A DNA stretch of 64,000 bases from Spirogloea muscicola (lineage: Eukaryota > Streptophyta > Zygnematophyceae > Spirogloeales > Spirogloeaceae): the NCBI GenBank assembly GCA_009602725.1, contig WELB01000052.1, positions 240,983 to 304,982 on the forward strand. The letters are read 5' to 3'. Positions 1 to 64,000 of this stretch are shown piece after piece (the stretch's first letter is position 1; every line of letters begins with the position of its first letter). A program made the position numbers and the translations under genes. The notes beneath the pieces were generated by a model that saw nothing but the letters and a program-made list of their open reading frames with translations, was not told where the DNA came from and did not search any database.

Positions 1-14
1 GAAGGGATGCTTAC

Positions 15-506
15 CGAGTACTCAGCCAGGGAGGTGGTAAGCTCCTCCGTGTCCATGGCCTGGGCGCAGTCTGCGACGGAGATCCTAGGCCGCCTCACTT
101 TCTTGGCTTTCCCTGCGTCCGGCCGCTCCGACTCTGTGCCCTCGCCCCGGGCGATGGCCTCCTCCTCGTCCTCGTCGTCGTCGTAGCCATCACGCTGATA
201 TTCCCCATTGACAGCAGCAGCAGCAGCGGCTGCCGCCCTTGCCTTGTACCTGGCCTGCCGCTCGTCGCCCTCGCTCTCGAGCGCCGAGAAGATGGACAAT
301 TCCGGCTCGCGCGCGCTTCCTCTGGAGGCGGCAGCCACCATCTGCGGCTGCGCGGCAACGCCTCCTGCGGCCGCCGCTGGCCGTCGCTGGCGGCTCTCCT
401 GCCGCCTCACACGCTTGACATTGGTCACCTCCTGCCAGCTGCTGTCGGCGGCGGCAGCTGGCGCGTCGTCCTCGGCAGCCGTGGCGACGGGCTCCTGCGG
501 CTCCAT
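15..506 (-). CDS. TMEM214-like (DUF2359) protein, first exon only
   Basis: First coding exon of a minus-strand gene that continues out of the window to the left. It starts at the ATG at 504-506 and ends at a consensus donor (GTAAGC) just before position 15, giving 164 codons in phase 0. The reading begins MEPQEPVATAAEDD and holds, in order, a 'SWQEVTNVKRVRRQ' segment, an 'ELSIFSALESEGDERQARYK' block followed by an alanine run, an acidic DDDEDEEEA stretch and 'RPRISVADCAQAMDTEEL'. This order matches the N-terminus of plant TMEM214/DUF2359 ER membrane proteins, in which a W-x-x-V-[ST]-x-x-K-R motif and a lysine-rich 'K-x-S-V-A-[ED]-A-A' block precede the transmembrane domain. The membrane part is not in the window, so the assignment rests on this pattern alone. 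The 5' side is the shared divergent region with BRF1. Confidence 0.55.
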
Positions 507-667
507 CCACGAGTGCCAGGCCCTTGATCTGGTGACCCGAGCTAGTCCGCAGGCACCACACAGCTGGTGGCCAGATCAGCCGTCAACCAGCCACGGGCTC
601 CGGCTCTGGGCAAAACTCGCGCCGCGTCCAGGAAGGCGCTGCCGCCTGCGCAAGGTATCAGAGCCAA

Positions 668-707
<40 letters not shown>

Positions 708-1218
708 TGAACCGGCAATGGCTGCCATGGGGCTTGCTGTGACGGACCGGGCCGGACTGCTGGTCCAGCTCGCCTCTGCGGACGAGCCAACGGCGAGCAA
801 GTTACATNGCTGGGGCAGCTCGCTTGTGGTTTGGTTAAGTCAAAAGGGACAATCAGCCCTAACCCAGTAAACCCCAACTCCTAAGCCCAAACTCATCGAA
901 AGTGGCTTTCTGGGGCAAGATGGGGCCAATGTTTCCATGACACTGCCGCTAATACATTACAGTTTCAGATAACGAGCTGTACTGTAGATCACTTAGCGGC
1001 GCCAGAGTCAACCGGTTCCGACCGACCGCCCCGCTCCGGCGACCGCCAGCCCGGTCCGAGCCGGCCCCGGTTCCGTCTGGCCGGCACTGGCGCCGAGAGG
1101 GCCTTCAGGCGCCGTAGCCCCTTCAGCCGCAACGAGGGCAACCCCTAATACTGACGACGGCCTCGCGCTGCCTCCTCACCGCGGCGCCCCGCGGCGCGCG
1201 CCGCCGCCGGCCGCCGCC
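507..1218. promoter_or_regulatory. Divergent intergenic region between TMEM214-like gene and BRF1
   Basis: About 710 bases separate two genes that point away from each other, so both promoters must lie here. It contains a pure GGC/GCC trinucleotide run at about 670-708, a single N at 808 and a very GC-rich stretch (1000-1215) directly before the BRF1 start codon. A telomere-like CCCTAA/AAACCCC patch lies at about 858-890. No TATA box is evident. Confidence 0.5.
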
Positions 1219-4200
1219 ATGGTGTGGTGCAGCTACTGCGGCAAGGACCAGGACGCGGAGATCGACGAGGCCAACGGCTTCACGTGAGTGCAGCCAGGAG
1301 CGGCTGCCGTTGGCGTCTGGCTCTCGCCCACGCCGCTGTGTCCGCCTGACAGCAGGCTGCCCCAACTGAGGCTCTTACACCGTCGTGACCCCGACGGGGC
1401 TGTCGCTGGGGTTCCAGGTGCTGCACGGGCTGCGGGCGCGTGCTCGACGACAACATCTACTCCACCGACCCGACCTTCAGCAAGGGCGCTGGTGGTGCGG
1501 TGAGCCTGGCGCCAATGCTCCACCTGGTTCAGCACGGCTCCAGCACGGCCTCGTGGCTAGCTCCTACCCGCGGCTTTGGGCGAAGTCGATTGCAGTTTTG
1601 CTTTAGCGTGGAGTGCTCGCCAAGGCAGACGGCATAGACAGGCGAAGCAGGACTGGAGGACAGTCCGCCTGCGCCTCTAAGCATCTGAGCTTGTCTTCGC
1701 CATCCGGGTGGTCTAGGCACACTGCCATTAGCCAGCTTGACAGGCTTGGCTGAAAGAAATTGAAGCGGTTTACTCGAGTGGGTTTTGTCTCGTGTCAGTG
1801 TCTGAAGATGATGTAACGGGAAAGCTCCTAACATCAGGCCCCAGCAAAGCCAGTACTCGACAAGGATGCGATCCTCGCTCGCCTCGTCTGCAGGGAAAAG
1901 GGCATACCTCCACTCTGCCGTAGAATGAGTTGACTGAAGAGTCTGCCTGAGTGTGCAGAGTCAAGTGGATGGCAACTTTGTGGCCGACGGAGTCGTGCCC
2001 AGCAGCTTTGGTCGACTAGGGGGCGCACGGGGCCGCGTGTTTGGCTACCAGGCTGACTCGCACGAGAAGACGGTCAGCAAGGGCAAGCATGAGATTGTGG
2101 AAATAACGGAACGCCTCAAGATTCGGCCCAAGGACGAGATGGTCAATGCTGCCCACAGGCTCTACAAGGTGCATGTCTTAATATCCCAATTCTTTGTGAA
2201 TCTGTGGGAATTGGCTTACTGGTGAAGGCCTGGGTTTTGGAGTGTCTGGAGAGTTCTGGATTGCTTCTCCAGGGTTGGAGCCTAGGTCATTGGCTGCAAC
2301 CACAATGTGCTCCATAGTTGGTGGAGCAAAGGGCTAAGTGGATTTGTAGACAACCTGCAGTATTTGCTGCTTCTTGGGGGGCCCCAGTTTGAATCCTGAA
2401 TTGTTCAACGGTTTCAAATCAAAACCCTGAATCTCAAAACCCTACCAGCCCCGACTGACTGATCAGTACTCGCGCCATTGGGCCCGTTCAGCTTGCTGTG
2501 CAGCGCAATTTCACAAGGGGTCGCCGAACGCAGCATGTCGCTGGCGCCTGCCTTTACATCGTCTGCAGGTGACTCATCATCCAGACACCTCAAACAGCTC
2601 TGCAGTGACAATTTCTTCCAATTTCATGACATTTCTACAGCCTAGCAGCAGCATGACTAGTGTACAAAGAAGGACGCGGAAAGGGCAAGGTGCAAGTCAA
2701 GAGGCTTACTTGAAGGCTTCATTGAGGTTTATCAGCTGTACAAAGGGGTGGAACACTATCATTGCCATCGCCATCCATTGCCATACACTGAGAAGCCCCT
2801 GTGCGGCATGCCGACGCAGGCAGGAGAGCAAGCCCTACATGCTAATCGACTTCTCGGACACGCTCCAAACAAATGTCTACGTGCTTGGGGCAGTTTTCCT
2901 GCAGCTCTGCCGTCTGCTCCGCTTGGAGCAGCATCCCATCATGCAGCGCCCCATTGACCCGTCACTCTTCATCCATAGATTTGCTGACAGTAGGTCCCGG
3001 CACCTTGACCTCCTCCTTTATGATTCTTATTCCTAACTCCTGCTACTCACCTATGTCTGTCTTCCTTCTTGAGGGCCCTTATTGTGCATGCTCAAAAGGT
3101 ACCTCTGTCTTAGCCTATCATCTGAGTTCTTACAAGCGGGAAGGTGTTGGTTGTCTTGGTCTGTAAATGCAGGGCTTGAATTTGGGTCTAAGATGCACAG
3201 TGTCGCGAATACCGCTCTTCGGCTGATGGCCAGCATGAAGCGGGACTGGATGCAGACGGGCCGACGACCGAGTGGTGTCTGTGGTGCTGCCCTGTTCATA
3301 TCCTCCCATGTCCATGGCTTTGAGCGATCTAAACGGGACGTGGTATGGACCCAGTCATGCTGCTGAGCTTGCTTAGCATCTGCAAAAGATGCACTACATG
3401 TTGTGCTCGTTTGTAGTTTATAAAACAGGTCTGCCCATGGCCAGCTAAGCATCTCAGTTAATGCATGTGCAGGTCAGTGTGGTGCACGTGTGTGAGGCAA
3501 CTCTGAAGAAGCGGTTGACCGAATTTGAGAGCACTGAGTCTGGCAGCCTAACTGCTGAGGAGTTTGACAAGAAGGCCAAAGAATACGAGTGTCAGCAGCG
3601 AGCCATGCAGTGTCTTCCTGCTCATCACGAGAACGGGCAAGCACTAGTTTTAGCCACGTCTAGCCTGAATAAGGTCATGTGCGAGCACAGGACCACTGGG
3701 GCCTTCCACCATGCGCACGGCCTCTGTCGTGCTTGCTATGACGAGGTTAGTTGATGCTTGAACATGATAAAGCGTTTTGCCCAACCTCTCCATGACAGTG
3801 AACTGTGCCACGTCATGTCAACTGTCGTTTGCCATGGCCGCAACTTGCTCTGCTGGCAAATCATACGACCATAAGTAGACAGCATCATTGCATACTTTAG
3901 CCAACTGTTGGCCAAGAGAGTTGCATTTGTCATTTTCATGCTCACTGACCATGCATGTTCCACAATGTTGGAGTGTGCTCTGCTGTGCAGTTTGTGTCAG
4001 TCAGTGGGGGCGTCGGCGGTGGGTCAGCTCCACCTTCATTTCAAAGGGCTGAAAAACTCCGGCTCGTCCAGAAGCAGCTGAGTCAAGGGTACGCTGGAAG
4101 GCTTGCTGTATGTCTCCAGGCATTTGTCCTTCAGATGTTTGGCTGTAAGCATGCCATGATATCTGACACACAGTACATCTCGACCATTGCTTTCACGATT

Positions 4201-7103
4201 CAGAGAACAGAACCTGGCAGTGGAAGTCATCGAGATTCTTCCAAATGGAAGCATTCCTGCTGAAGATGGGAGTTATGAGGAGGAATTGCTGAGAGCAGAG
4301 GCTAGAGCTGGTGAGCCTGAAGGGTCATTGGAGACTCTAGGAGGTGAATCAGATGAGGGCAGAACGATTCGAGGACAGCAAAGAGGCAAAGGAGAGTCAA
4401 AGGGGACTGCAGGCCGAAGATTGACAACTGAGCGGCAGGAGAACCTGGAAAAGGTACATTATCTAATATTTGCACAACCGTTTCACCCACGTGCGCAGTT
4501 GGTATGCAGTCTCCAGAATCTGGCAATTACATGATTGAGGGATTAAGCAGAGAACTTGTATCGCTGATGATGATGTCCAATGCTCTTATTGAATGTAGTG
4601 GACTTCCCCGATTATAAAGGCTGAAGATGTCAAAGTACCCAACTTGAAGTGGCTACTGCTGGCCAGTCAGATTCTCCCAGTTTCAAGCTCGTACTCAAGC
4701 TTGATCATGATAATTGATGTTGGAATCACGTTCATATGTTTCATACAACTATGACATGGTCCTGGCGAGTTGCAGGACTTGGAAGCTGCGCTTGGACGGG
4801 AAGACCTCTCTCAGTTGGCAGCTACAGCACTGCCTTCCTCTGCATTCTCCAGATCTCTGCCACCACTCAGAGCATGCAGTCTGCTTTCAACTCCACCGCC
4901 AGATGTTGCTGCCAGCCCTTGTGACACTCTGGCTCCAAGCAGCACTCGACTCAGAGGCTCAAGCACGCGACTTGAGGGCCTTGGGATATCAGAAGCATTG
5001 TGTCCCCCGCGGGTTGTCTCAGATAATGCCTCTGAGCTGGCGCACACAGAGTGTACATCTGCTGATGCCAACCCTGCTGAGGGGAGGATTGAGAGCAATG
5101 CTAGGGAGTCGGAGAGTGCACAGGCTGTTGACACGAAAAGCGACGTTGGCGATGCTGAGGATGCTGATTTCGCAACTTTGAAAGCGTCATCTGGCCCTGA
5201 ACTACGAGGAGGTGAAGATGATGAAGAGAATGTTCATGAGGCCACTGCTGACAAAGAGGAGACGCTGTCCGACATTGATGATGACGAAGTAAGTATTGTT
5301 GCCGCCGATCCTTCTTCTCAGCTATGAGATGGCTTGTTCAGGTGAACATTTCTTCTGCCAGGCCTGGTCGCTGATGATCAACTTTGCTGCATGTAGGTGA
5401 CTGGTTATCTGCTGCAGGAGGAGGAGGTACGCTTGAAGACCATTGTGTGGACAGAGATGAACAAAGAGTATCTCCAGCAGAAGGAGGCGAAGGAGGCTGC
5501 CATAGCTGCAGGGGAGGCAGCGCATGCTGCTGCTGTGGCTGCTGCCGCGCAAAATAACGGGTGCTTCTGAGCTTGCAGCAGCTGCAGCTGCTGCAGTGGC
5601 CATGTTGAAGAAGGTGAAATGCCTATGATCCTCTGACTGTTACCACTTACTCGTACCCACATCTGTGATCAGAACAGGACTTGTGCAAGCAGCAAAGTCC
5701 TGTTGTAGATTTTCCTCTTTCTGTCTAGTGTCTACTTAATACAGTACGTGGTGGCTGATGACACGAGGGCCTGCGTGTGTAGGAAAGGAAGCAAAAGAGA
5801 GCTGAAGAGGCAGGCAATATCAAGCGTCAGCCAGCGGAGACAGCTGCAGAGGCCACGCAGCAGATGCTTGCAAGCAGGGTCAGGACACATGCCACGAGCT
5901 TGCTTTGTGGCTGTGCTGCTTTGGGGCCCTCTGGGACCCCCTGTCTGACTGAATCTAGGTAGCACGCTTTGCAGTGCTGGTGATGATTTGCGGTTCTTCA
6001 CTACGCATCTCAATGTAGCCATTCTGGTCCTGAGGCGCACATTGTTGGCCGCCATTGACCTCATCTGCAGAAACTCAGCTCGAAAGTCAATTACAGTGCT
6101 CTGGCCCAGCTCTTCAACAATGACATTGGCAGCCCCAAAAAAGCAGCGAATTCATCAGGTAAAATTGAGCTTGTAATCACTACTGAATAAGTGCTTCGTC
6201 CAGAGCAGATTGAATGGATGCTTGAGCAACTCTTCTGACGTTGCCCACTTTAAGTCATCCCAGCTTCACTTGCAGTTTGAATATGTTTATTCAAAGAGAC
6301 CTAGATATGCTGTACCCGAAGAGTGAGTAGGCTTATTGGTATTGCTATTGCCTGCGTTCCTTCTGTAAGGTCATTCTGTGAAGGCCTGCCTGTTGTCACA
6401 GGGCACGGGCAGGAGGAGTCAGTTGGTGCAGGTGCCATGTCTGATGCCCTTGCAAGGTCCCAATCATCCCACCAAAAGCCAAGACCAACAAGCACAGCAG
6501 AAGGTCAAGGGGCAAAGGCAATAGGCACTGCCATTGGCATGCAAGGGGATCGAGGGCGAAGAAAGCGGGCTGCGCAACAAGTTGGCGCCAGAATGCACAT
6601 TGATACCACAAAAAGGTCCACTCTTTGCTCCAACTCACAGCAACAGCGGTGTTTAGGTGTTGAGCTTGTGCTTATGTGCAGCGTGATGCTGACCTTCTTT
6701 AGCCTCTTTGTCTGCTGTGTCCTGACAAGACCTGGGCGGATACTGACTTGTAAAAGCCTCTGGCCTGTGCAGAGCTGTTGACGAAGTGGAGGTTGTTAAT
6801 GAAGTTGCACCAGCATTGGGCCCATATCATTCACAACATTCTAAAGTTCGGAAGAGTTGGGAGGCAAGTGGATTAGCCAGGCAAGGGGAAGCCTTGGGAC
6901 TGCGCGGAGATCAAGGCAGAGATAGGCACCCAACTGGCCAGGTGGAGTTGCAGTTACCGCCACTCAGCCAACAGAAACTGCAAAAGCGAATGAGAGAGGC
7001 GGAGGAGAGGAGAGCAGCTGAGGAATCAGTGGGGGTAACTGGCGATGTCCGGGAGGTCATGGAAGTTGAGATGGACCCTGAAGATGAGTACAAGATGTAC
7101 TAG
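1219..7103 (+). CDS. BRF1: Transcription factor IIIB subunit BRF1
   Basis: BRF1 is the TFIIB-like subunit of TFIIIB, which brings RNA polymerase III to tRNA and 5S rRNA genes in the nucleus. Fifteen exons read in phase: 1219-1283, 1418-1499, 1959-2168, 2492-2568, 2820-2989, 3173-3342, 3473-3745, 3991-4088, 4204-4453, 4776-5288, 5397-5613, 5783-5878, 6071-6158, 6402-6615, 6773-7103; about 950 residues. Exons 1-2 encode the zinc ribbon (W-C-x-x-C ... C-T-G-C-G-R-V). Exons 3-7 encode the two cyclin folds, with the hallmarks 'RNFTRGRRT', 'LIDFSDTLQTNVYVLG' and 'DWMQTGRRPSGVCGAALF'. Exon 10 ends in SDIDDDE and exon 11 carries 'LKTIVWTEMNKEYL'; exon 13 has the conserved C-terminal 'KLSSKVNYSALAQLFN' block. 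The protein is longer than animal or yeast BRF1 because of low-complexity linkers. Exon 11 stays open only if one G of the GGG near 5565 is an extra base. All donors are GT; the last codon is TAG. Confidence 0.93.
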
Positions 7104-8800
7104 CCGGCGTGTATGTGCACAGCCTTTGGTGCAATGGGATCGATGTTTCACGTTGTCTGTGAGCACCAAAATGCACTCTCGTCATGGGAGTCCAGCAGAG
7201 TCTGAATGGGCACAAAGTGCTGTTTTCAGGTCGTCCCCTGAATGTCAGCTCTAAGCAGGCAGCTACGATGGCTAGCAAAGGCCCCTGGACAGTGAGCTCA
7301 AGGCTATCAGCCAAGGAGTGTGATGCTTGGCATTGCACCCTTGCCAAAGAGAGGAAAGGCTTGGCTTAGCTGTTCCAGGTTTCATTCTGGTGGCAAAACA
7401 TTTGGAGCAGCCAAGGCCTGTTGGAATGACAGGCTGCTTCCTGCTTCCTTCGGCTGGCTCTGTGACTCCTGGTACTGCTCGCCTCTTTCTTTTATTTACG
7501 TCTGGGTCAGTGGACATCATCCGAGCAGGCTATTTCCAACTTGGAGCTGGATTTGACGTAGCCAACATAGAAGAACGAGCGAATTTAGGAGGGCAGGCAG
7601 CACATTTGATTTAAGTATGCATTGACACCATCGCAATGGGTTTTGCGGTATCAAGCTCAGAGAGTTGACTGGGCGATGCTTGACTAAGAATAAGATACAG
7701 CGTAAAGTCGGGCCAATGTTCTGAAGCTGACGACCAACAGGTGCTAAGACCTGGGGTCAATGCTGGAGCACACCAACAAAGCATGGGCTTGCTAAACAGC
7801 CAGCCAGAGTCAGGAAATAGAGGATGACTGGAGCCCTGCTTCCGCTTTGTCTCAAGGAGAGAGGGCCATCCGGGAGGCGGTCAGGCTGCACTCTACCTTC
7901 GATCACCATCTTTTTGGCCTAAAGCGGGGAAGCCCATGACCACTGCTTCGATACTGTTGCTCAGTGAATTAGAAAGAGATCGAGCGTTCGAAATCGTAGG
8001 TCGCTTCTGGACCAAGTGGGGACAAGTGGCAGATACTTGCCTCCTGCTGTCATGGAAGTCCACTGGTAAGGTTGTTCGGATGGACGTGTCAAAGCTCATG
8101 TCACCAGATTAAACGCTCAGGCCTAACTGAGTAGGGCATTTATAGCTACAGCAAGCAGCAATACTTCTCCAGGCAGCAAGAGAACCCGGATTGCGTGACG
8201 CACGTACGCCCCGCCAGAAAAGCCTCGTCAATGTCGGCCAGCAACTGGCTGCAAGGATCCAGATGTACAGACCACTAAGATAAGGTACATCTGATGAAGT
8301 CCACATGTCGAGATCAGCACCGCGAGCAAGAAGAAGCAGCCTCTTGAAATGGGGCGAGGCTGGGAACAGCCCGCCCAGAAAAGAATTGAGTATTGAATAC
8401 AACAACCTAGCATAGGTCTTTTGGTAGATGTGTAGCGGAGTGGGAGAGCGGACCCAGTGGCGAAGCCCAATGTGGTCATGCCAGGCATTACATCATACCA
8501 CCGACACGGTCTCAAGAAGGAGGCAATGTGGTGGCTGGAGTCAATCCATGACAGGGTTTGCTTGAAGTCGTCGCCTGGGCTGGTCATGCGCAGCCACCAG
8601 CGCCGTGACACAAAATATGAAACAAGACGGTGGTGGGGCGCATGACTGGACAGGTGTGAATGGGACCCACGTATGGGATGAGGGAGGGAGGGCAGGGCAG
8701 AGGTGGCCTGCCCCTCCTCCCCACGCCCCTGCGCCCTTGCAGCAGCCTCTGGCTTGCGCAGCGGGGTTGCGCTTCCTCCCCTCAGCTCATCTGACTTCCT
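7104..8800. other. Gene-free stretch after BRF1
   Basis: About 1.7 kb holding the BRF1 3' UTR and then no reading frame with recognisable content. The minus-strand open frame at 8228-8884 has no family features. A degenerate copy of the GGCTGG...CAGCCC repeat module with 'AGAAAAGAATTGAGT' lies at about 8340-8390. Confidence 0.5.
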
Positions 8801-8811
8801 ACTGCTGACAC

Positions 8812-8925
8812 GGGGGTATTGAGGGCGCCCTGTCTGCCTAGCCTTTGGCTCCGTCATGAACACCTGTATGCATCTGGCTGCCATTTCACAGCCGACTCTT
8901 TCATATCAGCAGCCGCTTTCATCCC
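8812..8925 (+). repeat. SINE-like interspersed repeat, copy 1
   Basis: Contains 'CGCCCTGTCTGCCTA', then 'ATGAACACC', 'GGCTGCC...CAGCCGACTCTTTC' and 'ATATCAGCAGCCGC'. The same ordered blocks occur at 19930-20020 and 28405-28515 on this strand, and as reverse complements near 23405, 45227 and 45688. It sits just upstream of the SnRK1 gene. Confidence 0.6.
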
Positions 8926-9000
8926 CACACGCTTTACTTTTTCTCTTCCCCACACGCCTTGTTCGCTCGTTCCCCACGCTCGGCGCCGCGCCCGCCCGCT

Positions 9001-9034
<34 letters not shown>

Positions 9035-9508
9035 NNNNNNNNNNNNNNNNNNNNNNNNNNNNNNNNNNNNNNNNNNNNNNNNNNNNNNNNNNNNNNNNNN
9101 NNNNNNNNNNNNNNNNNNNNNNNNNNNNNNNNNNNNNNNNNNNNNNNNNNNNNNNNNNNNNNNNNNNNNNNNNNNNNNNNNNNNNNNNNNNNNNNNNNNN
9201 NNNNNNNNNNNNNNNNNNNNNNNNNNNNNNNNNNNNNNNNNNNNNNNNNNNNNNNNNNNNNNNNNNNNNNNNNNNNNNNNNNNNNNNNNNNNNNNNNNNN
9301 NNNNNNNNNNNNNNNNNNNNNNNNNNNNNNNNNNNNNNNNNNNNNNNNNNNNNNNNNNNNNNNNNNNNNNNNNNNNNNNNNNNNNNNNNNNNNNNNNNNN
9401 NNNNNNNNNNNNNNNNNNNNNNNNNNNNNNNNNNNNNNNNNNNNNNNNNNNNNNNNNNNNNNNNNNNNNNNNNNNNNNNNNNNNNNNNNNNNNNNNNNNN
9501 NNNNNNNN
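9035..9508. other. Assembly gap (474 Ns) over the SnRK1 start
   Basis: A run of Ns directly follows a GGC trinucleotide run (9000-9034) and precedes GC-rich coding sequence. The SnRK1 start codon and N-terminus are lost here. Open frames that cross the gap are artefacts. Confidence 0.98.
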
Positions 9509-12984
<3,476 letters not shown>

Positions 12985-13600
12985 CGCTGGTGCTGGTGCC
13001 TGCATCGTCACTGCACTTGCCAATTCTGCAGCAGTACCCCACCACTTTGGCATTCCCTCTCTTATTGCCTGCTTTACTACTTTCACGACCGTCAGATTTT
13101 CTTCACTCGTTGGCACCTGCCAACGTCAGAGCTAGAGCTCCAGTGCACTCAAGCTGCATTAGCAGCATTGCCCTCAAGCTAGCTATATGCAGGAGTCCTC
13201 TTTGCAGACCTCAAACCCCCTTTTCCTCAGCAGCTTAGTGCCTTAGCCTTGGAGATTGAGTCATTGAGATATCGGACTGGCAGAGCCTATACAGTGCTCG
13301 TTGGCTGAAGCTCCAATGCTTTGGCCGCCCTGGCTGACCTGCCCCGCTGCCAAATTCCAGACGGCGTTGACGGCACCTTCCCAAGGCTGCTCCGTGGGAA
13401 GGTTGCTGCAGCAAGCGCCCTGCAGCCTCAAAGCTGCGGCACAAGCGAGCTCGGAGCCTGCGGATTTTTGCCAGGAGTGGCCAATGGTTAGAAAATGCAG
13501 TGTGGGGCCCAAGTCCATGGGGGCTTCGGTGTCTGGAGGTCTTTGGGGTGACGGTGGCGCTGTAGAGAGTAGTATCCTGCTTTTTGCGCCATCCGGCCCT
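12985..13600. other. Gene-free stretch after SnRK1
   Basis: The SnRK1 3' UTR and intergenic DNA. I see no exon with coding character on either strand. Confidence 0.5.
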
Positions 13601-13990
13601 TTCAGACCTTGTCCATTCCTTTGGGCTGGCCTCTCACAGCCACTGCTGTCGATTTGGAAGAGCTGCTTCTGATCCAGGCCTTGTCCACACCTTTGGGCTG
13701 GCCTCTCACAGCCATTGCTGCCAATGTCGAAGAGCTGTTGTCTTGCCTGTAGCCAAGAAGTGAGCTCTTCCAAAAAGAAGAGAAAGTGCTCGCCCATTGA
13801 GGATAGGGGCTGGAAAAGCCAGCCCCAAAAAGAATGAACAAAGTACGTGAAGGGGGCCAGGGGAAGCGCTAAGAAGAAAAAGACACAAGAAGACACAAAG
13901 CAGCTACGAATCACTCAGTAACCCCTGCTAAGGGGTCTGGGGCTTTCGTAAATGGCCAGCTTCTGCCCGGGGCAGCCACCGTCACCAGTC
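13600..13990 (-). mobile_element. LINE 3'-end fragment with hairpin 3' UTR, plus a 72-bp tandem duplicate
   Basis: On the minus strand a short coding remnant ends in 'PLSRGY-stop' at about 13916 and is followed by a 3' UTR with 'CTTAGCGCTTCCCCTGGCC', 'TTCATTCTTTTTGGGGCTGG', a GGCTGGAAAAGCC-type hairpin and 'ATGGGCGAGCAC'. The same succession follows the same coding tail near 51300-51460. Left of it, two copies of 'CCTTGTCCA..CCTTTGGGCTGG' at 13607 and 13679 form a tandem duplication with a 72-base period. This is a strongly 5'-truncated copy. Confidence 0.65.
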
Positions 13991-14226
13991 ACGCTGGCGC
14001 CCCACGGGAGCCGGAGAAAAGTCCCGTCCACCTGGCTGAGGTTCTGGGTTTAAGGATGCCTTCATGTCTGGAGGGTTCAGACCTGGGCTTGCTTGTGGGC
14101 TCCTCCTCGCTCTGCCGGGCGTGGCCCAGCTCCCGAGCGCCCACCCGACGAAGCCCGAGCTGCCTCTGCGCCTCGGCGGGCCGGGGGCCTGCGGGCCCGC
14201 CGCGGCCGCCGAGGCCGGCCTCGGAN

Positions 14227-14969
14227 CTCGCTGCTGCACGGCGCCGTCTCCTCGGCGCTCTGCGCGCGCCACCTCGCGGCGTCGCCGCTGGCGCTGGCGG
14301 CGCCCAACAGCGCCCACGAGCGCGCGGTCATGGAGTTCAGCATCGCCTACTTCGCCGCCGACATGGCGCACCTCCTCGCGGCCGCGCGCGACGACCTCCA
14401 CTTTATCGCCCACCACGCCGTCACGCTCGCCTACATCATCTCCTGCCGCTACTACACAGGTCCGGCCTCCCCGCAACCCACATTTCAAGAGCCGTGAATC
14501 AGCCAGTAGATTGTGGCCGGAGCGCCGCCGCTACCATCCCGCGGGGCCGCCATTGATGGAGCATCGCGCTCTTCCTTCTCTGGCCGAGTGCGGCGCAGGC
14601 CATGGAGCCATGTCGGTGGTGGCGCTCGTGTTCCTGGGCGAGGTCACCAACCCGCTGCAGAACGTGTGGACGATCGCCAAGATGGCGAGCGCGCGCGGCT
14701 CGACTGGCGCGCGCGCGCTTTACGAGGCCCTCACCCTCCCCTTCGTGGTCATATACACGCTCGTCAGGCTAGTCGCCTGCCCCATCGGCGTGTGGACTCT
14801 GCAGAGCTTCTACATGTCGGGCAAGGCGGACGCTGTCATCCCCCACTGGCTATCTGCTTGCTGGATGGCCATGTCGTGGCTCGCAATCGCCGGCAGCGCC
14901 GCGTGGGTGGCCAGGCTCTGGCCCGACGTCTTGCGGAGACATCCTCCCAAGATCCAGAAGACCTTGTAA
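14227..14969 (+). CDS. TLC-domain membrane protein (TLCD4/TMEM56 type), 5' end missing
   Basis: Two exons read in phase: from the single N at 14226 to 14459, and 14599-14969 (TAA). The first ends in 'FIAHHAVTLAYIISCRYYTG', the second begins 'HGAMSVVALVFLGEVTNPLQ' and ends 'RRHPPKIQKTL'. The pattern is typical of TLC (TRAM-LAG1-CLN8) proteins: a hydrophobic 'EFSIAYFAADMAHLL' helix, the paired histidines before the next helix, 'LGEVTNPLQNVWTIAKM', and three more hydrophobic helices. TLC proteins sit in the ER or plasma membrane and act in sphingolipid or phospholipid handling; the exact reaction here cannot be read from sequence. The reading frame upstream of the N is not continuous with the domain, so bases are missing and the start is unknown. 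Confidence 0.8.
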
Positions 14970-15380
14970 CACTGACTTCATGACATCTGGTGACTAGATG
15001 TCACAAGCTGTCATATTTTTGGACTTATTCGAACTTGTAGAGTTCATCTAGTTCAAGCTCACGGTCGTGTGATTGAAACATTTACGCCGAAACGGCTTCA
15101 AGAAATGGCTCGAGGCAGTCGACGTCAGGAACCTGACACATCATCCATCTTCTTTCACAGGCGTGCAAGCATATAGAGTTATATATAGTTGCACAAGTTG
15201 CTGCTCTTACTTGCCATTGCGGACTGCGTGTTGTAAAATTTCAGTCTTCGTAGTTTCAGTCTCCTAGTCTGCACAATGCTCGAGCAGAAGCCCGTCCCCA
15301 GGTATAAATGATCAGCAGAGTTGCCAGGCTGTGTGGAGCCTGCGGCCAGGCAGGCAAATCGCCAGTAGCACTCACAAGTG
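14970..15380. other. Convergent 3' region between TLC gene and CELF gene
   Basis: The 3' ends of the two flanking genes face each other here. The stretch is more AT-rich than the genes around it. No extra feature is seen. Confidence 0.5.
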
Positions 15381-18300
15381 TCAGTGCGCCATCTCGACGA
15401 CCACTTTTGGCTCATGCTCCTGCTTCAGAGCCACCTTCAGCTTTTGGCCGTTGAGCTCAAAGCCATCCATGATGCTGATAGCAGCCTTGGCAGGACCAGG
15501 CGCGTCGAAGCTCACGAAGCCTGCACATGGAGTCTGACTGCATCTCTAAGCACCCTGCTCAAGGCTGGTTTGCAAAGGCTTTGCCTAGCCTTAGTTGAAG
15601 ACAGAAACAGAAACCCGGGACCCTCCAGAAAGTTCAGATCTTAAAGCCAGGGACCACAGGAGACTAACTGTTATGACAGCCACAAGCTTGACTCGCCCAG
15701 CTAAACAATCCTCCTCTGTTTGCAGTATGTGTATGACCATCAGATTTGAGGCCCGAGGGGGTCAACAGACAACTGTGTGAGGGGTATCACAAGGCCTGTA
15801 GCTTATCACAACACCTGCTCTGACCTGTGCCTCTGTCAACAAGCACCTCTGTGCTGAGGACCTTGCCGAACGCGCCAAACGCCGTCTTCAGCTCCTCATT
15901 TCCAAACTCCGCAGGAATATGGTCTACATAGAGGTTGGCACCTTCAGGGCCTGCATGGGTGAAGTTTCAAAGTGAGACCCACAGCACAAGGGAAGCATGC
16001 ATGGTTGTCCAGATGGCCAGAGTGACTGAGAGAATGGAAAAGCACAAGCCAAGCATCCGTCAGGTTGATAACACTCACAAGAGCTGTATCATCTCCTGAG
16101 CTTCTCTAAGTATGTTAGCTAGATGCGCAAGCATTGTGCACCTCAATCAACCATAGCAATGCAGCTGGGAGAGCACAACCACATCATATCCAGCCACTTG
16201 CAGAAGCTGAAAGTCACTGCTCTCGTCTTGAAGCCCACCTTCCACATGAGGCGCAGCTGGGGGTCTTTGTGCTGCATAGCCATCTGAAGAAGGTGGCTGT
16301 GGCACAAACGCATTAGGAGCCAGAAATGGTGGTGGCCCAGCGTAGGCACCCTTGGGAGTGCCGTAGACAAATGGAGCAGGGGCGAGAGGAGCCAGAGGGA
16401 AGTGCGGAAAGGCTGGAGGGTTGATCGCGGCGGCGTGCACTGGGAAGAAGACTGGTGTGCCATCTGGAAGGTGCTCCACCACCCACGCTGGCGGAAGTTG
16501 GCCGCTCTCCAGCACCATTGCCTGCACAATGATAGGGTATGATGGACTTGGTAGCCTGCTAAAATTCTGATGGAGGAAGGTGGCGGCGACAGGAAGCACG
16601 TGCGACGTGAGGCAGTGGACTGCTCTGTCGCCCAGCCACAAAATCTTCGATTCAAGTGCCCAGAACCCAAATATATGTCCCTAAATCCTAATCTGTAAAC
16701 CCCAAATGGGATTACAGATTACTTCATCTCACCAGGGCTAAGCAAGTAGCTTCACACGACTGCTTGTACCTGGGAGGGGTGATGGATGCCCGGCGGCCGG
16801 AATTGTGGCCGCCAGCCGCCGGACCCATAATAGCCTTGCCGCTGCTTGGCTACTGGGCTGCTGTCAAGGCCCCTCCCCTCGTCCAGCCGTCTGGCCCTTT
16901 CCTCTGTGGCGTGCCTCACGAGCATGGGCGTCACGGCTCCCTGGTCCCATTTGGCGGAAGCCCCCCAAGATAATGGTGACGCCACAGGCAATGTAAGGAA
17001 TTTGCAATGCAGAGCGAGTCTGCCGGGTGCCCAGAGCGCACAGCAGTTTAACCCAACGCAATTATGGTGGACGAAACAGGTATTTGCTTGCCTCAAAGAC
17101 GTGCTTGCTGTTGAGGCCATCAATGGCAGCCTGCGCTTCCTCCTCTGTTGAGTAGGATACTAAAGCGAATGCTGCAGCAGCAATGCAATGCAATCCCCTC
17201 GCAAGAGGTGGTCAGCTGCCTCTTGTGTAGCTATGAAGCCACTAATTCTAAACTCTTCATTCCACCTAAAAACCATGATCCTGGATCTTGCATGTAAGCA
17301 GTCAAGAAAGCTTAGAAACTTGTGAAGACGCGCACAAGCTTTGGCGGGCTTGGCTACAACGTAGCTCACTGCGGTGCCCAGCCTTTTGGCTCTTCTTGAT
17401 GACTAGGTCCTTAACTGCGCCGTACTGTGCCAGAAGCTCCTGCAGCTTATCCTGCCCGGTCACATCTGGCAAGTTGCTGAGGTACAAGCGGCGCTGCTGC
17501 CCTGTGGCGCACATCAACGAGCAGTCTAGTCAGCGACTAGTCATGACTGGCTACCGCCGTAACAGCTACCCCCTGCAGGAGCGAGGAGTAATGTCGGATT
17601 GAGCTGACCTCGGCTTATTTGTAAGTGGTCCTCTCTTGCTGGGGGCGGCGCAGGCGTTGCGCGCGTGTTGGCATACTTGACTTGAAGGGGCTTAGTCAGC
17701 TAAGCATGCAGACACGAGAAGGAAGCCCTGTGGCGTCCTGTCAGTCCAGCTCGAGCACTCTTGCTTGACGAACGCGGGGGACTCAAAGGGCCGCCGAGTC
17801 CCGCATTTTGACAGACTCGATGGCCGATATTTCCACTCGATCAGCCGTCAAGAGCGGAGCTGCAGCTGACGAGCATGTGCATGCACAGTCTCTCCCATCT
17901 TCATACTTGACACCTGCAAGATAAAAAAGGATTTGCGAAGATGACCTCACCGGTGGAAGCGTGCGCTTGGCATGGAGCAGCTCAATCGCTCTGGCCGCAT
18001 GCTCGGGTGCACTGAAAGTGACAAAGCAGCAGCCTGCAGGCAGAGCGAAGAGGAGTACAGCGGCAGCTCCACTGCTAAAGTCAGCTGGTCCGGCTCAGAC
18101 ATGAGCATGCCAAACCCGTATTTGATTGCAAGCATGCACAGCGGTTGCATGCATAGACATTACCGGCTCGCTTCTTGTTCATGTCGACTCGCTTCCTCCT
18201 AACCTCGGGGCTTCTTCGTCACGCGGTCGCGGATGATGGCCACATCAGTGACATCGCCGGCCACAGAGAAGAGCTCCCGCACCGCCTCACCAGTCATGGC

Positions 18301-19116
18301 CCTCGGCAGCTGCCCCACAAAGAGCTTGCAAGTGTTGCCACCGGCCACCACGCCAGCGCCTGCTTCTCTGGCCGTGCCGTCAGCCTCACCAACCACTGTC
18401 TCCTGAACGCCTCCAACCGCTTCGTCGGAGCTGGCAGCAGCGGCCTCAACAACACCGTCGCCTTCTGCAGCAGTAGCACCTTCAGCGCTTTTGCTGACCT
18501 TCGGCTCCGCAACCTCAGCGTCTGCATCCGCAACCGCAGCTGCCGCAGCTGGCCCGGCGGTCGCCAGTGCGGCTTCGACAGCAGCCTGACCACTTTCAGA
18601 GGCATCACACGACTCCGCGAGAGCATCACCCTCTGTCTCGGTAGTGGGACCTCTGCTTCCGATCGCAGGCTGCAGGTCATGACCGCTGCCGTTGACGGCA
18701 CCACCACTGCCGCCATCGATGTTGCTGGCCGCCACATCGACTTCCGTGCCGACAGGTTCTGGCTCGATCTCCTGTACTGTGGTTGCCTCGGCCTCGAAGT
18801 CGCTGGCAGCGGTGGAGACATTGGCAGAACCGGCGACAGTGTCTGTGCCGGCGGCAGTGCCAGCAGCTGCCAGCGCGGCGGCGGCAGCGGCAGCGGCGTC
18901 GGCGGCGGCGTCGACTGCGGCTTGGACGGCAGCGTCGGCCACGGCATCGACAGCAACGGCGTCGACAACAGCAGTGGCTGCGGCATCGTTTGCAATGGCG
19001 GCAGCAGCGCCGGCAGCCTCATCCACGGCGGCGGCGGCGGCGCCGTCAGAAGCGGCGCTCTTCTTGCCCTTCTTGGCGTTGGCGGGCCCCTTCCCGGCGG
19101 CCTTGCGCTTGGCCAT
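15381..19116 (-). CDS. CELF/Bruno-like RNA-binding protein with three RRMs
   Basis: Cytoplasmic or nuclear RNA-binding protein of the CELF (CUG-BP/Bruno) family, which controls mRNA decay, translation and splicing. Nine exons in transcription order: 19116-18204, 18033-17951, 17913-17871, 17501-17370, 17171-17092, 16940-16770, 16521-16152, 15950-15825, 15520-15381; 685 codons plus stop. The first 250 residues are a lysine-rich start (MAKRKAAGKG) and then an alanine-, glycine- and acid-rich low-complexity tail. RRM1 starts at 'CKLFVGQLPRAMTG', RRM2 at 'RRLYLSNLPDVTGQDKLQ' and ends 'PMLVRHATEERARR'. A proline-rich linker leads to RRM3, 'GPEGANLYVDHIPAEFGNEE', which ends FELNGQKLKVALKQ. The 'GPEGANL ... 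EFG' start of RRM3 is diagnostic for CELF proteins. The intron after exon 5 appears to have a GC donor (GAG|GCAAGC), and the 3' limit of exon 7 is the least certain boundary. The gene starts 367 bases from the divergent carrier gene. Confidence 0.9.
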
Positions 19117-19483
19117 CGCCACGCCTCAAGCAGCCACCGGCGCTCGCCTCGCCGGCCGCCTCCTCAGGCTGCCCCAGCTGCGCGCCGCGCCTTCCGTCTC
19201 CAGTCTTCGCCGCGCCGCTTCCATCGGCGGCGGCGCCGGCGGCGGCGGCGGCGGCTGCGGCGGCGGCAGCGGCGGTGGTGTGACTGCGTGCAAAGCGACT
19301 CAGCAGCTGCAGGCCACTGCTGTGGCCGCTTCTCCAGTCGCGCATGCANTGCGCCTTCTGCAGGTGCCGCGCTCGCCCGCCGCCGCCGCCGCCGGCGGCG
19401 GGGCCGGCGCCGCCTCTGCCCCGGGCTGACGATTGGCTGACGATGTGTGAGGCCGGCTTCTCCATGGGCGAGCGCAGGCCCCC
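19117..19483. promoter_or_regulatory. Short divergent promoter region, CELF-like gene / carrier gene
   Basis: Only 367 bases separate the two start codons of oppositely oriented genes. The stretch is extremely GC-rich with GGC/GCC runs (19210-19270, 19380-19410) and contains a single N at 19349 that probably marks missing bases. Its true length is therefore uncertain. Confidence 0.5.
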
Positions 19484-21215
19484 ATGGCCGCCGCCGCCGC
19501 CTCCGCCTCCTCGTCGAGCGCCATGGCTGCCGCCGCCGAGGGCGTCGCTGGTAAGCGCCCCCCGTGATGGCTGGAATGGCGTCGGCGAGGGCCGCTGAGA
19601 CGAGGGAGGCGGCCCTCGTCTCAGGATTGCTCCGGCCTGATAGCCAGGCCCGCCAGGCCTGCACAGGAACGGCGGCGGCAACGTTGGCGGCGGCGGCGTG
19701 GCGCGGCACCTGCTCGTCCGCGGCCCCGTGCTGGCGCTCCGCTACGGCGTCTACGAGCTCGCTGCGTCCTTCCAAGAAGGTGCACCCTGCGGCGGCCCGT
19801 CCCAGGACCAGCACCTTCGCCAGCACCCCACCTGCCATGATCACCAGCAGCAGTGTTGGGCATTCGCTGACCGTCGAATGCAACAACAAGTGGCGCTTGA
19901 GACGTGTGCCTCTGCTCTGCTCTGTCTCCTCTGGCTCCGCTGTTATTGCCATGAACACCATTTGTGTGCACTTGGCTGGCTTCTACAGCCGCTCTTCTGA
20001 TGATCAGCAGCCGCGCTTATTCCGTTGCAGATGGCAGGGAGGGCTCGCCGCGCAGCGTCGGCACGGCCTTCTCGGCGGGCCTGCTCGCCGGAGCCGCCGA
20101 GGCTGCCGTGACCACTCCCGCGGGGCTGCTCCATGCCAGGGCGCAGCTGCAGCCTGCGGTGGAGCGGCTGGTCGCGCCACAGCCGTCGGTGCCCCTTCTC
20201 GATGTGGCTGCCCACCTGCGCTCGCAGGCGACAGCGTCAATCCAGCCTAAGCTTGCCGGGCCGCTGCCAGTGCCAGCGAGTCTGAATTGGCGTGCCAGCA
20301 CGCACACGGTGCCCGTTGCGGTGCCGGCCGTCGTGCAAGTTGAGGGCCTCGGGCGGCTCTTTCGGGGCCTTCCTGCGACGGCGCTCCACGACTCGCTCTA
20401 CGCCGGCGTCTTTTTCGGCGGCTGGGCCTACCTGGAGCAGTGCGCACGCGAGCTCAGGGCGTTGCGACACAACAGCCGTGACATAATGTGAGTAAGCAGC
20501 TCACTACCCCACTACTATGAACATTGGTTGAGAAGGAACATTGATTCAGAATACAACCCATGTCAACTACAGGACTTAACTGTCATGGAATAACGCATCA
20601 GGGGCTATTTGTCTGGGTTGAGCAACTCTTCACACGTGCTTGGCAGAAAGTAGGAGACTCCAGCATCGCAACTCATTTGTGGCAGCTGAGGATGGAGCTG
20701 CCATGTGTGCTTGCACTTCCCTGTGCAGACTCGTTGCTCCCTCGCCCGTGGAGATGACAGCGGAGGCCGGCCTTGCTGCCGCCGCCGCTGCCACCGCGAC
20801 AGCGCCCCTGGATGCTGCTGTCATTCGGAACCACCTCACAGTTGTACCCAAGGTTCAGCTGCTTTCGCTGGCCTCTGTGTGCGAGGCTTGGCAGCATCAC
20901 TGCTTTGCTTTCATGAACGCCTGTCAAGGATGCACTGTGGGCAATGCTTTGTGCTTGCCTCCTTCTGTAGCGAATCTTCTGCAGCTAGTACTCGGCTGCA
21001 GTACTCAGCCATGGATGGTTCTGTTGTGTGAACCCAGCACATTGCCATGGAGCGGAGGCTGCTGAGATTACCAGCAGCAGGGGGCCCGTGGTGGGCACGA
21101 GTCCTACGAGCTGTCGCTGAGAGCCGGATGCTACCCTGGCGAGCAACTGCACTTCGGGCACTACAGCATGGCACTGGCACGGCAGCTCTTGTTGGCACAT
21201 ACCACCTGGCGCTGA
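19484..21215 (+). CDS. Mitochondrial carrier (SLC25) family protein
   Basis: Solute carrier of an organelle inner membrane, substrate not identifiable. Exons 19484-19550, 19657-19779, 20031-20487, 20729-20852 and 21081-21215 join in phase to give about 301 residues, the usual size of this family. Visible features: an alanine-rich N-terminus; 'RHLLVRGPVLALRYGVYELA'; 'SAGLLAGAAEAAVTTPAGLL', the helix-3-like start of a carrier repeat with a diverged P-x-[DE] motif; 'EGLGRLFRGLPATALHDSLY', the classical second half of a carrier repeat; and 'TAPLDAAVIRNHL', a P-L-D motif at the start of the third repeat. The last exon (GARGGHESYELS...) is less typical and could be wrong. A SINE-like repeat lies in the intron directly before exon 3. 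The start was chosen as the first ATG giving the right phase at the GTAAGC donor, but the nearby N makes it provisional. Confidence 0.72.
19930..20020 (+). repeat. SINE-like interspersed repeat, copy 2 (intronic)
   Basis: 'CATGAACACCATTTGTGTGC', 'GGCTGGCTTCTACAGCCGCT' and 'GATCAGCAGCCGC' follow the order of the copy at 8812-8925. The copy ends about 15 bases before the 3' splice site of carrier exon 3, so it forms most of the splice-acceptor region. Confidence 0.6.
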
Positions 21216-21924
21216 GTGCCTTCAGCTGGCGACATGGCTGACGCTGCTATGGGCTTGGCTGCCACCCGAGCAGCCTTGCACTAACGCATCATGCAAGTTC
21301 ACAACAACGTGACATGTGAGTTTCTGGTTCTGTGAAATGTATATCTTGCCCGTGGTGTTGACTACTTACTGACAGACTTTTATATGCTGCACGGGCCTGT
21401 AACAGGTAAGTAAGAGCCAGATATTGCACGGCGCTTTTATTATTGTGAATGGAGATTGATTGTTGCAAACTACAGCACAACCTGGACCGTGATTGGCTGG
21501 CAAGGCTAGATCTGCACTATTTTGTCGGTGCGGCAACCTAAACATCATTTAAGTTGCATCTTATAGACATTGTCATGTCAAAGATTCCCTGTACAGATGC
21601 GACATCACAAGGATGCACACACCGACTGTGCAGAGAAACCTTAAGTCTGCTATGTAAGTTCATGTTGTACAAATAACAGATCATAGCCACTTCGAATGAG
21701 GAGGTTGAGAAAGCGGCAAGCCAATGCTGATACTCAGCCCAATCCTGGCGCTACGTCAAGTGCTTAAAAACTAGGTGTAGATACAACGCAGGCTGGGCAC
21801 AAGGTTGAGGCCAGTGCGCAGGCGGCTAGTAGCACAAGCATCTTGAGAAAGAGTGTGCCATTCTTCAAGGTGGACAACTTGTGAGCGACTAAAATCAGGG
21901 CCAGTAGCATCCAACCTGAGCTTC

Positions 21925-22998
21925 TTACAGCTGCAGCTGGGGTTCCGAGTGCTCAGGCACCGCAAGGTGCTTCTCCTCACCAGCCGAGTAAACAACATAT
22001 GTCTCATCGGACTGGTTGGGCTTGGCGGCTTTGTTACTGTCCTTGGCTGGCGCCCCCGGCTGCGTGGAAGCCTGCAAGAGCAGACCTAAAGTCAGAATCA
22101 AAGAGGCTTGGATGCCGCTTAGAAAACGGATGACAGACCAGCAAAAGTGTACGCATCATGCCTGCGAGCTCCATTGCTTGGCATCATACCTGGACAGTGT
22201 AGCTGCCTGCTGGAAGGCTGGCAGCAAGAGCAAGCTGTAACCGCCCAACATCCTCGCCTGCCGGGCTCCGCAACGTACACCACAGCTGTGTGGCAGAGGG
22301 CGCAGCAGGTGGTGCCTGCAGCTGCGGAATGGCTGCTACGCCCTCTGCAAGCACCACCTTGTGATCGTCTCGCCGACCACTGCAGCACCAATACGGGCAT
22401 AACGAGTCAACACCAGTGGCAACAAAGAGCAGCACAGCATTCCTTTGGGACGAGCATTTGTTGGCACGCACCTCCAGCCCAGTACGCGAATGTGGAGGTA
22501 GCTACTGAAACCACCGCCGACGACATCAGAACCGGACAGCGCGAAGCGCGTATGATCGTCAAGAGCGGCCGAGATGACGTGCACGCTGCTGTTGGCGCCA
22601 CCGGCAGGGCTCATCCGCTTGCAGCCACCACCACCAGGCACTTTAGACGCCCACAGCACGCCGTCGTGCTCCAGCTCGATGCTGAGGTGGGAAGGTGATG
22701 CTGCCGGGCTGCGCGGCAGTGCCAGCGACAAAGTGCCCAGCTGCGCGTCTAGGTAACCAAAAGGGCTCGGCTGCCTGCAGCCAGCCGCCAAATGAGGGAC
22801 CCTCACTCAGCTCACAGCTTGACAAATTCTATCAACGTGAATTGGGCTCGGACTTCTTCTGGCCGCAAGCAAGTAAGGGCAGCGAATCACCAGCTGGGCG
22901 CTGCGGACTGGCCCAGCGCAGCTTGGGTTCTGCGGCGGCCACAGCGCCGGCGTCGCCGCCCGCCGAGTCCCCGGATGAGCAGGAGGGGGAGGAGGAGA
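21925..22998 (-). CDS. Unrecognised spliced protein
   Basis: Three exons with consensus splice sites read in one frame: 22774-22472, 22379-22190 and 22071-21925 (TAA). A possible first exon begins at an ATG near 22998 with the leader-like 'MVLLLLPLLLIRGLGG' and ends at a GTGATT donor in the matching phase. The mature part contains 'HLSIELEHDGVLWASKVPGG', 'GSDVVGGGFSSYLHIRVLGW', 'RRDDHKVVLAEG' and 'LALAASLPAGSYTVQ', and ends 'VPEHSEPQLQL'. The alternating hydrophobic strands and leader-like start would suit a secreted or ER-lumenal beta-rich protein, but I do not recognise a family. Codon-position GC bias and agreeing phases argue that it is real. The first exon is uncertain. Confidence 0.45.
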
Positions 22999-23019
22999 AG
23001 AACCATCAGCCCCTCAAGG

Positions 23020-25170
23020 CTTGGAGGAGGGGCAGAGGCGCTGCTTGGCAGCAGCACACGGGTTCGCCGGCCGACGGGTGCCTGGCGAGCAGGACTTCCT
23101 GGTGCGCAGGCCTAGAGAAGAGCAGGGCGGCGAGCTCGCTCGGCGCTGCAGCCTTGCGGTCCAGCGGGGGGAAATCGGCGGCCGCTCGAGGTCCACACAG
23201 CACACGGGCTTGCACGGAGGCGCTGCCGTCTGATGGGCGAAGCTCTAGCTGAAGGCCTCGTCAATCGCTGCAGAGGGAGGTGCGGCACGGCGCCGCAGCT
23301 TCCCGGGTGTGGGGGGGCGGTGACCCGATTTTCTGGGAAGCTCCGGCAGTGTGAGGCAATGGCTGTGAGAGGCCACCAGCCCAAAAACGCGTATAAGGTC
23401 TGACGAACGCGGCTGCTGATGTTAGAAGAGCGCGGCTGTGATAGCCAAGTGGAAGAAGAGCGCCGGGGGTTTTGGCATGGGAGGACCTCCGCATCTGCCA
23501 GGCAGCTGCGGGTGACATCACATTCCTCGTCCAACGGAACGGCCGCGTTTCGACGTCCAAGACAAGCGTTTCCCCACTGGCGATTATTATTAGAGGTGGC
23601 AGTGCAGAAGGCGCGTTGGCCTGGCGCGCAGATGCCGTGCGATGACGTAAGTGGTCGCTGCAGCCGTTCGGAGCGGCGCATTTGTACACTTTGTTGAACC
23701 AGTCGGCACCACGGCCCGGCTGTTTTCGACCTACTGCTCCTGTCGATGGGTCACTCACCCACGCGTCACACAAGCTACTAGGTGGGGAGGCGCGCAGTGC
23801 CCTCTGTGAGAGGCCAGCCCAACAAGGTCTGAAAGGGCCGGAATGGGCAGAAAGAGAGCACAGCTCTCCCAACTCACGGCAGTGGCTGTGAAAGGCCTGC
23901 CCAAGACAAATGGACAAGGTCCAAAGAGCGGAACATAATGCCTGCCAGTGTAACAAGCCCTCTCCATCTGGTAGATATATTGTAAGCTTTTGACTATGGC
24001 AAATCAGTCCCTCGCTCTGAAGGTGGACTATCAGGTCACAACAGCTGCATAGCACCCTCCAGGTGATGTGTTTGTCATGTGGTGACAGTCGTCCAGCAGC
24101 CGCATTCTTCCTCATCCACGGGGCGGTTTGGCGCGGTGAGGTGACATCCTCCAGTAGCTCCTCTGCATTAGTATATGCCTGAACTCTGTACAGAGGCTCT
24201 ATCAGGCCTTCTTTTCAAGCTAAGTAACTGAGAGTCTTTTCGCTGTAGTCTTGTGCTTAGCTGTGTGGTTCAGACGACCAGGTCGTTGTGCCACGTACTG
24301 GACTGCTGGGACTGCTGGGAAATCTAAATGCAGCTCGGCAAGATGGTCGGCAGCACACTGAACCAGGGCATTGAGCGCATGCGCGACAAGGATGTCGCAG
24401 CTGCTGGCGGCGGCGGCAACCGCGGCGTCCACGGCGGCAGCAGCAGCAGAGCTGCTGGCACTGGCGACATGATCGCAGTCCAGAGCATCATGGATGTACT
24501 TACTAGAGCGGCCTCATGACTATACAGAAGAGTCATGACATGCCGTCCCTGGGGTGGTTGCGGTAGATTGACCACCCCTACATTACCTGTCCAGAGACCA
24601 AGAATACAGCCTGTGGTAGCATCAACGCAACTTTTTCAGAATGTGAAGATTAAGATCTTGGCACTCATTTACGGCACCTGCAAAATGAAGGCTGTTTGGA
24701 AGCCTGACATAATTGGTACAGAATCATCTAATAAAGAATACTCGAGTTTTCACGAATCTTTACAATTTCTCCATCCCGCTAGCTCAGTAGAAGCCTGGCA
24801 CATGAATGAAGAGGTACTGGGTAGGCAAATGCACAATAAGCACTTCTTGAGATCAACGCAGTGCATGTATTACTTGTCAATGCACTAACAACTTATAATG
24901 ATTGGATTCTGAACAACTGTATGTGTCACATGGTACGCACGATTTCTACTAGCACCTCACAACAGCTGCCTCTTGATATGCAGGCCACAGTCACTGCAAT
25001 CGTGGCAGGATCGTCTAGTAGAGTACAACTAGAAAGACTTGGAGTGTACCCACTGCATAGACCAAGTATGCACAAGCTTGCTACTGGGTGACACTTGTTA
25101 AAGGGACACAAATATATGTCATTCAAAATGTGGAACCTGTATAGTTCAGGCCTATGGATTGTAGACAACT
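23020..25170. other. Gene-free stretch with scattered repeat fragments
   Basis: About 2.1 kb between the unrecognised gene and the alcohol dehydrogenase. It holds GC-rich DNA at 23020-23260, repeat modules at 23335-23460 and 23795-23935, then AT-richer DNA with no exon I can support. The open frame at 24328-24519 has no family features. Confidence 0.45.
23335..23935. repeat. GGCCAGCCC-type modules and an inverted SINE-like copy
   Basis: 'GGCTGTGAGAGGCCACCAGC' at about 23358 and 'CTGTGAGAGGCCAGCCC' at about 23803 are copies of the hairpin-associated LINE tail module. 'GCGGCTGCTGATGTTAGAAG' at about 23410 is the reverse complement of the SINE-like 'ATCAGCAGCCGC' block. Confidence 0.5.
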
Positions 25171-25173
25171 GCC

Positions 25174-27198
25174 CTACTCCTCTGGCTTGTTCGACGAGAA
25201 GCTCTTCTCCATGTCGATGACAAATCGATACTTGACATCGTTATTGACCATCCGCTCAAATGCTGTATTGATGTCGTCCAATGTTATCATCTCAATCATG
25301 CACGTGATGTTCTTCTCAGCACAAAAATCCAGCATCTCTTGTGTCTCTTGCAGACCACCCACCAAGCTTCCAGCCAACATCTTCCTCCCAAAGATCAACG
25401 AGGCAGCCGACATCTCATAAGGCTTGGGGGGCACACCAAGAAGAACCATCTGCAAAGTGGAGGTGGGAATGAGGCGACTTCACCGGTGCCTGAAGAGCTT
25501 CACAGCAGGCTTGCAATGGTCAAAGATAATTTACACCTATTGCTAGCATAGGTACGAAAATATGCAGAGGACAATACAAGTCAGCAAACAAACCTTTCCA
25601 TCCACTTTCAGAAGCGAAAGGTACTGCTCAAGGGGGTGAGGAGCTGACACAGTGTCAATGATGTAGTCAAGGCTTCCAGCTGCTTGCTTCATCTGCACAA
25701 TTGCAAGTGTCTCGAAATCCAATTTGATACTACCTCAAAACATGATGTAAAGAAAAGGTTATCTTCCACACAACTATGTGAAAGTGCTGGATGTGAAAGC
25801 AGCTGCGAAAAGTAGATTCTTAGGATATGTAATGACAGCCACGCAGATTGTACGTGGCTCGCCAGGCTCGCCCTACGACTTCTGCTGCTGGGTAGAAGAA
25901 GACAGAACGGGATGTGAGGACTTTGGGAAAATAAGTAGACTTTGCAAACCTTATCTTCGTCCTTGCTTGGGATAAAAGCATCAGCTCCAAGAGTATTCAG
26001 AGCCTCGTCCTCCTTGCTTGGAGAGGTACTCAGAATTGTGACATGCAAGTCCATGCCCTTGCCAAACTTGACAGCCATGTGCCCCAAGCCTCCGAGGCCA
26101 ACAACACCAAGTTTCTTCCCAGGCTCCGTCATCCCAAAGTGCTTGAGCGGACTGAAGGCAGTCGGTCATGAGAGGCATCAGTTAGCACACACTCCACACG
26201 CGGTGTATGAGATGAGAGCAGATAACAATCTCCACAGGCTTGGTCGTGCACCTGTATGTTGTGATGCCAGCGCACAACAGCGGTGCAGCCGCTGCTGATG
26301 GGAGGTTCTCAGGGATCCTGAGAACAAATCTCTCCTCAACGATTATCATTGAGGAAAATCCTCCACGAGTGGGTTCTCCCCCCACCATCCAGTCTGGACT
26401 GCCGTATGTCTGCACCTGCTTAGGGCAGTAGTTCTCCAGCCCTTTGTCACAGGCATCGCACTCATGGCAGGAGCGGACAAAGCATCCCACGCCCACGCGG
26501 TCGCCTTCATGGAACTTGCTGACTTTCGGCCCTGCCTTCTCCACTATGCCAATGATCTCATGACCGGGGACCACTGGGTATTCGGTCTTGCCCCACTCAT
26601 TCTTTGCCTGTAAATATAGTCTCACTATCAGAAGCGTGAAGGCGTTCAGCGCGTCAACTACGTCCAAGACTTGGGGCACAATCACATCAACAGGAACTTA
26701 CAAACTCCATCTCTGCATGTCAGACTGGCGCTCAGTCAGCAGAGCAATGACTCCACTCTGCACAGATGGACAGAGGCCCAGACCTGATGTAGGTCGCTGT
26801 GGCATATCCCACAGTACTTGATGTTGATGACCACATCAGTATCCATCACCTCGCGGGGCTGGTGAGAGAAGGGGGATAGCTTGCCCGATTCATCTCTGGC
26901 AGCGTACGACTGCATCATGGTGACAACACCAGTCACGTGAGCTCCGAGCTGCTTTGGACATGCTCCATCATACATCCCAAAACAAATCGTAAGATAAGAC
27001 AAGCCAGAAGGGACGTTGGTCCTCAATGTCAAACCCCTGCTTCAGCAGAGCCACGCTCGTATCAAGCACGCCAAAGATCCTGGGCCCTTCCGATCGCCCT
27101 GATCGTGGACCTGCAGCGCCCAGCCTCGCTCGCTTTGGGACGCAAAGGGAGGAGCCCATGTACCCTGCGCTTACCTTGATGCTTCCCTTGCAGTCCAT
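25174..27198 (-). CDS. Zinc-dependent, NADP(H)-type alcohol dehydrogenase (CAD family)
   Basis: Medium-chain dehydrogenase/reductase of the cinnamyl-alcohol-dehydrogenase group, which interconverts aldehydes and alcohols with NADP(H), normally in the cytosol. Six exons in transcription order: 27198-27175, 26909-26784, 26607-26252, 26151-25950, 25692-25594, 25449-25174; 360 residues, the family norm. Catalytic zinc ligands lie in '[11 protein letters not shown]' and '[10 protein letters not shown]'; the four structural-zinc cysteines in '[15 protein letters not shown]'. The nucleotide fold has '[16 protein letters not shown]', and the following '[11 protein letters not shown]' with serine after the second strand fits NADP(H) preference. 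The C-terminus ends '[15 protein letters not shown]'. The first exon is only eight codons (MDCKGSIK). In algae such enzymes usually act on aliphatic or aromatic aldehydes rather than lignin precursors; the substrate cannot be told here. All introns are GT-AG. Confidence 0.93.
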
Positions 27199-27720
27199 GG
27201 CAGCAGCTGGTGGTAGAGTGCAGCGGGGCGTTGAGAGCGCCAAAGGCAGGCTTGACGAGAGATCGGGGAGACGGACTCGTGCGCGCGGCGCGAGCCGACG
27301 GCACAGGCGGCGGGGCCGCAGGAGCTGGCGGCGGCGATGGCGATCTCGCAGAGAACCGCAAGCGGGCAATGCAGAGCTGACGGGCAGAACGGGCGAGAGG
27401 ACTAATGTGAAGGGAGAAGCTGGTGGGAGTACGCGGGGGGAGTGATGGGGGGAGGTGGTAGCTGATTGCCGAGCCCTTGGCGGGCAGCTGCTGATGCAAC
27501 TCGCTCCGCAGATCCCCACGTGGCGCGCCTTGACGTCAAGCGGCCGTCACCGTTGGGCCGCGCGGGCGCGCCGCGTGGCCCGCGTGGCCTCGGGCGGGCC
27601 CGCCCTCCACCCCCGTCGTCGCTTCCCGACGGTCAGTGGCGCTTCTCAGCGCGACGACCGCGTGGTGCACGCTCCTGTCTTGCCGCAAAATCGCGGGTGC
27701 TGATACATGATAGGTTAACA
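27199..27720. promoter_or_regulatory. GC-rich upstream region of the alcohol dehydrogenase
   Basis: GC-rich DNA from the dehydrogenase start codon to about 27690, then an abrupt change to AT-rich DNA. No gene is seen in it. The nearest gene on the other side is uL3 (its stop codon at 30631), on the same strand, so this region serves only the dehydrogenase. Confidence 0.4.
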
Positions 27721-27731
27721 CAATGACTTAG

Positions 27732-27829
27732 AAAACATATAAGTAAGTAAGTAGGTAAGTACTTAAGAAGCTGACGTAGAAAAACATAGAAGTAAGTAAG
27801 TAGGTAAGTATTTAAGAAGCTGGAAGTAC
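27732..27829. repeat. 49-bp tandem repeat with GTAAGT runs
   Basis: Two near-identical units start at 27732 and 27781 (period 49). Each holds 'GTAAGTAAGTAGGTAAGTA' followed by 'TTAAGAAGCTG'. The unit consists largely of perfect plant-type 5' splice-site words. Confidence 0.75.
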
Positions 27830-28059
27830 TTCGATACACCATTCCACTGATAACATGATGAAAGCGGCTGTTAATATGCTTTCTGTCTCGCCGGATGCTC
27901 CATCTTCTCCCACCTTTCTTCTGCACTCTTTTCGGGTAAACCCTAAACCTCAGCTCATCTGATATTTCTTGATGACACGGGGATGCTAAGACCGCCCGAA
28001 AAGAGCTGACAAGGCTCGAAGGGGCCAGACTACGAAGTGGGCCAAAGCGCTATCTCATA

Positions 28060-28340
28060 ACTTGGGTAGGATAAACCACTCAATAACAAACGAGTGAGGA
28101 GCCGCACATCCGAAAGTCTAGCTGCTAGACAACCATTCCCCTGACGAAAGCCAGAGGCTGCAGCGAGAGCACGGCCAGCACGCAGGTGCAAGGCGTGGGC
28201 CATGGACCTCTGAAAAGAAATGAAATTGTGCATGCGGTAGACCTGGCTAACGAGCCAGCGGCGTTGAAGTCAGCCTGCTCACCTCGCCTGCAGGACACAG
28301 CGCACCGCGCAAGCCTGGTAGCAGGTCGAGCCACTTAGAC
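28060..28340 (-). mobile_element. LINE 3'-end fragment (coding tail)
   Basis: The minus strand encodes 'LRAGRALAAASGFRQGN' followed by 'SDVRLLTRL', the C-terminal signature shared with copies at 50350-50670, 51985-52130 and 59580-59770. Upstream of this tail nothing of the element's body remains. It is a 5'-truncated, decayed copy. Confidence 0.65.
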
Positions 28341-28404
28341 CCGAGAGCCCATTGCACATCCACGGCCAGGGGTACTGACTCGTCCCCAGCCGGGTGGTCA
28401 GACC

Positions 28405-28515
28405 CCCAGACCGCCCTGTCTGCCTATGCCTCCGCTGATCAATTTTTGAACACCCTCTGGATGCACCTAGCTGGCTTTAGCAGCCGCTCTTTCTAAATAT
28501 CAGCAGCCGCAATCT
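28405..28515 (+). repeat. SINE-like interspersed repeat, copy 3
   Basis: 'CGCCCTGTCTGCCTATGCCT', 'TTGAACACC', 'GCACCTAGCTGGCTTTAGC', 'AGCCGCTCTTTC' and 'ATATCAGCAGCCGC' occur in the same order and spacing as in the copies at 8812 and 19930. Confidence 0.6.
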
Positions 28516-28519
28516 TCTG

Positions 28520-30630
28520 CTCTCAAGCGTTAGGTGTTCATCAGCGTTCCGGGGGCGTCTTGAGCCAGGCCACCCGCTTCCGTGGCGGTGCTCAGGCTCT
28601 CCAAGTTAGCTTGTCAAACGAGTATGTTAGCACTCATGGGTACTGAGAACTCCCTTAAGCGGCCCCACTGCACAGGAAGCTCGCTTTGTCAATCTTGCTA
28701 CCAGGTGGGCTGTCCGTGGTGACTCCGAGGCAGGATGGTGGTGATCGCTACGAGTAATATTGAGTCGAGTGAGACTTTCCATATCTGAATCAATCCTTAT
28801 CCATGACCATACTTCTCGAGCTGGCGCCTCACGCCTACCGCTTTCCTTCTGCAATAGCCGTCTACTCTTTAATGAGGACTAGCCAGCAAACAGGCAAACA
28901 GGAATCAGGCAAGGCGGTGGCTGCCGCTGAGATGCGTCCAATCGCCTCTTCTCTGGTGCTGCATCAGGCCTTCGCCTGTCCTGGCTTGAGCTCATGCCCA
29001 ACTTCAGATCGTCTGATATCCGGTCGGCAGTTCACAGGCACTGGCACTCATGAGGGCCCAGTTCCTCCTTTCAATCGCTGTCAAACAGAGGCTCAACAGG
29101 GGCTATTGAGCTAAGTCCGAGTGACTATGTCTATGCGGCCGCCTTTGTCCTCCATGATATGGTGGCCAACTTTTCAGCCCAACATTTCTTTGGCTGGCAG
29201 CAAAGAGCCTCTCCCACTCCGCAAAGAGCCTCACTCCACTGATATTTAGTGTTCATAGTGGTTATTATGGAAGACGCCTCGCGACGGCCATTGCTTACGC
29301 TGCAGCCAATCTGCGCCAATTAGGTGGTCCTGAGGCTTGGATACTGCTCCAGTCAGGAAAAGAGAAAGGGCAACGACAAAGGCAGAGGGCCTGTGCAACA
29401 CTCTTTTTGTGTGGAAATTTGCACGGATGGATGCATTGCTGCATCTGTAGCTCACATGTAGCTCTCATCAAGCTCTTGCTTGAGTCAGACAGAGCCTAAT
29501 AATCATGTCCACTTTCGGAACTTCCTTCTGGATGGGAGTAATACCTGTACAGAGTAAGCCTTGCACCCTAGTCAATTCTCCAAACGGCAGGTAGTCAGAA
29601 TGCCCTACTTGATCACAAGTTGCACCTTTGCAGTAGTGCACTTGCGACACCAAAAGACGAGCAAACAAGCACTTCTGCATATGTAAGCATTAACCACCGC
29701 AGGCCTTCCTGTTTCAGGAGCAACGAACTTGATCTGGCCCAGTGTGCCTGGAGTTCTTGCGATTGCATCATAAATATGCGTAGATTAGAAGTGGTGCTCG
29801 GCAAGTACTTGGTAGCCAAGTGGATCAGCCAGGAACTTCAACAATGCCCCCCTTTTTCCTAGGCTGGGGGTAGCTTGGTATCCCTCCTTTCCAGTCTGTC
29901 GACGTAAGCCGAATAAACTTGCATATCTGAGGCTAGTCAGGCAGATTTTCTGCCTCTTCGTGGGATGCAAGCCATGTCAACATCTCAACCCTGGCCTGCC
30001 CGCCACCTCAACGCTTACCAGGCACTGTCACGCAATTGTGGAACATGCTGCATGGGCTGATTGATTCACGGGGCATTGCTTGGAATGCCAGACATCCCAA
30101 CGTTGGCAGCTGCCGACGGCCTGCCTTGGGCATCTGAGTCATGGCCGGAAGTAGTATACGCAGGCGGCCTTGAGTCGTAGCCAGCAAGCAAGTCAGGCTG
30201 CCACCCAGCCATGAAATCAGAATTAAGCCTATCGTCACTTGCTACAAGTTGGACAAGCTAGGGCTCGATACTCAAGCCAACTCCAACTTAGTGCTGACTA
30301 CGTGCCTGACTGAACAACCTTCACAAGACATGGTTGCCAGCAGATACTGAAGCCAACAAACAGATGAATTGCCCTTCGCTCTCTTCCAGTGGTCCTCACA
30401 ATGTTTCTAGACTGCTAGATGCTCAGGGGTGCTTCTCTTTCACTGCCTTGCCCCATTTCACCATACCTTTTGACAAAGCATGGATCACGTCGCGACTGAC
30501 ACCTCACAATTTTCGCTCCACAAAGAACAAGCAATGACAAAACCCTTCCAGGCAATAAAGCAGGCCCAAATATTTGTCACAATCTTGAGCAAATAGGGCC
30601 AGTCAATCAACTGTCTAATGCAGCACACTA
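28520..30630. other. Gene-free stretch between repeats and uL3
   Basis: About 2.1 kb of mixed-composition DNA. The longest open frames (for example 28803-29114) show no motif, codon bias or partner exons. I see no gene, tRNA or structured repeat that I can defend. Confidence 0.45.
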
Positions 30631-32557
30631 TCACGAGCTTGCCTTGAGCCGCCCCAGCTGCTTTGCCTTTTCCTCAGATGTCTGGAAGCGTCCATGGCCA
30701 AATTTGGACGACGTGTCAATGAACTTGAGCTTGATCTCCTCCAGCGCTGTCCGGGACTGCTGCTTGTACAAAGACCTTCGCAGCGTGATGACGCGCTTCT
30801 TGGTGCCCATGCACCCGCCCTTGATGATGACGTAGTCCTCCTTGATAATGCCATAGTGGGCAAAGCCACCCATGGGCGTAATACCCTTGTCGGTGCGGTC
30901 ATACTCGGTGCTGGCCTTGTGCGTTTCCTCATCCTTTTTCCCAATCTTGTATATCTTCTTGTTCATCTCAGTGCGATGGTGGTACCCATCCTGGCCAGGG
31001 CGCGCCACAGTGTAGCCAACGCGCGCCGGATGCCAGGCGCCGATGCAGGCCACTTTGCGCAGGCCGCGATGAGTCTTGCGTGGCAGCCGCGTGACGCCCC
31101 ACCGACTCACCACGCCCTCATAACCGTGCCCGCGTGTCACCCCTATGAGGTCAATCATCTCGTCCTTTTGGAAGACGGCGTCGACAGGAATTGCTGCCTC
31201 AAAGTACTTGATGCCGAAGTCAACCTTGTCTGCAATAGTGCCGCCGTTGATCTGGATCTCCATCAGATGCGCTTTTTTCTGATTGATGCCCGTCAGCTTC
31301 CTCAGCTGCACATATTGCATGGGCGCACATACAGCTGTGTTAAGGGAGCTGAAAGTCAAGTGCTTGCAACTACCTCCCGTACCTACACACTGCTGGGAGG
31401 TGTCAATGCTGACATAGCTGCAGCATAGCCAGGAGAGACCTCAGAAATCTGTCAAGAAGGTGACAGTGGTTGACGAAAAGAGCCTGGGCCTGCTTGCGAC
31501 AAGGAGAGCCAGGAGAAGGTGGGACTGAGAGATTGTGTACCTGGGTGTGAGCGAGCACGCGGACGACGCATGCATACTTCTTCATGCGCTCCAGCTCCTC
31601 CTCGAGAGACTTCTTGCCCTCCTCCGTGGCCGACTTCTTTGCGTACTTGGTGAAGGCCTTCTTCTTCGACTTGTGCCAATTCTTGTAGAAGCGTCGCCGC
31701 AGCTCCTCGCTCAGATGCTGCGCCCAAACGGTGTTGAGGGTCCGCAGGCCGCGCGCCGTCTTCACGTAGCCAACCAGTCCCACGACGATCAGCGGAGGCG
31801 TCTCAATGATCGACACCGCCTCACACGTCTCCTTCTTGTGCAGCTCTGTCGGAGGATGACGCCATGGGTTCAGTACCAGGACAACATATATATGCCGGAC
31901 TGCAAATCAGAGCATCAAGTCCGGAGCCTGTGTAGGCACTGGAGCGTGGAGCGCTTTCGAAGCGCAAGCTCGCTTTGCTTCTCTCGACAGCCTCGCTTCA
32001 GTCATGGGAGAAGGTTGCGCGCAGGCGGGCCGTACTTGAGCCAGGCTTCTCGACCTCGCGCACGATATGCGTCATCCCGGCCTTGTTGCCGAGAAAGGCG
32101 GTCAGGCTGGGAGGCTTGGTGGGGTCATCGCGCGGGAAGGACTTCACTGCGGCGCACGTCGGAGAACCATGGCAACCAGACGTCAGCTCAATGGGCACAC
32201 AGCCACCATCATCGAACTCAGACGCCTGGCCCCTGAGCAGAGCCACAGCGCCGCACAGCGGCGCCGGAAAGCCTGCATTGCACAATCACTCGTGCGCTTT
32301 CGCAGAACCGCGATGCGGCAGCCATGGCCGCCTCCACCCAAGACGGACCGGCCAGCCCGCTGCTCCACGCCGGCTCGTGGTACGCGCCGCGGGAGGCGAC
32401 GCGGCGGAGCTCGCAGGCAGGCGGAGCTCGGGGATGGAGGGCAAGGCGGGAGGGGCCTCCTGGAGGACGAACCTTTGCCGCGGTGGCGCTGGCAGCGCTT
32501 GCGGGGCAGGAACCCCAGCGACCCGCACCGCGGGTGCTCGAACTTCCTGTGGCTCAT
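30631..32557 (-). CDS. RPL3: 60S ribosomal protein L3 (uL3)
   Basis: Core protein of the large cytosolic ribosomal subunit, near the peptidyl-transferase centre. Four exons in transcription order: 32557-32473, 32146-32036, 31845-31541, 31305-30631; 391 residues, the normal eukaryotic length. The N-terminus '[18 protein letters not shown]' is the near-invariant uL3 start, followed by 'SFPRDDP', '[20 protein letters not shown]', '[19 protein letters not shown]' and '[20 protein letters not shown]', the loop that reaches the catalytic centre. The tryptophan and the histidine of the loop (WHPARV) are present. The end is '[14 protein letters not shown]'. Phases agree throughout and introns are GT-AG. 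Upstream DNA is GC-rich with an N at 32619. Confidence 0.97.
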
Positions 32558-32880
32558 GGCGGCGGTGGCGGCGGCGGCGGCCGCGACTCCTCCGGCGGCG
32601 GCGGCGGCGCGGCGGCGCNGCGGCGGCGGCGGCGGCGGGCGCCGTCGAGGGCGCCAAGCCGGGGCCGGGGCTTGGGGTTTATCTGCGGACCGGTTTAGCG
32701 ACCCGGAAGTGAGGGCCTGCCTTGCCCGCTGGTGGCCCCCCGATCAAGCGCATCGGGCGGCTCAGGGCGAGCAGGCGGCCAAGCCGCCTTCGGACTGTCA
32801 GCGGTCGGCTTACGACGGACTCAGCACAGCGGACTCAGCACAGTGGCCGAGCAGCTCTTCAAGCCGCCTCTGGCTATCAT
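32558..32880. promoter_or_regulatory. GC-rich upstream region of uL3
   Basis: Contains a GGC run (32560-32640) broken by a single N at 32619, then the start of the repeat block. The uL3 promoter must lie here. Confidence 0.4.
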
Positions 32881-33640
32881 AAAGAGAGAAATACGCTTCC
32901 AGGAAATGGCGGTGGCTGTGAGAGGCCAGCCCAGACGAAAGGACTTGAACAAACTTCATCAAGGGGACTGCTCCCTTTCATGCGCACCGCGCGCCTTCTC
33001 TCTCTCTTTCCCACTACTGAAAGAGTCTTTCTGCCTCTGGCTCTGGCCAGGGGACCCACTTTCAGCTGCTTTCTTTCCTTGTGTGCTTTGTTTTCTTAGC
33101 GCTTCCTCTGGCCCCCCCTTCTCGTACTTTATTCATTCTTTTTTGGGCTGGCTTTTCCAGCCCCTATCCTCAATGGGCGAGCCCTGCCTTTCTTCCAGTT
33201 CGCTGTGGTCGCTTGCATAGCTGTGTAGTTTTGGCGCCTTAAGCTCATTGAACCTTGTCCATTCTTCCTGGGCTGGCTTTTGACAGCCCCCGCCCACTAA
33301 AGAAGAGCTCACTGCTTCACGGCGGCTAGTCCCTCGGACTTGTGGCTGCTTCCGAAGGGGGCGAGGGCTGCATTTAGTAAGCTCTTCCAAAGGGGGCAAG
33401 GGCTGTGAAAGGCGAGCCCGAACAGAATGGACAAGGTCTGAAGGGCTGGATGGCGGCAAATGACACAGCTATGCAAGTGACACAAAGTATGGTCGCTTAG
33501 TAAGTCTTACTTAGCAGCCGCAAGGTCCAAAGAAGTCTGGAAAGTTCAAGAGCACAGGGAAGAGAAGCAGCTCCCCCAAAGAGGCGAGGGCTGTAAAAAG
33601 CCAGCTCACAAAAGCTGAACAAGATCATAGGGTTCAGCTT
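32880..33640. mobile_element. Nested LINE 3'-tail modules, both orientations
   Basis: Several copies of the hairpin-type 3' tail lie head to tail and head to head: 'GTGAGAGGCCAGCCC' (32920), 'CATGCGCACCGCGCGCCTTC' (32980), 'TTAGCGCTTCCTCTGGCC' to 'GGGCTGGCTTTTCCAGCCCC' (33095-33170), 'CTTGTCCATTCTTCCTGGGC' (33250) and inverted copies at 33385 and 33580. No coding part is preserved. The clustering suggests repeated insertion of truncated copies into older ones. Confidence 0.6.
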
Positions 33641-33654
33641 GACTAACCTACATG

Positions 33655-34088
33655 TTACTGAAGCCCAAGGAAGAAAGTGCTCTGCCAGAGGTAGCTGCCC
33701 CGGCACACAGCTGCTGGGCTCTCGGCGCTCTTGCCATGTATCAATCTGTATAAGCTCTCCGGGCTGGCCTTCACGGCTACCGTCACTTTATTGGTGGGGC
33801 TCATGTGATGAAGCAACCTCTGCACCTTGACAGGTCCACCAGCCGCCAGAATGCCATCTACAATAATCCCTGCCATTCTGCCCATACCTGAGCTTTGGCA
33901 GGCATGGCCCTGAAAATAGCTGTGCCATCCGACCAAGCTAGAGGAAGGCCCAATTTGTGGACACAGCTAAAGCCATTGAGTAGGAGGGACAGCCTAAGCT
34001 GCAGCAGGCAGGGGTCTGTGGGCAAGTTCTCCAGCACATCTTTGTCTTGACAGCAATCAAATGCAAAGTCGGAAGGCAAGGACTTCAT
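33655..34088 (-). other. Possible coding remnant, family unknown
   Basis: Two overlapping minus-strand open frames have the look of coding sequence. The upstream one holds 'FDCCQDKDVLENLPTDP' and 'LRLSLLLNGFSCVHKLGLP'; the downstream one holds 'GIIVDGILAAGGPVKVQRLL' and 'NKVTVAVKASPESLYRLIHG'. They lie in different frames with no intron of plausible length between them, so this is either a decayed gene or a locus with a sequence error. I do not recognise the family. It lies just downstream of SufE1-BolA on the same strand. Confidence 0.3.
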
Positions 34089-34629
34089 TGGACTTCATTG
34101 TTTGTCATGAAGGACTGTCCCTTCAATTTAGTGATTTCATTACTTTGCATAGAAACAAAGCGTCATCAGTGCCAGTAACCAGACATCAAGGAGGCTTGTG
34201 TGGTGCTGCTCAGCATGTGTCAGCAATTATGTGCATTGTAGCAGCAGCTCTGTAGCACCTGACTTACTCGATGTATCATACAAAGTAGTAGCAGCAGTCT
34301 GCAGGAGGCGCCTGGTTGGGACGGCTGCAATTCTTAGAAATGGATGTTGCTGAAAGCGGTAGTCAACTACTCTGCAGTCTCTCAACCAATTCCTCTTACT
34401 CCTGACGACGTTCTTTGAGACAGAATCTACACAAACTCGAAGAAAGCCCTAAAAACCGCCGAAAAAGTAACCATGTGTTTGCAAACAACAACAGAAGGTC
34501 AAGTCAATATGTCATTGCCTACAGCATCTGCGCCATTTCTATGGCGTTTGTTTGTCCATGCATGTATGCTCACACAAGGTGTCTAACGAGATTAAGATAG
34601 AAGTTGAAGTCCGGCTACAAAGCCGGACT

Positions 34630-36197
34630 TCATAGCGGGGGCTTAGAGCGTTCAAGGTCACGCTCCACCTCGCTGGGGGTCTTTGTAACGAGTGAGAGTG
34701 CGTGGAGGCCACTCCTCAACTCCGCATCTAGAAGGTCATACACAACCTTGTGCCTTTGCACGGCCGTCTTGCCTGTAAATGCTTTGGACACCACCTTCAC
34801 GCTGCACATCATCACAACCACCGCATGTCACTGAAGAGAAGCTTTACCACTCTTATCTACATATACCAGCATTCAAGATGTTCATTATTAGGTTGGAGAA
34901 TTGGTAAGTGCTTCGGACACACAGCATGGGGTTGCCTAGAAAAACACAGGAGCTGCTAAGAACAAGATATAGCACTATGTTTAATGAGTAAGAGTCAGGA
35001 ATAGGATGTTCATACGTACTTAAAGTGGGTCTCAGACGATCCAGCATCGACCCCAGCATGACCAGCATGCTGGTACGACACATCCTCTACAACCAACTGA
35101 CTTGGCTGCAGTGCCTTCTCAAGCTGCAGGGCGAGCAGAGGCAGTAATCATGTCAGTGTCAATGTCAGACAGAATGCACCTGCTTCGGCCTGACGATAAT
35201 GTCAGAGCAGAAGACAATGCAGCTTTGTAACAATCCACGTGTAATAACATATGCAAGCACATGTGCGAGGTTGTTCATTCTGGGACTGCAGACCAGTAAT
35301 TTGAGGGTGGGGGGGGAAATGATGCTGCAAACCACAAGGACGTGCTCAAGTGATACCTTGACACGAATGCTCTCGTATCTTGGCTGGTTGCTCTGACCAG
35401 CATGCTCGGTGCCCCTGCCAATCTCATCGCGTACAGGGGTTCCATTGCTCCCTAATGACGACGACGCACCAGTGGAGCCAGCACTCTGCTCGTGCGCCGC
35501 ATCGTCGGTCGGGCTGGGCCTCGCTTGTTCCGCGGCGGCGGCGGTGACCGAGGCGGCGTCGGCGGTCTCGGCTGCGCACTCGGCCTCCATGGTGAGCTCC
35601 AGCGTCTTCTTTTGCATGAGCTTGAGCATGTTGAGGAAGCCATTGCTGCGGGAGGGCGTGAGGCTCTGCTTCAGCCCGAGCTGCTGGATGAAGTCGGGCG
35701 TGATGCGGAGGACCTCCCGCGGCGTCGCGCCGCTCAGGCCCTCCACCAGGAGCGCCGCGAGGCCCTTGGTGAGCTGCGAGTCCGACTCGGCCTGGAAGTA
35801 GATGCGGCCTTCGCGCAGCGCCGGCAGCACCCACACCTGCGACACGCAGCCGGTGACCTTGTTCGCGGCCACCTGGTGCTCCTTGCCCAGCGGCTTGAGC
35901 TTGGTGGCGTAGTAGAGCAGCTGCTGGTAGCGCATGCGGGGGTCCGGGACCCCCTGGAAGCCCCGCACGATCTTCTGCAGCGCCGCCGGCAGCTCCTCCA
36001 CCGCCTGCTCGCCATCATGCATCGCCGTGTCGCTCCCGGCAGCCGCCGTGCGGGCGCCGCTGGCCCTCGGCCGCCTCCCGCCGGCGGGCAGGCGGGCGCA
36101 GGCGGCGGCGCCGCCGCGGACCTCGAGCGGAGANGTCGACGGCGCCCGAGCCGGCCGCCGTCGCCGCCGCCGCCGCCGCGGCCGGTGCGGCCGCCAT
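34630..36197 (-). CDS. SUFE1: Plastid SufE1-BolA fusion protein (activator of cysteine desulfurase)
   Basis: SufE takes up sulfane sulfur from the NifS-type cysteine desulfurase and stimulates it during Fe-S cluster assembly; plant SufE1 carries a C-terminal BolA domain that binds monothiol glutaredoxin. Exons: from the N-terminus to 35357, 35123-35020 and 34801-34630. The SufE part has 'LQKIVRGFQGVPDPRMRYQQ' and 'ANKVTGCVSQVWVLP', with the catalytic cysteine in GCVSQVW, then a linker rich in Ala, Ser and Thr. The BolA part reads 'LEKALQPSQLVVEDVSYQHA', 'GSSETHF' and 'FTGKTAVQRHKVVYDLLDAE', and ends TKTPSEVERDLERSKPPL. Upstream of the internal Met at 36022 the frame stays open as an Arg/Ala-rich transit-peptide-like stretch up to a single N at 36134. 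The likely start is the ATG at 36195-36197 (MAAAPAAAAA), with missing bases at the N. Confidence 0.92.
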
Positions 36198-36379
36198 GGA
36201 CGCCGCGGAGGGAAGGCGCGCGCGCACTGACGACGTGCCGTGCGTGCCTCGGCCGACCGAGGTGGACCTGCCTGGTCTCCCCCCGTTAGGAGAAGGCAAG
36301 GCTCACTTCTTTAGCTCACTTCTTGAGGTTACTGAGAGCCTCCTTGTCGTCTTAGCACTTAGTCCCCTGCTTTCTATGC

Positions 36380-37450
36380 TATTCGGCTCCACTTGACCTT
36401 GTCCATTCCTTTTGGGCTGGCTTCTCCCAGCCACCAGTCAATTCGGCCGCGCTTTTCTCTTTAGCGCTTTTGTGGCCTTTTGTGGCTTTTGTGGCCTCTC
36501 GGTAAGTGTTGTTTGTTTCCAAGGCTGACAATCACAGCCATCGCCCTTTTACTTGAAAAGTACTTCCCTCGGGCCCGCCTTTCTCTAACGTGCGGTAGCT
36601 CAACGGGGGAATGTTGAGCAACAGTGGCCAGTTGTGTCGCGGTATCGCTTTTTAAAACTCTTTTCGGGCTGGCTTTTCACAACCTTGCCCCCATTGGGAG
36701 AGCCACTTCTTTTCTTAAACCCCTTCCGAACTTTGTTCATTCTTTTCTGGGCTGGCCTATCGCAGCCATCGCCCTCTACCCAAGAGTCTCTCTATCCTCA
36801 ATAGGCGAGCCCTTCTCTCTTTCCTCCCTCCCCGTCCGAGCTGAAGGCTCCTTCATGGGCCCCTTGCCCTCCCTCCCTCCTCATCCCCGCGTGGATAGCG
36901 CGGGGCAAACGACGCGCGGGGCCCATCCTCGCCTTCAGGCCCGCCGCGGATCCTCTTGCGGGCCCGCCGGGATCCAAAGCGTGTGTATGATTCTTGCAGC
37001 GCAGCACAGCGAACACGGGCCGGCGGCAGCTGTCGCGAGACGGCGGTCACAGTACTGGCCGGCACAGCAATGCGCATGCTGGCCCGGGAGTGGCCCCCCC
37101 CGCCTCTTTCGTCATTCCAATAGATTCTTGGCGGCCGCCTCCTATCCGTATGTATATATTCCTGTGGGCTGGCCCTCTCACAGCCATTGTCTTACACACG
37201 AACGAGCTGTTACCTATCCACTTCCTCAATTAAAATCAGCTCTGTCAACGCGATGGCTGTAACATGTAAGCAACTCCAAAGGGGGCGAAGGGCTGTAAGA
37301 GAATGTGGCTCTCACAATGGGGGCAAGGCTGTGATAAGCCAGCCTGAAAACAGAAACAGCGCCTCCAAACTGACTGGTGGCTGTGAGAGGCCAGCCCAAT
37401 TAGAATGGACAAGGTCTGGAGGGGCTGGATGGCGCAAAAAGCAAGATATT
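36380..37450. mobile_element. Dense array of LINE 3'-tail modules
   Basis: At least six copies of the 'CCATTCCTTTTGGGCTGGC' / 'CCAGCC' module in both orientations lie here (about 36395, 36655, 36745, 37160, 37285 and 37380). Some carry 'CAGTCAATTCGGCCGCGC' or 'CAATTAGAATGGACAAGGTC' flanks. No coding tail is preserved except at the right edge. Confidence 0.55.
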
Positions 37451-37570
37451 AATTGCTAAGCCGGCAGCAAGGGGGCTCTCAGTAACAGCGAGTTAGTGAG
37501 TGCAAGTCAGAGTAACTTGCAGGCGGATATGTCGTCCTGACGGAAACCGGAGGCAGCAGCCATTGCGCAA
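37440..37570 (-). mobile_element. LINE coding-tail remnant
   Basis: The minus strand reads 'AAASGFRQDD' and ends with a '-TRGY'-like tail and stop near 37480, a decayed match to the C-terminal signature of the LINE family. Confidence 0.45.
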
Positions 37571-37679
37571 AAAAAGGTGACAAGGTTCGAAGGGGCCAAA
37601 CTATGAAGGGGCCATAAGGCCTTTATATGAGCTTACTATCCTACTTCCCTTCCTTTCGGTACTGTCACCCTGTTACCTT

Positions 37680-37955
37680 AGGAAACCTTAGCATAGGGCT
37701 CCATTTAATGTAGCCTTGTTTTTGGAACTAGATTCTGCCTGAGCAACGTGTTGGCTTAAAATTGGCCTCCCTTTCAATTCATGCGCTCCGCGCGCCTTCT
37801 CTCCTCCAATGTGACATCTAGTATTCAGGCATCGATTAGCGACCTTTTATGTTTTGACCCGCGGTCACTGAGCGGGTCATTCTGCTGTAGGTCTTAGATG
37901 TGCTTGCCTTTGTACTTGGCCATTTGGCCTTCGTTTCTTTCAAATACACAAAAAA
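37680..37955 (+). mobile_element. LINE tails: GCGC-hairpin module, then subfamily A 3' end
   Basis: 'GCCTGAGCAACGTGTTGGC' and 'GGCCTCCCTTTCAATTCATG' followed by 'CGCTCCGCGCGCCTTC' repeat the block found at 44995-45110 and 45150-45210. Directly after it comes 'GACATCTAGTATTCAGGCAT', a tail frame ending in stop, and 'ATGTGCTTGCCTTTGTACTT', the 3' end of subfamily A seen again at 39530-39690 and 49905-50058. Confidence 0.6.
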
Positions 37956-38125
37956 TTTCCTCAATGTGGAAGAGCTCTTCCTCATTGGAAGCGCTTTTCC
38001 TCCTCCTTCCGCAGGATGGACTCTTTCAGTAGTTCATGCGCACCGCGCGCCTTCTTCCAGTAGAGGGCGATGGCTGCGCTTGGCCTGCCCAGAAGAAAGG
38101 ATGAATAGGAGTCACGGCCCACAGG

Positions 38126-39690
38126 AGTCACGGCCCACACCAGCTCACGTGGCGGTGGACTTGCGGGAGCGCCTTCATAAACACCTCGCCCCCCTCCCTT
38201 CCCTTCCCCTCCTTGGGGACACACAGCTGGCGTTGGCCATCCTCACCAGCTGCATCGGCCAAAGGGCTTGCTATCTTCAACGGACAGTCGCCCCATTAGG
38301 CATGGTGGTGGATCTCTACAAGGAATACGATGACTCCCTTCAGCAATCCCTGGCATCTCTACTAAAATCTTCATCTTTCCCCTCAGCTGCAGCTTCCCTC
38401 CAGGCCTCCCTTCCCACCCGCATGGGCGGCCTTGGCTGCCGGTCGTTGGAGCAGACGGCGCAAGCAGCTTTCCTGGGCTGCTGGCACCAGATCGCCTCTC
38501 TGCTACCCATACGCTTTCCTTGCCTCCACGACCCTGTACGCCATGTGGAGGAAGGCCCCTTCCCCTTCTAAGTGGATCTGAGGATCATCCGCGACTCAGC
38601 CATCGGCTCTTTTTCCTCTCTCCAATTCCTTCTCACACCATTCTCCGCCCTCGCCCAAGCTTCCGATAGAGGGGCACAATCCAGACTGGTCACGGCAGTG
38701 GAAGACGAACGTCGCAGAAGGTTGAGGAGGCTGCCAGAGATTGAGAATAATCCAAGGAGCCTGGCAAGACTTACTTCTCCAGCCGCACCTGGTGCCACGG
38801 ATTGGATCACCTCTCACGCGGTCGCCAACGCCTTCAGCATCAGCTCCGAGGCCTTTCGGACTTCGCTTCAACTCTTCCTCGGCCTCCCACCTCACTGCCT
38901 GATCGGGGTGCGGCAGTGCAAATGCGGCTTCCGTGCAGAGGGTGCTGAGCTCGCCACTCACATGCTGAGATGCCCCACTGGGCCAGAAGTGGTGGGCATC
39001 CACAACCTCCTTCGCGATGCCCTGGCGGGTTTGATGCGCGACGCCGGCTACCGTGCAGTCGTGGAAGTCAACGATATCATGCCTATCACCACGGACGCCC
39101 AGGGACGTCATCATCGCCGCACCCTTGACATTGTGGGCGTGCAACCTGGTGGAGGGCCCTGGTCGACGTTGTGGTAACGGAGGCGTACAAGCGACCAGCA
39201 TCAACACACATCGCTGGTCACGCAGTGGGCGTTGCAGAACAAAGAAAGCTGCAGCATTACTCCGACTACCCTCAATGCGATCAGCTCCTGCCACCGGCAA
39301 TCGACGTCTTTGGTTGTCTGGGTCCTCGTTTCCACACCCTCCTCCAAAACATTGCCAATCTAGGCTACACACGTCGTGCAGATGTGTTTCCGGTTGAGTT
39401 GGGCTTGCCAGCTGCATATCTGTCTTTCTTGCGACGACGTGTTTCGGCCTGTTTGCAGCGTGCTCAGGCTAATGCCTTGCACCAGAAAGCTGGCCGAGCT
39501 CTAGTTGGTGGCAGAAGGGCTTCTTATTTGACATCTAGTATTCAGGCATCGATTGGCGACCTTTATGTTTTGAACCGTGGTTTCTGAGCGGGTCACTTTG
39601 CTGTAGATTATGTAGGTCTTTAGATGTGCTTGCCTTTGTACTTGGCCTTTGGCCTTCGTTTGTTTCAAATACACGATTTTTGAATTTTTC
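38126..39690 (+). mobile_element. 5'-truncated LINE with zinc knuckle and restriction-like endonuclease region
   Basis: Largest preserved piece of the LINE family. It begins after the reverse transcriptase catalytic core, with the post-RT region 'LAILTSCIGQRACYLQRTV' and 'LPTRMGGLGCRSLEQTAQ', the usual 'A-x-LP-x-R-x-GGLG-x-x-S' block of non-LTR polymerases. Next comes a zinc-knuckle-like 'CKCGFRAEGAELATHMLRC' (C-x-C-x10-H-x3-RC) and a segment with 'RRTLDIVGV' and further on 'VTEAYKRPAS' that resembles the PD-(D/E)XK restriction-like endonuclease of R2/R4-type LINEs. The C-terminus is 'QKAGRALVGGRRASYLTSS', ending LYVLNRGF-stop at 39587, followed by a 3' UTR to about 39690. The reading is interrupted in two places or so. 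The clade is inferred from the domain order. Confidence 0.65.
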
Positions 39691-40082
39691 CTTTTTTATT
39701 TACAGGAGGCCAGCCCAAGGTGAAGAATGCAGCTCTCCTGGAAAAATACACGCATTTTCTTGAAAAATGAAGGTGGCGAGGGGGGCGCCATCCCACAAAA
39801 GACTGAACAAGGCGAAGTGCCAGACAAGGCTTCCGTCGCCACAGTCGCTGCGGTGCGGCGCCGTGCTCGAGCCTGCCCGCAGCCTCCCCCGCGCGCCAGG
39901 CGCGAGCCTCGTCCGCATCACCTCCTCAGTGTAGCTACCGCCTCCGCGCTGCCAGTGGCTTCTGCACAAACATGGCGGGATCCGGTTGAGATGGTTGTCA
40001 GGGTGTGCCGTGGTTTGCTGGTGGATACGCTCCGTCCCTGTCCAGCGTGCTCTGCTAGTCAGTGGTGGAGAGAGGAACAGGC
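39691..40082. other. Intergenic DNA before GPN2
   Basis: GC-rich DNA with one GGCCAGCCC-type repeat end at about 39707. It must contain the GPN2 promoter. No other gene is seen. Confidence 0.4.
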
Positions 40083-42659
40083 ATGCCATTTGCTCAGCTC
40101 GTCCTCGGGCCGCCAGGGTCAGGGAAGACCACATACTGCAATGGGATGCAGCAGCTTCTCCAACTCCTTGGCAGGTAGAGGCTGCGCTCTTGCTTCTGCA
40201 GCGTATTACATGAGGCTGTGGTCTTACATATTGCTGTGGACACTTTCATAATTCCCATGCACTGCTCAACTGCCTCTGCCTATTTTGCAGGCAGAGGCAA
40301 CTGCATCCATGCACTTTGCCTGCTGCTTTCTCTATGTGAATGGTCAGCCGCTTTGTCTGAGCCTTACTCAATGTCTGAACAAACAGAAAGGTTGCAGTTG
40401 TGAACTTGGACCCGGCTAACGATGCCCTCCCGTATCCAACACTGCTGTTGCGCCAACAGCACACGTTTAGAATATGGCAGTCTTTTGGAACCAACTCTCT
40501 GAGCCTGTTACTCCTTTCGTCTCTCTCAAGCAATTACTGGTCAAATGAGAGAGATCCTGAATGTGGAAGAGTGTTTGCAGTAGCAAGATACATGTTCTCT
40601 TGTCGAGTGGCAGAATCCCATGTATGCAGTCTAGCACTTGACTTGATGAAGATACGACTGTGCTGTCAACATCAAGGAGCTGGTCAACCTCGAAGACGTA
40701 ATGATCGAACATCACCTTGGACCTAATGGAGGTAGTAAAGCTGGTTATATCTTCTGGCCTGCCGGCAGTGCCTGGACGTACTCGACTCCTGCATCTGTCA
40801 GGAGGGCCAGCCATATCACGGAGCTGCTTCAAGCATTTCTGCTTCTTTCAATTTCAAGCTGGATTGTTAGACAGCAGCAATAATTTCGAGTAGCTGTTGT
40901 CTAACAGGTCTTGTCTACTGCATGGACTACCTTGACAAGAACGTTGACTGGCTAGTCACGAAGCTGCGCTCCTTGCATATAGGTACTCCCAAGACTGTCA
41001 CCAACTGAAACATACAAATCTCACTGCAGCACTGCCTGACAAATCAGCACCTGCATGCTTGAAGTGTTGTTGGAAACACCACGCAAGACAGAGCCAGGTA
41101 CACCTGTTAATGAGGAATTTCTGCATGCCAGACCACTATTTCATCTTTGACCTTCCTGGTCAAGTGGAGCTCTTCACGCTTCATAGCAGCATCAAAAATG
41201 TCATTGAGCTTCTGAGAAACAAACTTGACTACCGGGTAATCTCGAAAGCGTTTCAGCTCTTGAACTTGAAGTGCAAAAGGAGATGTTTCTCTTGGCAGCT
41301 TGGCTGGTATAGTCGTGCTTGAGAATCTTCAGAAGCTGCAATATCGGTAGGTATGCTAATGTCCTTTCTGGCAGCTGTCCTGTGATTTGACTCTGCCGTG
41401 GTTGGCCTGTGGAGCTCACAGCTCACCGCAGTTCACCTACTTGATGCACACCTATGCAGCGACGCAGGGAAGTATGTGGGTGCTCTGCTCTTGTCCCTCA
41501 GTACCATGCTTCATTTGGAACTACCCCATGTCAACGTCCTTTCAAAGATAGACCTCATTGAGCAATATGGAAAACTTGGTAAGTCGAGTCTCAACAAAGT
41601 GCCACAATTTAGCTTGGTACATTAGTCTAAGTATGAGGTGAAAGTTTGACTCAGTTGCACAGCAAGTGAAGCATTTCGTGAAACATAAGCTTTTCTGGCA
41701 GACTTCAATCTGGACTATTATATGGATGTTCAAGATCTCAGCTACTTACAACACCACTTGGACAAGACTCCAGGAGCAAAGAAATACAGGTAGCCAATTT
41801 CGAAGACTTTGCGTCCCTCATGCACTGTGCTCTGTGATTTGTAGAGGAGACGAGCATCATAAGCCCTGGCAACCGCCCCATGCACAACTCAACACTGCAG
41901 TAAGACATATGCTGCAGCTTGCACTTCTAGCAAATGCTGGGCATCCCGTTCAACAGACCAGACTGTGATTTCCATCTCGATCTGTGGTGACACCTCTTTT
42001 GACAACTCCAACAGGAAGCTCACTGCTGCCCTATGCGAGATTGTGGAGGACTTCGCTCTCGTCAATTTCAGTACGCTTGACATACAGGTGATTGGAACAG
42101 CAACTAGCTGAATTACCACTATGCAACCAGCACAAGGAATGCTCAGCACCTTTACGTGCTCATGTTGCTTCACCGCTGGGGTATCAGATCCATATCTTCT
42201 TGGCATATTTCAGAAGAGTACAGGAACAGTTGTTTGGCTGCATTTATATTACTTGAGGACAATTGTCAGGTTCAACATCTACAACTCATCACATGAGGGT
42301 CTTTGACAGGATAAGGAGAGCGTCTACAACTTGTTGAAAGTGATCGATAAAAGCAATGGTTACGTTTTTGGGGGCATTGAGGGCAGCATGAAGGAGTACA
42401 GCAAAATTGCTGCAGGCCCTTTGGACTGGGAGTACAACCGATATCCTCTCAAAGCGCGGTTCCTGAAATTATGCAGATCTAAGGATACATGCAGGACAGG
42501 TTGCTTGTGACAAGTTGACGATACTGCATACCATTTGTGGTTCAATGCATTGTTACAGATCTCCAGAAATTGCCAGCAGATTGTGTGTAGTTCAACTTGA
42601 CTTGCAGAAGAACGACTGGCGCCATCCAGGAGAGGTACATGAGCGATGGCAGCGACTGA
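40083..42659 (+). CDS. GPN2: GPN-loop GTPase 2 (QQT1-like)
   Basis: GPN-loop GTPases act in the cytosol in assembly and nuclear import of RNA polymerase II. Ten exons in phase give 298 residues: 40083-40174, 40387-40431, 40652-40731, 40908-40982, 41132-41235, 41422-41578, 41702-41789, 42015-42087, 42310-42440, 42608-42659. The P-loop is '[13 protein letters not shown]'; '[15 protein letters not shown]' is the switch I-like strand; 'HHLGPNGG' is the defining Gly-Pro-Asn loop; 'DLPGQVELF' is the G3 motif; '[12 protein letters not shown]' the G4 motif. The end, 'PLDWEYNR' then '[13 protein letters not shown]', matches plant GPN2. The last intron begins with ATATCCTC rather than GT, and the second begins GTATCC; both are discussed as U12-type candidates. 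A strong hairpin sits on the acceptor of intron 3. Confidence 0.94.
40432..40651 (+). other. GPN2 intron 2, weak U12-type candidate (GT-AG)
   Basis: The donor is GTATCCAAC, which matches the first six bases of the U12 consensus RTATCCTTT. The acceptor 'CTTGATGAAG' has no pyrimidine tract, unlike most other introns in the window. A 'CTTGAC' branch-like word has its adenosine 10 bases before the exon. Confidence 0.4.
40865..40906 (+). other. Hairpin over the 3' splice site of GPN2 intron 3
   Basis: 'TGTTAGACAGCAGC' (40865-40878) and 'GCTGTTGTCTAACA' (40893-40906) form a 14-bp stem with one mismatch and a 14-base loop. The stem ends on the A of the intron's final AG. Confidence 0.8.
42441..42607 (+). 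other. GPN2 last intron, U12-type (AT-AG)
   Basis: The intron starts ATATCCTCTC immediately after the conserved YNR and ends 'CTTGACTTGCAG', with the branch-like CTTGAC eight bases from the exon. It joins two phase-2 ends and restores the family C-terminus. A GT donor four codons earlier (GA|GTACAA) is also phase 2 but would delete conserved residues. Confidence 0.65.
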
Positions 42660-43136
42660 AGAAGGCCCAGATTCTCTGGTACAAAAAAGATTTCGTGGCA
42701 GGGGCGTGCTTCCACAAATTCTGATTCAGGTGCTTTGATTAGACAGCACTTCAAACGCTACCTGTTAAACCTCAAGAAGCTGCACTCGCGAGGGTGGTCA
42801 CTTGACGGAATTTGGTGGAGAGATTGGCAAACCCGTCAGCGTTTTGGTCAGAGTGTAAAGTACCAGAACCTATATTGAGGCCCTGGCTAGCTAGAATGGC
42901 CTACTTGTGTTGCCCATTGCTGCTCGACCAGCTTCATATAAGAATGTTGTCACTCAACTGGACTGCCCGCAGGAAGACTCCCAAGTCCAATTGTTCAGTG
43001 CACCTCCAAGCACTCTTAAGCTGTCTGCTACTCTTGCTCTGCAAAAGCTTAACCCTTCAAAGTCTGACAGCATCCAGCCCGCCCTGCAGACCAGCATTTG
43101 AGCAGCTGCCATGTGCCAAATGTCCGGCAGGAATGC
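42660..43136. other. Convergent 3' region of GPN2 and NDUFA5
   Basis: The 3' flanks of two genes facing each other. No further exon is supported. Confidence 0.45.
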
Positions 43137-43971
43137 CTAGGTGTTTCTGTGGATCGGCAGGTGCGCTGGGACGGGGTCGTCATCCACCACCAGCTCAACC
43201 TTGTGCCCTTCAGGAACCTCCCAGGGCTTCCACTCTGCATGCACAGCTCAGGGAACAACGTAATCAGATAGCAGATTGCAGTACTTTGTCATCAGTCAAG
43301 ACCATGATGCAGCCGTTGACCCCAGCAGGTTCGCCCCTGTTTTCCAGTCGAGCAGTGCGCCCTGCGCTAGGCCTCAGTTTTGCAAAGCCAGGCTTCATAA
43401 GCCACCTTACACACTTGTACGCGTTGCTTGTAGCGTGGGTTCAATCCTGGATGATGTCCTAACTGTTTGGTCAGGAGGCATTATCTCTCTCAAGTGCTGC
43501 AACTTGCGTTGTTAGCCCGAGAGAATGAGTGGTGGCCAAAGCCTGAGCGCCAGCTCAGCTGTCTGGACAGATTGCGTCACGACTCTCAGAGCACGCGGCT
43601 CGCCGCACCAGGGCTCGACAACGCCGCCAGGCTGCGGAGGGCTGACCGGCCATCTTGGGGATGAGCTGGAGCTCGTCGTTGGCCTGCGCCAGGAGCTCCT
43701 CCACCTGGCCGCAGGCGATGCGGCGCTCGATGCCCTCCCACTCGAGCTCCTCCTCGCAGACGCGCAGGCGGTGCTGCGCGATCTTCTCCACGTTGCGGCG
43801 GTACGCCGCCGCCGCCGGGATGGCCTCCACCGCCGCCAGCGTCTGGCGGTAGAGCGCGATGAGCTTCTCGCGTGCGTCCGGCACCACCTCCAGCCCCGCG
43901 ATGCCCGTCGTCTCCTTCAAGCGGCCGCCAGCCGCCGCCAGCAGCGGGCCCGCCAGCCGCCGCAGGAACAT
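43137..43971 (-). CDS. NDUFA5: NADH dehydrogenase (complex I) 1 alpha subcomplex subunit 5
   Basis: Accessory subunit of mitochondrial complex I, on the matrix arm. Two exons, 43971-43647 and 43234-43137, join in phase 1 to give 140 residues (animal about 116, plant about 170). The N-terminus 'MFLRRLAGPLLAAAGGRLKE' is basic and alanine-rich as in a mitochondrial presequence. It is followed by 'TTGIAGLEVVPDAREKLIAL', the family's 'T-G-[IL]-x-G-L-x-V' block, 'AYRRNVEKIAQHRLRV', 'ELEWEGIERRIACGQVEELL' and 'QANDELQLIPKMAEWKPWEV'. The 'DDDPVPAHLP' near the end matches the family's conserved C-terminal proline-rich segment. The intron is GT-AG. Confidence 0.93.
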
Positions 43972-44126
43972 GGCGCACTACGGGCGGGGATGCACGCCGC
44001 GGCCCAGCTGCTGCCTGCCCGGCCCCTTACAGCCGGCCCGTCTCTTCCTGCTGCCAAGCGAGCGCAGGCGCAAGGTAGAGCCGGCACGGCGACGCGCTGA
44101 CGGAGCTCCGCCCACCCAGATGAGGT

Positions 44127-44168
44127 CCGCCGCCGCCGCCGTCGCCGCCGCCGCCGCCGCCGCCGCCT
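44127..44168. repeat. GCC trinucleotide microsatellite
   Basis: About fourteen GCC units with one GTC interruption, in the GC-rich region upstream of NDUFA5. Confidence 0.9.
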
Positions 44169-44259
44169 GCTGCCGCACGGCTATCGACGCGCCTCCGCTT
44201 GACAAGCCGTGCGGACTGGTTGGCGCGGCAGCGAACAGGACTTGACGGTGGTGGTGTAC

Positions 44260-44450
44260 CGATTGAACACCACGGGGACGAGAGAAGGTGATCGGTGGGA
44301 ATGAATTGAAAGGGTGGCCAATTTAAGCCAATACAATTGTTCAGGCAAAACCTAGTGCAGAAAGAGAGAGCCAGCTGCTCTTGCTGGCTTGCTTTGGTCC
44401 TCCCTCTCGATTCATGCGTACAGCGCACCTTCTCTTTCAAGGAATGGAAT
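44260..44450. repeat. GCGC-hairpin tail modules in inverted orientation
   Basis: 'GAAAGGGTGGCCAATTTAAG' and 'CAATTGTTCAGGCAAAACC' (44308-44354) are the reverse complement of the block at 45045-45085. 'CATGCGTACAGCGCACCTTC' at 44413 is on the plus strand, so two copies abut head to head. Confidence 0.5.
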
Positions 44451-44459
44451 GTTGTTTTA

Positions 44460-44770
44460 AGGTGATGGAGGGCCTGAATGGCCAAGTACAAAGGCAAGCA
44501 CATCGACAGATTTACATCACCTGCTGCTAATGCTGACCCGCTCAGTAACCACGAGTCAGCACAGAGAGATTGCTAAGTGATGCCCGAATACCAGACGGCA
44601 ACTGACAAGCCCTTGTGCCACCCGCTAAGGCTCGACCAGCTTCTGGTGCAAAGCATGAGCCTGAGCTAAAACTGCAAACAGGCTGAGACATGACATTGCA
44701 AACTGACAAATAGGCTGCCGGCATGCCCATCTCGGCTGGAAGCATATCCTCGCGTCGTGCATATCCTAGA
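44460..44770 (-). mobile_element. LINE 3'-end fragment, subfamily A
   Basis: The minus strand encodes 'LPAEMGMPAAYLSVCN', 'EAGRALAGGTRACQLPS' and 'LSNLSVLTRGY-stop', clearly homologous to the C-terminus of the larger LINE at 39360-39587. It is followed by the same 3' UTR ('GAGCGGGTCA', 'GTGCTTGCCTTTGTACTTGG'). Confidence 0.7.
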
Positions 44771-44839
44771 CTTGCGATGTTCTCAAGTAGGGTGTAAAAA
44801 GGAGCCGGAGAGCGACGGCGCCGCCTTCCCCGCGCCGTC

Positions 44840-45350
44840 TGTGCTCCAACTGGGAAGAAGTAGCCCTGTCAAAGTAAGGCGATCGCTGTAAGAGGAGAGC
44901 CCATAATACAAGGTCCAGCTTCAACTCTTGCGATCAGTGATACGACTGGCTTGCTTAGGCCTCCCTTTAAGTTGTTGCGCATTGCGCAACTTTTTGCATA
45001 GGGCTTCGTATTCATGTAGCCCCACTTTCTGTACTAGCCTTTGCCTGAACAACGTATGGTCTTGAAGTGGCCACCCTTTCGTTTCATGTGCAACCCGCGC
45101 CTTCTTCCCCTCTTCTTCTCTTTCTTCTTAGTCTGCACTCGACTCTGCCTGAACAATGTATTGGCTTGAATTGGCCTCCCTTTCCATTCATGCGCACCGC
45201 GCGCCTTCCCCCTCTCTTTCTTCCCGAGGAATGCGGCTTCTGATATGAAAAGAGCGGCTGGTAAGGCCAGCCTGGTGAATACAGAGGGGGAGTGTGTATT
45301 GAATGGTGGAGGGCCCAAGTGGCCAAGTACAAAGGCGAGCACAACGCGTG
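44840..45350. mobile_element. Cluster of LINE tail modules and a SINE-like copy
   Basis: Two direct copies of the 'GCCTGAACAA...GGCC.CCCTTTC...CGCGCC' block lie at 44990-45110 and 45145-45210. An inverted SINE-like copy ('GCGGCTTCTGATATGAAAAG') follows at 45227-45285, then an inverted subfamily A end ('GGCCAAGTACAAAGGCGAGC') at 45290-45345. Confidence 0.55.
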
Positions 45351-45484
45351 TTCACGACCTCCCGGCCTCAATCGGAAACTGTTGACTGTAAGCTGGTTGA
45401 TCTGCCGTCGCAAGCACCGGCTTCACCAGGGGCCCCACGGCAGCCGCGGCGCCCGCGGTAGCCGCGGCGGCCGCTGCCCCGCCG

Positions 45485-47159
45485 ATGGCCCGCGGGACNC
45501 GGCGGCGGGGCCGGCGACCCGGCGGCGGCGAAGCCCAAGGGCGTGGCACTCAGTGACCCCTACGCCGTGAAGCGCCACCTGGACGACGTCGCCTCCGAGG
45601 TCCCTTGACGCTCCGCCTTGTTCCCTGGCTCCTCATTGCCTTGGTCGCCCCGGACTTGCTTGAGCCGCCGGCTGGCCCAGTGAGTAATGCGGCTGCTGAT
45701 GTTAAAAGAGCGGCTGTGAAGGCCAGCCAGGGCGCAGCGGGGCCAGTCATAAGCCGCAACGCCCGTCCCAGTGCGCTGCGGCGCCCGGCCTGGCCTCAGC
45801 CAGCAGCTCCTGGGCGCCGGCGCAGGTGGTGGTGGGGCGGGGCTACGAGGAGGACAACATGATGAGCAACGTGAAGCTGGGCCTGGGCCTGCTCGCCTGC
45901 GCCATGCCGCTCGCCGCGCAGCTCTACCCCGTCAAGTTCCCCGACAACCGGCCCGTCCTCATCGCCTGCGTCTCCCTATATCCTCCTCCGCGCAACCCCA
46001 CCCTGATGGCTCAATCCTAAACCCCAAACCTTGCAAACCATAACCCTAAACCCCAAATTGAGAAATTCATGGTGGACTGGAGTCCGTGATCTGGCCGCTT
46101 GAAGTACGAATGCTCGGACCCAAGTTCTTGGGAGCACGTCTTGGGCCTCATAGATGTAAAGCCTTTCTTGGGGCCTCATGCTGCTCTGTCTCGGTGACTC
46201 GTTTCTGCACTGATGGACTAGCAGCCTATTCATGCTGAAACACCCTCGCAGCATCCGTTCCTCTCCTGAGCCAGGCCTCTTGTCAGTCTCGGATTGTTGG
46301 GGCCTTTAGTGGTCTTGCGTCAGCGGAATATCAGCCCGTGCTCCCGCAGTAGGCCTGCTCATGGGTAGCAAGTCGGAGTCACGCTGCAGCTGCTCTGCCT
46401 GGCCTTTGTCAGTCTGCAGCTTAGAGGTCGCAGTTGTGTTGCAAGCAGAGCTGCCTTGACTGCACCAGCAGCACCTACGTGCTCCTGAACATTGTGCTCC
46501 AGCTCCTAGCAATCCTGAAGGAGAGGAATCACATCCTGTTCAGCCATCCCCCCAAGGTGAGTGACGCGAGTGCCCTTGCTGCATAAGGGCGAGCCCACCA
46601 GGTTGGTACGAGCCCTGCTGAAAGACTGTCTTTCTTCTCTCCTTGCACAAAGGGCTCTATCACATCGACTGGAGTGGCAGTGTCGTCAAAGCTCCCGCGC
46701 TTCTCGGACCTGTACACTCTGCGGATTGCCAGTTCAGACCCAAAGTCCCTGGGCGCCCACCCTCCTGTGGAGATCACCAAGAGTGTGACCACTTGGTACT
46801 GTCTCCTTTACCATCTGCTCGGACTGGGAAGCTTTAAGCACCTTGGCTGCAAGTCCTTTCCCCCGCAGTTGAAGCATGCACCCCTCCTTGAAAAAGCACA
46901 AGTGCAGATTATGGCACATGTTGTCACTGCAGCACGACAGCAGTTGCCCTGCATTATGCAGTATGTAACAACACGCTCCAGCTTCTGCGGTTACTGCAAC
47001 AGCTTACTGGTGTCATCGTACCAAATGTTGGTAACCCAATGTTACAGCATTTGATTTTGCAGGTTTACGAGCGATGGAATCCTTGTCGAGTCCATATTCA
47101 AGTCGGACGTGGATGACTTGCTCAAGAGCTATGAGGACGATGAAAGCAAATTTAAGTGA
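45485..47159 (+). CDS. SPCS2: Signal peptidase complex subunit 2 (SPC25)
   Basis: Non-catalytic subunit of the ER signal peptidase complex. Exons: GC-rich first exon to 45599, 45826-45977, 46475-46556, 46653-46795, 47063-47159. The first exon codes for 'VALSDPYAVKRHLDDVASE'; the second 'GRGYEEDNMMSNVKLGLGLL' and 'YPVKFPDNRPVLIACVSL', the two-helix hairpin typical of SPC25; the third 'YVLLNIVLQLLAILKERNHI'; the fourth 'STGVAVSSKLPRFSDLYTLR'; the last 'FTSDGILVESIFKSDVDDLL'. The order and spacing match plant SPC25. The ATG at 45485 and the domain lie in different frames across the single N at 45499, so bases are missing there. Intron 2 is AT-AC with a U12-type branch site. Another SINE-like copy lies in intron 1 at about 45688. 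Confidence 0.92.
45688..45735 (-). repeat. SINE-like repeat, inverted copy in SPC25 intron 1
   Basis: 'GCGGCTGCTGATGTTAAAAG' and 'AGCGGCTGTGAAGGCCAGCC' are the reverse complement of the conserved 'GGCTGGC..CAGCCGCTCTT....ATCAGCAGCCGC' core. Confidence 0.55.
45978..46474 (+). other. SPC25 intron 2, U12-type AT-AC intron
   Basis: The intron starts ATATCCTCC and ends CAGCAC. A 'TGCCTTGAC' branch site (consensus TTCCTTRAC) lies at 46452-46460, its adenosine 15 bases from the exon. Removing exactly this interval joins VSL to YVLLNIV as in plant SPC25. No GT-AG pair near these sites keeps the frame. A telomere-like patch lies at about 46014-46060 inside it. Confidence 0.85.
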
Positions 47160-47519
47160 AAGTTCTAGAGGATATCAACTTTCCCCTTTCGTGTGATCCA
47201 GGCCAGCCCTGCCAAAAACATTTATGATGTGCCAATACATCTGTTCCTGTCTGGTGTCAATGGTTTGACTGTCCTGTCTAGAGGTCCTTGGGTGTCAATA
47301 TTGATGAGAGCCTATCATGCTGTCACCTTTGGCTAGCGCTGCATCATCTAGAGACAAGCCTGGATTGGGTTGGAGCTTCAAGGTTTACTCAAAGAATATA
47401 GAAAAGGAGGGTAAATTGTCAGTCTATCAAGGCTGCTGAGTGCAGTCAAAGGCTGCTTGCAATGGCAGCCTAGTGTACACCACCCCTCTTGCATTTGAAC
47501 AGCTTGTACTGGGAGGAGA
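47160..47519. other. Convergent 3' region of SPC25 and the ZIP gene
   Basis: The two genes end facing each other. I see no other feature. Confidence 0.45.
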
Positions 47520-49208
47520 TCATGAATCCCACTTCATCACAACTGCAATAAGCGTGCAGCCGAGTGCAAAGGCCAGCCACTTGAAGAAGGGGCTGTCTGA
47601 CCGGATCTTGCACGGTGGCTTGTAGCCCTTGACCAGCAGGTGGTTGATGGCGACAAAGATGAACACGCCAGTGGCCAGGCCCATGCTGATGGCGTACACC
47701 CAGTCTGCCGTGGAGCCCTGCGTCGTTGCATCGATGATGATGCCAATGGCGACGCCAATGGGGCTGGAGATGGCAAACATGAATGCGTAGAGGCAGCAGG
47801 AGATGAGCGGCCTGTCTGGAATGATGCGCAAGAGGGCAATGCCCATGGCCATGGCCGCAAAAACCTTGTGCAGGGACACTGTGAACAGCACGTAGTATGT
47901 GTGTCGCACCGTCTCTGCGCCAGAGGTGAACCAAGGATGTCAGCGCAGAGTACTCTATTTAGAGTAGCCAAGGCATGGGTGACACGAGCATCTGCTAGTC
48001 CTGACTGTAGTCAAGGTGAGGCAGCCGAGGTGCTGGCTGAAGTCATGCATTGCTCAACAGCAACAGCTCAACACAGCCAGGACTGCAACATGCAATAGCA
48101 CTTGGAGGGGAGAATGACGAAGTAATCTGGATGACAGTGATGACAGCAGCCTGCAAGGCTTGGGCGCGGGTGACCAACCTGCTATGCCAATCGCGAGGCC
48201 CTCAAAGATGGAGTGGCTGCAGAGGGCGGCCATGAGGAGGATGGCGTCGCTCACTGACGTCTTGTGGTCGGACGCCTGGATGAGGAGCTTGCCCTCCTTG
48301 GCGACGGGGTACTCGGTCGAGCACTGCAGGCGGAGTCACAGCAACATTGTCATGCAACACGCACAGCCTCCATCCACGAATGCTGATAGTTGGGGCTTAC
48401 CAACACCAAGAGCAACGCAAGGCGGTACCTTGCAGAGAGTCGGCTCGGTGCTCTCGCACATGCAATTCTCGCCGCAGGGGCCCAGTTTCGGCTGGGTGGC
48501 AGCTGGCATCGCAGACTCAGCTGCAGAACGCAGAAAAGCGCTTAAGTCAGTGCACCCACAAGCATTGCAAGAGCGGCGAGAGGGGCATGGCCATCGCTGC
48601 AAAGCTGGCGCAGAATTCCATCAGGCAAGCGCCTGTTGGGGGAGGCGAGCCACCGGGCAATGTGCACGCACGTAGGAGCAGTGGCGGAGCACCACCATGG
48701 GGCAGCTGGAGCTCACCGTCGACGGCGGGCAGCTTGGACGGCGGGGCGTCGTACAAGGCGTCGGGGTCCTGGCCGCGCGCTTGCATGCGGCCGTACACGG
48801 CCTGGATGAGCACGTCGGCGAGGCCGGTGAGCGCGTAGCCGGCGACGGCGAGCATGAAGGCGTAGGGGTAGCCGTCGGCGCCGTGGTCCTCGAAGGTCCC
48901 GGAGGCGTCGGGGAGGTAGTGGATGAGTGCGGTGGCGAGGAAGACGCCGCCGGCGAACTGGGTGCCCAGCACCAGGACGTGGTGGTTGAGGCGCACGAAG
49001 TAGGGCGCGACGCCGGCCACGAACGTGGCCACGAAGACGATGGCCAGGCTGGCCACCTTGGCCACCACCAGGCTGGTGCGCTGGAGGTCGTGCGAGCCGC
49101 CGCCGCCGCCGCCGGACTCGGCGCTGTGCGCGAGCGCGCCGCGGGCCAGCTGCAGCGCCGCCGCCTNGAGGAGGGCGAGGAGGGCGGCACGAGCAGCGAG
49201 AACTTCAT
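47520..49208 (-). CDS. ZIP-family metal (zinc/iron) transporter
   Basis: Membrane transporter that moves Zn2+, Fe2+ or Mn2+ into the cytosol. Exons: 49208-48717, 48520-48429, 48323-48179, 47914-47520. The start is 'MKFSLLVPP', a leader-like sequence; a single N at 49167 then shifts the frame. After it come '[20 protein letters not shown]', '[20 protein letters not shown]' with 'HYLPDA' (helix 2-3), and '[20 protein letters not shown]'. A cysteine-rich hydrophilic loop ([11 protein letters not shown]) lies before the ZIP signature helix '[16 protein letters not shown]', which has the metal-binding histidine and glutamate. The second signature is '[17 protein letters not shown]', followed by three more helices and the end '[10 protein letters not shown]'. 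The loop is cysteine-rich where plant ZIPs often have histidines. The specific metal cannot be told. Confidence 0.93.
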
Positions 49209-49293
49209 GGCGGCGGCGGCGGCGGCGGCGGCGGGGGAGGCGGGGGTCTCTGCTGGCCAGCCCGGGCCGGCGGGCCCCTTCGTCGGGGGCGTC

Positions 49294-49445
49294 GGGCGGA
49301 TCACGAACATCGTCGGGGGGGGAGGGGGGGGCCCGCCGGCCTGGCGGACGACTGCCCCTCTCCGGGCGGATCACGAACAATGGTCGGAGGGGCGGCCGCC
49401 CCTTCCCGGGCACGAGCGTCGGGGGCGTCGGGCGGATCACGAGCA
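49294..49445. repeat. Three ~16-bp repeats upstream of the ZIP gene
   Basis: 'GGGCGGATCACGAACA' occurs at 49294 and 49364, and 'GGGCGGATCACGAGCA' at about 49430, at intervals of roughly 70 and 66 bases. GGGGG runs and 'GTCGGGGGCGTC' flank them. They lie 85-240 bases upstream of the ZIP start codon. Confidence 0.7.
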
Positions 49446-49589
49446 TACGTCGGGGGGACCGGCCGCCTCCCCCCCAGCCGTGCCACGTGGCGAGCATTCC
49501 TGCACCCCCCTCCCCCACGGCAGCCCGGGCCGACGCTAACCCGCCGCCCACCCTTACGCACGCATTCCTTTCGTACGAGAAAAAGTAAG

Positions 49590-50345
49590 TGGCTCGTCCA
49601 GAAGGGAGCGGGGGCTGTGGAAGGTGGGCTGCTCTGTGGATTGGAAGAGCTTATTTCGTTTGGGCTTGCCTCTCACAGGATATACAATGCAAAGTAAGAC
49701 GATGGCTTCTTCCAATAAAAGGCATTGGCTCTGGTGTCACAGCCCTTCGCCTTACATTCGAAGGGCTAATTCTCTTGGTCGGAGAGGCACCACCCGGGTG
49801 GAGGCGGGCCAGGGCTGGCTGTGATTTGTTCATTCTTCTTTCCCGGGCTGGCCACTTACAGCCATCGCCCTTTTTGGCTGAGCTTCTGCCAGCCCCTCTT
49901 TTCTGACATCTAGTATTCAGGCATCGATTAGCGACCTTTATGTTTTGACCCGTGGTTACTGAGCGGGTCACTTTGCTGCAGATTATGTAGGTCTTTAGAT
50001 GTGCTTGCCTTTGAACTTGGCCTTTGGCCTTCGTTTGTTTCAAATACACGAAATTCCATCTTTTCTATGGGCGAGCACATTCTTCCTCTATTGGACGACT
50101 CTTTTCCGCCATCCGGCTCCTTCAGACCTTGTCCATTCCTTCGGGCTGGCCTCTGACAGCCACCAGTCAATTTGAAAGCGCTGTTGTTTCACAGATCCTC
50201 GCCCATTTTTGGAAGATGCGTGTTTCTTTAAAGGATACCAACAAGCGTCTGCTCCGCCCGCTCCGGCGCGTGCTGGCCCCCGCGCAGCCACGGTCAACGC
50301 ACGCACGGGGGAAGGCTGATGGCTCCGGTCAACTTGTAGATTAGA
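49590..50345 (+). mobile_element. LINE tail modules with a subfamily A 3' end
   Basis: Repeats of 'GGGCTGGCC..TTACAGCCATCGCCC' type at 49660-49900 are followed by 'GACATCTAGTATTCAGGCAT', a coding tail ending in stop and 'ATGTGCTTGCCTTTG' (49905-50058). Another hairpin module, 'CTTGTCCATTCCTTCGGGCT', lies at 50128 with 'CACCAGTCAATTTG' after it. Confidence 0.6.
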
Positions 50346-50349
50346 GAAT

Positions 50350-50890
50350 ACGTCCCAGTTGAAGCAGCTCCTGGCAGTCGACGTACTCAGGGCCTTTGGC
50401 GCAAAGTGGCTCGACTTGCTTCACCGCCTTGCGCAGCAGGCCGCGGCCCGCCGCCACGGGCAGCAGGGCGAGCAGCCCGGCTTCAATGTCGCCGGGTCCC
50501 TCGCGCAGGTCTTCCGCATGCGGTTGGCCGTCTCGCTTCAGCGGTCCCTTGCGTTCGCAGTCCACTTGCGCGCAGGCCGAGCTTTGGCGGCGGCCTCCGG
50601 CTTCCGTCAGGGCGACGACTTCCCCCCGGCTAGCTACTCAGACTTGCATCTCCTGACTAGAGGTTACTGAGCGTACCTCTGGCTGATGTCTTCATTCTAG
50701 TCCACAGGCATGGACTGTAGTGTAGTTCTTTTCCGTCTACTTCGGCACCTCTTTCTTTGGCTTGGGATATTGTCCATTCTTTTCGAGCTGGCTTTGCCAG
50801 CCACTCTTCTCTATGGGCGAGCACTTTGCTCCTTCGACGGAGAGCGAGAGTGAAGGCGCGCAGTGCACATGAAATGAAAGTCGAGGCAAA
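50350..50890 (+). mobile_element. LINE 3'-end fragment with complete hairpin 3' UTR
   Basis: The plus strand encodes 'AVHLRAGRALAAASGFRQGD' and ends 'YSDLHLLTRGY-stop' at 50670. The 3' UTR continues to 'TTGTCCATTCTTTTCGAGCT', the hairpin GAGCTGGCTTTGCCAGCC and 'TATGGGCGAGCACTTT' at about 50770-50830. It is the clearest example of tail plus hairpin in the window. The body is missing. Confidence 0.7.
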
Positions 50891-51289
50891 ACATCTTAAC
50901 CAATGAATCCAGGCAACAGCTAGCGCAGAATGGGGCTACATAAAACAAAGTGGGCGCTGGGCTGTGGAAGGAGAAGCAAAAGGGCAGCCCGAATGGAATG
51001 ATAAGGATCGATTATCCGATTACCCGCCGCCAGCTTCCCCTTCTCCCCCTTCTCCCAGCCACCAGTCAATTCGGCCGCGCTTTTCCCCGGCTCGCGACCG
51101 ACCAGACCGGTCTGCGGGACCCCAGAGCCAGCGAGAAAGAGGAGAAGAAGCTTCCCAGAAAACTGAACGGACAAAGTTCGAAAAGCCAGGTACTAAGTGC
51201 GAAGTGTGAAAGAAGTGACGTCTTCCAAAGGGGGCTGTGAAAGCCAGCCCGAAGAGATGGGACAAGGTCCGAAGAAGTGGCGCTCTCAC

Positions 51290-51725
51290 CATGGGGGCAA
51301 CGGCTGTGAAAAGAAGAAAGTGCTCGCCCATTGAGGATAGGGGCTGGAGAAGCCAGCCCAAAAAAGAATGAACAAAGTACGTGAAGGGGGGCCAGGGGAA
51401 GCGCTAAGAAAATAAATACAAGAAGAAACAGAGCAGCTACGAATCGCTCAGTAACCCCTGCTAAGCAGCCGCAGATCAGAGATGCTAGGCTCCTGGAAGT
51501 GGGTCCCGGGCTGTAGAAAGCCAGCCCGAAAAGTATTGACGAAGGTACGAAGGGCCTTGCGAGGGCCGGCTCGCCTATGCCAGCTGACTGGGTGCCCTAA
51601 GAAAGACGGAGGTGGCATCCTGCCGCAGGTGGAGTGAACGACCAGCCCAAGCGAGACCCGAAGAGCAATGGTTGCATCCACGCTTGCCCTTCTAGGGGGC
51701 CTCCAGAATGAGATGCCACACAAGT
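51290..51725 (-). mobile_element. LINE 3'-end fragment with hairpin 3' UTR
   Basis: The minus strand ends in 'SISDLRLLSRGY-stop' or 'PLSRGY-stop' near 51450. It is followed by 'GATTCGTAGCTGCT', 'TTAGCGCTTCCCCTGGCC', 'TTCATTCTTTTTTGGGCTGG' and 'ATGGGCGAGCACTTTC', almost identical to 13780-13930. Confidence 0.65.
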
Positions 51726-51984
51726 CGAGGTAGTGGCGCTCGCAGGGGCGATGGCTGAGATTAGCCAGCCCAAAACAAAGCTAGAAGACATCAGCGGGTG
51801 ACAGAATGAGGCTCTCCAGGAAGGAGAATATACTTCCCAAAAGGTGGCGATAGCTGTGGAAGGCCAACACAAACTAGCATGAACAAGGTCCGAAAGGAGG
51901 CAGTGCCTGTGGCAGGGCAGCTCATAACGGGGAACGGGAAAACCCAACACAAAAGCGCCAAGCAATGTATCAAACAAGTGGCTA

Positions 51985-52130
51985 TTCCTGCGAGCTACTC
52001 AGTAAGCTCTAGTCCAAATAAAAAGTCTGGCAGCAGAAAGGGTCGCCCCGCTTAAATTCCTGAGACGGCAGGCACGGCCAGCATGCAATTGCAAGGCGAA
52101 AGCTTGTGGCTGCTGCAGTGAAAAGGAGTG
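51985..52130 (-). mobile_element. LINE coding-tail remnant
   Basis: The minus strand reads 'AFALQLHAGRACRLRNLSG' and ends 'LFIWTRAY-stop' near 52002, a diverged but alignable copy of 'AFAVHLRAGRALAAASGF...LLTRGY'. Confidence 0.6.
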
Positions 52131-53185
52131 GCATATGCCTTACACCAGAGCTAGCAAGCCCGTGGCACTATGGACCGGCTCATCCTGCAGCCCTGACGTC
52201 GGGCCATTGCTTGTTACGGAAGCTGCTAGAGGCGGTCAAGCCACCCTATCAATTGCCCCGTGGTCGTACATGGGCACTTGAACAGACTCCTCTCCTACGC
52301 TTCAACTTTCCTCATCTGTGTACAATGGGCGACCACGTGCCCCGCCTTCATGGCCATTGCGACCAGGTTGCCGCAGTGAGAAGCATCACTTATAAACAGG
52401 GTCAACCATGGTGCACAGGCTTCGCCAAGCATGATGGCTACCAGGTCTATGCACAACATGTGGGGTCCAGTGTCCTGATTCTGTGTGAGCATGATGGACG
52501 TCATCTCAAGGGCAAGCTTCTGGCCCGCCTCGAGGAGAATGCCAAACATGCCGTCCCCAAGAAGGTCGTGGGTGGCCAATCTGGTCATGCGTGCAGCGAG
52601 ATTTGGGACAAGCCCGCTCTGCCAAAATTCTCATCTGCTCTCACAATCGCACTGCTCCCCGGGAGGAAGCCCCATCTCCATGCCGCCACTCTTGGGGAGG
52701 ATGCAGAGGCACACCGCCACGGCCCTGGTCGCTGACACAGTCTTGTCCTGTCCCTGTCTATGCAAGCACGCTCATGATTACGTGAGTGCTTGGCAAGAGC
52801 AAGGCACCTGCTGACAGCTGAACCATGTCACGTGCAATTAATTTGGGGCAGGACAGGGAGTCCTGAGGCAAAAGCCCGAGCCTGCTGATTGCTTGTTATG
52901 CTAACTGCTTGCCTGCTGAATGGGCAGCAATCGTGAATCCCTGAGATTGCTCTACATATACCACCTAATGCACACTATGTTTGAAAGGAGAACGAGCAAA
53001 TCATCAAGTCCAGATGCCCCAAGTCCAGGCCAAGACAATGGGTTGGGGCCGTAATTCGGTACAACAGCAACTTGTGCAAAGGGGTCCGAGCGCGGAAGAA
53101 AAGTCACCACTCAAACTCTGAAGATTTCCCGCTCTCCCGGGCTCCGGGTCTTTCGCTCCCCGGCACTCAAGGAGGAAATGGAGTG
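52131..53185. other. Gene-free stretch with an unrecognised long open frame
   Basis: A 209-codon open frame spans 52106-52735 on the plus strand, but it overlaps the LINE remnant on the other strand and has no recognisable motif, so it is not called as a gene. The rest shows nothing. Confidence 0.4.
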
Positions 53186-53189
53186 TGTG

Positions 53190-53335
53190 TTAAGTGATGG
53201 AGGGCCTGAGTAGCCAAGTACAAAGGCAAGCTCATTGACAGATGTACACCACCTGCTGGTATGCTGACCCGCTCAAGAACCACGAGTCAACACGTAGTGG
53301 TTGTTGCTAAATGATGCCCGTCATGGGACATGTCA
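53190..53335 (-). mobile_element. LINE subfamily A 3' end
   Basis: 'GATGGAGGGCCTGAGTAGCC', 'AAGTACAAAGGCAAGC' and 'TGACCCGCTCAAGAACCACG' are the reverse complement of the subfamily A 3' UTR seen at 44460-44560. Confidence 0.6.
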
Positions 53336-53475
53336 CCGAAGGTGTAGCAACCTGCCCCTACACACGCAATCAGGGGTGAGTTGTCCTTCTTGGGTTCAGC
53401 TGTAGGGGGTTTAGAAGCCAACCCTCTACATGGCGAAGCACTCGCGCATCTGCACAGTGGAAGAGTGGCCCTGTG

Positions 53476-53840
53476 GCGCCGCCGTCAGGCGGGACTCCAC
53501 CTCGTGGGCACAAGCCAGCAGCTGTCCCGAAGGGAAGCAGCTACGGACTCCCCGCAGCAGGCCCGCGTTGAGCTGCGGCGGTGGCTGCGGGGGCATGCAG
53601 CAGCAGGCCTGCGCCCCTCTTGAGCTTCACCGGTCTGGACTCCCGTCTCCGGATCTCGGCCCGAAGTCGGATCTCCGCCCGGTGAGGCTCAAGAGGGGCG
53701 CAGCCCTGCTGCTGCCTGCCGCCGCAGCCGCCGCCGCAGCTCAATGCGGGCGTGCGGCGGGGAGTCCGTGGCTGCTTGCCTTCGGGGACAGCTGCCGTCT
53801 TGTGCCCACGAGGTGGAGTCGCCGGCCCTTACGGCGGCGC
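53476..53840. repeat. Long inverted repeat (foldback), ~160-bp arms
   Basis: Left arm 53476-53633 and right arm 53679-53840 are reverse complements at roughly 85-90% by eye, with a 45-base spacer. Matching blocks include 'CACCTCGTGGGCACAAG', 'ACGGACTCCCCGC', 'TTGAGCTGCGGCGG' and 'CTGCGCCCCTCTTGAG'. It could be a foldback/MITE element or the source of a long hairpin RNA. Confidence 0.85.
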
Positions 53841-53879
53841 TCCGTTACCAGGACTCTTTTGTAATCCGCTCGAGGTGTG

Positions 53880-54560
53880 GCCTCACTTGCATTCTCATGC
53901 GCACCGCGCGCCTTTCTCTCGGTGCCATTGCACCATCCGACAGCTGCCTTTCCGGCTGTTGCCCTTCGGCTGGTGCGCGCACATTTTTCTGCTCAACTGG
54001 CCTGTTTCGAGGGTGACGTAAGCTGGCGGTGCCCGGTACCCGTTGCGCAGCGCCAGTGGCGGAGCCGAACAGTTGCACAGAGCCGTCGGCCACAGCGTGG
54101 GAGTGGTCCGTTTAGTGTAAAGCATAGCCAGTTTCCCGACTGAGTTCGGAATCATCAAATGAAGTCGTCAAGCGCTCTCTCGTTGGTGGCCCTTTCCGAC
54201 CCTTTGTCAATTCTTTTTGGGCTGGCTTTTCGCAGCCCTTGCCCCTGGCTGGCTTTGCCAGCCACTCTCCTCGATGGGCGAGCACTTTCTTGCCCCCATT
54301 GGGATTGCCACCTTTTCTCTCGGACCTTGTTCATGGCAATTGAGCTAGCCTTTCGGCCATTGTCCATTCTTTCCGGGCTGGCTTTGCTGGCCCCCTTTTT
54401 CTATGGGCGAGCACTTTCTCTTTCACAGCTATGGAGCGAGCGAAGGGCGGCCCTTCGCCCCTTGTTGAGAAGAGAGAGAAGGCGCGCGGTGCGCATGAAA
54501 TTAAAGCGAGGCCAATTCAATTGTTGAGAAGCTGCTTCTTTCACAGCCATCGCCTCACAG
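53880..54560. mobile_element. LINE tail modules, both orientations
   Basis: 'CATGCGCACCGCGCGCCTTT' at 53896, hairpin modules at 54205-54290 and 54362-54415 ('CCATTCTTTCCGGGCTGGC', 'TATGGGCGAGCACTTTC'), and an inverted 'GGCGCGCGGTGCGCATG' at 54480. No coding tail is seen. Confidence 0.6.
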
Positions 54561-54897
54561 CCATCGCCTAAATCATCAAGAGCTATTTCACTCCTGGCGG
54601 TGCCTCACCGTGCCGCCACATTTAGCGGCGCCCCGCTTGGCCGCCGCCGTGACGGCCTGAGACGGGCTTCAATGGCTCAAACGCCACCACGGGGGGCGGC
54701 CCGCCAGACCCACCGCCAGTTTAAGCCCGCGTTGCGCGCCCTAGCGATCATCACCCGCCCCCGCGTCAACTTCTCGATTGTGGCCTCGTGAGCTGCCTGC
54801 GCCCAGTCGCGCACCTGCCGCTGTCGCCGCGCGCGCCGCCCGACGGCGCGGTGGACGCAGCGGGCCTCGCCCACGACACAGCCCGGCTACCGTCGCC

Positions 54898-57880
54898 ATG
54901 GCGGCCAACATCGATATCGACAGCATCCTCCACGGCTCACCGCAGGCAGTCGCCAAGACCAAGATCATCTGCACCCTCGGGCCCAAGTCCCGCGATGTCC
55001 CCATCCTCGAGAAGCTCTTGCGCGCCGGGATGAATGTGGCTCGCTTCAACTTCTCGCACGGCTCGCACGAGTACCACCAGGAGACGCTCGACGCTCTCCG
55101 CCAGGCGATGATGTCCACACAGATCATGTGCGCTGTACTGCTTGATACCAAGGTGCGAAAGCTTAGACCCAGGGCAGTCATGTCTCAGCTGCTGTTTGCG
55201 ATTTACCTGCTCGCCGTTCTTTAGATCACTCTGGAATGCATCAACACTGGTCTTCTCATGACCTACAGCAAGCTGTTTGTCCTCCTGCTGCCTGATTATC
55301 AAATCTCACATCATCACAATGCAATGCAGTTGATTTTGCATGCACCTACCTACAGCACAGACAAATGCTGTTGCTTGAGACGACACAGTTGGTGGAGAAG
55401 CCGTCACTGCTGCTTTGAGATGGTTAGGGAGATTACGGAGCTGCAGGACGCACAGTTGGTGTTGCAATATTCTTCTAGCCACTATTAGGCTGGGCAGATA
55501 GTAACTTCACGAAAGTGCTCCTTGGGTGCACGCAGGGCCCGGAGATTCGAACGGGAATGCTGAAGGATGGAAAGCCCATCCAGCTTGTACGCAATCAGGA
55601 GATCACTATCACCACAGATTACAGCATTCAGGGTGATGATGAGCTGATCTCAATGAGCTACAAGCGGCTCCCATCAGATGTTCAGCCAGGAAGCGTGATA
55701 CTGTGTGCAGATGGAAGTCTCACCCTCAGGGTCTTAGCCTGTGATGAGGAGAAAGGCACAGTACGATGTAAGTGCGAGAATACAGCAATGCTGGGAGAGC
55801 GGAAAAACGTCAATCTACCTGGAGTCATTGTGGACTTGCCCACTGTCACTGAGAAGGACGAGAATGACATTCTGGAGTGGGGAGTCCCTAACAAGATTGA
55901 TTTCATTGCGGCTTCCTTTGTGAGAAAGGGATCTGATCTTGTCAACATTCGCAAGCTTCTTGGCTCTCATGCCAGGACAGTCCAAATTGTCTCCAAGGTA
56001 ATAGACTGAAGTCAGCCAGGAGACGGACCTGCATGAAGTTGTGTCAGTGCATCAGTGCAGAAGCTAGAGTCCAAGACTGCAAGTGTGAAGGCCAAGCTTG
56101 TTCAAGGGTAGAAGAGTTTGCTTCTTACCAGTACCTTGCCTGTACCATGTACGTCTTGCTCAGGTCAGCCTTTTGTTCTTGCTAAGGGACTCCTTGTGAT
56201 GATGCTTCATCAGGTAGAGAATCAGGAGGGGCTAGTCAACTTTGATGATATCCTGGCAGAGACAGATGGGATTATGGTTGCCCGTGGAGATCTGGGGATG
56301 GAAATCCCCACAGAGAAGATTTTTCTAGCACAGAAAATGATGATTCACAAATGTAACGCTGCAGGTAATGTTGTGGCAATTTTGCTCCAATTAATAAGTG
56401 GACAATATTGTGCTTTGCAAGCCCTCAAGAAAAATGTGGAAAACAATGGCAAAGGGGCACTCATAGATGCTGTGTTGGCTTGCCTGCGATCTCTGCAACT
56501 GAAAGGACGATTCCAGATGTAACCTGTGGTCCGTGCTCACTGACAAGGCTTTGTCAAACCCATGAGAGGCTGATACTGTCATGTTCGCTGCTACTCTGAT
56601 TGGCAGGGAAGCCAGTGGTTACTGCAACTCAAATGTTGGAATCGATGATCAAGTCTCCAAGGCCTACACGTGCTGAGGCAACAGATGTTGCTAACGCTGT
56701 CCTAGATGGCACTGACTGTGTTATGCTCAGTGGCGAGACTGCGGCTGGTGCATACCCAGAGGAGGCTGTGACAGTCATGTCACGTATCTGCAGGGAAGCA
56801 GAGGCTTCCTTGGATTACCATGCGATTTTCAAGGTCAGCAGTCATTTACCTGGTGCAGTTGTATTTGTCATACATGCACTTTGGGATGTCTGGATTGTCC
56901 ATTGTAATTGACATGTTCACATGCAGAAAGACTTGCAGGCATGTGCTGTAATTGCGTTCAATGACTATCACAACATCAGTGGCTTACAGTGCAATAAGTC
57001 ACAAAAGTGTACTGCCTTGCCCTGCAATATCAGGCAAATGCTTGACAGAGAGAAGACAAGCCTGACAATGTCGGACTATTGTGATGCAGTCCATTATAAG
57101 GGAGACGCCATTGCCCATGAGCCCATTGGAGAGTCTGGCATCTTCTGCAGTACGGACAGCTAACAAAGTCCAGGCTGCACTGATCGTCGTCCTCACCAGA
57201 GGTGGAAGGTATGCTCTGCTTTGCCTTTGCCTTGCAGCATTACTGCGACACCAGGAAAATTGCTTTGAGTGGAATGACGTTGCATACATGTGTGCTTATC
57301 TGTCAAACATGGATACTTTAAGAGTCTCCATGAATGAAGAGCTGATGTAATTTTTGTGTTGTGCTTCTGTGAGATTGCAGCACCGCCAAGCTGGTGGCTA
57401 AATACAGGCCTTCCATACCGATTCTCTCTGTGGCTGTACCAGTGCTGACCACTGACAACCTGACCTGGTCCTGCTCCGAGGAGTCACCGGCACGTCACAG
57501 GTTGTTATTTCAAAAAACAAATTGTGATGTACAACTCCGTTGGAATGCACTTAGCAACCAAGCATAGTGCATCTAGCTAGTGAAGCAGCAGCACATGGAG
57601 TAACTTGGATACGCTAGGCATGGTCAACTGAGGGGTCCTTCACTTCCTTTGGTCTGAGGAAGGCTTCTGGGCATTGCTGTGCAGTCTTATCTGCAGAGGG
57701 CTTATCCCTCTCCTGGCCGAGGGAGCTGCGAAGGCCACAGACTCCGATACTACGGACGAGATACTAAATGCTGCTCTTGCCTTCGCCAAAGACAGGGGTT
57801 TGTGCAAGATTGGAGACTCCATAGTTGCCTTGCACCGCATTGGTAATGCTGCAGTCATTAAGATTGTGGACATCAAGTAG
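54898..57880 (+). CDS. Pyruvate kinase, cytosolic type
   Basis: Converts phosphoenolpyruvate and ADP to pyruvate and ATP, the last step of glycolysis. Seven exons: 54898-55152, 55536-55997, 56214-56364, 56607-56833, 57090-57208, 57381-57500, 57685-57880; 509 residues, the length of plant cytosolic isoforms, with no transit peptide. The start is '[15 protein letters not shown]', then '[14 protein letters not shown]' and '[20 protein letters not shown]' of the active site. Exon 2 has '[17 protein letters not shown]', the B domain and '[14 protein letters not shown]'. Next come '[14 protein letters not shown]', '[14 protein letters not shown]' (metal/substrate loop), '[20 protein letters not shown]' and '[16 protein letters not shown]'. 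The C domain contains '[18 protein letters not shown]' and ends '[10 protein letters not shown]'. All introns are GT-AG and all phases agree. Confidence 0.96.
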
Positions 57881-57962
57881 TTTGGTTGTCATAAACGTGG
57901 ATCTGGAGCCAGCTGAGCCTTGGGGTAAATGCGGCTCTGAAAGGAGGCACGGGGCTTCTCAG

Positions 57963-58340
57963 AGCTGGGCAGCAGGGTAGGAAGACTAGTGGTTCTGGTC
58001 TGTTGTTGGAGAGGTCGCTGACTGTGTGCTATTGGCAACTTGCCCAATAGCACAGGAGCTAAACGAATTGCCCCATCTCAATTCACATGTAGGATCTAAG
58101 CTGATGCTTGTGTACTCCACCTACGTGGAGGCTGGCAAATGGGAGCATATCTCATTGAGAGCTGGGCAGCAGTGTAATAAGGCTTGTGAAATTGTTGATA
58201 TTGCAAGTGTAGCTGACTGTGCGCTTCTGGCAGCTTGCCATGTAGCACAGGAGCTAATTTTTATCGCCCTATCTTAGAGCATGTAAAGGATATACAAGCT
58301 GATGCTTGTATATCGTGTTGGTGAAGAGCTGGCAAGTGGG
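57963..58340. repeat. Diverged tandem duplication, 197-base period
   Basis: Units at about 57963-58143 and 58160-58340 share 'AGCTGGGCAGCAG', 'GCTGACTGTG.GCT', 'TAGCACAGGAGCTAA', 'AAGCTGATGCTTGT' and 'GCTGGCAA.TGGG' in order. It begins about 80 bases after the pyruvate kinase stop codon, so one unit may lie in its 3' UTR. Confidence 0.75.
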
Positions 58341-59515
58341 TACACATTTTTGTGTTGCTCGGCATATGGATTTGCACTTCAGCACTTATCGCTGTGTAGC
58401 AGTGACAATCATACACTGGGCAAAGATGCCAGCGGCCAAGCCGCCTTCAACCACTGCCAACACGTCTAGCTGCAGTACTGATCAAAGCAGACACTGCCCT
58501 CCTTGGATGACATCACAGTTCTGTACTTACAGCAAGGCAGATAATACCAGGCAACAGGTTGTTGGCAAAGTGCTTCTGGCTCTTCATGGTGTGGCTTACG
58601 GTGCAAGCAGTGCAGGTTCAAAAGAAGAGCACTCAGCACAACTAGTACCTCCCACATGAAGTGTATGTGGATACGGAAGAGAGCTGCAGTGAGCACTGTG
58701 ATTATACATGACTATTAAGAAAGATAGAGCTTCAACAAGAAAAGAGATGTTGGATGAAGCGGCAGATTGCTCCATTGTACCAAAGTAATGTGTTGCTTGT
58801 AGAGTAAATGGTATCACCAGGAATAGGCTCGCTTCAACGAGAGCCATGAGAGCTGTCACACTTGACAGCAAGTCTTGCACTTGCCAAATGGTGGTCCCAG
58901 AGTTCCCCTTTGTTTCACATTGCATTGACAATAAGCGCCCGTACTAAGAGATGGTTATTGCTACAGCAGTTGAATTTGCTCCACATATATCCAACATCGC
59001 ATCGACTTCACAGGCTGGCAGAATCACAGGATAGTTGTGCAGCTAGGCTGAGAAGATGCATGAGGTTGCCCATGCTCAGCTTTTGAGAGGATGAGAAGAT
59101 GATGATAGTTTCCATCAACTGCTCACACGCCACACTATAGTCTATGCACCCTGTGAATTGCTAAATTCACCATGCGGAATGTAAGACATGGAGCAGGCCA
59201 GAGTCCACGTACTGCGATCCAGCTTCTCTTTTTCACATGAAGCTCTCAAGCAAGACAAGGTCAAGCAGTCTTTCAGCAGTCAGACCAGGGAGCCTTATGA
59301 CAGAGTGACAGACTTGTAATAGGCGAGCTGCCTTATAACCAGCGCATTCACTCTTCAACTCTTTCAGGCGAGCCTACACTGCCTTGACGTCCATTCACGA
59401 GTTATATAGCACCACCTTGTAAGGCATACGAACTGCAAGGCAGCCCCAAGCGGCAGAAGATTGGTCCAAGCAGGCTTGAGTCCAGGTGCAGTCTCAGCAA
59501 GTTGCACTACCTCGA
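58341..59515. other. Gene-free stretch downstream of pyruvate kinase
   Basis: Low-GC DNA for this window, with no exon, RNA gene or clear repeat that I can support. Confidence 0.45.
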
Positions 59516-59519
59516 GGTA

Positions 59520-59780
59520 GAGAAGGCGCGCGATGCGCATGAAATTGAATGGGAGGCCAATTCTAGCCTTACAAATGTCCTGTTAACTGGGTAATGAGCT
59601 GGCTAGGGGGGACACTAATATCCCCCGAGTGAGCACATGCATATCTGACAAGCTATACTGAGGAGCCAAACCACCACCACGGAAGCCACTAGCCTGGGCT
59701 AATGCACGACCAGCACGCTGGTGAATCGCGAGTGCCTGGGAGCGCTGCAGACTTAATGATAGCCGCATCCTAAGGTAGAG
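59520..59780 (-). mobile_element. LINE 3'-end fragment followed by GCGC hairpin
   Basis: The minus strand encodes 'HQRAGRALAQASGFRGGG' and 'LSDMHVLTRG'. Downstream of it lie 'GGCCTCCCATTCAATTTC' and 'ATGCGCATCGCGCGCCTTC', the GCGC-hairpin module. This copy links the coding tail directly to that module. Confidence 0.65.
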
Positions 59781-59946
59781 GCATGCCCACTAGGCAATCT
59801 GCGTGGACAGTGCCATGCTCAGGCTGAGCCTTAGCCAGTGCCGCAACAAGGCCACAGACAATTTATCATATCTACAGCAGCTCCTGAGATGTTCCGTCAT
59901 TGCTCATGCAGGTGGTAGACAAGGAGCAGGTTTCAGGATTAAGACT

Positions 59947-60108
59947 TCAGAATGTGGGGAGCAAGCTCACCCTCCTTAGCAGCCGCTCCACACCGCGGCT
60001 GATGGTGCCCTTGAGGTGATACCCAACAAACACACCGACGAGGAAGGCCGCCAGCGCGACCTTGCCTGTCGTCACTGGCGCAACAATGTACCCAGCAGAG
60101 GCAGCCAT
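59947..60108 (-). CDS. Possible 53-residue single-pass membrane protein
   Basis: The reading 'MAASAGYIVAPVTTGK' continues with 'VALAAFLVGVFVGYHLKG', a convincing hydrophobic helix, then the basic 'ERLLRRVSLLPTF' and a stop. A GTGAGC donor-like site lies after ERLLRR, so it may instead be the first exon of a longer gene. Family unknown; a tail-anchored or small organelle membrane protein would fit. Confidence 0.35.
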   Translation of the reverse strand: MAASAGYIVAPVTTGKVALAAFLVGVFVGYHLKGTISRGVERLLRRVSLLPTF

Positions 60109-60299
60109 GTCCCGGCCGCATCACTGGCCCAGAGGCGCCAATGGCAATGGTGGAGACAGCCCGGCCACTAGGTCCTTGCCAGTAACTCGCCTTCGCCCTG
60201 AGCGCCAAGCAGCGTATTTGGGCTGCGTTATCTGCGTGGCTGGGCCCTGCGCTTGCAATTGACACCCGCCAGGCGGCACAAGAGAGTGACGACCTCCGG

Positions 60300-60790
60300 C
60301 GACCAGCTCAGCTCCTCACGGGCCGGAGGCTTGCAAGATGGCAGAACGCAGCTGCCGCTGCCGTCGCCGGCCCGTCTTGCAACGGTGCTTCAGGCCGCCC
60401 GGGACGCCAGCTCCCAGCAGCAAAGCAGCGGCAGCAGCGGCAGGAGACGACGGGCCCGCCAAGACGTGCGTCCGCCGCCGAGCTTCGATGCTGTCGACGA
60501 GAGAAGGAAAGAAGAAAGAGCTCGCCCATTGAGGAGTAGGAAAAGCGCGGCCGAATTGACTGGTGGCTCGGAGAAGCCAGCCCAAAAGGAATGGACAAGG
60601 TCAAGAGGAGCCGAATGGGGCTGGACAAGCCGGCCCAAAAAAGAATGAACAGAGTACGAGTAGGGGGCCAAGGGAAGCGCTAAGGAAAGCAAGCACAAAA
60701 CGAAGCATAGCTGAAAGGCGAAACCGGAAGGCGCGCGGTGCGCATGGCATGTAAAAAGTAGGCAAGAGGAATGAATGCTCACCAACGCAA
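60300..60790 (-). mobile_element. LINE tail modules in GC-rich DNA
   Basis: Reverse-oriented copies of 'CGCCCATTGAGGA', 'CAATTGACTGGTGGCT..GCCAGCCC', 'AAAAAGAATGAACA' and 'GGGAAGCGCTAAGGAAAG' (60520-60690) are followed by 'GGCGCGCGGTGCGCATG' at 60730. They match the 3' UTR blocks at 13780-13870. Confidence 0.6.
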
Positions 60791-62179
60791 AGTACACAAT
60801 TCGTAAGACCAATAAAGTGGGGCTAACAACACAGAATGTACATCAGAATTGACGGGGGACTCCAGTATGCCTTCAGAGTGGGCACGTAAATTTCTGCCAG
60901 ACTAATGTGGGTGACCGGAGCATTACCATGCAAGCCAGTGGCCTGGCTTGTTGGTAAAGTACCTTATGGGATGGCCTCTACCCACCCATTGCCGTGAATT
61001 AGCAAGGGCTTCTTCAGTTTCTTTGTTGCGCGCCAGGACGGGTAATGTATAGCTGGAGTCTGGGAACGCCGCAAGCTAACCGAGAGCCGCATTCTGTACT
61101 GAGCAATCAATGCTTGCGGGCACAAGTTTGCTCCAAGCTATCGGCCCGACTACCACAACGTGCATTTACCAGCTGGGCCAGACGATGGAGGAGGGAGGAG
61201 GACCACTTTCTACCGTAGCCGCCATAGAGAGAGTGCCGCAATAGATTTCCGTAGCCCAAGGATGAAAGTGGTTTACCCGGGGTGGATAAACAAGCAGGCC
61301 GAGATGGTGACGGGTTTGCAGCTCGCCAATGCTGAGTTGTCCCGCCTTGATACTATACAAATGTCAGGTATTCCAGAGCGGCGGGACAGGATTACAAAGG
61401 GTCCCAGCTCCGCCAGTTTCCCTTACTCTAAACAACTGACCAATGTATATTTGTGGGTATCTGCTGTCATTCATAGTACCACTTGCGCAGCTGGGCGATT
61501 TGTGCTTTCCCTTCAAACCTTCTCCAAATTTTTGTGACCTGGCCTCTTACAGCCATCGCTGGTTTGGAAGTACAAGATGACAAAGCTGCTTCAATACCAG
61601 AACGTTTAGATTGCTGTAGAGCCTCCTGCCGATCGAGGGCTCTGTCGGCCCTTCTCTGAGAGAACATTACAGCCTCAGCGATGTGGCAAATCTGTCTAAT
61701 GAAGAAGTGATTGGTGTTGTCAACAAGTCTTTGGCCGGCATTTGATAGACAAGTTTGAAATTAGAGGAACTTACAGGGCGTATTATCTCAGCATGAGATT
61801 GCGCGAATGCAGAAAGGAGGAGAATGAGCCCAGAGAGAGTCCAGGGAGAGTCTCCCTTGGAGAAGGGAGGCCTCGTCGCGACCTATGCTGCCGCCATTGG
61901 CCTCGTCGTCGAGCCAGCGGTTCCTACTGCTTGTTCATTCCCAACTGCCAATCTTACCTGTTGCCCTCTGGTTTCTCCCTTTTACTCCAGATACTAATGC
62001 TAGGATTGCCTCAAAGGTCCTCGTGGGTTGAAGGGCAGTAGGCGGGGGGAAGAATGGACTGCATTGCCCAAAATCCGAGGCACGCAAGAACGCCAAGACT
62101 GCAATGCTGGTCAGAGCATGATGTCACCTGTACAGTATATTGCACGTTTGAATGAAAGAATGAGTGGTCATGGCCTAGT
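60791..62179. other. Gene-free stretch between repeats and VPS10-like gene
   Basis: A single 'TGACCTGGCCTCTTACAGCC' repeat end lies near 61537. The open frames at 61160-61537 and 61742-62041 have no family features. Confidence 0.4.
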
Positions 62180-63895
62180 TCAGGGCCCCAGTTTTTGAGC
62201 TGGTTCAAAGTACTCATCACCAGCCAGATTTATCTCATGCGACAGCAACGCAAGATTGCTCCGCAGATCTCTATATCCGTATTGCTCAAGCCATGGCACC
62301 TGCGCCACCCACTTCGTAGAAATATACCCCTGAAAGGGCACCACACTTTGCCTAGTGTAAGCACTTCGGGCTAAATCATTGTGCTGTGTATTTGAGGGTA
62401 TCAATCTTCCTTGACAAGTTATTTTGCATGTTAGTCAACTGATGTAAACCGATACACTTGCTCCACAAAAGGATCACTGAGCTCACCTTCACAATCAAGA
62501 AGGTGGTTGATAGCGAAAGCCACAAGATCACAAACGATGTCCACATAAACAACCAGACCCAGCCTGGTCCTTGCCTCCCTCTTGCACCTCCCTCATACTT
62601 CCCTAATGTCTTAAGTGGATTTGTGCACACATCTCCTCCAATCAACTTGAATCTCGAGTCACCAGTCCTGTGATAGCCAGATGCTGCTGGACACAATCCT
62701 GGCTTGAGTGTTGCAATTTCACTGCACCCATTCCCTTCTCTGAAGTATCCAAAGTCGCAGATATAGTCCTCCGCAAGGCAGCGACAAGGTGCTGCAGTTG
62801 GCTTAGGTGCTTGGTACTGGAGCCCATTCCAGCACAGCGATGACCTCACCTGCATGTATTGAGGAGCACGGGCAGCTTAAATCGGCACAGTTTTCTTCAG
62901 CAGCTTTTACTTGATGTGCTTTCGGTGCATTGGGATGTTGCAGTACATGCTGCTGTCCTCATGAACACGAGCTAGGCAGACGAGAAAACTACCTGTCGCA
63001 CTAGCGTAAGGTTGGCGCCAAGAAGGCACTGCTCGTTGGAAGGTGACCAGGCCTCATAGTCTGATGCGCCACATTCCTTAAACTCCGTGAAGCCCTTCTC
63101 GAAGTCGACAGGGATGAGAATGCCTCTCCTGAACTCCGGTTTTCCCTCGTCTTGTGAGAGTCCCACGAGTAGGAATTTTCTGCCCACACCGTCTGGCTCA
63201 ACTCTGATTGCCGTAATGTCGACCTCCGTTCCATTTCCAAACTCCTGACTAGTCCAGGTCAAGCCCTCATCCAAGGAGTACAAGAACGAACTTGTTGCGC
63301 CCAACTGCCGAGCAAAAACAAACAGAAGGCAGCTCCTGAGACAGAAATGGGTGCAAAGCATGACAACTATAACGCAATTGACAAGCTCTTGATCTAATGG
63401 TCTCCTCGAGCTGTAGCCATATAGCAACCCATTGTCACCATCAACTGTCGCAGTCACAGTCACTGGGGGTCAGATATTGAGTATTCTTGAGACAGGCACG
63501 CATGCTGCAGAGAGGCAGCCCATGGTGGCCTCCTCACCGCATAGTGCCTGGCCATCACAATCACGCCTCCACCGTCGCCAAATTCGTAGAGGTGCGGGCC
63601 CTTAGCGACTTCCTCCCACGTCTGGCCCCCATCCCTGGAGAGGTACGTGTTCAAGTCGTCGCTGTTGGTCCAGCTAGCGGTGCCAACGGACCCCAGCGCA
63701 ATGATCAAGCCGGGTGTGGTCGGGTGCGAGCGCAGCATCTTGTCAAGGCCCACTTGTATCGCCGGCACCCACTGGTTGGCCTGCACTCCGCTGGCCAGAT
63801 GAAGCGCGCAGCCTTGCGCATCCGGATCCTGGTCCTGGTTGCACAACACGGCGTCGCCCTTGGAGTCCTTTGCAGGGGGCTTCAGCAGATGCCAA
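62180..63895 (-). CDS. VPS10/sortilin-like sorting receptor, C-terminal part
   Basis: Type I membrane receptor that sorts cargo from the Golgi to the vacuole or lysosome. The gene runs out of the window on the right. Exons in transcription order: about 63895-63538, 63304-62993, 62849-62487, 62329-62180. The first shows 'WHLLKPPAKDSKGD', 'GLIIALGSVGTASW' and 'TYLSRDGGQTWEEV', an Asp-box (S-x-D-G-x-x-W) of the ten-bladed propeller, and 'GPHLYEFGDGGGVIVMA'. The second has 'FLYSLDEGLTWTSQEF', another Asp-box, and 'YEAWSP' before the cysteine-rich 10CC module (CLLGANLTL). The third continues it ('CRCLAEDYICDFGY') and ends in a membrane helix (WVWLFMWTSFVILWLSLS). The fourth is a cytosolic tail ending 'EYFEPAQKLGP', with 'VPWLEQYGY' as a possible adaptor motif. 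All visible phases agree. Confidence 0.92.
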
Positions 63896-64000
63896 CTTCG
63901 GGCAGTACCAGTACAGAAAGATTGATAATTGCATCAGAATAGCTCAGTGGTGATCTTGATGAGCAGAAGTGATGTAACCTTTACTGCAAATTCTCAAAAG

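Follow-up and report, generated by a model that had tools for sequence, protein, structure and literature searches.

A very probable U12-type AT-AC intron in the SPC25 gene of the streptophyte alga Spirogloea muscicola

Introduction

The SPC25 gene, which encodes the 25-kDa subunit of the signal peptidase and belongs to the protein-secretion machinery, lies on contig C52 of the Spirogloea muscicola genome and is interrupted by an intron that begins with AT and ends with AC. Is this an intron of the rare minor class, which depends on a second spliceosome, and does the genome encode the machinery that would remove it? The question was raised by an initial annotation of a 64,000-nucleotide stretch of the contig (the window; all positions below refer to it unless another contig or locus is named). 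That annotation considered a U12-type intron in an alga-like genome to be notable, on the grounds that some well-studied green algae, such as Chlamydomonas, are considered to lack the minor spliceosome. The sequence evidence assembled here makes it very likely that this phase-2 intron of a streptophyte alga belongs to the U12 type (minor class, AT-AC subtype) of spliceosomal introns.

SPC25 and its introns

The gene is read on the forward strand of the window. An exon with a provisional 5' boundary (VVVGRGYEEDN...LIACVSL, 45826..45977) ends in phase 2 and is followed by the AT-AC intron of 497 nt (45978..46474), which was delimited by homology, by alignment of three gene copies and by enumeration of splice pairs. 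The first base of the next exon (46475..46556), placed from the sequence and the three-copy alignment, completes a Leu codon. In contrast to the AT-AC intron, the two introns farther downstream have GT-AG ends in the sequence, one at 46557..46652 (GTGAGT...AAAG) and one at 46796..47062, and they flank an exon at 46653..46795. The last exon, including the stop codon, occupies 47063..47159. The spliced product scores 124 bits against PF06703 (SPC25) and covers positions 1-159 of 159 of that model. It also matches PDB chains named 'Signal peptidase complex subunit 2' (9rjb, E 2e-13; 7p2p, E 4e-13), which we take to be human SPCS2. A comparison of the whole window with Rfam gave 0 matches. Telomere-like CCCTAAACCC repeats occur within the AT-AC intron at 46005-46060, and each of the three gene copies has a variant of them.

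U12-type introns carry the consensus ATATCCTTT / RTATCCTTT at the 5' splice site and TTCCTTRAC at the branch site, the latter usually about 10-20 nt from the 3' end. At the SPC25 junction the upstream exon ends in ...GTCTCCCT (45977), the intron runs from ATATCCTCCTCC to GCTGCCTTGACTGCACCAGCAGCAC (46474), and the downstream exon begins CTACGTG. The 5' splice site ATATCCTCC (45978..45986) agrees with ATATCCTTT at 7 of 9 positions, having CC at +8/+9 where the consensus has TT. The branch site TGCCTTGAC (46452..46460) agrees with TTCCTTRAC at 8 of 9, and its putative branch A, at 46459, lies 15 nt before the final base of the intron, within the usual range. Between the branch motif and the intron end, which is formed by the 3' splice site CAGCAC (46469..46474), stands TGCACCAGCAGCAC, and a polypyrimidine tract is absent. 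The ends, the branch motif and the spacing of the branch A given in the initial annotation all agree with the sequence and its coordinates.

Homeologous loci on contigs C163 and C10 are 86% and 85% identical to the C52 copy over the query, and the flanking SPC25 coding sequence is conserved in the three copies. All three share the same intron termini, the ATATCCT donor and the CCTTGAC branch core 15 nt from the end. In the three-copy alignment, identical columns number 14 of 14 at the start of the intron and 27 of 28 at its end, compared with 321 of 458 in between. Two copies carry the full branch motif TGCCTTGAC (8/9), and C163 carries AGCCTTGAC (7/9). The downstream exon begins with C in C52 and C10 and with G in C163, and all three codons specify Leu; this change is silent in the split codon and fits the proposed exon boundary.

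From base composition, we estimate a joint chance of 5e-9 for a forced donor that reads ATATCCT, an AC end and, in 12 positions, a branch motif with no more than one mismatch; fewer than 0.001 such introns would be expected in 150,000. These figures flatter the intron, because the motif set was picked after the intron had been seen. A scan of the sequence examined for donor, branch and frame returned three matches, two of which are SPC25 copies, while 40 permuted motif pairs returned 3.05 on average (with a mean of 71.6 donor sites, compared with 51 for the real motifs). Since permuted motifs match as often, the two motifs by themselves give weak support, and the case for the intron, as read from sequence, is carried by exon homology and three-copy conservation.

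Minor-spliceosome components

The genome assembly searched comprises 153 Mb in 471 contigs. With Rfam models we identified three U6atac genes on contigs C40, C294 and C69 (85.5, 85.5 and 83.2 bits; cut-off 33), three U12 genes (81.1, 80.1 and 80.1 bits; cut-off 53) and four U11 genes (59.6, 57.2, 52.4 and 45.8 bits; cut-off 39), and all ten matches were reproduced on repeat scoring. The branch-pairing stretch GAGUAAGGAA is kept in all three U12 genes, and AAAGGG near the 5' end is kept in three of the four U11 genes. The initial annotation had held that the absence of U12 and U6atac snRNAs from the organism's complete genome would refute a U12-type intron; that objection fails, as three copies of each are present.

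The genome also encodes two copies of CENATAC (CCDC84), on contigs C7 and C4, with PF14968 scores of 99 and 98 bits (cut-off 25.3), whereas none of 14 control genomes has a PF14968 match. The C-terminal motifs occur on both contigs and the N-terminal finger on C7, and the protein matches PDB 8y6o chain R, 'Centrosomal AT-AC splicing factor' (E 5e-8). According to PMC8280824, CENATAC promotes the splicing of AT-AN minor introns in human cells and co-occurs with the minor spliceosome in evolution.

The search for minor snRNAs and proteins that the initial annotation had proposed was thus successful for U11, U12, U6atac and CENATAC, and not for U4atac or the U11-48K zinc finger. The Rfam U4atac model gave no match among the 48 scored of 1771 candidates, so that absence of U4atac from the genome is not established. 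Two hand-made patterns, one built as the complement of the genome's U6atac on what we take to be the human U4atac layout and the other on the upstream element of the other snRNA genes, gave 14 and 7 matches, none convincing, compared with 28 and 7 in reversed controls. The best match to the U11-48K finger is below threshold (18.3 bits; cut-off 21.1). Of the minor-spliceosome proteins, the searches covered CENATAC and this finger.

A TATCCCA element starting 68-77 nt upstream is common to the three U6atac genes, the three U12 genes and all but one of the four U11 genes, and may be a snRNA promoter element of this alga. The fourth U11 gene (C439:1913-2051, 45.8 bits) has altered first bases and lacks TATCCCA in the 1.4 kb examined, and for these reasons may be a (retro-)pseudogene.

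We infer from these sequences that the SPC25 transcript is spliced at the AT-AC ends by the minor spliceosome, and that a U4atac exists. At the 5' splice site U11 would pair with CCT, and at the branch site U12 would pair with GCCTTGAC, leaving the A at 46459 bulged out. The U4atac/U6atac.U5 tri-snRNP with CENATAC would then take over, and cleavage would occur at AT and AC.

The U6atac pairing box

PMC3584512 cites works on pairing between U6atac and the donor. In all three U6atac copies of S. muscicola, GAGCCGAGAGA replaces the GAAAGGAGAGA of the Rfam consensus (over a wider stretch, CGUUGAGCCGAGAGAAGG versus GUAUGAAAGGAGAGAAGG), and the box responsible for 5' splice site pairing is changed from AAAGG to AGCCG in the genes on C40, C294 and C69 (L004, L005 and L006). 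The first 68 nt of the three genes are identical despite diverged upstream flanks, which argues that this U6atac is functional. In the standard register of U6atac/donor pairing, positions +6 and +7 of the SPC25 donor face C and C, with which they cannot pair, and the C at +8 faces G, with which it can. Across +4 to +9, three of six positions pair with the genome's U6atac, compared with four of six for the Rfam consensus. When any register is allowed, the best predicted duplex with the SPC25 donor weakens from -7.7 kcal/mol for the consensus box to -4.6 kcal/mol for the genome's box, and that with the consensus donor from -7.1 to -2.8 kcal/mol. A hypothetical donor, ATATCGGCT, would pair fully with the genome's U6atac (predicted -11.1 kcal/mol); no minor intron with this donor was found in the sequence examined.

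Pairing at +6/+7 may be dispensable here, the pairing may be shifted, or other introns may have changed to match, and one intron cannot decide among the three. Tentatively, the zygnematophyte lineage might have a U6atac without the standard pairing box, to which SPC25-like introns are passed from U11 even though it is unable to pair at +6/+7. Donor proofreading would then be relaxed or shifted, perhaps after the loss of most minor introns, or other minor introns would have changed to match. We regard this scenario as possible and, on present evidence, rather doubtful.

The weakened pairing with U6atac would also suit removal of the intron by the major (U2) spliceosome, and AT-AC ends are not exclusive to the minor class, as U2-type AT-AC introns have been reported (PMC3584512). 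However, an ATATCCT donor combined with a CCTTGAC core 15 nt from the end, as seen in all three copies, is of the kind that defines U12-type introns in the same source (PMC3584512), and the genome contains minor snRNAs (U6atac, U12 and U11) as well as CENATAC. We therefore consider splicing by the major spliceosome very improbable. The U12-type identity proposed in the initial annotation is well supported by the combination of motifs, three-copy conservation, minor snRNAs and CENATAC.

Alternative splice sites

The exon boundary of the U12-type intron cannot slide, with A versus C on one side and T versus C on the other, and the alignment to SPCS2 is ungapped over VSL/YVLLN (PVLIACVSLYVLLN / PVLALCVISYFVMM). 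We enumerated frame-keeping, stop-free splice pairs whose donors lie within 90 nt of the intron ends and whose acceptors lie between 90 nt upstream and 60 nt downstream of them, which for the C52 copy yielded 26 GT-AG, 80 GC-AG, 16 AT-AC, 32 AT-AG and 14 GT-AC pairs. No other listed GT-AG, GC-AG or AT-AC pair of C52 produces VSL/YVLLN, the AT-AG and GT-AC pairs being only counted. The next-closest AT-AC acceptor would add SST to the protein, at a distance of 6 nt from the branch A. The earlier statement that phase and the VSL/YVLLNIV junction force these ends holds in this enumeration, where the pair provides the sole ungapped SPCS2 junction among those listed, as does the statement that no GT-AG pair works (0 of 26). 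That the gene model is wrong, because a different GT-AG or GC-AG pair is in use or because the gene is a pseudogene in which the segment is retained or broken, is also very improbable: 26 GT-AG and 80 GC-AG frame-keeping pairs are available near the ends, but none of those listed keeps the ungapped alignment, the coding flanks are conserved in three copies and the spliced product spans the full PF06703 model.

Further minor introns

A branch-motif screen with the pattern TTCCTTAACN{8,12}YAS returned 69 rows at 66 distinct sites, compared with 252 for the reversed-pattern control. We inspected 65 of the 66 sites (C260:128976 was left out): 29 distinct ones, spread over 30 loci, together with as much as 1.5 kb of upstream sequence, and 36 with about 770 nt; the screen is blind to introns longer than the upstream stretch inspected. 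Ten RTATCC words occur upstream of these sites, only two of them with T at +7. One of the two, in L063, is 1370 nt from the branch site. The other, in L108, reads ATATCCTCC, is 377 nt from the branch site and sits in a repetitive open frame. The remaining eight were set aside by eye on their +7/+8 bases; L112, one of these, was translated.

Besides SPC25, the combined donor, branch and frame scan of the sequence examined identified only L064, where a possible U12-type intron of 91 nt (GTATCCTTC...CTCCTTGAC...GTCAG) lies on the minus strand at 2070-2161 of that locus. It was not accepted as a second minor intron, given that the flanking protein has no Pfam family above cut-off and that permuted motifs match as often on average. 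In Arabidopsis, NHX5/6 are minor-intron genes (PMC4892727). A search for NHX5/6 homologs with PF00999 gave 40 matches. The sole PF00999 gene inspected, L081, which presumably encodes a KEA-type exchanger, has no U12-like intron that we could see. No second minor intron was confirmed in the sequence examined, a result that would fit, and does not demonstrate, a small number of minor introns.

Streptophyte placement and implications

Contig C392 encodes intact plastid psaA and psaB. Against PDB, psaB scores highest with 8htu (1627 bits), and the next three chains, 9lut, 6l35 and 7ksq, score 1623-1626 bits; we take 8htu, 6l35 and 7ksq to be moss, and several other entries in the list remain unplaced. 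Entries that we assume to be from seed plants follow at 1582-1594 bits (7wfd, presumably Arabidopsis, 5l8r, 5zji and 7ew6, among others) and 1529-1558 bits (4xk8, 4y28, 2wsc and 3lw5, among others). Those that we assume to be from chlorophytes score 1524 (6zzx), 1519 (6igz), 1519 (6ijj, presumably Chlamydomonas) and 1508 bits (6sl5). Because psaB is nearer to the land-plant than to the chlorophyte entries, with organisms assigned as above, the plastid groups with streptophytes. For psaA the presumed moss entries lead with 1650 and 1633 bits, and 6ijj (1605) is about level with 7wfd (1603), so this protein is less decisive for placement. A chlorophyte origin of the genome, from a trebouxiophyte such as Apatococcus, was considered and abandoned in view of the psaA/psaB scores. 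The PDB matches of RPL3 are presumably from green plants and show no finer relation. Short psaA/psaB-like fragments, some with stops, were observed on C74, C93, C136, C17, C22, C36, C148 and C132, and are possibly plastid DNA in the nuclear genome.

A triplication has been reported for the S. muscicola genome (PMC7994812). Copy numbers here are three for SPC25, U6atac and U12, three plus one for U11, and two for CENATAC. Contigs C8, C39 and C42 each carry a U11 gene whose start is 22-23 kb from that of an exchanger gene, in what looks like a triplicated block.

Chlamydomonas reinhardtii is informally a green alga too, but it is a chlorophyte, and psaB of the present genome scores about 108 bits higher against its top entry (presumably moss) than against the presumed Chlamydomonas entry. 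A 2010 survey reports no U12 introns among ESTs of C. reinhardtii and absence of U12-type snRNAs (PMC2846911). Figures given by Larue and Roy 2023 include 166 minor introns for Chara braunii and 110 for Klebsormidium nitens (PMC10639083), which are likewise streptophyte algae but not zygnematophytes, as S. muscicola is. The notability that the initial annotation derived from Chlamydomonas does not carry over: psaB is nearest to land plants, and with minor introns published for Chara and Klebsormidium, it is unsurprising that a streptophyte alga should have a U12 intron.

With AT-AC introns of the U12 type in land plants and animals, the SPC25 intron shares its terminal dinucleotides, an ATATCC donor, a branch motif near the 3' end, the lack of a pyrimidine tract and a genome with U11, U12, U6atac and CENATAC. 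It differs from them in the C at donor positions +8 and +9, in the G at the second branch position and in that U4atac was not found among the scored candidates.

In the open PubMed Central literature outside the supplements of large surveys, a search for Zygnematophyceae together with the minor spliceosome returned only work on the U2AF65B gene family, and parts of the minor spliceosome may not have been described before in this class. The zygnematophytes have been called the sister group to land plants (PMC11096116). Minor-spliceosome RNAs and CENATAC are documented here in a zygnematophyte, and the change in U6atac, if general, would provide a natural test of whether donor pairing at +6/+7 is needed for minor splicing.
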